Assembly (NCBI RefSeq): GCF_028389875.1
Contig: NC_084664.1
Location: 116,257,966-116,321,965 of the forward strand
Length of the DNA stretch: 64,000 nt
DNA from: Rhea pennata
Taxonomy: Eukaryota; Chordata; Aves; Rheiformes; Rheidae
Direction: 5' to 3'
This document shows positions 1-64,000 of this stretch, piece after piece (the stretch's first letter is position 1; every line of letters starts with the position of its first letter). Made by a program: the position numbers and the translations under genes. The notes below the pieces were generated by a model, which ran no database searches, was not told where the DNA came from, and was given only the letters and a program-made list of their open reading frames with translations.

Positions 1-3000
1 ACACAACAGCATTAGCATCTATATATAAACCTTAGATGCTCTTCAGCTGTACTCAACTAAGAGATATCTATTCTAGCTCAGGAAGGCTAGTGGTAAAAGC
101 AGTTGGGGGATACTTTATTCACACAGTGATAAATTAACCTATGAAGCACATCTCTAAGGATAGCTCTAGGAATGACTCGGATGCAGAGGGATCCAGATGG
201 ACTTTTTGACCTCCTCTTTTGCAGCTCCCTCCATGGCATTTGCTAGGATTTTTCAAAGCTAAAAGGTTGGAGGACACAAAGCTTTATTCTCATATTTTAG
301 TCTCGAGGCTACAGAAGCTTCTGCATTTATGTCCAAGCAATGTTTGCCTCCAACAAATGTGAACTGTGCTGGGCAGCTGTGGAAGGAGGGAAAAAACAGA
401 AAAGCCTTGTGTCTGAAACATTTGTGTTTGTGTGCATCCTACCCTGTACAGCTGGTCTGACTCAGCTCTGAGGAGATACTGTGCAGCTGTTTCTCTGGAG
501 CAATACCTGTGGGCAAACAGCAGCAGAGTCCAACATCTATGTACATCTTCCTGATCTCTGGAGTTCATTTTGTCCCTACTCTGTCATGTTTAATCAGGAA
601 ACATTAGACTTTTTCCTAGTAGATATTCATGTGCATACGTTCAATACTTGCAGGGCCAATCTACCATTGTTCCAGTTTTCCTATTGATGTTTTTCTTTCA
701 AATCAGAGCCCAGGGACTTGCTGAAAGCCCAAATCTGATCTTTTCAAAGTCACTTACTTTCTTGCCAGGACACTGTTGACTCTGTTAAAATTCTGCAAGA
801 CTGGATTCAGCTGGTGCAAGCTGACTTCCTCTCTTCAGTGAAGCTGAGGAAGGATCTAGTCTCCCATCTCTGATCCAGCAAATTGAGGCAGATGAGAAGC
901 ATTCCTCAGGGGGCAAATCTGCTGCTGCCTAGAAAAAGTGCTCAAATCCAAAGCGGCAGTAGTCACTTGAATAAGCCTAGAGAAGAAGGCTCTACATATA
1001 TCTCATTCCAGCTCTGATGGGCTCATTTGTCTAGCAAAGCAGGGAATAAAATAAAATAAACAAAAAATGCATTCTAGTCTAAAGGCAGGACCAGCTATCT
1101 TCAGCAAGGCACTGGGATGCCATGAAGATGAGGATAGTTTAAGTAGTAGAACAAAACAGTGCTGATGTCAGTGGAATTATCGAAAGATTTTTTTGAGGAA
1201 AAAAATAAAAAGAATCTGCAGTACCCTAAGCTATGCTGTTCCAAAGCAAAGCAGCAATTCCCACAGAGTAAGTGAGACTAATCATAAAGTAGAATGGGAT
1301 AACAGTAGAATACTTACAATGCCAGAAGGTTCCAAAATGTGTAAAGTAATCAATTTTTAAATTGCTCAAGGAAAAAAAAAAAAAAAAAAACTCATGGCAA
1401 ATGATCCTTGAGAGGAACAGTAGCAGAGCTCAACTGGCTCTGTGGTGGTGGTAGGGCAACAGTCATGATCCTCTTCAAGTTAAAAGTCATATAGCTCAGA
1501 AATAAGTGTAAATAAATGACTGAGTCATTAGAATTCCAGTGGGGCATGCAAAAACCTCAGACAGTAGCTGATCTCCCATGATTTCCCCTACTGATCTTGT
1601 CCACTGCTGGGAAGGAGCAAATCCAGTTGCTGTGCAAAGCTGTGCGTTTGTATGCAGTGTGCTCTTTCATGCAGACACAGAGCCCACTAATACAAACTCC
1701 AGCATTTCAGCGTTTTCTAAGGAGATTCATAATCCAACGGGAAGTAGAGATGAAACACCATATGCAGGCAGTTGCTATGTGTTAGTGCAGAAAATAGGCT
1801 GTGACTGCTGTTTGCAGGGCATAACCTGTGAGCCCGGCAGAAAGCTTGTGCTCTCTTTGTCGTAAACAACAAGGTGAGAGCCAAATAGTATCTGCTCCTT
1901 TCTCCCTTCAAAAGAAGCTTGTGATAGGCTTTTTTAGCTAGATTATTTTGCAGCCTTTGTACTTCTTAGGATTGCTTTTCTAATGGGGAAAGAAAGGTCA
2001 AAAGACATTAATACCCAAGATAAGAGTTATCAATATGATATAAATATAGCAGCTTATGAAGTTTGCAACACACCACAATCTGCAGCAGATAAAAGAGTTT
2101 AAACCCAAAGGAGCGTCATAAGGAAGCTGCTAATGGGAGTGTCTAAGTTTTCTTTTTAAGCAAATGACAGGGCCACAGCTGCTGCGTGCAACGGTTGCTG
2201 CTGAAGCCATCGCCCCTGAAGCTCAGAATGAAGGCATCACTCAAATCAAGACGCGTCGTAGCTTGTTCTTCTCTGCACAATGGCTGAGACATGATCCCAC
2301 AGCTGACCTACCTGTTTACTTCCAACAGGGACCACATTTTTGCCCTGTGAGTGACACCACAGTGCCAGTAATCACTGTGTCAGAGCTACACTGCAATGCT
2401 CTTCCTTGCCTATGCTGTTGATTTCCTGTTCCTTCCAGGACCTTGCTATTCTAACCCTGGAGAGAGCAAAATCACCTTGCCTTTCTAACTCTCATGACAC
2501 CTAGATTCCTGTTTTGTGAGTGCCCCCAAAACATCAGAGTGGCTCCTGCTTTAGGTGCCTGTGACCCAAAAGGATGCAATGTTGTTTTACCTGAATTCCC
2601 TTCAAAATCTGTTTCAATACAGTACATACAGAGGATGTGTATAGTAAGATACACATCTGCCACCCCCCAAAACACCCCTAAGCTTCCTGTGAAATAGTGG
2701 TGTGGCAGACCCTGTGGCCGTATCCAGCATCTCAGGACATTAAGACAAACAGACTGCCTCATGGAGTGCAAGACGTGGGGTTATCACGCTCTGCACGCTG
2801 AGGGGATTTCAAGCTGGGGACCCACGGGCTAGGCTCTCTGCACCTCATAACGACATTTTGCAGGAAGATCTGTAAGGTCTGCAGGAAAAAAATGGAATAT
2901 GACACAGGTGTAGCAGTTACAGTCTTCTGAGTATGGAGCCAGGCAACCAAACTGTAATTGCTATAGGGCCTCACTTCACTTGCCTGTGTTCCTTACGGAA

Positions 3001-3430
3001 GGTGGGTCTTAAAACTCTTGCCGTAGTGAAAGGACCTATATCACAAAGGACCTACTGATACAAAGTGCCTATATCATTTCTGAAAAATAAGGTGAGGACA
3101 TTTGTATTATCCCTTAGCTCTCCAATAGCTTACATTAGTTTTAAATTTATCTAGCAAAAAATCTATGATTATCATATTCTAGCATAGATTTTGTTCTAAT
3201 TGGTTTAGCTTGTTTTCATAAAGATATTGAATCACTTACTCATCTCTTCATTGACAGAAATATTTTCCTGCAGTAAATCATTGATTCTCAGCCTCATACA
3301 CTTCCAGATTCTTCTTGAACATGCGCTATTTGTCTGATTTTTTTTTCTCATATATTTCAGTCATGAGCCTTAGGGTTTTAAAATATTTTGCAATGATCAG
3401 ATGACGCCTTTTCTTTTTTTCTGAACAGAA
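1..3430. other. Intergenic DNA downstream of AQP4; no gene seen
   Basis: AT-rich sequence with only short open frames (all under 100 codons) that show no recognisable domain. The one distinct structure is a run of 19 A at 1372-1390. The region lies beyond the proposed AQP4 polyadenylation site. I see no splice-flanked exon, tRNA or conserved protein motif. Confidence 0.5.
1372..1390 (+). repeat. Poly-A tract (A19)
   Basis: Uninterrupted run of 19 A. No target-site duplication or SINE/LINE body is evident next to it, so it reads as a simple mononucleotide repeat. Confidence 0.9.
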
Positions 3431-3432
3431 GT

Positions 3433-3438
3433 TTTATT
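3433..3438 (-). promoter_or_regulatory. AQP4: Candidate distal polyadenylation signal of AQP4 (AATAAA)
   Basis: The plus strand reads tttatt, giving AATAAA on the transcribed strand, followed by AACTTCTGTTCAG and an A-rich stretch. It is the farthest of three AATAAA hexamers after the AQP4 stop codon. The choice among them is inference. Confidence 0.35.
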
Positions 3439-5534
3439 TGCAACAGCAGTGTGAGATACAGCAGAATACAAGTGGAAAACAGATAAGCATGCAGTATTTT
3501 ATAGTATATTCTTCAGTAGATTAGTCCAAATATCACATAAGGAAATTTTAAATCTTATAATATTAGTTTTGGTATTATAGTGTCCAGACATTTCAACAAG
3601 AAGCAGTCTTGCAGAAAAATCCATGTATTTACCTGCTTTACCTCATTTATCCTAAATTACAGAGATCACATCACTATGGTTTAGATCATATAAGTGGGTA
3701 ACATATTTCAGTCTGCATTTGCATCATGCCTGTTTAATAAGTCCTCAAGAAACTCAGACACACACAGGTTGATTTGAGATTACAAGAGATTTTGTATGCA
3801 TCTCTCACCTTGGAAGGAAATGCTCACAATGTAAATTATCACGTTTCATTTAGATTATAAATATTGGATGGTGTATAACATTTTGCTAGCATGGGTTAGC
3901 ATAGGCTGCAGATAAAGTGTTGCAAGCACAACAGCAATTGCTCTGTAACAAAGTACTAGGAAGAAATCATATTTGAAGGCTATCCAGCTTTTCAAACAGC
4001 TACTGTGCTTAACTATTAAAAGTCAGAAATGAAACATTTCAAAAAGCTCATGTACTAATACAGGTGAGAAACTTAAGCGTTATATATGATATGCAGTGTC
4101 TCACTCTTCCTTCCACTGAATGAATGAAAGATACAGCTCTCAGTACTTAAATAGGAGAAGGATTCCGATATCTCAGATGCCATACGATTCTTATTTTTAC
4201 CCGTTCTGAGAGCAGTTAGAATTTTGTTGATAAACTCCTTAGGGTCCATACAACCTGAAAAGTATTTGCATATCCCTGTGTAACCCACCTTTAAATTTCA
4301 CCCTTTCTCTTCTGAAGTCCAGTAATTAAATGATTTGAACTCACTTATTAGAATGTAAAAGTACTGTTGGAAACAGTCCTGCCTTCATGGAGGAGCAAGG
4401 GGCTCATCCATCTTTTATATTTTAGGATCTGAGAATTATGACAACATGCCTGGCATGCCTACTGCAAAATTGATCTCCTATTGTAAACCAAAGACATTTA
4501 CCATTTACCACCTCAACCAACAAATACTTTTAGAGGACATCAAGTTGTATTACTAACTGCAATATAGAGCTGAAGGTCTTTTAATGTAAACCTAACTCAA
4601 AAAGTATTAAAACATGTTTTTAAATCACACTAAGACAAAGTACTCACAGGCCATGAAAAAGATTACACTGGTCTATTATTTAACGAAATGTAACTTTACG
4701 ATGATGATGGCTGCAAAACAACTTAAAGGACAATGTAGCCCTACAGGTTAAAGCTGAATCAAGCCCTGAGGCATGTGTAAGTGTGATCGTCCCTTCTGTT
4801 AATGGTAATCTCTTGTGGTAGGGCAGAACCAACAGTGATGACAACTACTGGTAAGAATTTACTTTAGAGTGGGTCATAAAACTCATGTTGAATGCATCTC
4901 CTTCTAGAATTAAGCATCCTGCTCCAATTTTGCAGAAATCACAGCAAAGTATATGAGAAGCCATGAGGTCCCGAAATAGCCCAGGATTAAAGAAACTTCT
5001 CCACAAGTCGTGTTCGGTGGGAGCAGGAACAGACCTACCATATCTCACCTTCCTGATTATATCTACAGAGAACATCCTTTACTAATGCCCTGTTTATTTT
5101 GGCTTCCCCTCTTTCCCTTGATCTTTGCTCAGCAGCCTGTACCTTATCTTCAATATTCTTTCTGTGAGGAGTTCTCCTGGGACCGGTTCCGAGAGTTTGC
5201 CACAGTTCATTAATGAAGAAGAAAGAAGAAAGAGTCTCCTGACTTGGCTAATATTATACTAATGTTATGCTCACCTCAGCAGTAGAATCAAAGTGGGTAA
5301 AGAAAATATACATCATGCCATTTGTGTAAAAGGACCCTTAAGCATAAAACAAGTCACAGCTTCTTATTTAAATAATACCCTGCAAAATTCACAAATTATT
5401 AGCTTTCACAGTGTTTCTGAATATCAAAACACAAAACTTCTTAATAATCCACCAGGGCTACACACATTACTTTGTCCACCGAAGCCATGCAAAAGGTTTA
5501 TCAAAATGCCCCTTTAACAAATATGGCTTTTTTA

Positions 5535-5552
5535 GGGTGGGGTGGGGAGGGG
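5535..5552 (+). other. G-quadruplex-type motif (four G-runs, 1-nt loops)
   Basis: G3-T-G4-T-G4-A-G4 on the plus strand, the shortest-loop form of an intramolecular quadruplex consensus. It lies on the strand opposite AQP4 transcription, so the putative 3' UTR RNA would carry the complementary C-rich block, the kind of site bound by PCBP/hnRNP K proteins. Confidence 0.7.
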
Positions 5553-5574
5553 AATAGAACAAATATCTAAAGGG

Positions 5575-5594
5575 AAAAAAAAAAAAAAAAAAAA
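5575..5594 (+). repeat. Poly-A tract (A20)
   Basis: Run of 20 A, 22 bases after the G-rich block. It is poly-U in the AQP4 sense direction. Confidence 0.9.
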
Positions 5595-5927
5595 GTAAGT
5601 TTCATACTTTCGCACCCATCTAAGAAGAGTCATGTAGGGGATCTAAACACCACATTTGTGTTGTCCTTCCCACAGGAAGCTCACTCCTTGCTGCAGGAAG
5701 GACCTCTTATCTGTCATTTGAAATGGTGTCTTGAAAGCCCCTAACCATGCTCATGCCCTAGCAATGCTGTCACTGTGTCAGGTATTCAGCTGAGGACAAA
5801 TATCCAGCTACTTTACCAGAATCCACAGGTAGTCACTGCTGTGATGCCTCAACAGGTATGAGATGGAGCAGGTAGGATGGTGGGAGTGGGCAAAGGTCCA
5901 GGATTGCTCATACTAGAAGCGCAATCC

Positions 5928-6072
5928 CATGCCCACACATGCAACATGCTGTGCAGTAACTTAGGAAAGCTCATTCCTATGCCTACTTGTGCCATATGTT
6001 ATGTGACCACTCAAGGAAGCCTCATGCCATGCCCACAGGTGCCACATGCCATGCTTAGCCTACAGAGCCCTA
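5928..6072. repeat. Degenerate minisatellite, 50-bp period, about 2.9 copies
   Basis: The phrase CATGCCCAC, or its variant TATGCCTAC, recurs at 5928, 5978 and 6028, exactly 50 bases apart. It is followed each time by related text (ATGCAACATGCTGTG, TGCCATATGTTATGTG, TGCCACATGCCATGC) and then an AGGAAG-like segment. The copies have diverged by many substitutions but keep the period. The repeat lies in the probable AQP4 3' UTR. Confidence 0.75.
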
Positions 6073-7816
6073 CAGCTGCAGGGAGCAGGAAGAAAATCAT
6101 GGCCAGACTGGAAGCAGCTGGTAGAGTCACAAATCTCACATCCCATGCAGTGAGTTTGAGAGCTTCTCTAACAGGGCTTTTAACACAAGAAAAGTAAGAT
6201 CAGGAAAATGAACATAATAGGATACACTAGAACTATCCAGTGTTACGAGCTGGGATAGTAGAATTGGCCTTGAATCATAGTAAAGCACTGCCAGACTCAA
6301 ATCTGTGCGCTATCTCCTCATTAGAAACATCTAATTCCCTCTGATAAAGATTGTATATGGAGTAACGTCAAAGAGAGGCAGATCTATTACAGGCCACAAT
6401 CGAGACTCATGCTTTCTCTCTCCCAACTCCCTCTTATTGCCAAGTAGGCAGGAATTTGTTTTCAATTTTAAAGTAAAATCTATACAATTACTGTAATAAC
6501 AAGACTTTTGATTGCTCTGCAGCTGCATATTGTAAAACTCCAAGCAACGGATTGAAACAAAAGCCAGTAATAAAGTCAACAGCTTTATAGAAATGTTTTG
6601 TTTGGTTGGTTATGTCTAGTGAAATACTTCATACAAGAGAAAGACTAATTTATCATATTTCATTCCCTTTTCCCCTAAAAAATCTTGCAAGTGCTGGCGT
6701 TTCTTCCTAATAGATTAAAAAAAAGCTTCACCAGAGAGGTAATTTAGACTATAGCAATAGCAAAACAAGCATGGATCCTGTTCAATGAGAGATCAATTAA
6801 AACAAAAAGCCAGAAGCAGTCATTTTATCATGCTATAAAAAATATTTTCCAATCAGTGTTTCAATACAGTTAACAAAAATTAAAAAAACCTCTACATTAC
6901 TAATAAATTTTTAAAAAATCTTATTTCCAACAATTTTGTAAGAAAGTAGATAAGTAATTTAAAACTTCAGTTTACATAAATTGGCACAGAAATGTGTGTT
7001 TGAACAAGTGCACTGAAAACAGATACGCTTTCTTTTCTTCTGATATCTCTTGAGTTATTAAGTAACAGGAGAGCCTTCATATTCTCTGCATGACCTTGAG
7101 AGTCTGCTAGCACTAAATGGTCAATAGTCAAACCTCAGGAGAATGTTTCACCAGAAAGACAGTGACATGAGCTAATATGAAGAACAGTCAAATACTTTGC
7201 AGCCTTATTACAATAGGTTTTAATTTTCAGTTTCAATGTATTTACTCCTGGAAATGTATAAAAGTAATATATTTATACTGGAAACCAAATGAGTGAAACT
7301 TGATGGGGTGAGATTTTTAAAAATCTATAAAATATTATTTTTTCAGAGGTAGTTTGCAAGGCAATAATGATACGTGCAAACGGAAACAACATTCCTTTGC
7401 TTGACTTTGGATATAAGTCTTAAATACCATTGATGTTGTCCCTGGACCTAGCAAAGAACACTTATGGGTAAGATGTCTTAATCAGAGTTGACAACAGCCA
7501 ATTAAGTGTCAGAAGAACAATCTGATAAGTAGATCTTCATGTCTATAGGCATTTCCTGATACATCTTAACTGTCAATCTGAATGTTAAACATCTCTATCT
7601 TCATTTCATTGACTGATTTATTAGAGGAGAATGCTTTCATCTCATTTTTGACTTTGGAGTTGTTCCATAAAGGAGGAGAGGAAGAGAATAGGGACATCTC
7701 TTAATTTTGAGTAATGTGTAGGGAATCCTAATTCTGGTAAGATTCTAGTATTCCTTCTGAGTTTGGTGATGCCAGTATCGTGCACCATACCTTCTGGGAA
7801 ATGGTAGATGCTTAGT

Positions 7817-7906
7817 TTACAGGAGATCTGTTTCTTTAATAGGTGGAAGGATATCTGTGGACATGCTAGCAGGCTGCTCTCTGCTTTCAGTGCTCCTTGC
7901 TAGTCA
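7817..7906 (-). CDS. AQP4: Predicted stop-codon read-through extension of AQP4 (AQP4ex-like)
   Basis: The AQP4 stop codon (7906-7904) reads TGA followed by CTAG, the UGA-CUAG context known to promote translational read-through in vertebrate mRNAs including mammalian AQP4. Beyond the TGA the frame stays open for 28 sense codons and ends at TAA (7819-7817). Counting the decoded stop this adds 29 residues, the length reported for human AQP4ex. The extension starts LARSTESREQ, is rich in Ser/Thr/Glu, and ends in TDLL, so the SSV PDZ ligand becomes internal. The context and open frame are seen directly. Use of the read-through product in this species is inference. Confidence 0.7.
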
Positions 7907-8182
7907 TACAGAAGACAATACCTCGCTGGACGGATCTCTCCCTTTCTTGTCTTCACCCCTGTCGATATCAATCACATGAACACCACCAGGCTTCAGGATC
8001 AGGTCATCAGTCTCTACATGGCTCCTGTTATCATCCACCTCCATGTATTTCCCTTTGGATGGCTGAGCGGCCTTGCTGAACACATCTTTAAAACGGCGCT
8101 TAAGTTCAACATCTGGGCAATAGACATATTCATAAAGAGCACCAGCAAGAACTGCTCCAATTATTGGCCCTACCCAATACAC
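7904..8182 (-). CDS. AQP4: AQP4 coding segment 5 (terminal; TM6 and cytoplasmic tail)
   Basis: It encodes residues 232-323 (92 codons plus TGA). It follows a strong acceptor, CTCTCTTTGCAG, at 8183. It begins VYWVGPIIGAV (last transmembrane helix), then the tail with the KYMEV tyrosine motif (Y277), S285, T289 and the terminal SSV PDZ-binding sequence. The mammalian segment has the same 92-codon length. Residue 276, a serine in mammals and a reported CK2 site, is lysine here. The stop is in read-through context. Translating upstream of 8182 gives unrelated intron residues, so the acceptor sets the start. Confidence 0.97.
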   Translation of the reverse strand: MYWVGPIIGAVLAGALYEYVYCPDVELKRRFKDVFSKAAQPSKGKYMEVDDNRSHVETDDLILKPGGVHVIDIDRGEDKKGRDPSSEVLSSV

Positions 8183-10747
8183 CTGCAAAGAGAGGTGGAA
8201 AAACACAGGCATTAAGCTATAGAACAAAGAATCCCTGGTTGTCAGACAAAAATAGATTACTACAGACTTCATCCAGAACACTTCCAGCAAAAAGTCCTGG
8301 TGTAGTTTTTTTAATCAACTCTCCTTTTTTGGGAAAGCAATCACATAGTTCCCTAGATGTCATGAATCAGGATGAATTTGCCCTCATACCAAGTCTATAG
8401 GACAGAGAAGTGTAACTACCATAGCTTTCACAGCTATTGACCTGGAGCTCAGCAATCATGTGACTTCTAAAGTCACACAATAAACTGGTCAAAAGCCAAA
8501 GACTTAAAGAGTTCATGGCATCATTCTCATGTCATGGGTTTCTTCTGTGTTATTATATTTATCTCTGCAGGCTCTCAGTCTCTCTTCTCTTCACACATTT
8601 TTTCCTCTTCAGAAATACTCACTAGGCATCTAGAATCCAGTTATCTAATCACTGGTAGGCCCTTCTTTTCCCTAAAAAACTCCTCTCACATCAGAGTTTA
8701 GACAGTGTACCGCAACAGAGCGGCCAGGACAGAAGACACCTCTGTAGATGTGTGAGTGAGGTAAGGTTACAACTCTGATGTCTGAAGATTTCCATCCAAA
8801 TATCTGATAACCAATCTACTGGGGCAAACGGCAAAGGAACAGTGAAGTTATATATTTAGATGGACATGCAGGCATTCTTTCTCTGCCCTACCCTCCTCTT
8901 CTGTTAATAGAAAGCATTTTTTCCCCTTTTTGGGGAGATTTAATGTATTTAAACTTTGTGCAGTAAGACAAAACACAGGCCCTTCATCATCCTTCATTGG
9001 TTCAACTATAGCTATAAAATTTCTTGAGGAAAAAAATAGGCCATAAATCCTTATGGAGTCATATATGACTTGTCATATACAGCTCCATAGTCACATACAG
9101 TTGCTCTGGAATAGCTTTGCTTTTACACTACCAGAGGCAAGATGATAAAGAAATAGGCACATAATATCTTCAAGGAGAAACAGTTTTGTTGAGCTTTATA
9201 TCTTTTTCCATGAGGCCTTCTCTAAATTTTGACTGCTTATTTGTCAGCTCTAGATAACATATTTATGCTGCTTGCAGGATGACACAAGAAAATAAACGCC
9301 AGTGCAGCAAACTGGTTTTCTTGCTGCATTTTCACTCAAGAGGATGATAAACTTGTAAGGAGACAAAATCTTTCAAAGCATATAAACAAACAGAACAAAT
9401 GGGTCTACTTCAATGTTTAGGACTCACAATTCAAAAAGAATCCAGTAGAATCCAACAGGCAGTCAGATATCTGATTAGAGCTGAATAAACAAATACAATA
9501 GGCATTCAACTTTGCAGGGTACCTATTTATTTCAGGACAACCTGTAGTAGGCCTGTAACATTAGCAGGTGTGGAAGCCCACTAGGCTTCCATTAATGGCA
9601 TGCTAATGTCACTACTTTGAAGGAAGAGGAGAAGGCAATCTCTCCAAATGACCAGGACAACAGTTAAGCTTCTCCTACAAGTTTCTACATGATGTATTTG
9701 CTTATTGTTTACAGCTTTACTTATAAATTTCAGACTGCCTCAGAGTATGGGTAATTAATCTTGTGAAAAACTACAGCAGTTTTTCATATGAACATGCCAT
9801 TCACTAATAACAGGGTAAATCTGCTTCAATAGGATAACTCCTGGGAACAAAGTTACACATGGTATCATGTTTGCAAAATTGGAGCCTTAGGGCCTGACGA
9901 CAATGCTATTTCTGTTATTAGCTGCAGTGGGAGCAATGCAGGCTCCATATTTTAAAATTAAGAAAATCCTTATACACACTGTAGTATACAGCTTTTTCAG
10001 TACTAACTGTAACTGTCTCTAGAAGCACTTGTAGTCTCTTTAATTAGGTGAAGCTCAGCTGCAATCTTTCTCTCCTTATAAAACATAAATTGTTTTTTAA
10101 GAAGTTTAATAGAGATGATGTAGAAAATGACTGCATCATTCATGATCCATTTACCTAATGGCTTCCTGCACAAATACTCTTAGACTGATCCTTGCTAATC
10201 AAAGCAGGTAACATCTGACCTGGCTTGTAAAAGCCAGACTACAAACCCTTCATCTCTCATTGGTGATCGTTTGCTGAGGAAGGTTCTCTCCCTGCAACCA
10301 GATTGAGGTCCCCACTCCCATTTTATGTCTGCCACAATTTGCTGTAGAATCAGGTAAAATGTGAAGCCAATCAAATTACTTCCATAACGTCTCACCAGCA
10401 TGACTTGGGGCTTTGCAACCTGCCTCAGAGGATTTTTCTTTCTAGCAGTTTCTAGTCTCACTGGATTGCTTTTGTGTTTCAAGCTTCTTGAATGATTTAC
10501 TTCCTACACTAGCTACTGCCTCCACAAAAAGACCCTCAAATAGCAAGATGCGATCTCACCATATTGTGTACAACACCAAAATCCTAAGCAAAGCTTTTGT
10601 AGTAGAGCTTGTGGCAGGTCAGCATCCGTCTTCCTCAGTGGTGGCCTCTCTGGGATATGCTAGGATAGATAACTAAAGACAAGTGATATACGAAAAAGTC
10701 CTGCTAGATATTTTTTGCTATGGCAAAAGAAATATGAAAGCCATTAC

Positions 10748-10828
10748 CCATTGGTTTTCCCATTTCCCCATGACGACAGCAGGTCCAAATGATCGGGCAG
10801 GGTTCATACTGGCACCAGTGTAATTGAT
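10748..10828 (-). CDS. AQP4: AQP4 coding segment 4 (second NPA half-helix)
   Basis: A short 81-nt exon encoding residues 205-231 ([18 protein letters not shown]...), too small to appear as a separate open frame. It contains the second NPA box (N213), A210 and R216 of the selectivity filter, and an NYT glycosylation sequon at N206. The acceptor is GTCTTTAG at 10829 and the donor is TGG|GTAATG at 10747. The exon length equals that of the mammalian gene. It is separated from the next segment upstream by only 396 bp. Confidence 0.97.
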
Positions 10829-10893
10829 CTAAAGACAAGACAAAATTTTACCTATTACTAATACCTCAAAGGCAGTTACATAATTTCTGTAAA

Positions 10894-10897
<4 letters not shown>

Positions 10898-10936
<39 letters not shown>
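10898..10936 (+). repeat. Poly-A tract (A39), poly-U in AQP4 sense
   Basis: The longest homopolymer in the window, 39 A on the plus strand. It lies inside the 396-bp AQP4 intron between coding segments 3 and 4, about 70 bases upstream of the segment 4 acceptor in the sense direction. It could be an old retrotransposon tail, but no attached element is visible. Confidence 0.95.
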
Positions 10937-10938
<2 letters not shown>

Positions 10939-11224
10939 GGCCACAGCCACATCTAAACACCCAGGTTTTGCATGGCTTCTAATCTCAGTAGCACGTATTG
11001 CTACTCCCTGGGGCGTTGCCACAGAAGTAACAAAACCATCACACAAACATGCAGGCAAGCTCTGAAATAAAATCCCATCCAAGGGGACACTCCCACTGCT
11101 TTTTAAAGGGCTTTGATTTGGGTGTGTAAAGTACAGTTGAAAGTTTGCAGAAGTTTCCGCCTATTTCTGAAGTAGCCATAAAAGGATAAGGATTCTATTG
11201 GTTAAACAGAAACCATTGACTTAC

Positions 11225-11389
11225 AGCAAATAAATGTCCAATTGCAACAGAAAATCCAATTGCTAAGGCTACTGAACCAGTGACATCACTTCGTTTTGAA
11301 TCACAGCTGGCAAAAATAGTAAAAACCAGCTGGAATGTAATTATCAGCTCCACCAGGAGTCCGTGGCCAGCAGAAAGATCTCCATGTAC
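11225..11389 (-). CDS. AQP4: AQP4 coding segment 3 (TM4-TM5)
   Basis: It encodes residues 150-204 (55 codons): VHGDLSAGHG, then the hydrophobic LVELIITFQLVFTIFASCD helix, the loop with S180, and the AIGFSVAIGHLFA helix carrying the filter histidine H201. The acceptor TTCTTTCAG precedes 11389, and the donor GCT|GTAAGT follows 11225. Both boundaries are phase 0, as in mammals, and the length of 165 nt is identical. Reading past 11225 enters intron sequence. Confidence 0.97.
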
Positions 11390-12244
11390 CTGAAAGAAGA
11401 AACACTGGAGATGAAGCAACTGTGAGCTTGTAAATCAAAAATCCAAATACATTTTTAAATTACACACAGTGAAAAGTAACAATCAGGTAGAGATTCATTC
11501 TTTCTTTTTTCTTTAATTTGAGAGCCGTGGAAAATTACTGCTGGGCTGGCAAAAGAAGTCATTACAGTAACATTCAACAAGAACTTCAAAGTAGACTGCA
11601 GAAGTCTATTTATTTTATTATTATTATTTATTTATTTATTTTACACAGGGATTTGCAAATGCTGCACTTCTTCACCATTTTTTTTCCTTGGGAGCACTGT
11701 AATTTACTATTCAATTATAAATTCATTAATTAGCCCTGACTTAATTAATTTAAATTTCAATTAAAAATTAAGCAGTGTGCAGCTCAAGTGCATTTTTAAT
11801 AAGTCCTGCAACAGGGCTAACTGATGGCATTCCTTATTAGTTTAGAATAAAGCTGAAATCTAAGCCACAATCTATTTCAAAAGTGTGTCATTTTAAATTG
11901 ATGTTTTTTCAATCCCCATCATAACAGCATAGAATTAATTTCACCCTCCCAGATCCAACTGAAAATGGCATTTCACACATACATTATTTAAGTGGTACAT
12001 GTAAATTAACATTACCTGCTGTCATCAGATTTGGGGAAGTTCTAGAAAATGTCTATAAAAATAATGATTATACTGCACCGCATCAACACATCCTAAGGAG
12101 AGCTTAAAGCCATGTCTAGATGTTGTAAATAAACCAACAAAAGCTCCTTAAATCTCTGCTTGCGTACTCTTTATTCTGCGTGACACTGCTTACATTGTTT
12201 TAGACTCTTAAAAAATAGTCTACTTCAAGAGCAGAAGTGATTAC

Positions 12245-12659
12245 CGTCGTGACTCCCAAGCCGCCCACCACACTGGGTGGAGTGACAAGGTAGAGGATGC
12301 CAGCCCCCACGATGGCCCCCAGGCACTGGGCGACGATGTAGAAAACAGACTTGGCAAGGCTGATCTTCCTAGTGCAGACCATCGCAATGGTCACCGCAGG
12401 GTTAATATGGCCTCCGCTGATGTGTCCAAAACACTGCACCATGGTTGCAATGCTGAGTCCAAAGCAGAGAGAGATAAGGACCATGTCGACAGGTAGGGGC
12501 TTCTCAGATCCGCCCCAGTTGATTGTAGAGCCAAGGCTGAGGAGGACAAAAATTAGCATGGCCAAGAACTCTGCTGAGACAGCTTTCCAGAAGGGCTGAG
12601 TCCAGACTCCTTTGAACGCCACCATGATGCTCTCACAGTTGCAGAGACGTCTACACTTA
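12245..12659 (-). CDS. AQP4: AQP4 coding segment 2 (M23 start, TM1-TM3, first NPA)
   Basis: It begins one base into the codon of G11 after the acceptor CTACTTTTCAG (AG at 12661-12660) and encodes [11 protein letters not shown] and then M23. M23 (12625-12623) has A at -3 and G at +4, a strong initiation context, so the segment alone can start the shorter isoform. It contains F77, the [10 protein letters not shown] box (N97) and S111 (RKIS). Cysteines 13 and 17, the known palmitoylation sites of mammalian M1, are kept. It ends VGGLGVTT at a weak-looking donor, ACG|GTAATC. From M23 the segment holds 127 codons, as in human. Confidence 0.97.
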
Positions 12660-12880
12660 CTGAAAAGTAGAACAAAACTTCATCAGAAGTCACCAAGTAA
12701 GCCTTGCTGTTGGGAGGTGTTATCTGGCAGACAGTGGAGGGAAGGCAGCAGTGATGAGCGTCCTTGGACCAGGACAATAGACGCGTGCACTGTCAGAGTG
12801 GGCTGCCCTTAAACCAGTGTTTAAGAGGCTGCTTGTAGTGCAGGACAGAGGAAGTTAATCATCCCCTGTAATCAGTCTCA

Positions 12881-12886
12881 TTTATA
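12881..12886 (-). promoter_or_regulatory. AQP4: TATA box of a proximal AQP4 (M23) promoter
   Basis: The sense strand reads GAGCTATAAATGAGAC about 260 bases upstream of the M23 codon, on the 5' side of the M1-splice acceptor at 12660. A start about 30 bases downstream (near 12850) would give a leader that runs unspliced into segment 2 and makes M23 without the M1 exon. This parallels the separate M23 promoter described for mammals. Position and sequence are observed; activity is inferred. Confidence 0.5.
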
Positions 12887-13954
12887 GCTCCAGTTCACAC
12901 AAAGCAGCCTCTATATCTTTTTTGAAGCAAGTAAGTATGAAAATAAGCATGTTATTCTACACTAGCTAAATTCTGCCCGAATTAGCATCTGTAAAACACT
13001 ACTAATTCCAGTGGCCTGTTGACTACTGTGCTCATTAAATCAGTGAGCATCTATCATCTTTTTTCTCAACAAATTTTTACCTGTTAAACCAAGCATGTAC
13101 AATAGTTTAGTAAAAGGCAGCATCTCAGCCAAACTCTGACAATTCTGATAACACTGCAGTTTGGGATATTGGCCTGGAGTTTATAAGAGAACGTCTACTT
13201 GTTTCAACACTCATAAACCATTACTTCGATTTATATTTATTCAGAGAACAGTTTCTTCACTGGGGACACAGGGTGAAAATTGAATTCAGCCAGGAAAATA
13301 CAAGCAATCCTAAATCCTGTCTTTTGAATCAATCATGCAATCAATAAGATGCTTTCTTTTGGATTAAAGGTGAAGGCTAAGCAGTGAAATGGAGCAATAT
13401 TTACTGTATGTTTGTTGTACGTAGAGTTCTGTGGCAAAGAAAGAAGTATCTTGGTTTTCTACCCTGTCTGAAGAGGCTACTTATTAGTCTACACTGCCTT
13501 CCTGATAAGTTACAGTTTTGCTAGATGCTCAGATACCTATGAAACTGGGTCACCAATGAAAAGTTATTTGGTATATTAATAAATTAGGAGAACAAGCCAA
13601 AAGGGAAGCATTTTAATGAGTTTAAGGAATACTAACAAGATTCTTCTTTAAAAATAAAACCCCCAAACCCTCAAAAAAAGAAAGAAAAAAACAAAAAGAA
13701 TATTGAGCTGCTACATTTGGAGTGGAATTTCAAGTCGAAGGATGGAAGAATTTAATGCTCAGTTATCTGAGGTAACTGAGCTACAATGCATATTTAATAC
13801 TACTAACATGAGAAAGAAGCATAAAAGGCATCTCTGGCCTTTTCAGGTTATTGCAAGAGGAATGGCCCATGAATTTCTTAACAGTTGCAAAGAGTTAGGG
13901 AAAGGCATTTTAATCTTGTGACTGGAACAAATAATTTGTTTCCCCTGTCTCATT

Positions 13955-14085
13955 CCTTATGCTAATTCACTGTGTATTTTGGATAGGTCACTTGAACTCT
14001 ATCTCAGTTCTCTGGACTCTCAGATGAGAGCAAGAATTACATTATTGCCTTCAAAAGCCTGTTGTAAAATGCTTATGAAGTGATC
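13955..14085 (+). mobile_element. MIR-like SINE fragment (low identity)
   Basis: The order 'ataggtcacttgaact', 'ctcagttctctggactctcagatgagag', 'aagaattacattattgcc' and 'ttgtaaaatgcttatgaa' follows the 3' half of the MIR consensus (gtcacttaacctctctg, cctcagtttcctcatctgtaaaatg, ataatacctacc, and so on). Divergence is high, as expected for this ancient family. This is a by-eye call. Confidence 0.5.
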
Positions 14086-14930
14086 TAAGAGTCCTGAGTG
14101 AGAGCTGCTCTGCTAGAGAAGGACTGTAATTAGGAGAAAAGTCAACCCCAAACTGACTTCTGATTTCAGATCAACCTCAAAACAAACCAAAAGCCATTTT
14201 TGTAAGATCTCATATTAACAGACAGTTAATGTCCAACTATCTAGACCAGACTTCTCATTCCAAATGGATCCAAATTCACCACCTTCTCCAAAGCTGAAGC
14301 TCACAGTTGCCTATAGGAGGCGGCATTTAAACCCAAAGACACAAATCTGACACAGCTACTAACCTACAGCTACCTCCTCAGGAGCAATTTAACTTAGTTG
14401 TCTGAGCAAGAGCTATGTCCATACTGGGAAGAGCTCCATGTCCCGGGGCATGCCCTAATTAGACATTTTACACAGGGATAAGATACATCCTGCTGTTCAC
14501 AGAGAAGCAGCCTGGACATCCAGAGATGGGCTGCAGCACATGCCTCCCCTTTCCCCTGTAGCTCAGTTTGGATGCAGTCTGGGACTCCCTGAACTTTATT
14601 TTGCACTTACTTTTGCTGAACAAAACATAAGCCCAAGCACTATATTCCAGGCTTCTGTAGGATGTTTCACCACACTGAGGGCTGGCCAAGGGGGCCACAG
14701 GTGTTTGGAGCATGGAAGATAGAGAGGGTACAGCATCTCCCGACTTCTTTGTCCTGCTACCTCTTTGTACGTGCAGCAAACAGCAAGGTCTACAAATTAA
14801 CTACATTCTTTTGTCTTGCAGAGGTAGATCGAAGTTTTTGCATCAGGTACTAAAATAATGCAGTTCACTTCCTTCAAGTTGTGAGGAATTTCAGAAGCAT
14901 GCAGCATTACATGCAATAATGGTACAGGGA

Positions 14931-14972
14931 AAAAAAAACAAAAACAACAACAACAACAACAACAACAAAAAC
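14931..14972 (+). repeat. (AAC)n microsatellite with A-rich flanks
   Basis: An A-run is followed by about eight CAA units from 14944 and ends in AAAAAC. It is a simple repeat within AQP4 intron 1. Confidence 0.9.
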
Positions 14973-15098
14973 AGAAAGCCGTACTTTCCACTGAGCAGCT
15001 GATGGCTCTGCCTAGGAAAAGGCCAATCCTTATAGTCAGTATAAGCAGATCTTACACTGCTCATCCAGCTGAGAGTACATGCAGTCAAGTTCAGTCAG

Positions 15099-15115
15099 TT
15101 TTTTTTTTTTTTTTT
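15099..15115 (+). repeat. Poly-T tract (T17)
   Basis: Run of 17 T in AQP4 intron 1. No associated element is visible. Confidence 0.85.
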
Positions 15116-16863
15116 CAGTTTTGAAAATTCAAGGAATGCTGCATGTAAACCAAACATCTATTAAGGTATAATTCAAATACAAGAAACTGTTCATCAAAAT
15201 AGAATTTCTATACTGCTAATACAGCATGCTGCATGGAAAAAGAGAAAAAAAAGTCAAAACAATAAACCTATATTGTGTCACTTTACTTGACTAGTTAACT
15301 ATCTAAATATTTGTTTTTAATACACTTTTTTTCTGAAAAAAATGGCGGGTAAGCCCCAACAAACCATCTAGCTGTTATAGCAACCTTTTCTTACAAAACG
15401 CACACCTTTTCCCCCCACAGCAATCCTCCTAACACTAATTAAAGCTTTACATAAATAAAAGTGTTTGGGCAGGTTTTCACTCAAAGGCAAGGGCTATCAA
15501 CAACTTTGAAGTCAACACCATCTCCAAAGCCTGCTATTTTTTCAACATGAAGCTTGGGATAAGACCGAGAAACAGTGATGATTGTGCCAGGTCTGAAACT
15601 GAAATATGACATTCTAGCAGCTGCAATTTGCTGTCAAAGCTACAAAACAATTTCAAAGTAGTTCCAGCTCGCTAACTCATGTTGCCCTTAGATAAATGCA
15701 AAATACAACAGAAAGGAGGGGGGGAAAGGTACTTTCATATCCTGGCCACAGATTAGTCTTACACGTGGCCACACTTGAAATTCTCTAGATTACAAGATTA
15801 TACAGAAGAATGACTGACAGGATGCAAGGTGGGTTTTACAGCTTCTACTGCTACTAGAGATAAAGTAATATGAGGGTAAGGACTGTCTCTTACTCAGATT
15901 CACGCAGTATCTGTAAGAATGCAGGGCAGCAGGTTTCCTTATTATTTATATTGTTATTGCTTAAAAGCCATAACGAAAGCTTCAGCACAAAAGTTAATTC
16001 GCACTTTTAAATTCTTCCATTTCCAGCTAATATTGTTTCGACGAATAAGGCAAGCATAGCAAGCAAACTGGATGTGGGCTCACTGCCAACCCTTCCACAC
16101 GACACCGTGGTTGCCGAAAAGTTCTGTGCGTGCGGCAGCTATTTACAGTGGCACCTCCGTAGCAAACTCAGATAGTCTCCGACCTGTGCTGGCACAGCCG
16201 GCGGTAGCTCAAATGGACATTAGGCACTTGCTTGCCAACTTGGGGGTTGGGGGCGGAGGGAAAGAGATGGATACTGTTGCAATGCAACGGCACTGTCTGC
16301 AGGGCTTTAAAAAAATCATTTCGTTTCATTTCACAATAAAGTACTAAATGAACAACTGTCACTCAGTTGGATATAGGATCTGGGAAGAGAGAGGCCAGCA
16401 CCGCACCGCAGCTTCGCAGCTGCTGTGAACTCTCCTCACTGAAGCAGGACAGTGAGCGTCAATAAATAAGTTTCAGGGTGTGGAGAAGCACCCCAGGGTC
16501 TGGCCCCATTGGCACCTCCAAGGTTAAAGCTCAAGGGCGCCCAAGAGGCTGCGGCGCTGCCGACGGCAGCGGGGCGGGGGGGGGACGGGGCTGCGCGGCG
16601 GGAGCAACCCCCGGGCGCAGCCGGCGCTCGCCACGGGGAGGCTGTAGCCCCCCGACCGGGAGCCCCGCGGAGCCCGGATCCACCTCTCCGCGGGGCGCGG
16701 GGATCCCGGGGGGCTCCGCGGACCCGGCCGCCGAGAGACCCCGCCGGGCGCCACGCACCCTCCCCTCACATCCTCCTCCCGTTTGCCGCCTCGAAACCTC
16801 CCGGCAGAGCTGCCCGCGCCCCGGGCCGCCCCCCACCAACCCCGCGGAGAGCCGCGCACTCAC

Positions 16864-16895
16864 CCCCGGCGCGGGGCGGCCGCTGCGTCGCTCAT
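16864..16895 (-). CDS. AQP4: AQP4 coding segment 1 (M1 start exon)
   Basis: A 32-nt coding piece: ATG at 16895-16893, ten codons MSDAAAAPRR, then GG, and a consensus donor GTGAGT at 16863. Spliced to the acceptor at 12660 (next exon base T at 12659) it reads RR-G-KC, with phase 2 matching. The result is exactly 22 residues before M23, as in mammalian M1, whose N-terminus also begins MSD and ends in a W/R-G-KC junction. The ATG has G at -3, a moderate context that would allow leaky scanning to M23. No other MSD-type exon was found in the 4.2-kb intron. Confidence 0.88.
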
Positions 16896-17037
16896 GCCTC
16901 GCCGGCGGGCGCGGAGCGCGGCGGCGGCGGGCGCGGGTCGGCGGCGGCGGCGCTCGCCCGGCGGGGGGACCCGGGGGGGCTCCCGGCCATGCGGGAGCGA
17001 GAGCGGCGCTCCCGGCCACTCTCCCCTACCTGCTTTT

Positions 17038-17044
17038 CCTTATA
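17038..17044 (-). promoter_or_regulatory. AQP4: TATA-like element upstream of the M1 exon
   Basis: Sense-strand CACCTATAAGGAAAAG at the upstream edge of the CpG island, about 145 bases before the M1 ATG. If used, transcription would start near 17010 within the island. CpG-island promoters often do not need a TATA box, so this is tentative. Confidence 0.3.
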
Positions 17045-20000
17045 GGTGAAGGGTACTTGAGACGCTGCCGCCCGGCCGCCGGCTGTTCCTTATTTGCGAT
17101 CATGTGAATATGCAGATTAATTCAGGTGGTTTGTGCCGCCCGTTAAAAGAAGAAGCCCGGGCAGGAGGAAGCCCACTGCGCTTTTATGGTGGGGGCTGAG
17201 CAGTATTGGGGATGACTCAAAAATGTCTCGGTTTCCTCCCTAGTGCTGCCTGCTGCACACGTTATTCTATGAAATAAACTCTAAGCTACTCTGCAGCCAG
17301 CTAGCTTTATACATCCAAAATGACTGTTGGTGCGTTGTGAAGAAGAGGCAAGTTGCTTAATTCGTTGGAAGTTGTGGAGTTCAATAAAGTTCTGCCCGGT
17401 GTGGAAAGTCACTGAAAAAATATGTTGGAATTAGAATATAATGCAGAAAGCCACCAAGAAAAACAGTTTGAATTAGATCATTATGCTGGCAAGAAATTTG
17501 GATGGTTCCCACCTTGAGAAAGACCTAGTGAAAAATACTCAACCAAAATACTCTTAAGACAGTGAAAAGCAAAGTCACCTAAGTTTCCAGGTGAGATTAT
17601 TTTGTTAGACAACATACAGAAACGGACACTTCTGGAAGACAGGGATGAAAATGGTCTAGTATCTTAGAAATCCTTTTTCTAGTAGCTTTGAACCTAGAAT
17701 GCAACATTGAGTCCAGGCAAAAGTTATACAGGAAAACATTTTCAATGATATACTGTGCAAGTGTTAAACTAAATTATAAGAGCATGCACAAAGAAACTCC
17801 ATCTACTACCATGCATGCATACAGCAAAAGAAAGAATAAAAACTAGTCATGACAACCAGCCAGCCTGACCACCAGACAGACTGCACTTTACTAGACAGTT
17901 TTTCTGACCGTTAGAAAACAGTGTAAGAGCTGAAGAACTACTTTGAGGAGGCATGGAAATCATGGATAGAAAGCCGTCTCTTAGCCTCTGCTAGGAGACT
18001 CTGGACCCTAGGTAACTATTTACGTGGGTGCAAAGCAAAGCAATGTAAACCACTATCAGCTCAGAATGCCTGGCACAAGATTGCACATACAGTAATAAAG
18101 AAGTCATATCCATGTGTTAAATACTTACCAATCAGACTTTATGGTAAATGGAAGGAGATCATAAAGTACAATTGTGTGTGCACATGTATGTGTTTCTCTC
18201 AAGCGTTTCCCTTAAAGCCATGCCATAAAAGATACTAAAATTATGTATTGCAAGAGACATTTGTAATTCAGTGACAAATAAAAACAACTGCTGGATGTTT
18301 GACTTTCTTGTTTGCAAACTTTGTTTCATTTGCTTATGCCTAGAGCTTAGTCAAGAAGTGGTACAGTCACCATTATACAGCTCTGCTCTTGTTTGTTGCA
18401 TTTGGTTTCACAATTTGTACCATTCACAACTTGTCGCAGTTGTGTAACAGAAACTTCATATTCTGCCTGAATTATATTGACACACAATCCCATCATATAC
18501 TCACAGACCAATTTTGTTAATGTCAAGTTTGCAAGAGTTCTTCACAGTGATTTGATTAGAATATTCCTCTGCACAGTGTTCTTCCCCTATTCTTTTTTAC
18601 CCCATTCTAAGAATTCTAGTGTACAAAAAGTTCTTCTGTAGTGCTCTGTTTTGAACATCCGTAGGTTCCTTTGCTTGAATGCATCACATCTCTTCCCATC
18701 TGCATTTGGTGAAGTGATTAGCTGCGTATTTCAGCCTTTTACACTATGGCTACTTCTGCCACACACCCCTTTACTGTCTCTCTGTTGTTCCAAAAGCTAC
18801 AAAAAGCTCAAGTACAAAACTCAAATTTCCTTCTATTTTCAGAGCTGGCTGTTTCAAATAGAGCAGAGGTTGCTTTCATGGCTTTGCCCAGACAATACAC
18901 TTGTTCTTTCCTACCTTGCAGACTCTACTCCTGAGGTCCCTCAAAGGAGCAGTAATCACAAACAAAATTCACTTAGTGAAGCAAATGATTGCTGATGCTT
19001 TTCCTGCAGTTAGCACATATCTGCTCTTTGTGATCTGCAGAACAGCTTACTGCCACGCGGAGAAGCCAGAACATTAATAGCTTCTGTCACTACTCCAGTT
19101 CCTACTGCAAGAGATCTGGCGGATTAGGCAAAGGTTGTGGCCACACAAATGGGGAAAGGCAACACTTCAGGCACAAACCTGGAGCAAACTGCACTGTGCC
19201 AGCCCTGCTCAAACAAACAGACTATGTTCTGTTGAAAGCCCAGAGGGCAAGGAAGCCATCCCCTGAGATGGCACTGAAAACCACAGCAAAGCAGCCCCAG
19301 TTTTTTCCAAGGATAAATTTGTCATTACTGGGAGTTGGGACTGTATTGTTTCTTTTGTTTGTTTATGTGTTTTCATCTTTTTAAAATCTAGGTTAGCTCA
19401 TTTTGGACCTCTGCCCTGGATAAAATATTCCTCCTGCTGTTGTGTTCAGCACAGCTAAGGAAATATCTTGTAAGAGTATATGTATGAAAAATTTAAAAAT
19501 GGTGTTAATGCTCGATCCATTCTGAAGGGGGGAAAATACACAGTGGAATCTCACTATGCTGCTTCTCCTTCAGTAAGCATTCTGTCAGTGTTTATAGTCA
19601 TTTTTAGGGCATCATGAATTAAAGATCTCTGTAGGAAAGTAAGCCATGGAAAGAAGCAACTCCTAAGACACATCCATGTTCTGAACAAGGACTTCCCAGA
19701 CAGCTGGAGTGGCTGCATCTGAGATTTTGAGTTGGGCTGTTATGGAAGAGAGGGCAAATTGCCAAAGCTGAAAAGCAGTGTGCAAACTGCTAATTCCAAC
19801 TAAAATAATATGAGGGCAGAGAGGCAGAAAATCTCCCAGGACTAGATTCTGTCACCTTACTGAATAGCAATGTGGGCAGAGTCCCCATCATTTCCATGAC
19901 GATTCTCATGGATTTTCATCCTGGGCAACTGCGTCAGATCTGCCTCACAAGGTTTGTCAGAGGAGACTGAGGCAGGGAAAAGAAAGATGACTCCCTCCCA

Positions 20001-20185
20001 GACTGACATAATTTGGAAGCACCCTGTGTTTTCTTAGTGATCTTAGCTCTGTTTCACTTGTACCCAGAGGATCCAGATTGTTCTCATTTATGCTGCTGTT
20101 TTCAAGTTGCTCAGCTCGCTTGGCTCATCTCTCAGCACCACTTCAGGCTTTCGGTTTCCAAAAGCAATGAGGCTTACATGAATGT

Positions 20186-20190
<5 letters not shown>

Positions 20191-20218
<28 letters not shown>
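20191..20218 (+). repeat. (CT)14 microsatellite
   Basis: Fourteen uninterrupted CT units between TTT and GCGTCCC. Confidence 0.95.
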
Positions 20219-20220
<2 letters not shown>

Positions 20221-22814
20221 GTCCCTGCCCTTTCCAAAAGCTTTTGAACCTACAGGCCAATTACAGCTACAGCTGACAGATGATCAAAAAATCCCCAAAC
20301 TATTTAAGCTCCTGCCAACCATACCAGAGTGAGTGCCCAGCTAGGGTTTGCAGGTAACTTATGGCGGAAGTAACTTATGGGAAGCTTGCTGCCACTCAGA
20401 GGAGTGGCTCCAAAAGGATTTTCCAAAGTGCTTGAATGATGATGAAGGAATTTAGCTGCCATTTTCATAAGTGGGGCTGACTCTTGGCAGACAATATTCT
20501 CTTGACCTTCCTTGGCTCCTATTGATAAGACCATTTTAATAGAGACTGTAAGCGTTTCAGAAACCATGGACACTTACAGAAGCTCTTAGACTTTCTTTAC
20601 TGACTGACTGAAAGTTTCACTCTGTTGTCACTAATAAATCCCGCTCCTCTCACCAATTTATGTTTTATAAGTTTGAGCTAAGATTTGTCTACTAAAAGGA
20701 TCTTAAACACTGCTTACTGAAATGTGATCTTTGCACATTTCTAAAGTTTTAATTTTCCTGTAGTGTAATCTTGTTACTTAGGTCATTCGGTTTGTCACGC
20801 CTTGGTATCAGTCTGGTCCAGATTTGGCTGCAGGGCTATGTTGTCCTGACATTTAGAGCAAGAATTCCCTGGGAAATCAGTCAAGAGATTTGACATTGCT
20901 GCTGGCCAAGCTCCAGAGGGTTTAGTTTTACTCTCCTTCTGTATTTATTGTGGAATCTGTCTATCCACAAGCTGCACACTGAGTCCCATGCTAGAGCAGG
21001 AGAACTGAAAGGGACAAAATGGCCATTCATTTGAGGGGCTCATTCAGGCTTTTCATAAAGGTTTCACAAGAAGCTGTGCAGTTGGATGACTGCTGAGCTT
21101 CCGTAGTCCTGCTCGGTTACTTTCCTCACAAGACAATTTGGATTGACTGCCTTTTCTTTTCTCTCTTCCCCCACCTCAGTAGGCAGCAATTACACTTAGG
21201 AAAACACAGTTAAGAGCTAGATAGGATAGGAATGACCTGGAGGCTTTTTAATCTTAGATTTTTTTTTTCATTTGGAGAGTTTTGGAACATGGCATGGCTA
21301 GACTCTTTGCTGGGAATACGGGAAGAAGCCCTTTCTCTCTTCTGCTACCCCAAACTTCTGCAACCCCTGTTGCAAAAAGCTGCATCTGTGACAGACACAT
21401 GGACAGGATTTGATGAACAGGACAGGAGGAGCAGGAAAGCAGTCTTTGACACTTGTTCTGAGAATGTGAGAGTAACCGGAAGAGTCCAGGGGAAATTGCA
21501 ATTGTGGGAGAGAAATAGCCCAGATCCTTTATGGAACAAGGGAGTGCTATGCAGAGATGCAGGAAAAGGTACAGGCGAGGGACTGAGTACCTACTACAGT
21601 ATCCTAACCAGGAGATCAGGACTACTCTCACCTCTCCTTCCACTCCTCTTCAAGATGTACTTTGAGGCTATTCTGCAAGTGCTATCCTGAGGTGACTGCC
21701 TGACCCTCATGCTAATGTCTACATCCTGGGGCAGTGTGGTCTTAACCAGCAAAGCTGAAGAGATATACTTACTTTCCTAGGGACATACTGAAATTTGGTC
21801 ATGCAATCACCGATTTTATTAGCTACACAAAATGTTGTATTCCACTTCATATATACCACTAGTGTATAATCTTTTGCATTCAGCCAGGCTTGCTAGACTG
21901 ATTTGAGCTGCTCTCCCCTACTGCCCTGCTGCTATTTCTATGCTCCTTAGCTCCTGGTGCTCTGACTCTTCACTTAGCACCTCTCCAAAAGCTTTCAGTC
22001 TCCTTCAGAAACAAGGCTTAAATGAAACCTCTACCTCTCTTTCTCTGTGTCTCTCCTCTTCAAAAAGTTTTGAACCAGCAGTCTATGTTAATCCCTAACA
22101 GTGGTGATGCAGTTTGTGTGTTCTACCTTTTTACCTAGTTTTAAGAATGAAGAGCATAATCTTAACAAAAGTTACAAGTAACGGAGACCTACATCTAAGT
22201 TTCCAATCTTTTACAACAAGGAATCCCAATATTAGTGCAGCAACAACCACATACAAGCATGAACACAGTTTCTAAGAGAGAAGTTTGCTTGCAAATAGCA
22301 GATGGTAGTTTATCTGAAGATGCATTTTTTCTTGGTTCTCACATTAATTCTGCATACAGCAACATTGCCCTGACTGAAAGACTGTAATCACATGGTGGTC
22401 AAAGACTACATGGCAGCATTATATCTTCCAGTTATATATCATGTACCATTATATTTCACCTCATGACACCTTTCATGAGTTCAATAACTTACTTTAGGTA
22501 AATATATTTTCCAAAAATCATCCTTGTTTGATCTGAAAACTCATGGGATAGAAAATCCACCAGTTCCCTTGGTAGCTGATTCTGAATACCAATAATTTTG
22601 TTACCAAAAATGGTCTTTCTTTCTAAAATGAATTTGTGTGAATAGGGGTTCTTATTATGCTGTTCTCTCCCAGATTAAAAAAGCCTTTTGTACTTCTATT
22701 TTCTCCCCATTAGTATATTTATGTAATGTTAGCAAGTCATCTCTCCATCATCCTTTTCATAAGCTAAGCAGACTGAGCTCTTTAAGTCTTCCAGTCTAAA
22801 GAAATTTCTCCTAG

Positions 22815-22836
22815 TTTTTTTTTTTTTTTTTTTTTT
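22815..22836 (+). repeat. Poly-T tract (T22)
   Basis: Uninterrupted T run in the intergenic spacer. No linked SINE or LINE body was recognised. Confidence 0.9.
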
Positions 22837-25800
22837 GATTCTTGTTTGTGCCTTAACCACTTTTTCAACATGCTTTTTAAAATGCATTTTCAACATTGAA
22901 CTCTCAACAGGCTTATTCAGAAGTAAAAGCATGTGTTATAGCACACTTTTTATCAGCTCTAACTCAGCATCCCATTGAAAGTGTGCTCTTGCTTGCTTCT
23001 CCATGATAATCCCTAAGTCATTCTCAGGATATAGCCTTCCTTCAGGAGATAAGGCTTGTTTCACTCCAAGACATCCAACTTTGCATTTTCTGATATTAAA
23101 AGATCTTTTTCCTAATGGGAAACTAACTAGAGAATGGTCTGAACTGTTCTTCTGGGGCATTCTTTTCTCAACTTGCTAATTTTAGTCATGTTCGAATTAT
23201 ATTGTCAGTGATTCTGTATTTACTTCCAGATCACTGAGGAAAGCTCTGACATGCATCAGGCCTCCCAGCGACCCTCTCAGATCGCTGCTAGCTGCTACCA
23301 TTGCTAGTCCATTAAGTACTTTCAGAGATCTGTCAGTTGTTTCTGAGCCCATTTAATGCTCTATGGCTAATGTACAGACGTAATACTTAAACAAATGTCA
23401 CTCAGTTTTGCAGTAAAGCTTCTAGAAACACAGAAAGGCATCACTCTGTGCAGCTCCTTCTGCCACCTAATGTGTAGTTTAAAAAATGAGATCTTGCCTG
23501 TTTTTTTTTGTTTTGAGAAGATTGAGGCTCTGTGACATACTACACTTGACATTCATCCTAATGCTCAGAATTTGTCCTTTGCTGTAGCCATCTGCTGTAT
23601 GTAATATAATGACAATATTGATAATACATGTATAGCTTCATACTCACAAGATTTGTATGCCTACAAGAAATGTATGACATGAATGAGGTTATGAAGCTTG
23701 TTTTGAGAATGACAATTTTGTTTCATATCATTCGGGCTATCTTTGTAGATTACAATAATAACTGTCTTCCTCATGTTGTGTATTTTTATAGTTTTTTTTT
23801 CTTCCTTTTCAACGTTAATACCTTCTAAAAGCTGCACTCCAGGCCTTAGAAGTGAAACTGTTGATATTTCTTTGTGCAAAGGTTCATCTTTCATTGAACT
23901 AACTGAAAAGCAAGCTCTGACTATGAATATTTACAAGTTCAAGCTCTTTTGCCCAAAAGCTTCTAAAGAAAATCTGACAATATGCTTTTCCTGAAACCCT
24001 TTGTAGAACACCAGTTTCATTTCTGGCAGGTTTTCATGTTTACAGCTTGAAAAAAAATTATACAAAGTCTAATAACTTGAGATATAGATGCCACAGTTTT
24101 ACTGGACTAGTCGAATGATTTTAAACTCACAAATTCAGGCTATTTTCTCTATGTTACGACTTAAGCTATATTACTCAGAGATTTCTGTGTCTGACTCAAT
24201 TATCTATAAAGATAATTGAACTAAAGCTCAATAAAATGAAGAGAAATCAACACCTCTTGCTGTCATTTTCAACTTTACTAGTCCCTGTACTCTAGCCACT
24301 GCATGGATGGATACGTGGTGGTTGCCCAACATAAAAAAACTAATCACTTCGTGATACTTTCTCTTCAATCACCAAAACATGTTCCAGGAGAACATGCAAC
24401 CCGAGGAAAGTGTCTTTTGAGGCCCATTGGTCTTATCTGGTATCTGCACCTTTCTCTTGTGCTCCACATACTAGCGGATACAGAGTGGCAGAGGGAACCT
24501 GTAAAGACTGAGGGAAATCAAATACAAAGCCTGAGCACTCTTGGCTTTCTGCTATTTTTGTAGTTTGTGTTCCTTTCTTAAGGAACATTTTCTAATATCG
24601 CCTTCACTATTACTTTCTGCAAGCACCTATAAAATAGCAAACTGCTGCTCTTTTGCAAAGCCAGCTGAGGGGAAAAAGCTGCAAGCTGTGTGAATAATTA
24701 AAAACAATACCAAGAGACATTTATTCGAGAAGACTTTGGGAATAATAAATATTTTGTTGACTTGTTTGCAAACTTATCTTATTACTACAGAGCAATCAGT
24801 CTGTGAGCACTTTCCATGGCTTGTCACTTTCGGCGTATCAGTTTTCTCTCTTTCTGCAGCCACACTTTGGATAGGTTGTAGATAATCCTGCTATAAATTG
24901 CTGTTCACAGTGAATTTTGTGACATTCTTGGAGACAATGGTTTTTGTGAAGACAGGTATTGCATTAAATTAGTGGTAAGAATAGAGCAAAAAATGGCTAA
25001 TTCTACCTCTTTCTTGGAGGATATGTGCCAAAAAAAGTCTTATCTCCATTAAAAATAGATTTACCCTTATGAGAATGATTTCAGAATAAGGGAAATTTCT
25101 GCAAAAGTTGTGGTTTCACATTTCCCTTTTTATATAAGCTAAACATCTACACTACCCATCCGATTTTCAGTTTCAGTATGCTTACTTGACTGGCAGAAAC
25201 TCATTTTTCTTCCACCAGCCCTGCAGTACCAACACAGTGGTGATAGAGATTCTTTTCAGCTACACGCCTCATCGGCACTGTTAGCAGTGTGGACCCAGCT
25301 ATGGCCCATTTATGCCTGGTGTTGCAAGAAGGGTCACAAAATCATGCAGTTTGTTTTTAAAATTTGCAGGGTGATGTTTGTAGAACAGGCTCTTAGAAAA
25401 TGATTTTTAACATGCAAACTAAGCACGTCTGATGTGATGGGCACAGATAGGCATGTCATAGCAGCCTCGCAATGCAATTTTGCTGTCCTATTTTATAATT
25501 CTTTCTTTAAAAGTTATGCTGATAATGATCCCAACTATATTGTCTCAAAAAGCTGATGATATACCTGAGAAATTGTGGATGACACTCTCAGCTTGCAAGA
25601 CCACAAACAGGCAAAAGTACATATGAAGTCTTAGCAGCCTGTAGCCAAAAAAAATCTCTTATTTATTACTCAAGTAAAGATGTTTGAATGGAACAAAGAT
25701 AGCGTCTTGGTGGTAGGTAGGGAATAATCTTTTGACTTACAGGCACTTACAAGCATATTTTATTGGAAAAATAAAGAACTTAAGCCACATCATACAGAAA

Positions 25801-28800
25801 TCAAGTAAATGTAAAGTCATAGGGATCACAGTATTTCCCAAATATCAAGCGACTAGAAAACGTGTCAGAGACTTTATAAGTGATCCAAAGCACAGTGTCT
25901 CGGAGGCAGGAGAGGCTCCTGGTTGAATAATAAATAAGTAAAATACAGTTATTTCCCCACTGTTTCTTTGTGTGTTGGGCATGCTGAAAGTCCTGGACTA
26001 TTTCAGAGGTTTGGGAACACCACTGATTTGACTGGGTTTTGTGATGAGGCCAAAAAAATAAAAGAAATGAGCCTGGGAAACCCTATAATTGTCCAGTCTC
26101 AGTGTTTTTGTTACTGCGCCAAAATAAGGGGTCAGGGCATAATAGCACTAGAAAAGCTTGGTTACTGTGCATTTTACATAACGAGTTCCCAGCTTCTCTC
26201 ATTCAGCATGTGCCCAGTCCTGCAACCAAGGCAGCACAGAGAGCAGATTTCAGCTCTAACGATGTCAGTGAGAGACCTTGTTTTCCTTTGGTAAATTGTA
26301 ATAAATTGAAGGAATGCCTCAGTGCTCACAGAAGACAAAAACAACAACAACAAAAAAAACTCCAACTAAAAATGCTTAACAGATTCTCTCAAAATTCAAA
26401 GGATTCTCTCTCCTCTTCCAAGGCCCACAGAGAAAGGTATGGCTTTTTCAAAGAAGCCTCTGCCGTTTCTACCTAAGGTACCAAGCATTACTGCCCTACC
26501 CCAGCTGTCAGACACATTTACCTAAGAATTGGGCTCTTTGTCCTCAACTAGGAGTTTCCACCAAGGCTGCCTGCTTTTTACAGGTGGCCCTTGCTGCTCC
26601 TATTGATCTCTCTGGCAGCAGCGGTCACTCAGACCACCTGCAAAGATCCCTTGAACTGCAGATCTGTGGCTCGAGAAGTTTAAAGTATATCGGTTTAAGC
26701 TGGAAATTTCAATCTTAGTGGCAATTTTAAGTAAGACAGGACAGAAAACAAACTGTGAGTCAGATGCTGCCTGATAACAACACCTCTGTTAAAAGAGTTT
26801 CTACATGTGAAAAGATGACACCGTCAGCCTTGACCCTACTAGAGCCACTGAAGGCAGCTGAAAAGATCCACGGAAAAATGGGAGAAGAGGATTTTTTTGT
26901 CAGCCTGGGTGCCAAAAAATTAATTTTATCTAACTTTGGTTCTCTCTTTGTGTTTTTTCTGCTATTGAAGAGGACCTGCAGAGACCGGTATGATTTCTAG
27001 AAATGTCACCCTCCCTCAGAGCTCAGGTTTTGCTGTGCTGCTGTCTTTAGGACACTTTCATCAAAGATACAAAAGCAAGGCCGCAATTTCTTATTGTGCA
27101 CTCTCACCTCTAGCCACAGTTAACATTTCCCTTTCTCATTAGAGGTTTTTCCCTCTGTCTCTTACTCCTTTTTTTCCAGAAAATATCAGAAGTCACAGAA
27201 AAGGTGACAGCTGCTTTCTGTTGCTGGGAATGCATTATAGGTGGTAACACCATAACTTCCCTGAAAGCAGAGAGATGCAAACTCGTGCTCCCATCAACAG
27301 CAGTAGCATTATTCCTGACCACAACCAGTTGTAGCTGCACAAACCACCAGCCCCTAGGACCAACAGCACCATAGGCTGGGCCAGCTCGAGGAGCAAAAAG
27401 AAAACCCAGGCAAGAGGGAACCTTGCAATCCTTGTGAAGAGTTTGGCTTCCTTTGGAGCAGCGTGGTGGCTCTGCAACATCCTAATAAAACATTTACATT
27501 ACTATGCCACGTATGACGCCTTTGCACATATGGTGCCACCATAGCCATTCTCTGCTATAGTCAGAGATGAAAACAGAGTTAACCTAAATTCTGTAAGTAC
27601 CATCTAAAGCCAACAGAAGGAGTGTATCTTAATTCAGATTTCAGATCTTTAGAGTCAAGTGCAGGACTTAGCTATGTAGCTCCCCACTACCAGTGAAGAG
27701 AAACATTGGTCCAAATGACTTTCAGACATCTGAAGTGAGTGACTATGTGTGCGTGCACATATGCATTTACAAAACACATGCATGCATTTATACATGCATG
27801 TATGCAAGTTTGTGGGGAAGGAACTTCTGTATAGTCGATCACTCAGCTCTCTGAATAGATTAGTCCCCAATGAATTATAGTTCATAATCGTTCTTAACAC
27901 TTAAAATCTTTCAAGGTATCTGCTTTTATTAAGAAAAAGATTGTTTAATAAGCAGCTGCTAGTCTGTGTACATCCAGGTTTTGCATCCAAGTAACTAGCT
28001 TGAGAAAATTAAACCTAAAGCATTGAATATCCTACTGACTTATATTTACAATCTACTAAGTGCTGATGTACACCTCTATGTGCTTAAAAACCCAGAAAAA
28101 CCTGCTCTGCCCCCCACCCACTATGGCTCAGAATGCTGTTTCTTGCATGCAAAGTATATTTGCAAACCTTGGGAAACGAGCATTATTGGGAGATATGGTG
28201 GAAACTGCATTTTCGTGAAGAATTTGAGAAAAATCTGACATGGGAGGAATTCCTAAATGAAAAGGACAGGACAGATGGTGACTGACAATACCGTACTCCC
28301 AGGCTGGCTTATTAATGCAGCCTCGGTGCCACGATAACATAGCTGTGCTGGACTGGAGCTGGCTTAGGCTCAACAGCTGAGCACAAACTGGCAATTGGTT
28401 GCACCCATTTGTGCTGACATGCTTAAGAAAGGTGGGAAATTATATGTGAGAAGACAGAGAAAAGGAATTATGACGATGGACTCAAGATTTGCTCTTTCCT
28501 TCTGTAAGTCTGCTAAAATGGCTGAGTCGCTCACTGCACTCAAAGCTCTTTGCTGCTGCTGCGGGACCTTCCAGTTGAGCGTCTTTGTATCTAGGCCTAA
28601 TGCGCCAAAATACAGTTGCTTCTCTTAATCTGTCATAATCTTGTCATAATAAAACAAGTAAGTGAGATTCCCACCCTGTCTCTTTTCTACTTTGTATAAA
28701 AAGGAATCAGAGGGGCACTTCCCCCGTGCCAGGCTTTGTGTTGGGGCAGGCTTGACAGATGCACAGCATTTGGAACTAGAGCTTGCTTTCTTGAGATTGC

Positions 28801-29009
28801 CAACTGCATGATCCAGAGCTGAATGATGCACTTCACGTCTGGAACAAAACTGGGAAATCCCCAGCTTCCTCCAAGCCTTTGGAAAGAAAACACAAAGTTA
28901 GGGCATTGAAGCCCTATGATTTAAATTCCATACTACTACTTAATTTCTGAACAGGACTATTTATCCACACAGTTCAATATTCTTTTTCAATGGAATTTGG
29001 TTTAATTAT

Positions 29010-29150
29010 CTTCATTTTACAGGAGCACTCCACTAATGGAGAAACTAAGGCATAGAGCTGCTGAAGTTCACCGAAGAAATCCAAGTTACAGAACCTGGAG
29101 GAGAATCCAGGTCTCTGAAGTCAACGTCTGCCACTCCAGCCACAAGCAGA
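29010..29150 (-). mobile_element. MIR-like SINE fragment, reverse orientation
   Basis: The plus strand reads 'cttcattttacagg', 'ggagaaactaaggcatagag', 'gaacctggaggagaatccaggtctctga' and 'ctccagcc'. These follow in order the reverse complement of the MIR core (cattttacagatgaggaaactgaggcacagag ... aacccaggtctctctgactcc). It is highly diverged; a by-eye call. Confidence 0.55.
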
Positions 29151-32100
29151 GTTTCAGCTAACATATGGTGAATCTATTGGACTCATGGCAATTTTGACCA
29201 AACTAAATAGATACTATTATGAATACCTAATTTAAGTAAAGACAATATCTCATTCAACTAAATAATATGACAATGCCCCCCCAAAATACACACACCTGAG
29301 AACACAATGCAATCCCAAATATCTGAGGTTAAGAAGACATTTTCTTGGCTGAGTTAGCTATAGTCCCTAGTCCTCCATGTTCTTGCTATGCCCTCTGAAG
29401 TGTAAAAGAACTACTTGAGACAAGACAAGCACATCTATGTCTTTTAAAAAAGTACAATTTATAGTATGATTTTGGAGAATAGATTCTGAGACCAGATTCA
29501 TTTAGTTCATTTAGTTTAGTTTCATTTAGATGAAAGCACCACTGCAGGTTACCCAGCTGATAAACTGGTATTAATACTGCAGTTAAAAATACTTATCTGA
29601 TATATAGTTAGCCTGAGGGCACATACAACAAAGACTTTTACATATAACCTATATATACAATGTAGAGCTCAGCTGAAACATTTTCCTCTTAGACCTTTAA
29701 ATAGTGTCATACTATAATTTTCATTTAAATTTAAACTACATTTAAAATTAAAGTGGTGATCTCCAATGACCCATCACCAAGATAGAAGAGCCTGGGGCAG
29801 GAATAGCTCCAATAAATTTAGCCTTTTGGGGGAGTTACACCAGAGGACATTGCAAGAGGGTGTACCAGATTTGATTGCATTGTGGCTGCACACCTCTGAC
29901 TTCTAGCCAGCAACAGCTTACCCCCAGTTTTAGAGGAAGTGGTGTTAATGGCTGTGCCTTAAGTCTGCAAGCCAAATCCAGCATGGAGAAGGAAGCTACC
30001 AGTAAGTGGGCAAAAATACCAGAATTTGAGAACACAAATCTATGCAGTTTAATTCATGCTGATTCACTTTTAAGAGGAAAAGCAAATACGGAACACTGTT
30101 GATTTCCAAAAAAAACAAGGGTTTGCTTCAGGAGGGAAGCACAACTGTCTGGTTGTTTCCAAGAGAAGAATTGGCAAAGGAAGTGCTCTCCTCCTGCTCC
30201 AGCCCTTTCACAGACTGGCAAGAGTGCCTTCACAGGCCATTTGACTTCTCCTGGCAACTGACCTGCATCAAAGTGCTTTGAGATCTTGAAATGAAGAAGT
30301 GTTCATAACTAAAAAGCAGCTACCTTAATGAAGCCCCTTAAAAGGGGCTCTGCATGCTGCAGCTTATCTTTAGTATAAGCGTAATTGCATTATTGAATGT
30401 TGTAAAGTGTGTTTTCACTCCTCTTCTGTATATGTTCAGTATGATTTTCTGAATAAAACAAACATCCGTGTGTAGCTGTGGAGCTGGGGCTTTGTGTAAG
30501 TTATAGTGGATGACCTTCAATTTTTGGTTTTGCCTAACAACCTTACAAAACATAAGGTAAGCTACTACCTGACCTCATGCTGTAACCTTTTAAAATTTAC
30601 TTTTAAAACAGAGGTTATCTTTTATGCTCCAAATTATGCCTCTATCTCTTATAATCCCACAAGTCAGATATCATAGTCCCACTTCAATTATGCTAAACTC
30701 TTATGTTAATTTTAAATCATGTAACTTAATTCCTGGCAAAGCAGGCTGGTGATTTTCAAAATGTGGTTAATGAGGCAAAGTACAATCTAGATTCTGCTAC
30801 TGAGATCATCCGAATCCCTTAGGCCAATGAAGATGACTATGGAGAGGCTCTTCTTTACAAAAGTCTGGGTTAGATTTTCAAAAAATGAATTTTTAAGTGC
30901 AGTTAGGGGCTATGAAACTTGAAGTTGAGCATACAAAGAAGTTAAATTACTTTCACCAGAGCCATTGAACAACAGCGCAGCTAAAACAATTACGCTTCTG
31001 TGCACATACACACTTTAAAGACCTTAAGTAGTGTCCTCCCCTTTTAAATCACAAATGCAAACTGCACCAGATTTTCAAGATGACAGTCCAGGGACCTGAT
31101 GCCTACTTCCACAGATGCATGCAAATCAGTGTCATTTTCCTTCTCATTTGCAGAAGCCAAACATTTGCTAATAATTTCTCTTACCATCCCCTTGTCTCAA
31201 ACAAAGGCAAACTAAGACCAGTTAGTAGATGAATTCTTATGAGCTTGTGTATTCTTTTCAACACAAATATACTACTACTTTCATTCCCTGATCAGATAAG
31301 CCGAAAGTTTGCCACTTGCCCAAGCTTAACATTAAACTCATGTTCTTCAGAGACTTTGTAATTTACTACTACTTATTTCTCTCAAATAAATAATTCATAC
31401 AAAACTCATGTATAAATTGATCTTCATTCTTTATTAGCATGTCAAATTTCTTTTTTCTCAAATAAATTTTGGGATATATCAGTACATAAGCCAGCTTCTT
31501 GTCTGTAAATTAACAATCAACTAACACACATTCACAACAGACAAGACAAAAGAAATATACAGACATCAAAATGTCAGTGTACATTCACTTTTTATGTGAC
31601 ATCTCTAATGACCTGGAAGAACTCCCTACAAAGCAAGAAAAATTCATTTAGAATTTGAGGTGAGGATCAATACTTACAAGACCAGAGGATCTAGAGATCT
31701 CTGCTGCATCAGTTGAAAGATGCCTCTGCAGCAAGGCAAAACCTTGAGTGAAAACTGAGGACTTTCTTTATTTTCACGTAACTTAGGAGGTTGGACCGCA
31801 CAAAATTGAAACTCTGGCAGGATGTGCTCTTTAACGTCCTAATGCATATTTCTACTCAACAGCAACAGTCAAACTGCAAGGCCAGATTCAGAAAACTGTG
31901 CTCAGTAAAGACACAGGGAACTTCATTTGATCCAGTAATAGCGACAAAAAAACATAATGCACATGTGGTAGGTGCCACAAAAATGCCTGAGAGCAACTAC
32001 AAAGAAATCTCTCTCCAGCATCTTTCACAAATGACCATCATCAGCTGTAGGACAGGTGACTTCTCCCCACAGAAATTGTGTTCCCAGCTCTGGGAATGGC

Positions 32101-33412
32101 ACTGTAGATAAACCAGGAAGGATTCGTATTGGGGAAGAGGGTGGAAGTCAGTCACAATCTTGAGGATACAGGGGAAGATTTAGGGGCACACTATTAACCT
32201 GAATTAATGTTTAATTATCTCACTCCTTCCCCCAAATGCTTCTGGACAACCTATGGGTCCATCTAGACACAGCACTGTCTCACATGTCCACATGTCTAGG
32301 ACACTCTGCTACACCCTCTTCAGTGTTGAGTGCTGGCTCCTGTCCTTGCCACCTGGTGAGGACGGTTTGTGGGATTTTTCTTTTTCCCTCTTTCTGCTCC
32401 AATGCCCCAGGGAAGGGGCTGGCTTCTGCTATGGGGGTGGCCAGCTAGCAGCCAAACGCAGCACTGCCTCTGCCTCTCACTGCCCAGTGTGCTCTTGTCT
32501 TTCCCCCTTGGAGAGAGGTGTGGAGCCTGCTCTGCTACACAGTGCTACTCTGGAGGCTGGAAGGGGCTTTTTTCCTCTTCTAAGGAGAAAAATAAGTGAG
32601 AAGCAGCGAGGGTAAAGTAGGAAATGGCCTCTCCGTTCAGCAAAGGCTTACAATCACTCCTTACCAATGCCATGCAGCTGCACAAAATGAGGGGAAAGGA
32701 CAGCAACAGTTTTTAATGGTTTTAACACTTGTTAAAAACAGAGCACAAATAATATTTTACTTGCATCAGTTTCCTGTCTAAGGACTGTTTCCTTACTCTA
32801 TATATTGTTATATCAAGATGCTGGAGCCAAATGCCCCAAATCATATGGTATCCAAACAACAGCTTTCACTTCTGTTTTGGAAGGGCAGGCACAGAGATTT
32901 CTCCCCATCCATTTTGCAGAGACTTTCCTTTCTCCTAGAACATGCCACTGTGGTCGCCCATCCTACAACATTGTGTGCCACCACATATCACAGGAACAAG
33001 TGCACACATCAGCTAGACAGCACTTGAGGGAGGAGAGGGAAGAGCAGGGGGGAAGACACTTTTTCCTTTCACAATCAAGACTGTGGGACTTTGGACACAA
33101 ACTGCCTCTAGTACTCATCACCAACACCTATCCTGCCATTTAACACTGGGGCATCCACCTCCACCCCTTGGCTTTGCAGGATGTTGACAAGGCAGAAAGG
33201 TCAGCAAAATGCAGGAGACTCCTTGAAGCTTACCAAAACCTCTTCTGCACAGCAGTTGGCGACTGCATTATTTGTAGTTTTTATGCATTTGTATTTGAAA
33301 GCATCCTTCAATAAAATACAGTCAGCTCTGAAAATAGCTACAGTCTAACGTAATCATACAACCATGCCTTTTAACTGAGTACACTGCAAACATTTTAGAA
33401 AATTAGCCATTT

Positions 33413-33828
33413 TTTATTAATAAGCTACAGAAAATAAAAAAATACATACAAAAATAGTTTCAAAAACAATTTCTAAAACAGAAAGAATCATGCTATTCTA
33501 AATGCTTTTTTTCTTAAACCATTAAAAGCACATTAGGTAAGCTAATGCAACAGCTGGCTGTGCTACTGCTTCCAAAACATAATCTACAATGGTAAAAGCA
33601 GCTTTTTCAGCATTTTAGTGCAATTTATGCTGTTTACAGGTCTTTTTTTTTTGTTCATTTTCCTATACTTTTATGTCAATTGGTGTCACTCTAGTTTATG
33701 AAATCTCTACTACGTCAAGACAACTCCACTTAGCAGTCACTTTGTTTCCTTTCAGGGCTAACATCAAAGCAGTTGTTTTGAATTCTGAAATGATAAATAT
33801 CTAATAGAAGCCTGAAGCTATTCTGGTG
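33413..33828 (-). other. CHST9: Probable CHST9 3' UTR with AATAAA at 33418-33413
   Basis: The 411 bases after the CHST9 stop codon carry no open frame and reach an AATAAA (sense TTAATAAAAAATGG, hexamer 33418-33413). Another minus-strand AATAAA lies near 31.43 kb, so a longer 3' UTR is possible. Confidence 0.4.
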
Positions 33829-34926
33829 CTATACAACTGGTGATGTATAATTGAACATTAAGTAATCCAAATAGTAGAAGTCATAGGTCAGCTGTCTCTC
33901 CTGCTTAGACAATTCCTTTAAGTATTGCCTCACTACTTCTGCATTTGTTCTTTCATCAGAGGAATGTCGGTCTTTGAAATTAGGAAACTTCAGCTCAGCT
34001 GGAGCACCTACCAACTGCAAAAAGTAATTGGCATCTTCTTCCAGGGTTTCAAACTTTCCTATAAAATCATAGTTGATGAGGCAGGGATAGCAGAGCTTAC
34101 TGACTTGCTCCCAGTGTATGTCCATTCCTACTGGTCGATGGGAATCTAACAAATACTGGATAAACTCTTTAAACTTAACTCCTGATCCTGTTTTCAATGC
34201 CTCTTCATTTGCATTTTGCCTGTATTTCTTAATTATTGCCTTCCCAAATACTGGATGGTAATAGCTGTTTGGATGTTCAAACTTATCCCTGAATGCAGAT
34301 ACCAGTCTTTCCATTGGATCACGTACAAATATAGTCTTAGTGTAAGTGTTCAAACGTGTGTATATCCCTTTTAGGTCATAACTGTCTAGTTTCTTTAGAT
34401 GCTTACCATAGTGAACATCATCATGGGATATGTTGTGTGCTGAGGCGGCAAGTCCATTGAGCACCATGAGAACCCTTTTCCAGTTGGAGCAGCCTGCTTT
34501 AGGCACTTCGCAGTACAGGATCTTGTGTCTATCCTCCACATAAATCCTTGACACCACATGCACAAGGTGGGTTCGCAGCTTCTTTCTGCTGTTGTATTTT
34601 TTACAGAAGCCATAAAGGAAGGATCTGCGTTTTTCCTGGGCACCATCAACATCCTTCCACTTGTCTCCCTTGAGTAAACTCTTGTTTAAAGGGTGCATTG
34701 CAGGGGGCAAATACACCTCTCTGAACTGGCTGAGAAACAACTCGGTCCTCTTCTGCTGGTCAGACAATTGGCTTGCCAAGGAGAGAGCTACCACGCCAAA
34801 AGGGTCAGCCTTCTTCTGTGAATGCCTGTGCTCCAAGGCCACCATCTCTTGCTTGCTGAGGCCAGCAGGAGTGCTCCTGTTCTTGGCTGCTCTCCTTAGC
34901 TCCCCAGGAGGTGGGAGCTTGAAATC
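33829..34926 (-). CDS. CHST9: CHST9 terminal coding exon: GalNAc-4-O-sulfotransferase 2
   Basis: A Golgi type II enzyme (GalNAc-4-ST2, HNK-1/carbohydrate sulfotransferase family) that moves sulfate from PAPS to the 4-OH of terminal GalNAc on glycoproteins. The exon begins after the acceptor TCTCTCAATGTTTGCAG (AG at 34928-34927) in phase 0 and encodes 365 residues to TAG. Counting from its first residue, the 5'-PAPS motif [12 protein letters not shown] is at about 140-151 and the 3'-PAPS motif RDPMERLVS at about 202-210. Sequons NKS, NIS and NYT are at about 81, 165 and 359. The human protein is 443 residues, so roughly 80 N-terminal residues, including the membrane anchor, come from exons outside this window. 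The upstream in-frame ATG at 34989 is intronic. The catalytic half resembles CHST9 rather than CHST8 (for example [18 protein letters not shown]). Confidence 0.95.
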
Positions 34927-36992
34927 CTGCAAACATTGAGAGAATGAGAGCTTAAAAAGCAGTGACAGCACAACTGAGCTCATCCACATTGTATCACTGA
35001 TCAGAACGGTGGTGCTCGTTCACAGGCATGTGTGCACGTTGGCAAGGCACATTCAGTACTACAAAATCTGTTTGAATCACTTGATCGACACACCTAATTT
35101 AGCAGCAAGCTGGGCTAATTATTGAAATACATGCTTCTGAAGCTTACCTGTTAGCGAACAGTAGGTCTTCACACAAAAATAAATAGCTTAAACCAAACCT
35201 TTTAAGAAACCAGAAGAGGTTCATGCGGGGAGGCTGATAGCTCTGGTAGGGGTGACCAGGTGCTTTTCTGTACCTAATACATTTTTCCTCCATGATAGGC
35301 TGGCTCACTCGCACTGGTGTTAACAGCTTTCCACAGTGCACTGACACAATCAAGCTGGCAGCTTCTGCATCTACTTTTACCAGTGTGATTTGGAGCAGGC
35401 CTTGTTACTCCGTGGTTGCAGGGCCAGTGCTTGTGGTAGCAGAACCACACTACAGTTCCTAACTAACTAACATCAGGGGGTTTGAGCTGGATATAGTGAC
35501 AGTGGAAAACCTTCTCCATAAAGGGTCACTTCCTGCCCCACTACAGATATATCATGGAAGTGGGATGCATCTGCCTACATGCAGGTACCGGCAATATCCA
35601 TCCCTGCATCTGATCCTGCTGCTTTCACAGTTGATAGGGTAAAAGAGTAGCTTTTAGAGCTTATGTCATCTGATCTATTTAAACATCAACATTAATGACA
35701 TCACCTGCCTAAGTGTCAGCCAGTGACCTTGCCAAGAGTGTGAAAAGATGGGACTTTCCTCCCAAACATCTCTTCTAACATTACCAGCTTTTGTGCAACA
35801 GAAATGGCAAAGCTTGTATCTGCATTTTGTGGTCTCCAGGGTCTAGTAACATGCAAATTGACCAAAGATTTTCTTGCAGTTTGGGTATTGCTGTTCTCTC
35901 ATCCCAAAGTGAGTGTTCTTGTGTCTGTTAAGGCTTGTATAGTATTTCTCCTTTCAGTAGGCAAGTCTGTAGCATTAGGAGGTCTACCCAGCTGCCTATT
36001 TTCATTATGCTTCCTGAGAAGGGAGACTCTGGTCAACAGGTTTTTAAACTTTGCATGGCAAAGAAAAGATAGCTAAAAGCCATAATTTGATGGACAGTCA
36101 TACATAGATTGCCTGATTTCATAAGTCTAATTTTTTAAAATGAGTGTTAAATTGATCAAGAATTTATCTGGCAAGCTGATTTGTGGACTGGCAGACTGCA
36201 AGTGTGAATTTGAGGGACAGGAAATTCATAGCCGATTCAAAAAAAGCTGTTAAAATTCAGACGAATAATCTAAGAAAAGTGAGCACATGGAACACAGATC
36301 TGAACGCCAGTTTGAAATAAGGCCCGCAGAAAAACAAGCAGTTCCAAGAAATTTAGCCTATCTTGCAGTATAATAATTTCCAGTGACAAAAATAACACTG
36401 GGGAATCGAGCTATTCTGAACTGCCACAAACCTCTAAGTACCAGCTCTGTTTTCACTGAACCTCATTTCAGTAAAATGATTTTTATATTGATGAAAGCAA
36501 ATTTAAGAACAGAGACATTTAGAACTTGCACATCTGAGAGCAAGGGCATGCTGGTGTTTACAGGGTTGCAAAAGGCTACTCAAATTGTTTCAGTTTGGCC
36601 TGGTCTGCTTATCTGATATTACCTAATTTTTAATCTTGGTTTTTGATATTTCATTCTTTAGAAAGCTAAAATGCATGTGCCTAAAGATTTAGCTCCTGTA
36701 CTAGGATGGAAAAAATTTAGGAGCATGGTTAGTATATAATAACAGGAGGTAGTACTAGCAATAAAACAGAGGAAGTCCATGAGCCTAATGGGAATTTCAG
36801 CATCACAGTGAATGACACCTTATAAATGTTACCACGGAACCACAGGCTTGCAAATAAAGAGAAATTAAATAAATGTTTTGACCTTAAAAGGAAAATCTGG
36901 AATTTAAAAAGATGAAAATGTGTATGGTATACCCAAAAACTAACTACACAATACAAGACTCAACAAAGGTAGGAATAAATTTGATGATGATA

Positions 36993-37046
36993 ATAGTTAC
37001 TGAAGATCATAGATTTATCATAGTTAGTGAAGATCACAGATTTATC
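36993..37046 (+). repeat. Tandem duplication of a 27-bp unit
   Basis: Two adjacent 27-base copies starting ATAGTTA (36993-37019 and 37020-37046) differ at two positions (CTG/GTG and CAT/CAC). This is a recent local duplication. Confidence 0.9.
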
Positions 37047-37737
37047 AGCTCAGCTCTAGGGAAAAAAATTATAATTCAGTAGACAGTCTGCAAATATATC
37101 TGATTGGATTTTGGTTCCCCAAAATAGGGAAAATTCAACAGAGGGAACCTCATATTTTTTTATGGTATGTAATCTGAATTTAGGAGTCTATTTCAGGAGA
37201 TAACACAAAAACACATAAACCAACTGATTATCAAAGTAAATCCACTACAATTAGGCATACACTTCAGAGGAAAGTTCAGGCTTCTGATTCAGTCTACCAT
37301 TTGGACTAGTGGAGAGCTGCCTTGACTCCACCAGGTCTGGTGAAAAAAAGGAAGATTGAAACATTTATGGTCTATATTTTGTTCCATTTCAAATAGTCTG
37401 CCTTGGATCCAGGCCAACCTCAGAAGGTGACCTGAGGAGACACCCAAGGAGGATGGTATTTCAGTTTTAGCAACTGTGAATACAGACAGCTATAGGAACC
37501 ACTACAGAGGGATTTTTCATGGGATTAAAAACTTCAGAAAAGGATAGGCAAAACCATTCAGAGAAATCTCAGGTAACACCCTTAAGGAACGACATATGCA
37601 CAGAGGGAGTCACTTGAAAGGGGTTTCCTCTAAGCAAGATGAGGCAAAAGAAGAAAGAATCTCTCAGGAAGAAAAAGCCCCAAACAGAAGGGAAAAAAGA
37701 CCTAGGGGAAAAACAATGACACAGGAAGTTCTGAGGA

Positions 37738-37741
<4 letters not shown>

Positions 37742-37778
<37 letters not shown>
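37742..37778 (+). repeat. (AT)n microsatellite
   Basis: 37 bases of perfect alternating A/T, followed by CATATG. It lies in CHST9 intronic DNA. Confidence 0.95.
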
Positions 37779-37783
<5 letters not shown>

Positions 37784-40700
37784 GTAAAATAGTATTAGTT
37801 GCTTCCCGTCTCTGCTTCCCCTTCTCCTTGACATACATATCCCATAGTGAATACAACAATAATGGCTTATAAATGTTATTATAAGCTCCACAAGGAATTG
37901 TGTGCTTGCAGTAAATGCTGACTGTAACATGCTATATCTAAGAACAGAAAAGGATGATGATAATAACTTTTAAAGGCATATTGCCAGTTGCTATGGAACT
38001 TTTCCATCTCAAAAAGGAGATTAAATCTACCTATATACCAGCCTTAGTTAACTGGATTCGTAACTAGTAACACTGAGATGAATCAAGGAAGAATTAAGCT
38101 TGGGTTTGATGAGAGATTTACCTGAAATGGTTTCTTAGAAAATTAACAGGAACTGTTGAATAGGTAGTGCCATATTTCTTAAACAAAATTATCTAAAAAT
38201 CGAGTACCGTCAGCTGAATGCCACATGCTTTGAAAGGATTTTAGCATTTTTAAATATTAGGCTTACACAAAGTGAAGTGTTTTCTTTGGCTTCCTCTTAG
38301 TGCTAGAGATTTTTCAGTATTCATGTTATGATGCCTTAAAGAGCTGAACATCTCCATGTTACACCGACTTCTTTTCAAAGTGGAAATGAGAAAACAAGAA
38401 ATATTCCAAAATCACTGATCTTTTTTTTTTTAAAAAAACATGGTCATTATACCTATGTTCCTAACAGTCCACTCCACAAGCTGCTGAGCACCATTATTTT
38501 TGAAAATGCTTGAACATGTACCAACAACAGGCACCGAATAGATAAACCTGTATCAGTAACTAATTCTGGATCCAGTTCATCTTGTGCAAAGGCTTCTACT
38601 GTACTCTTTGAGACAAGTGTTCAAATACAGAGATGGCCATTAAAGGTTCCTAAAGAGCAAGTATGTTTGGGAACTAATTTACTCTGGTATGGGAAATGAA
38701 CTCTGGGGTCACCTTGGACAGAAGCAAAGCTCTCCTTGAGACATGCTGATGACCTACGCAGCTGGTCACATACCTTTCGTCCGAGAATTAAAATTCAATG
38801 AAGTGTTGCACCCTTGCCAGTTATTATGCAGAGTGCCATGTTCTCTGTTTGCACTTACACATATGAAAGGAAGTTATGAAATGGCCAAGAATCTAATTTA
38901 GAAGAGTATGCACATATCCTCTGTCTCCTTTTGGCTAAACAGGAACTGAAGAAAGATTTAAAAGTTAATTTAATACAAAGAAAAATGAATTTAACAGAGT
39001 CTCAGTGTAGTGTTGGGCTACTGGTAGGCAGCTCAGTGAAGCTGCTGAAATAAAGGGCCTTTCTGAGGTCAATAATGGGTTCACAGATTTTTTCTACATT
39101 TTTATTGCTGGAGATTCCCTGCTCCTCCTCCATTCACAAAAGGATTTTTCCTCACTGTAGAAATAAGTCACTATTACCTTCATTTATGCACATTGAAGCT
39201 GTCCTTTCCCTCAGTACCTTCACAAGCCACTGAGGTGGAAGAGATTGACTACTGCCAAGAAAGGTTAAGCCTCATCCAATTACACTTTGTGGTAGTTTTA
39301 CAATGCACTGGTGGGATCTCATCTAGACAGTTTGCAATTACAGCATCCTGCCATGCAAAAAGATAATGATGTACTAGGAAGAATGATATTCCAGGGCTGT
39401 TTTACAAAAATTTAATGGTTTGCAGTGCAGATAGTGCTGTATTTTCTAAATGTTTTAGTGTGGGATCTTCATTTTTACTAACCAGAATAATAAAATTAAG
39501 TGAGCCCAATAAAAAATATGGGGTAGAGGAAAAGAAAGAATCTGTTATATCATGCTCTTTTGTGCTGCTAAATAACTACATTTCAGGTATTAGTAATGTC
39601 TGATTTGTTTCTCAACATCTAGCTAATATATTCTTCTGTCCTGTAACACAGGCTGCCTCAGATAGTCTTGATGATGCTTCTCAGGAGCAACTGCATGAAT
39701 CACCTGGGAGTATACTGTACTCTCCTTTTCACTGGGGTTACACTTTCACTGTCACTTTCACTAGTCAAGTGACTGTGGCAGGTTTGAGTGCCCCAAGGAC
39801 TCTCTCAGCACTATTATATTAAATAACTAATGTAGGTGCTCTGCAAACATGGGTGTTGAAAGGTGATAAAAACTTCACTTCATTTCTTAAGAAAAGAGAA
39901 TGTTGATTTTTTTTTTCCGAAGTGAAACTTGTGGAAGACAAATATTCTTACGGAAGGAACATTTGTGCTTTCTGGACAAAGATCAACCCTAGGCAGGGAC
40001 TCTACAGTACACATTTGCAGAAATCTACATACGATGGGGGACACAGTCCCCTTACCGAGGAAGTGACAGGAGTTAGAAATACAGTATATACTTGGAGCAC
40101 CCTCTATCTAATCTTATATTCCAGTCTTTTGGTACTAGATATACTTGGGTAGTACCAAAGTTCAGCATGGACTGAGATCATTAGATATGTTATTTCAGTG
40201 TATAAACATATTTCTTCAACATCGCTTCTAACGTAAGAATTATGTCACAATGACCACTTAATTTCAGTACCCTACTTGTTTCCCTAGGATCTCTCTGTAG
40301 AAACGAATAGAGAAAAGGGCTCTTCTGAGACAAGATTCATTATCTGATTCACTCTCTCACTCCTCATTGATTAGGGAGCACAGGGAGATATATCTCCAAA
40401 TTCAGGTCTCTAAATACAGGCAATATGAAGAGCTGTAAACAAAGTATCTTCTTACTAGGGTTGTAGGTAGGTGTGAGTCTTTGAAAATAAAATATATAAT
40501 TTCAACCTAAACACTTAATTGGGCATAACTAGAAGGACTTCATCAGGAGAGGTCCAAAACTGTTGCAGTTAGGGGTTAGAATTAATATGTAGTTAAAATA
40601 TGAGGAAAAGCTTTCATGACTCCTACCTCCAGCAAGCACCAGTGAAGCCTGCAACTACTGTTACCTGCTACCTCACTTTCTTGAGCATAAAAATATGTAA

Positions 40701-43700
40701 CACCAGGTATGTGCAAGTTTTTTTGACCTTGCTGAAAGTAGGGACCATTCTTAACCTTTTTGTGCTAGAACAAAAGCATAATTTGGAATGGCCAGACTCC
40801 TCAGATGCAATGCCATCCAAAGCAACAAGGACATATGCTGATCACTTTTCCCACATCAGAGAAACTGTGTGATGTGAAGCTGGTGAGCTAAACAAGTTCC
40901 TAATGGAGCTTTCAGCGGGGAGACAACTCAGGTGGTCACCCAATGAAGGATGGCAGCAAGTGACAGGAAATAAGTGCTAAGGAGGTGCTTCACCTTCCGT
41001 GCAGTGGAGATAAACCTCTTGATTTATCACTCGTGCTTAAAACAGCTACTCTGGAGATAAGCACCACTACTCTCCTCAGTGGAGTAATGAATTTTCAGCT
41101 TATCCAATCTGACGAAAAATCGTCACTGCCACACTCCTCACAAGCCAGAGTTCACACACATATTGCTTGTGAACAGTGCAAATTCAGTAGAAGTGCTTCT
41201 TTCAGAGGTATTTAATATTGCCTTGTGGTTTATACTGAATTCCATATGGAAGAGGAAGAACAGAATATTTCTGCTTTGAACTTTCACAGCTTTTTCTGTC
41301 TCTAAAGTTCTCAAAAGATCACAAAATAGCAGCAAGCTTATCTTTCCTCCAAATCAAGATCTAGGAATATTTCTTACATGGCACCACCATTCATATGACA
41401 GATACAATATTTTCCTTTAATGTATGTATCCCTAGAATGTATGCGCTTGTATTAAGCATTTCTACGATTAACAAACAAGTGGAAAAAATAAAAAACAACA
41501 ACAAAAAGAAATGCACACATGAGATAATCAGAGCTTCCTGTACAGAAAGAGGCAATTTTTTTTTTATTTTGCAGTTGAAAAACAGTTTGGTTAAAAAGAA
41601 GTAATTATGAATACCAAGTCAGACACAAAAGAGAATAACTAATGATGGTGGTAATAAGAATAATAAAAAAGTAGCAGCTAAGTTTTAATTAACGGATACA
41701 GATAATTCTAAATATTGCTTTCTGAAACACAGCTGGTGAGTTAGTGGCTACTTCCTCTTGAATCAGAAGGCTTTGCAGTCTCACTTAACAGGGTGACTTG
41801 GCGACAACGGGAGTGACGAAGAAGAAGAGGGCAGAAGGAAGGAGTTCTTTTTATTCATGTGGTGTGGCAGTGCATCAGGAAATGAGCTGACATAGAAAAA
41901 TCTGAAGGAGCAGCACCAGTCCAGAGCTGTGGGTCCACAGGCCCTGGGGAAAGTGGAGAGACCCAACAGGACAGGACAAAAAGCAATGTATGTCATTTAA
42001 CAAGGCAACTGGGGCAACCCATTTCTAGTCTTTGCCCAAGGCCCTCCCAGATACAGCACAGGGGCTGCTTTGGGCTCCCCTCCTCTCTTTGCTGTCCTGC
42101 CTTTATAGGCAGGAAGTAGTCACCCAGGCTAATGAAGCAAGACAGTCTGCATAAGCCACCTCAACAAGCTGATCTGTATGGCCAGCAATCTGAATGAAGG
42201 AAATAAATCTCTAATTTACTTGCCAATTCTTGTTCAAATCTGGAACTAATCTCCTCCTGTATCTGCCCTCACAGGCAAAACCTTTGATTTCTCCAAAACA
42301 TGCTCAAAAAAGGTAAGGATAAGAAGATCAAGGCACAGTCCAATAGAAAAAGTCCCAAATAAGATGCCATGGTTATCAGAAACTCGCAAGGTCATGTAAG
42401 TTTGTACAACAGATTAAAGATTCACCAAGGCAACTGCAAAAAGTATTGAAACTAAATATAATTGTCCCACCCCCTTACTATCTCCAGCCTACTGAAGAAG
42501 TCTCAAGGTCAACAGTAATGATTATTTGCCTTCTGGATAGCACAACACTGAAGGTATCTCTCTAGCTTTCCAACAACAATTTAATGGACCTGGGTTTTTT
42601 CACTGCACAACCCACAGATTTTTAAATAAGCATAGAGCTGCTATGACCCAGTAAACTTGTGTTTAGGCAGAAAGTGCATTCAGATTACATAGAGTGCTTG
42701 TCTTGAGATATGTTGCCAAAATGTTTTGTTAGAAAAAAGCAACTTTTAGATCGTGGAACACTTACAGCTGGCCAAGTTCAGCCTTGTCTCCTTCCTATGC
42801 AGCCTTGCTCATTTTGGGTACCAATAATCTACCATGTTTTGATAGTTTTCAAATTCTGAGTTCTGTCTTCCTCCTTAGGTTTTATTAATACAATATACAA
42901 AGTCAGCCACTGCAGTCAGTGGCCTGAAATTTTCACTCAATACTCACTCTGATTTCTATATGGAAACTCATGAGTTCTATAGGAACTCATAATAAAGCAG
43001 CTTAAACAACATGAAATTCAAAATGGACTCAAACTAAGCACAAGATACTCATTTTATGAAGAAGACCATTAGAAAAAAAGATTCTCCAGTTCTGCTGACT
43101 TGCAGATTTTTTATTTATATAGGGAGTTTAAATCTGAAGATGACACATTTTCAGGTAATCTCAATATATTACATATTGGTCTCATATTTGAGCTCATTAA
43201 ACAATGTCCATGTGCCTATTTTATCATAACTTAAAGCACAGAAGCAAGTAAAATAATCTAAACATCTCCCTCTGTTGACAAATGCAATTCTCAAAATCAT
43301 CACTTCCAAGTACATAGTATTTCATATACACGGTCATATTATGAAGATGGAAAATAAGTAATGCTTCCTGTATGTTCACAACTCAAGCCAGGCAGGCATT
43401 TCTGAGCACACGTCTTTAAACAACATCTGTTTTCCTGCCCGAGGACAAGGGCTGACACCTGAGGCTAGACATTAACATCTCGCTATCCAGAGGTAGCAGG
43501 GACAGAGTCCTGGCATGTGGTGGTTGGGGGTATCCACCCCACTGTGGGAGACACTGTCTGCCTGACCAGGTTCCATATGTATCTCTAGAGAGGATTATCA
43601 GACTCCAGGACATTTAACTCTGGAGGCTGTAGGCTTGAATCACCTTAGGCAGAGGGAGCAAATGAACCTACATCTCTCTACGTCAGAGACGTCTTTGAAA

Positions 43701-45299
43701 AATAAGTCAGTGACTACAGTAGTCATGGCAAAGCTGTTTTAAGAAGATAGTATGGCATGCCTGCTCTTCATATAACCTTTCAGGTGTACGCTTTTCTGCT
43801 GGTACGTGCATTTGTGGATTCCTAGGAGGGGCCTGGGTTGGATCAGTGCTGCCAACACTGCGGCTTATCCACACATGCAGAGGAACAAGCCTGCCATGCT
43901 CAGCTGCCCATCCTGGTAGGTCACAAATGAGTAGAGGTTTTCAGAGCTCTGGACCTGGGTTGAATTTCAGAATTCAACTGAAACTGAATTTTTCAGTTTC
44001 ATTCCTAATTTGCCCTCCTGAACTACAATGAAGACTTAGCGCTTAGGTGTTCTTCTAATTAGTCAAATGTGGATCTTGGATGCCTGTTAAGACATCTGCA
44101 TGCACAACCAGGGCAACGAGCATGTGTTATAAGTGGAACACAATGCAATTCTAGGCACAAAGGGCTTTGAACCACACACCAAATCCTTTCCAACAATTAC
44201 TTTAAAAGAATTATTTCAGCTGCAAATATTAAGGTACAAACAAGCTGTTCAACAAGCTGTTCTTACAAGCAGCGAAACAAGTGAGGGCCTGGTTTTGCAG
44301 GGGCTTATATCATATTTCCCCTATCCTGTGTCTCCCTGGCCAGTGCTCCTGGCTCCTGTCCTTCCCCATCTCCCAGCAGCAGGCAACACAGAGGCCGTAC
44401 AGCCATATTCAGCTCCCTGGTCAGCCCTCGGCCCCCTCCTGAAATTGATACGGAGCTGCAATATGACTGACTGTCTGTTCCTCGATGAGGACAATATTTT
44501 CTCCTCCAACCAGCCACCACTCTGAACATCTTTGAGCTCTCCTCTTAGCTCCTCATTAAAGTAGGCTAAAATTGGTCCTGGGTTCAAATGTTAACGGGAA
44601 GGCATTGACAGGGAGATGGCTGGGCAATGTGCCTGAAAAGTTTCCCTAGGGAACCAACGGCATTTACAACCAGAAAGATGTAAAAATGAAGACAAATAAA
44701 CAACTGTACTCCTTCCCCACAAAAACCACCATCCCTTTTGAGAAGACAGGCTCGTAATATAACACTGTACTTTTGCACATATGGCAATATTTCTCACATT
44801 AGTGGCTGCAGTAAGATCCACAGGGATATTTTGCTGGTAAACAGAATCCATTTCCATCTTGTCTGCAGGTAAACACACTTATTTTCCAGTATGAGACAGA
44901 CACCTGAATTCGGCTGCCTACATACACTTTTAGACAATTTCATGTGCTTTGAGTTTACAAGACCAGTAATACTTAAGCATTGATCATACTCAAAAATTAC
45001 TGCGAGACAAGACAGACTGTGAATTTGCAACAGGAACTATCCATTGCACACACTCTCCCTTCATGTTAAGTGTAAAGTGACGTACACTATTTTCACCTCG
45101 CATTTATCACAGATAAGAAGAAACATCCCAGCTTATTCTGTGGCAGGTTTTGCATGGCTATCTTCTTAGCATGCATTAATATATAAGTAGCACTACAGAG
45201 CTTCAGTTTGCCACACAAACACTAACTTGTTCAATCCCAATCCCTCTTTGAAGTGGAAGACTAATTGGAGAACTGCCTTGTGATTACAAGTAGACACAT

Positions 45300-45420
45300 A
45301 GGCCAGAGCCACAGATTTTGGTTTCAAAACTCTGAGCAAGCCACTTGACCTTCACACTTCATTTTTCCATGTCTGCAAAATAAGGACAGATGATAACTGC
45401 CTACCTCATGTAAATATTGC
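45300..45420 (+). mobile_element. MIR-like SINE fragment
   Basis: 'gagcaagccacttgacct', 'cacttcatttttccatgtctgcaaaataagg' and 'gataactgcctacctcatg' match in order the MIR 3' section (gggcaagtcacttaacct ... tcagtttcctcatctgtaaaatggg ... ataatacctacctca). This is the clearest of the three MIR-like fragments. A related 'caccattttacagagtgagaactga' follows at about 45.45 kb. Confidence 0.6.
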
Positions 45421-46261
45421 TAATTTCTGTACAATACTAGTGAACAGCCCTCACCATTTTACAGAGTGAGAACTGACAGCTGGCAAACTGAGAGTCAGCA
45501 TCGCAACTCAACTTAACTGGCCCATCTTGCCTTTTATTCCTCATACCTCATATTATTAATTCTAATACTTGTGCTCAACATCCGGACTTAGCCTGTTGCA
45601 CATGCTAGTCCTTGTTTTTCCAGAAGAAGAATTGTTCCTCAAAAAAACAAAGATATATTTATTTTAACATCCTGGTACGTACTGCATATATATTCCTATT
45701 TATTGAGCCTCAGAAATGGTTTCCTTCAGAGGGATACTGAGAAGGTTTTCAAATACAAGTGTTTGCTGTTATTTGAATAATACTTCCTTCTGTATTTTTC
45801 AGAGTTTCACTATCTCTGTACTATATATTATTTCAGCAGTGAAGGATTACTGCATCATCTAAACTTTAAAGGACAGAGGAAGGTATTAGCAGCAGCCTTT
45901 ATCAGCTTAGAAGAAAGAAAATGTTATGTGCAGGGCACTAGATTTCTGTCTGCAGATGTGAACCATTTTCCTGTCCAGATCCCATCCTGTCCTGTCCTGA
46001 TCAGATCTCATGTAATGATCTGAAAAAAAATGCAACTTCTGCTGCTTGTTGGCAAGTAGAGTGTGCAGAGGGACCTCATAATCAAGAAAATATGGCTGAA
46101 GGCAGCCCACCTCAAGCATACATACACAAATAAGGAAGTGCCTATGCGACAGCATGATGTGGAAAGCTCTTGCACTTTTTCTGGGAAATCAGCATGACTG
46201 GGGGCCTCCCTAAAGTGCCCATCCACTAATTCATGCAGCATGGGAAACAAACAGGAGGAAA

Positions 46262-47219
46262 CAGAGATCTCTGTGCAGTTGCAGTGCTACGATCTCATTA
46301 GGATCCCAGAAACACAGTGGGACAGCTCATCTGGCTGGAGTACTGCCATGGATGGATACAGACTCTTTATGAAGACAGGCTGGGATAGCAAGAAAGCGAA
46401 GCTTTCTTAGGCAAAAGAGCAGCAGGGATGCCTGGAGCTCTGCCTAGGGATGCACAGTGAGCCAGCTGAGAGCTCATGGGTCAGGATTAGTGGGCAGACA
46501 AACCTGGGCAACATTGTGATGGGTATCTGCCACAGACCTGGTCAGGAAATAGATGAGGTCACCTTCATACAATCAAAAGGAGCCTCAAACTTGCAGGCCT
46601 CAGTCCTCACGGGGGATTTGAACTACCCTGGTATCTGCTGGAAGGGCAGCACAGCAGGGAGGTTTCTGAACTCCACTGATGACAACTTTGTGGCACAGGT
46701 GATCAAGGAGCCGACAAGGGTACATGTTCTGCTGGACCTCATACTCGCAAACAAGGAAGAATTGGGCAGGGATGTGAAGGCTGTAGGTAGCCTTGACTGC
46801 AGTGACCATGAGATGGAGTTCAGGATCCTACAAGAAGGGACCAAGAGAAAAAGGATTACAACCTTGGACATCAGGAGAGCAGATTTTGGAACATGTTTGG
46901 CACTGTTTATACATATCTAATGGAATGGGCTAAAATAGACATGGTCAGTGGTGCCCAGTAACAAGATGAGAGACAATGGGCACAAACTGAAACACATGAA
47001 ATTCTAGCTGAACATAACAGAAAACTTTTTTACCATGAAGGTGATTGAGCACTGGAATAGATTGCCCAGAGAGGCTGTGGAATCTCAGTTCGTGGAAATA
47101 TTCACAACCTGGCTGGACACTGTCCTGAGCAATCTGCTCTAGCTGATCTTGCTTTGAGCAGGTGGGTTGGGCCAGACAATCTCCAGAGGTCTCTCCCAAA
47201 CTTAACTATTCTATGATTA
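46262..47219 (+). mobile_element. CR1 LINE, endonuclease region joined to 3' tail (internally deleted)
   Basis: From about 46262 to 46905 the sequence follows the CR1 ORF2 endonuclease domain. A frame open from 46450 to 46920 reads GDLNYPGICWKG, DLILANKEELGRDVK, GSLDCSDHEM and RRADFG, which are CR1 landmarks including the GD-N and SDH active-site motifs. The 5' part upstream of 46450 is frameshifted. At about 46910-46940 it jumps to the CR1 3' region (GTCAGTGGTGCCCAGTAACA ... TGCCCAGAGAGGCTGTGG ... CTCCAGAGGTCTC) and ends in ATTCTATGATT, the CR1 3' terminus. The whole reverse transcriptase, about 2 kb, is missing. The copy is non-autonomous and decayed. Confidence 0.93.
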
Positions 47220-50200
47220 TATGAAACACAGGAAAATGAAATAACAGTTTAGTCTGTTTAGTGGACTAAATGCACTCACTCTTTAGGGAATTACCAAACT
47301 CCTACTTTGAGGAATAAAGTAACACTGAGGAAAGTGAACACACGACTGGGATAATGGAAGCAAGGAACACGCCCACCTCACTACGAAAGCACAACGAAGC
47401 AGCACTTGGAAACGAGCACATATGGAGCTTCTGCTAGCTAGGCCACATGAAAAGATGGAAGGGACAGAGTACTGAAGTAGAGCACAGCAGAGTGCAAGAG
47501 AAGGCAAGGTGTCTGGACCGAACTGCAAAGTTTTTACTCATACTGAGGTAGGTTTGTTATACCATGTGGATACTGAAGGATGAACAAATCATCCATGATC
47601 ATTGCTCATCCCCACGCACAGAAATGGAAATGCTCCCTGACAGAGATGTTCAAAGACTCTTAGAAATGGCTATGCCACTGCAAGAGAGCTTTGCCTTGAG
47701 GAAAGAGCTCCTCAGGGACAAAACAACAATAAAGATATTGTGGAGGACTCCCAACAGCCAGCCTGCTAACCTGGCCTGCAATTTCACTGCGAAGAGGACA
47801 GATTGGATGACTCTACTCAAGCTGTGGAAGAGGCTGCAGTTAAACATACATACATTCTTACATATCTAAATGACAAAAAGGTGCCCAAGAAAAACCAGCA
47901 AATGCTTTGAGTTCAATGGAACAAGAACCAGTGAAGGTGATAACCACACTCAAGGCATTTTTTGGAAGCAGATTACCTTGGCGATATATCGATGCCATAT
48001 TTCACCAAACTTTGCTAAAATTTTAGAAAGAACTAAGAAGCAAACAGAAAACAACAGGGGTCTTCAGGATGTAAGGTGTCACAAATCCCCACAGTTGGTG
48101 AGGGTTTAACCTAGCAGGAGACCACTAAGACAGCAGCTTTATTGCTTCCTAGTCCCTTCCCCTTTTTTTCAGTCACCTCTCAATAAGACATTCCTTGATA
48201 TATGCCCCTTTACACTCCTGCTTGACTCCTGTCAAATTGTAATACCATTTATCTTCTGAAGAACAACTTCCCTCCCACTAAACTATCTGGCAGACAGTTT
48301 AACTCAGTGGTGATGCACTGATTTAAGTGGAACTACAGAAGTTTAAGCCAAGTAAGGATTTTGATACTGAATATAAAAATTTCTACTTCAGTATTGAAAA
48401 TAAACAGAGTCCTTCCATGGAAGAATCCACGCCATTTACATTTGTTTGAAGTAGTATTATTTCAGATCAAACACATAGTACCTGTGCAATGATGCCCTAG
48501 ATTACAGGCTTGAAAATAAGATTGTGTTCTAATTTAAAATATTCTTCTATTTCTTGGAAGTTCAAAGAAGGTTAGCTGTGGAGTAGAGTATCAACAGCTT
48601 AATTAGCATCCATTTAAAATTACTGTCTTACCATTTGCCCCCAAACCAACTTTTTACAGTTTTGTCTGGGTACACCCACCACCACAGTAAGGCATCTCAA
48701 TTCTACTGTAAAATTAGATGTTTCTTAGCTAACTACAGACAGAGCTCATGAACAATTCCAGGAAGGCAAGGCAGTAGCATGCAGGGAAGGACCAAGGCCA
48801 GACGCACAAAGTATGGCATCTAATCCATCCTTTGCAATTGTGACAAATGTACTATTTATCACAACATGCTCTTCCCCAGAGAAAGTCAGTATCGTCCACT
48901 GAACTGATTTTGACACAGAAAACGTGCGGAGTTAGGTCTCCAATTAGACATCCCCAGCTCTGCCAAAGTAGCCTCAAGTTGTGTTTTAAATACAACTGCC
49001 CCCCCTTCTGGCCAATAAGCACTCCCAAAAGTGTTTTCATAAAACATTTCAAGTTAATTTTCAAATACAATTTATACAAGTTAATTACTCTTGTTTTAGG
49101 ATACAAATTCTCAGCAAAAGCATGCAATTTCCATGAAGTTTCTGAACAGTTCTACATTTGCTTATGAAAAAAATGAAGATTTTTCTTTGCCTGATGTAAT
49201 GACGTATTATGGGCTAAATATGTTCAGTCATCCATTATTCAGGATAATGGGAAGATTATAACAATTCTGACAAAAGAAAGCTATGGCTATTACTAGTTAT
49301 CTCAGGACCAGGCTTCCTGTAAGCCTCCAGACCCAAAGGGTTTATTTGGTCAGGAGTGGTGCCAGCTCAGAGCACATAAATGATATAGCAACATCAGCAC
49401 AGTGCTCTGCCACAGCAGGCGAAATGTTTTTCGACCCAAATGAGGCTGTGTACAAACCTCTTAGGTGGGTAATCATTGGGATAGTTAGCCCTTGTTTAGA
49501 TAATCAGATCACTGATAAAAGTTAGGTAAATGGACATTATGATGCTCAATACCTAAATTTAGGACTTGGAAGAAAGCCCACCAAAGGTAGGATAAGGGCT
49601 GTTATACTGGTGGTGACATGTAAAACTACCAGGTATTCACACCAGTGGGCTGCTATAAATTCGTCTGCTCCTACTAGCCGCATCTTTCAAGTTGCTTCCT
49701 TTCTTAGTCACACCTATATTGAAAATGGCCATTACAGTTTCTAGTCACCTCCTTCCTTCTTCAGAAGGCAGTGAAGAGCATGAGACAACAAAGCCCTTCT
49801 GTAGCCCGTTAGCACCACCCCTTCTAATGGTTCAGGGATGTGAATGAACACAAAAGCTGAAAAAAACCCAACGTTTTGTGCGCATCAATAGCTACTCTGA
49901 AGACTGCTGCTGGTATAAAAAGCAGTCCTTAAAATGTTTGTAAATGTCTTTTCAAAATAAATCTCACAAATGCTAAAAATATCTGTTTTCATGCCATTTG
50001 GATAACAACTTCAGTAAGAGGACAACAAGCTGTGAATGAGAAATGTGAATGTGCCTTCTGTACAAGTTAGGTTTTTTCATTCAGGACTAGCATACATTTC
50101 AAAAAAGCACACTATGGCTTTCCTCCTCTCTTTCTGGTTAAAGGAAGCTTTATTTCAACATAGTTCCTTGTATTATTTTCCTGACATAGAAATGCTAAAT

Positions 50201-50445
50201 AAGAATATTAAAGAGTTGTTTTTCAAATAATTTCCTCTAATTGATACAGTAATAAAGACAGAATAGAAAATACCTCCACAAGCAATGCCACAGTTTAGTG
50301 AAGCCTCAATGAAAATTCATGGTAGAAATGAAACCTGAACAACATTGAAAGGCATAATCTACCTGTGGTGTGCACATATTTCATACCAATAGCTTCCTGG
50401 CTTTTTAGAGCAACGCTAGCAAACAAAAAAACTAAACCATTAATT

Positions 50446-50467
50446 AAAACAAAACAAAACAAAAAAA
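50446..50467 (+). repeat. (AAAAC)n simple repeat
   Basis: Three to four AAAAC units grading into a 7-A run. Confidence 0.8.
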
Positions 50468-53400
50468 TCCTCACAGGTCTGTGTTACAAAATTTGAGACA
50501 GTGGACAAATTGTTGATTATCTGTATCCTCACCTTCAACACATCAATAAGGAGATGTACTAAACTGCCTAAGTGGCAAATCTCATATTTAAATCAAAAAG
50601 ATGGTTACTCTTGTGAATTCAACACATCTGCAGAGCCAGACCATGGTCTGATACATCATATTTTACATATCCATACAGTTAATTTTAGTTAGTCCTATGA
50701 AGTTCTCTTCTTTGTACTTGTTACAATTCTTCTATTAGAAAAATTAAGTAACAAAAAGTATGAAAATGTCAAAATACCTGATTAATTATCTGTTGTTGCA
50801 ATTTTTCTCCAGACACTGAAAGAGAATGAAAATAATTAGTTTGTACATATTTTAATGAATACAAACATACACACATGCTACAAAAATGGTGAAGTCAAAA
50901 AAAAGAAATCAAACAGGTTCTAGTTAAACAGTAGAGTTTACCAAGTGTAAATGACTTGGAAAAACCTTCAAAATGGAAATCCACTTAAAGCGGTGAAAGT
51001 GAAAGCAACTCGTCTTCTTCAAGATGTCATAAAAAGACGGCTGAGCTAGGAAGCCAGGCTTACTAGCCTGGTACCCCACAAGGCATTACAACATTCAAAG
51101 TTAAGAAAACAAATTTCAAACATGCACAATGAAGCCCCTCAAGTAACTTTGCAAGGAATATGTGACTGAGACGTTGGCAGCATCCAGCTCCTGATCTGAC
51201 CATCTGAGGAGAAGAGTGGCCTCTGCAGTTAACTGGCGATACAAGTTTGTGTGTGCGTGACGACTGAAGTCAGCCACCAGCTGGCTAAAAGAAGAAATCC
51301 TCCCCTGACAATCCCGCACGAAGTGGCGAGTTGAATTATGGCCTTGCTCACTCATCCTGGCTGCCTTCTGCAGCGGTGCTCAGCACTGTTGAAGACACGA
51401 CCAAAGCCTCGGCAGAACACTGCTTTTCCTACAACCACCCGCGACCCTATGAGCAATGACGTCTCAAACCTATTCTTTCCTTTCCGATCCAAAAGGACAG
51501 CGCTCTGGCCTCATTAACTGCTACCATGCGGTAGCTGGCGGAAGAGCAGCTGGTTTCAATTACTCTCCCTTTGCTATCGGAGACCATCAGCACATATTGG
51601 GGAAAGTCAGGAATTTCACACTTACCTATCCAGATAGGTCTACATGTATCCATCAGAGTGTTTTGGGGTAATAACGATAGGATGCTGTTTACAACCTGTC
51701 AATGTCACTATTAACTGGCAGAGGAGCCTATTTCTGCATAGCACTGGTGGCCGCCTCTTTCAGGACTGAAAATGTTGCTCCATTTCAACAGAATTTCATT
51801 GTACTGCTGTGTATGGCATAAGATACAGTTTTTAAAAATCATCTTCTCTACTGGTTCCCAAGAATACGCTTCTTAAGGAAAGCATTATAGATGATTTAGA
51901 TAAAGGTAATCACTGCAGGCTATCTTATAAGATGGTCTCTTATGATAATTATTTCCTCCATGCTTGTGTTGTGTTTTTGTTTGCTAAATATAAAAATAAT
52001 GCTTTTCTGTCTCCAAGAAAAAAATAAAGAAATATCATTGAGGGGAGATTTCCCTGAAAGTATTCCCTTGTTCACTAAGATCATATTTGGGAGTAATGGA
52101 ATTTATTCTTATAACTAATTTTTTAACCAAATAGATTGTTGGTAATAGAAGATTAAAGGAATATGTGTTTTTAGCATTCTCTAATGATATACAAGTTGCT
52201 AGGAAAGCAGAGTGTTTGAAATCTCTGGTTAGATCAACACTATTTTGCTCAAAGGTTTGTGGACTTTGAATACTGATGCTTTCCTGTTTCCTAGTACATT
52301 TGTTTTTAGGCTATTTTGATTCACTTTAAAGGAATTTTAATAACTTTCTGTTGACAGCATGGACAGCTGGTCTTGAGAATTAGTGAAAATTCACTTGTTG
52401 ACTGAGGAAGGAAGTGACATCAATGAGTTTCTAAAGTCAGCCCAGAGGGAGAAGCGAGCTCTGCAAGAGTAGCCTTACATGCCATTGTATTTACAGTCAT
52501 GCCTCAAGATGCAAACTGCAATATCAATCAAACCTGTGGTTTCTACCTCAGACAAATATAAAAATGAACAAAAAGACTGGGAAAGACCTTTCTGACCATT
52601 GCTGACACTGTTAAGGAAAATGTGAAGAATTTACGGCATCATTCTTAGTTCTTTTTTTTTGTTGATTTAAGTACAACAGTACCAATGAAAAAGCAGTTGC
52701 CTAAGTGTAGGATAAACTAGTAATGATGACATGGGTTAAACAGGACAGAGATTGACCAGCCAGTTAAAGATAGAAAGGAGATCAAATTCAAGGGCACCAG
52801 CAAACTGACTACTTATTCTCCATCTATTCACTGCATGACCCTTGTCCTCATCAGAACAACTCAATGAATCTGGTAAAGTCAGCAGTTCACTCAGAAGAGG
52901 CTGAGGTCCGTAATAAGAGATACAGTGAATTAAGGTGGATATACATTGGCACCTTTTATCATGAAGCCTGCAAAATACTGGTGTGTACCGTACTTTTGTT
53001 TTAAGGAGAAAAACTACAAAAAAGTGCAAAACCCCCATGAACACACAAAACAATACTTTCTTCTTCCTTAGCATCAATAAAAGTCTCTTATTTCTCTCTT
53101 CCTCATTGACAATAGATCATTATCAAGTTTGAAAGAGATAATCCTTTGAAACTAGCAACTACGAAATAAAAATGTCCCTTCAGAACTCACCTTAAGCAAA
53201 AAAGAAAAAAAAAGGGGGAGGCGGATTTTAAAAGGACTAAGAATGCTGTATCTTAACATGGATCCTTAAAGGATTTGGCACTCCACAGCAAACACACAGA
53301 ACTGAGAGGAGTTTCAACTTTTGGCTGACAACAACCATGGATGAAGGCGGCTTTGCTACTGACACTAACTGCAACTTCTTCTCCTGCCCCCCTCCTTTTT

Positions 53401-56400
53401 TTAATCCCCTGTTTACTCATACAGCAAATAGTCACTAATCTGTAATTTATATATGACACACTCATTTTTGAGAAGAATGTTTCTGTTTATGTGCCTTGTC
53501 ATTTCTAAGCCAGCCTGCTAGCATTCAGTAGAAGCACTGGAGGAGTTCCACTAGAGAGACAGCTCCAGACTCAAAGAATATGAGGCAATTTGACCAAAAT
53601 ATTCACAATATGCTAGACAGTCCCACAAGCAACACCTGGATTAGTCTCAAGATATTCACATCATTCTTGAAACGTACCAGAAGTTTCATTACTTGTAGAC
53701 CTACACACACTAAGTTCAACTTTTATACCAGTTTCTCCAGAGCCACTGTGGTGGCAGCTCATGCAAGATGAATGAATGCATGAACATCAAACTAATTGGG
53801 AGATTTACTGCCATCTGGAAATTCATATGGAAGTTGCACAGCAGGTAGCCCATGTAGTCCAAAAGCACATCTTTCACAAATCAGTTTGCATGTGAACGGA
53901 TTGTTCTCCTCCTATATTTTAATTACTATATTAAAAATTGTTTTTTCTACCTGTCATACGGCAAAGTCAGCTCAATAGTGCCATCTGACAAGACTTGAGA
54001 ATAAAATCAAATCAGAAGGCCTTAATCATAGACAACCATGTACCAATGATACATTTAGTCAAAATCCATGTATTTACCAGCACAAAGATTCTTGTTGGTT
54101 GAGACTCTACTCTCCTGACACTCTAACTGAGGCTAAACTGATGCAACTTTGGAATCCTGAGCTGGAGAAACAAGCCCATTGTTTGTAACCCCAAATTTAT
54201 CTCTAGTGATTTGCATGTTAAGTAACTCTAAAGTAATGTCTCTCCATCCACAAAAAATGTAAAGTAATACCTTGGTTTGGTTTTGGATAGTTGAAATAAA
54301 TGGCCTCATCGGGTTGACCTCAAGCTATATCACTTAAGAAAAAAAACATTTACAACAAACATTCTTTTAAGGATTTCTCTGTATTTTCATTCACTAATTA
54401 GTACACTAATTCCTGTTTCCAGGGCATCAACATCCTGTTTCCAGGGTTTTCAATTCTTTGCTTACTTCTTATAATACAGAAAATTACCTTAGTGAGAGAA
54501 TAATGCATGCTTTATAATGTACCTGACCAATGCAAGACACAAGAGCATGTCACAACTGATGCTGTCACGAGGAACTGCAACGTGGACTCCTCAGCCTTAC
54601 AAGTACAACCTACACAGAGAACACCACATAATTAAGCACACTATGTCCTGCTTACCTCCATACAAAGGAATGTGATATTTGTGCAGGTTTACAGATTAAT
54701 CTGCTGTAATTCTTTTGAATGTTAAACTACTTCCAGCTCAAATATAATTCAGATCACCAGGTACAAAAGATTCAGATTGGAAATACAAGTACAAACAGAA
54801 CAAATAACAACTTGATGCTGTTTCTTATGTCCAAGTAGTTGGATACATTAGGGAACAAACATGCTGTCAAAATCCTTCAGTATATAGCAAAAGAAAGAAA
54901 AAAAAAAAGTTTCATTTCAAAAGGTGAAAAAGTACTACTGCATTTAATTAGGGTGTAAAATCCTTTTAAACGTACTGGTCTGCCAATTTATGTGACGTGA
55001 CTGCTGCAAGTCCTAGGAACAAGGGGTTTCTTTTTGTCCAAAAATCAAGTCTCAATTTATACCTTAAAACATTATCATCAACATCAATAAAGAGAATGAG
55101 GTGGAATAAAAGGTTTGGTTCTTTAAGTCTTCAAATAATCCTACCAATATTTTTAGCATGAAGAGAAGGCAGGGGAAGAACAGGAATTCCGTGTTTGTGT
55201 CCCTGTTCCCAGTGTCTGAGGATTTCCAACCAGAAAGAGAAAAATGGGGAAAATCCCAGAAGGCAAGGGAGACCCTCAGCACATGAAAAAGCTCAGTTTT
55301 CCTCTGCAACAGCCATGATCACTTTCCTACAAGTGGGAATGGCAATACAAGGAAATCAGCTTTGGGGAAGAAATCTGATATTCTAATATCAGTTCAATTT
55401 TGTGTTTCCAGTTTGTGGACAGACACACTAAGAGCTTTTGACTTTATTTTTATTAATCTAAACACAAGAGACCTATGTGGTTGTGATCCATCCTATTTTC
55501 ATTACTGATTTCCTAATCTATCAGAGTAGTTTCTCAAGAGTGGAAAGAAACCAAAGCATCCATTCATGACCAACTTCTGCAGCTCTTCCCAGTGGCCGCA
55601 GGGCCAGAGGACAAAGCAGTAAGGTTTATTTTTCAGACTCATAAAAAATTTGTGTCACCCCTTCCTAGTTAAGTAGCCTGTAATTTGGAACGTAAAGACT
55701 CTAAAATATTTAAAGACAGAACCAAATATTTCCTGTAAATTAATCACAGAATCTCCACGAACACGATGCAACACAACTCCTTCAGATATGCGCAGCATTT
55801 ACGTCCTTTTTCTAACACGGAATCCAGAAAACTGAAACTGCTTATTTATAGTACTACCTTCAAAACCTACTTTAACTAACTTTGCACCTTTGCACTAATT
55901 ATGCGACTGAATACGATTACAGTGGCCCACAATGCATTAATCACATCTTCATGGTATTGCATAATCCTCCTCAGTTGTCACAACGCCAACTCGTAAGTTG
56001 CCCTGACAGTAGGAAACATAAAAAGAAACCCAAGTTGATACTGATTGAACCAAATGAAGGAAAGTTGGCCATCTCAAAACACTGAAATTCTCACAGCATT
56101 CCAAGGTCTCCTCAGCTAATTTTTCATGATTACTTTTGATATGAAAACAGACCTTTAATTGTCAATCTCTAATAAGGATGCAGAACTGTTCCCTGGGTGG
56201 TTCAAAGGACCCTGGGAAACCAAACACTTAGGAAAGCTCTAGTAGCCAAACATCTTGTGCTGATTAACATACACCATTCAGCTTCCATCTAAAGCAGTAA
56301 TAAAAAAATAAAAAGGGGGGGGGCGAGGGGAATGCTCTTGGTCTAACAAAAAAACATTAGTTTTAATAGGATTGAAGGCCCTCATTCATCAATTCTTTTG

Positions 56401-56641
56401 GGCATAAAAAGGTCAAGAGGGTGCAATTCTGTTTTAAAAAGCTATGCCTCAGCCAAATTCTCCATTGACTAACATTGTGTATATAATCACACTTAAGACA
56501 AGGAAATGTTAGAATATAAATTAGTTTATAATTTGGAGTTTTACCTGCCCTCTCCCTCATCAACATTGACAAGTATTTCCAAATGATTCAGCATTTTCTT
56601 TCGACCAGCACTGCCAGTATGCCCGCTACCTGAATTAGCAG

Positions 56642-56682
56642 GAAGTTCTAGAAACTAGAACTAGTTTCTAGAACTTCTAGAA
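56642..56682. repeat. Perfect 17-bp inverted repeat with three TTCTAGAA units
   Basis: Arms 56642-56658 (GAAGTTCTAGAAACTAG) and 56661-56677 (its exact reverse complement) are separated by two A's. The palindromic octamer TTCTAGAA occurs at 56646-56653, 56666-56673 and 56675-56682. TTCnnGAA is the core arrangement of heat-shock elements. The structure could form a cruciform or hairpin, or bind HSF-like factors; function is not shown. Confidence 0.85.
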
Positions 56683-59600
56683 AGTTGCATTTTATTATCT
56701 TTTGAAAGGGAAGGCAAAGGTTTGTCACTGTGTTCCTTTAAGGATGGAAGATTTGAGATAATGGAAGCATGCCAGGCAGCATATTTCATTTTAACATTAG
56801 TACAATATTGATATGGTGCTTTGGATGGTTTCCAGCTGAACATCATGTGTATTTTCAATGCCTATTGGCATTCATCCTGTATCTAGCAACAAAAACAGTT
56901 TGTTTCAATTTTGGTTTAGAACTTAGTATTCAACTGCTTGCAAATGTTTTCTGTTGAATCTAACTACTTCATGCCTTTTTTGGATCCCTGCTCTCTTAAG
57001 CAACAAATCATAGATTCCTAGTCATCTGCAATTAGGCAGGCAAAGATTAGTTAATTTTGGCTCAGTATATGACTACATTTCTTCAAACTTCACCACAATA
57101 CATTCCCAATCCTATGGTAAGCACTGCCTCAGCTCTCATGCTGCTAACTGCAAGGGCCACTGCTTTTCCATTTGAAAACCCATGGACCAGCAGTCTCCAT
57201 TTTCATGTTGCCAGCTACATCAATGCTGCTTTATACTATGATTGTTTAGAGGAAAGGTCAAATAATCTGTTAAAATGCTTTCCTGACTACACTCCCATGT
57301 TAAGCTCAACTGCTTTTGTGGCTATCTTCCACAAAATAGATTTCTGGGCTTTGACTCAAAAGAAGTTACTTCCACCTGTCCAACACGTCCATGGTAGCTT
57401 CCTATATCAAGGCTTTCTCTTCGTGTTAAATGAAGGATGATTAACCCAGATTTCTTCCATTGAAGGAAAACTATCTGGCTTTTAGTACAAAAAGAGTAAG
57501 GTAAGAGCTCCTCTACAGGAAAAGACTATGGAGATTAACTAGGGCACGTGCACTTACATACTCACAGATCCCACACAGAAATAAAGCCAAGGACATATAC
57601 ACTGCTACTGCTTTAAGGCAGCTCAGACTCTGCACTGCACTGACATTAGGGCTAAAACTTTGCAGCAGTTTGGCTTTGGTTTTGGTTCCTGCTTGGTTTC
57701 TGTCCGCATTAAGAACATATGGCTGCCCCCACCCAGAGGAGGAACGTGACTGCAGTTGAAATTTGCAGTCGCATTAACTCTGTTGAGGCAAAGCCACACA
57801 GAGCCATGATCTTCATTCTGGTGTACCCTAGAGAGGGTCAGCTGTCAGTCTGTCACTTTTTGTAAGGATAGTCTGAAATCTGGCTCTGAAACACACCATC
57901 TCCACATAAACTTAATTTGAACAGCCTGGAAATGGTTGATGAAGACAAAGACATCAGAGCCACAGGCAAGCACCACACAAGCTTCTATGGGGTTATGCCT
58001 ACAGAGCCTTTCCTTTGACTCATCTGCAAGGACAGCTGCACCATAAACAGCAGCAAAGCTCCTCTGGTCTGAATCAGACGCAGAGAGATGCAAGATGTGC
58101 ATGCAGCAAGTCCACACATAGATGGAAAATGCAGCTTCTTGGCATTAATTACAAAATAGACTACCACAGCAGAGTCTCCATGGGAAGCCTTAGTCTATAG
58201 TTTCTGTATTTCAGAAATGAGAGAGATGAATTTTCTATACAACATAAGGCCAGGAAGTAACCAGTGGTGATGAAAGCAAACACTCTCTCAATTTACTGCT
58301 CTCTCTGAGTTATGGCTATATTAACAAACAGTACTTGTCTGAATCTGCCACTTTTTTTGTTTAAGGTCTAAATGTGCTACTTTAAAGCTTGCTCCTAGAA
58401 CACTGACTCAAATAACACACTGAAAGTGTTCCATTTGGAAGTAAAATATTCTCCAATAAGAATCTGACTCTTGCACACTGAAAAATGTTGCTCACACTTA
58501 GGAGGAAGATTATATGCAAGACAATCCTGTAGGTAAAGAATAAGGGGAAAAGGAAAGGTGGCAGCAAGCAGTCCTTTGAAATTGAAAATTAACAACTGTA
58601 AAACTAAAAAAAAAAAACCCAACAAAAAAAACCAGGGTGATTTTATAGTGAAAGATAACTAGGAGAAATGCAAAAAGGCAGCGAGACTTAAAGCAGAACA
58701 TAACCTTTCCTAATGCATGGTTTTGAATTAAGATTGGTCAGATACAAAACAAAAACCTACAGCAATCAGTTGCTGCAGGGAGTACAAATTTATCTACGTT
58801 TTGTATAACTAGAGTATGACCTTTTGCTACCAACTCTTGTGCTTGAATTCAGCTGCAGTTATTCAAAGTCATTTGTAAAAGGTCATCCATGGATAAGAAC
58901 ATAATATGAATCCAAGATGCACAAAGGTTCAAGTTTGTGCTATTTTGCCTTGCACCAGCCAAAATAAAGTGAGGAAGAAGGAGAAGGGTGGGAAGCCCAA
59001 TCACTGCTACAGATTTGGTTCTCAAATAGATCTGAATAGTTTGAAAACATTGTTTAATTTAATAACTAGACAATTTCCAACACCCGAATACAAATTACTA
59101 GAGTATACACAATTTTAATATTTGTCATTGGTGACTACATTACTGAGAGAAATTTTACCAAATAAGTCTACCTATTTGCCTTTTGCAATAGGAGTTAAAT
59201 TTTGATCACTACAGCACTGTTAAACCTCTTCCTCCCACTATCCTCCATCCTATGAAAAGATTATGGAAGCTCAGTTCCTATAGTTAAAGAAATCTGACTC
59301 TCCAGCTAAGATGGAGGTTTATACACATATTAAACATCTGTGCCTGTATTTCTGCATATTAACCTTTCTTTATTATTGGATTTTTCAAAAGATAGTGGAT
59401 GAGTCATGTTTTAGGGAGCCCTTAAAGAAGAACCTGTAAGAATATAGAATCTATTCTCAACAAGAAGAAAATTCAATAGATGCATATATAATATAGATGT
59501 ATATATAATAACATTTTTGGAACACCGAAGAACATGAGAAAATTTAGACTGTATTCTCCATATTGAAAAGGTAACTCACTAGGGGGGAAGAAAAGGATAT

Positions 59601-62454
59601 GAAGTTTATATCTAGAATTAAAAGTAAATTTATATAAAAAAGAATTGACAGTAGTTATTTCATCAGAAACTTATGAGACCACCTCCCCAAAAATCTCAAA
59701 ATCACTCTGAAAGCCAGTCTGCCACAGCTACAAGAAAGCACATTTAAGCTTTTCTGCAAAAAAAATTCTTGTTAAGGTGGAACATCCTTAAAGATAAAAC
59801 CTGCAGCCTGAGCTTTTGGTCTGCGCACTAACCACTACCACAAAATTTTGCTGGCAAAGCAACAGCTAAATGCTCATTGCACATGCTGCAGCTGATCGTT
59901 ACCACCTTCTCTCCTGCAGGTGAAACACCCTGATGCTCCATGCCGTAAAACAGCGCCATACTCTGCTTTGGCAGCAGTCTTTTGCTTACTTTAGAAATCC
60001 CAGTTGTGCCTCCCTCCGAGCACCATCATTGCTGCTTTGGCAGCGCTCAGACGTGGAAAGCAGCAGGGGTGACACCGCAAGTTCAGCTGGAGAAAACATT
60101 ATGAGAACTCAACTCACACATGTCACTGCAAACATGGTTAAATGTCTCCTTTTAATTAAACAGAGACTGAAAGTAACAGCGGTAAGGCAGTATCATGTAC
60201 CCAGAAACTACAAAGTGCCCCAATGGCAAAACCATAAATGATGCACTGTATCAATTCGATCATGCGGGAAGAGTGTAAATAGATGTTCCTAGCTTCTGCA
60301 CACTTTTTTCCACGCATAGAGGGTAAACTGTCAAATGGGCTTTAAAACCACACCTGCAGGTTTTTCACACACAAGCCCTTTCTGCCCACAAAATGCAATA
60401 CTGCTGTTTTCAAAGGACCATAGGTACATACCCAAAAGCTGGTGCTTAGGTACAATTTGCATCCATAAAATGTGCAGGTGCAGATTTATGGAGACCTATG
60501 AGAAGAATGAGGCTGCACAGCACACAACTACCATTTACATCTCTGCCTTCAGAAAACAACCTTAGTAATCTTCCCATTTGCCACCACAGGATGTAAACAC
60601 ACCAGATCTGAGATGGAGAGAGAGAATATTACAACTGAAATCACACCTGCGTTCATGATGGACAGCTTTATTTAAAACACATGTTCACCCAGTCCTGGTT
60701 TGCATCCTGGGTGTACATTAATACTTGCAGCGAAGATGATATCCTAAATAGAGGACAAAATCAATGCATCTTCTACAAGGGTGAAAAAGGATTCTAAAAG
60801 AGTCCTTAGCACGAAGTGACTAAATTAAAATATTTTCTTTTCGACTGCAAAATCACGCCTTGCTGCTTCTTCCCCAGTGAGCTGTGTTCTTCTTGCCATT
60901 AAAAAACAATCAAGCGTGCCTGACATGAATCAGTATGTGAATTACTGACCAAGTTAGCTTCAGCAAGTACTAAGTGACATATTCATAATTTGATGCCATT
61001 ATTCATGTGTAAGTTACTAATTTCTATTGAATTGAGCACTTGGGAGAAGACATTTCTCTTTTCTTCTGACAGGGAAACATAGTCAATATTGCATGTGATT
61101 ATCAACAGAACTTAACATGTTATTGGCGTACTGCTAATTGCAGGGGCACGGTCTTTACATATTCCTACAGTTAAAGGGAAAAAGGCATATTCCCATTTAA
61201 TTCATTGTTAATATTTATTTATAACTAGGTATAATTCTGTAACTAAAAACCTAATTAAAGAACATAAACAGAAACACAAAAGAAATGGGGAGAACATTCT
61301 CTTCAAATCAAAAAGTATTTTGGATCAAAGCCACACTTATTACTATTACTTAAATAATAAATGAGGAAAGAAAAAATGATTTGATGGGACTGAATTCCCT
61401 ACCTTTTCAGAAATCTAAAAAAGAAAATGTGATAATTGAGCATTCTTCCTGCCTTCCTTCTTCCCTCACCCCCCAGAAATTTTGAGCACCAAGAACATAT
61501 TGACTTCTTGCTATAAAGTGATTTGTCAGCTTTGGATTGTTTAGAATATAACAGCTAGGTCCAAGTATTACAAATAAATGAGAAGTAAATCTTCAGAAAA
61601 AATAATTTTGCATCTCAATGTTGGTGGTGGAGAGTAAAACAGTGGACAGTATTTTTTTTTTAATGGATAGTTAGATGCACAGCAAGATACTCTGAAATAA
61701 TAAAGCTGCAAACAACTCAGAGTTTCAGATTTCTTCTATTCATACAAATGTCTCAGTAACGTATTTACTTACAACAATACTTTTTCTCACTCTTAATTAC
61801 AGATAACTAGCTCCCAGGGGGGGCGGGTGGTGGGGACACAAACAAAAATGTAAGCCCCTCTGATTGCTGCCACACAGCACCAAAGTAAGTAACGTGATCA
61901 CAGGAAAAATAGGAAGTAGCCACATTGATCACATTAGGGCTTGGTTTCACATTGGCTTAAGCTACTCAGTGCCCGGCAGAAAGGGACGGTGCTGCCCTTG
62001 CCCCAGCCATAGTGATGTGCTCTTACTCCTTCCTTGTGCCAGCACAGGCGCATCTGCACCATGGGGACAAGCCACTATCACAAACCCGATTCAGCCCAAA
62101 ATTCTCGTCTTGCTCGATAGGCTGAGTTGCACCCATACCAGCTCTGACCAGCCGTGCGACGCCCTGCCAGCCTACGTGGTGGGGCAGACCACAGAGGCTA
62201 GGAGAAGCCCCCGTCTGGGGAAGCTCCCAAGGGGACCAGCAAAGACTCCTTGTATATCCACATCCTGAGAGCCTACAATGTGTTCAGCTGCTACCAAACC
62301 GCCGGTACCAGAACACGGACCCTTGTCACGAATGACTGAATGGTTCAGGTGAGCACTGATAGCAAAGCAAGCTCTCAGCCTGCTTGCTGTTTTCCTTTGG
62401 GGCATGCATTACACTGGGCTCCTTCTAAAAAACAAACTAACAAGCAAACCAAAA

Positions 62455-63009
62455 AATTCAGATACCCAGTCTACTTGGATTTCTAAAAGGTATTTGATAA
62501 GCTCTCTCACCAAAGATTTCTTAAGGAAACTTAGCAGGCACAGAATTAGAAGGAACATTTTTGCCTGGATTTAAAAAAAGAAAATGGTTAAGAGATAGGA
62601 AATGGAACACAGGAACTAATAGTCTCTTTTCACAGTGCAGGAAAGTTACCAGTGGAGTCCTGCAGGCAGTGAGAAAGAACCCATGCTGTTCAACACATTT
62701 TTAAGATCACTGAGAAAGGGATTGAACAGGGAGATGACAACATTTGCAAATGATATTAAGTTACTCAGAGTAGGAATGAGAGAGGCTACAAAGCTTTACA
62801 AGGCTTGGTAGGTAATAAAATGACACCTTAAATTCAATTTATACAAACTGATGCAAAATAGGCAAAAGAAATTTTAATTTGAACTCAAAAATGGTGGATT
62901 TTGAACGTACCATTACAATTCAGGAATGAGATCTTGGGGAGGTAATAGTGCTATGTAAGTATCAGTTCGATGCCCACAACAGTTGGAGAGAGAAAATTGA
63001 ATACTACAA

Positions 63010-63040
<31 letters not shown>

Positions 63041-63660
63041 TAATTATATTACTGTATATATGCCCATATGCATCTTGAATATGACATGAACAACTCCTGC
63101 TATATGCAACTCTGATCCTTCCATGCACATGAAGCAGGATGTGAGGGAACTGGAAAAGGACAGAAGAAGGTAAGATGGGTGGATTTAGCATAGGATAACT
63201 TGCACATGAGCATCAGCAAAGAAACCTGGAAAAGCAACAATCCAGAGGAGATATGATAGAGATCTGTAAAATCATAAGTGACATGGAAAGGGTGAATCAG
63301 CATTGACTGTTCACTGCCTCTTCTAATGCAAGGCCAGGGGGCATCAAATGAAGGAGGCAGATGGCAGGTTCAAAACAGACACGAGGAAGTCGCTCTCCAT
63401 GCGTCTGGGAAAGGAAACGCTGGCGGGGCACGTTACGGCTATGAAAACTTTAAATGGATTCGGGGGACAACTGAAGAAGCTGAGAGAAGGGAAATCCTTT
63501 GGGGATTAATAAGCAAATAGAAACTACCTCTGGAGCAGGAAGTCCCTGAATCACAAACTGTTGGAGTTTGGGAAAGCAACAGGAAGATGTTTCGCTTCGC
63601 TGCTAGGATAGTGAGCAAGGCGGAGCTTTGGTCTGATTCAGTACCGCTGCTTGTATGTGT
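62455..63660 (+). mobile_element. CR1-type LINE fragment: reverse transcriptase end and 3' UTR
   Basis: The sequence follows the last part of a CR1 ORF2 and its 3' region. A decayed VPQG-like 'gtggagtcctgcaggcagtg' and 'ctgttcaacacatt' (LFN) come first, then 'acatttgcaaatgatatt', where the catalytic FADD has become FAND. The 3' landmarks are 'atctgtaaaatcataagtgacatgga', 'gggggcatcaaatgaa', 'aggttcaaaacag', 'ggattc' and 'ctttggtctgattcagta'. This belongs to the older amniote CR1 type, different from the copy at 46.3 kb. A 26-A run (63008-63033) interrupts it. There are multiple frameshifts; it is inactive. Confidence 0.82.
63008..63033 (+). repeat. Poly-A tract (A26) inside the CR1 fragment
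   Basis: Run of 26 A starting after ATACTAC. About 150 bases following it show no clear CR1 resemblance, so this may mark an insertion or a local expansion. Confidence 0.85.
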
Positions 63661-64000
63661 ACTCACACGAGACACTAAAAAGAGGCCCCAGTGTAAAATT
63701 CTTCAGAGTCTGAACATCCTCAGTAGGTTATGTCCGTCACAGCTTAATGACATGCGAACCTGTGACAGATAGGCAAGAGAAAAGTGAAGTTGTGCTCCTT
63801 ATCTCACATCGCTCTGAACAGCGGCCGTAAGTCAGGTAACGACTATTCTCAGCTTTGGACGGCTGGACAGGCGAAGTGCTCACTTATTGGTAGTGCTTCT
63901 ACCAATAAGACTCGCTGCAGATATAGAAGTTTCCTTCCAGTCATGCCAAGAACCCCCTAAACTCAGACAGTGCTGAGCAGTGAAACCACCTGTTTATACC

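Follow-up and report, generated by a model that had tools for sequence, protein, structure and literature searches.

An AQP4 stop codon in a published readthrough context, followed by a 28-codon extension, in Rhea pennata

Readthrough of the aquaporin-4 (AQP4) stop codon has been described across vertebrates, where the features of the site are a GTA last codon, a UGA-CUAG stop and an extension of typically 28 residues (Loughran 2014, PMC4132726). The human AQP4 sequence gave about 7% readthrough in a reporter, which was almost lost on deletion of CUAG, and further deletions indicated that the 12 nt 3' of the stop were enough for readthrough (Loughran 2014, PMC4132726). The UGA-CUAG stop is common to OPRK1, OPRL1 and MAPK10, which encode different proteins with different extensions (PMC4132726). 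Extended AQP4 has been described as AQP4ex or AQP4x, and birds were among the groups named as conserving the extension (PMC9138620). A sauropsid AQP4ex would therefore be no novelty, and the readthrough extension of AQP4 is an already known and expected vertebrate feature, in mammals as in other vertebrates.

By influencing where the brain's main water channel is located, the extended isoform has a bearing on the water balance of the brain and on the clearance of waste. In mammals, extended AQP4 is reported to associate better with alpha-syntrophin and to be required for anchoring at the endfeet (PMC6444679, PMC10701521). Mice without the extended isoform lost the endfoot location of AQP4; immunoblots of their cerebrum showed alpha-syntrophin down by about 40%, and perivascular alpha-syntrophin was less reduced in the cerebellum (PMC6444679).

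The window analysed here, a 64,000-nt stretch of Rhea pennata DNA, contained a complete AQP4 gene on the minus strand. Five coding exons, joined at GT donors and AG acceptors, encoded an uninterrupted protein of 323 residues in which both Met1 and Met23 were present. The exons, in order of translation, were as follows.

16864..16895, minus strand: AQP4 exon 1, coding part, with the M1 start (splice junctions, alignment to PDB 8v91)
12245..12659, minus strand: AQP4 exon 2, with the M23 start (splice junctions, alignment to PDB 8v91; Pfam MIP match at 12245-12658, E 2.6e-36)
11225..11389, minus strand: AQP4 exon 3 (splice junctions and reading frame, alignment to PDB 8v91)
10748..10828, minus strand: AQP4 exon 4 (splice junctions and reading frame, alignment to PDB 8v91)
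7907..8182, minus strand: AQP4 last exon, coding part, 92 residues with an SSV end (translation, exon model)

The predicted protein matched Aquaporin-4 of PDB 8v91 over its full length (281 of 323 residues identical, E 3e-192), the next-best aquaporin being far behind at E 1.6e-71. Similarity to PDB 8v91 was lowest in residues 1-22, where 12 of the 22 were identical. Since the five spliced exons give an uninterrupted 323-residue AQP4 with Met1 and Met23, the TGA at 7906-7904 is a real stop. Features at and beyond this stop are listed below.

7904..7906, minus strand: TGA stop of canonical AQP4 (translation, exon model)
7900..7909, minus strand: readthrough context GTA-TGA-CTAG (GTA last codon and CTAG as in vertebrate AQP4, PMC4132726)
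7820..7903, minus strand: candidate readthrough extension of 28 codons, LARSTESREQPASMSTDILPPIKETDLL (translation; length and TESR block as in published AQP4ex)
7817..7819, minus strand: TAA ending the extension (translation)

Translation of 7817-8182 on the minus strand ended in SSEVLSSV, a stop, LARSTESREQPASMSTDILPPIKETDLL and a second stop. GTA lay directly 5' and CTAG directly 3' of the TGA, and the 28 sense codons following in frame were ended by the TAA at 7819-7817. The preliminary description of this DNA, which had reported a TGA-CTAG followed by 28 more codons and a TAA, with an extension ending in TDLL, was borne out on both points, with the strand now identified as minus. Its count of 29 added residues including the decoded TGA, the length of AQP4ex, likewise agreed with the 28 sense codons observed here and published for AQP4ex. 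Sequence, frame, context and gene integrity were thus all directly observed.

Several features were shared between this locus and published AQP4ex or AQP4x (PMC4132726, PMC6444679, PMC9138620, PMC10701521): the GTA-TGA-CTAG context, a run of 28 sense codons ended by a stop and hence 29 added residues, TESR at residues 329-332, and SSV before the first stop. The mouse sequence spanning that stop, assembled from two published guides (PMC6444679), matched at 25 of 31 bases including all 10 of GTATGACTAG. Besides TESR, the first half of the extension had diverged from that of human, with nine of 14 residues different. The five identical residues, TESR included, were found on aligning the antibody peptide DRTESRQDSLELSS of human AQP4ex by the published positions of Ser331 and Ser335; a match as good was reached by 1.1% of 20000 shuffles in register and by 16% in any register, the latter not significant. 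A full-length human extension, of which only 14 residues are confirmed in papers, agreed with LARSTESREQPASMSTDILPPIKETDLL at 17 of 28 positions and at 11 of the last 12, a comparison that we take as a lead only. The extension had no match to solved structures up to E 10 or to Pfam up to E 1.

The best reading of the locus was that of an intact AQP4 whose TGA is read through to give a minor AQP4ex-type isoform with 29 extra residues, and on the sequence we regard this as very probable. Some ribosomes would decode UGA in the weak context GTA-TGA-CTAG owing to the CUAG that follows, probably by means of a near-cognate tRNA. The product would be a minor AQP4 isoform carrying 29 extra residues and orthologous to AQP4ex (AQP4x). 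If it behaves as in mammals, it would join the M1 and M23 forms within orthogonal arrays and, with alpha-syntrophin, contribute to retaining the channel at perivascular astrocyte endfeet. It is from the published forms that we infer, by analogy, that readthrough takes place in Rhea pennata, how strong it is and what the tail does.

Alternatively, the TGA-CTAG and the open frame may have been retained by descent or chance, with the extension not made in useful amounts. Chance expectation was taken from all TGAs on both strands of the whole window, where at least 28 sense codons followed 528 of 2551 TGAs, and exactly 28 followed 28 of them. As about one TGA in five is followed by an open frame as long, the open frame alone is no evidence, and its length was rejected as a sign of selection. 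A different frame, opening just after the TAG within CTAG (7899-7645, minus strand), was open for 85 codons and so was longer than the extension; it was taken as chance. Both counts would suit mere retention, as would the divergence of the first half of the tail from human. Against it stand the context, the last sense codon and the length, which are all as in published vertebrate AQP4ex, and the rarity of the context itself, as CTAG came directly after no more than 6 of the window's 2553 TGAs. Three TGAs on the two strands combined CTAG with at least 28 sense codons, and a single one, the AQP4 stop, combined CTAG with exactly 28. The AQP4 extension is lifted above chance by the rare TGA-CTAG standing at a genuine stop and by the resemblance to AQP4ex as published, and retention without useful production was considered improbable.

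UGA encodes selenocysteine, and the AQP4 TGA could in principle be recoded in this way by means of a SECIS element in the 3' UTR. This candidate was rejected and is given almost no weight, as no SECIS family was among the six Rfam hits obtained up to E 10 in positions 1-9000 on both strands, and readthrough of human AQP4 in cells depended on CUAG, with 12 nt after the stop being enough (PMC4132726). RNA folding as a stimulator of readthrough showed nothing unusual (z 0.59), as 150 of 200 shuffles folded equally well or better. That neither a SECIS family hit nor a stable structure was found in these searches is in line with the published sufficiency of 12 nt (PMC4132726).

With readthrough to an AQP4ex-type isoform as the preferred reading, the effect of the tail on anchoring can be considered. 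Burial of the SSV ligand by the tail had been proposed to alter syntrophin anchoring. SSV did stand directly before the stop, but burial as a mere loss was not upheld, since in mammals a gain is reported (PMC6444679, PMC10701521). As the mammalian extended form was reported to associate better with alpha-syntrophin, a gain is the expected change in anchoring, and the mammalian data therefore indicate that the tail does not merely bury the SSV ligand. An anchoring role of the tail in Rhea pennata would follow by analogy with those data.

Regulation of the tail by phosphorylation may differ. Human AQP4ex has a phosphorylated serine at residue 335 (PMC9138620), whereas residue 335 of the extension here was a proline. 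An RXXS motif at 335, which does not define AQP4ex, was reported in human, macaque, mouse, rat and wall lizard, and the conservation of Ser331 and Ser335 was described as partial (PMC9138620). No R-x-x-S/T motif occurred in the extension (7820-7903, minus strand), in which Ser331 was present outside any RXXS. The missing RXXS at 335 is therefore consistent with the pattern of partial conservation given in that report (PMC9138620). In the canonical tail, residues 313-316 (exon 7907-8182, minus strand) read RDPS and thus formed an RXXS motif, in place of the KDQS of PDB 8v91, so that the AQP4 C-terminus as a whole is not devoid of such motifs. Judged from the sequence, it is conceivable, if rather unlikely, that an AQP4ex made in this lineage without RXXS sites would be anchored without regulation of the Ser335 type found in human brain. 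Were this so, an old and conserved anchoring role of the tail would be separable from a regulatory role limited to some lineages. The Rhea pennata extension is consistent with the published view of readthrough as ancient in vertebrates, to which its lack of RXXS sites makes one modest addition.

No measurement of AQP4 readthrough in chicken or other birds was found among the titles and abstract openings of the open-licence literature, which is weak evidence of absence. With the 92-residue last exon as query, a search for AQP4 relatives retained one of 109 pattern matches in the prokaryotic collection, an 18-residue match on an archaeal contig that was not used, and none of eight in the viral collection; both collections are uninformative on vertebrate AQP4.

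Two other open frames were observed in the window. A minus-strand frame of 396 codons at 33832-35019 carried a Sulfotransfer_2 domain (E 3.3e-74) and is probably the last exon of CHST9, the neighbour of AQP4 in human. A sulfotransferase-domain frame near AQP4 fits an ordinary vertebrate locus. On the plus strand, a frame of 169 codons at 46411-46917 weakly matched the endonuclease-reverse transcriptase family PF14529 (E 0.00087, which falls short of the curated cut-off), and we take it to be probably a remnant of a CR1-type retrotransposon.
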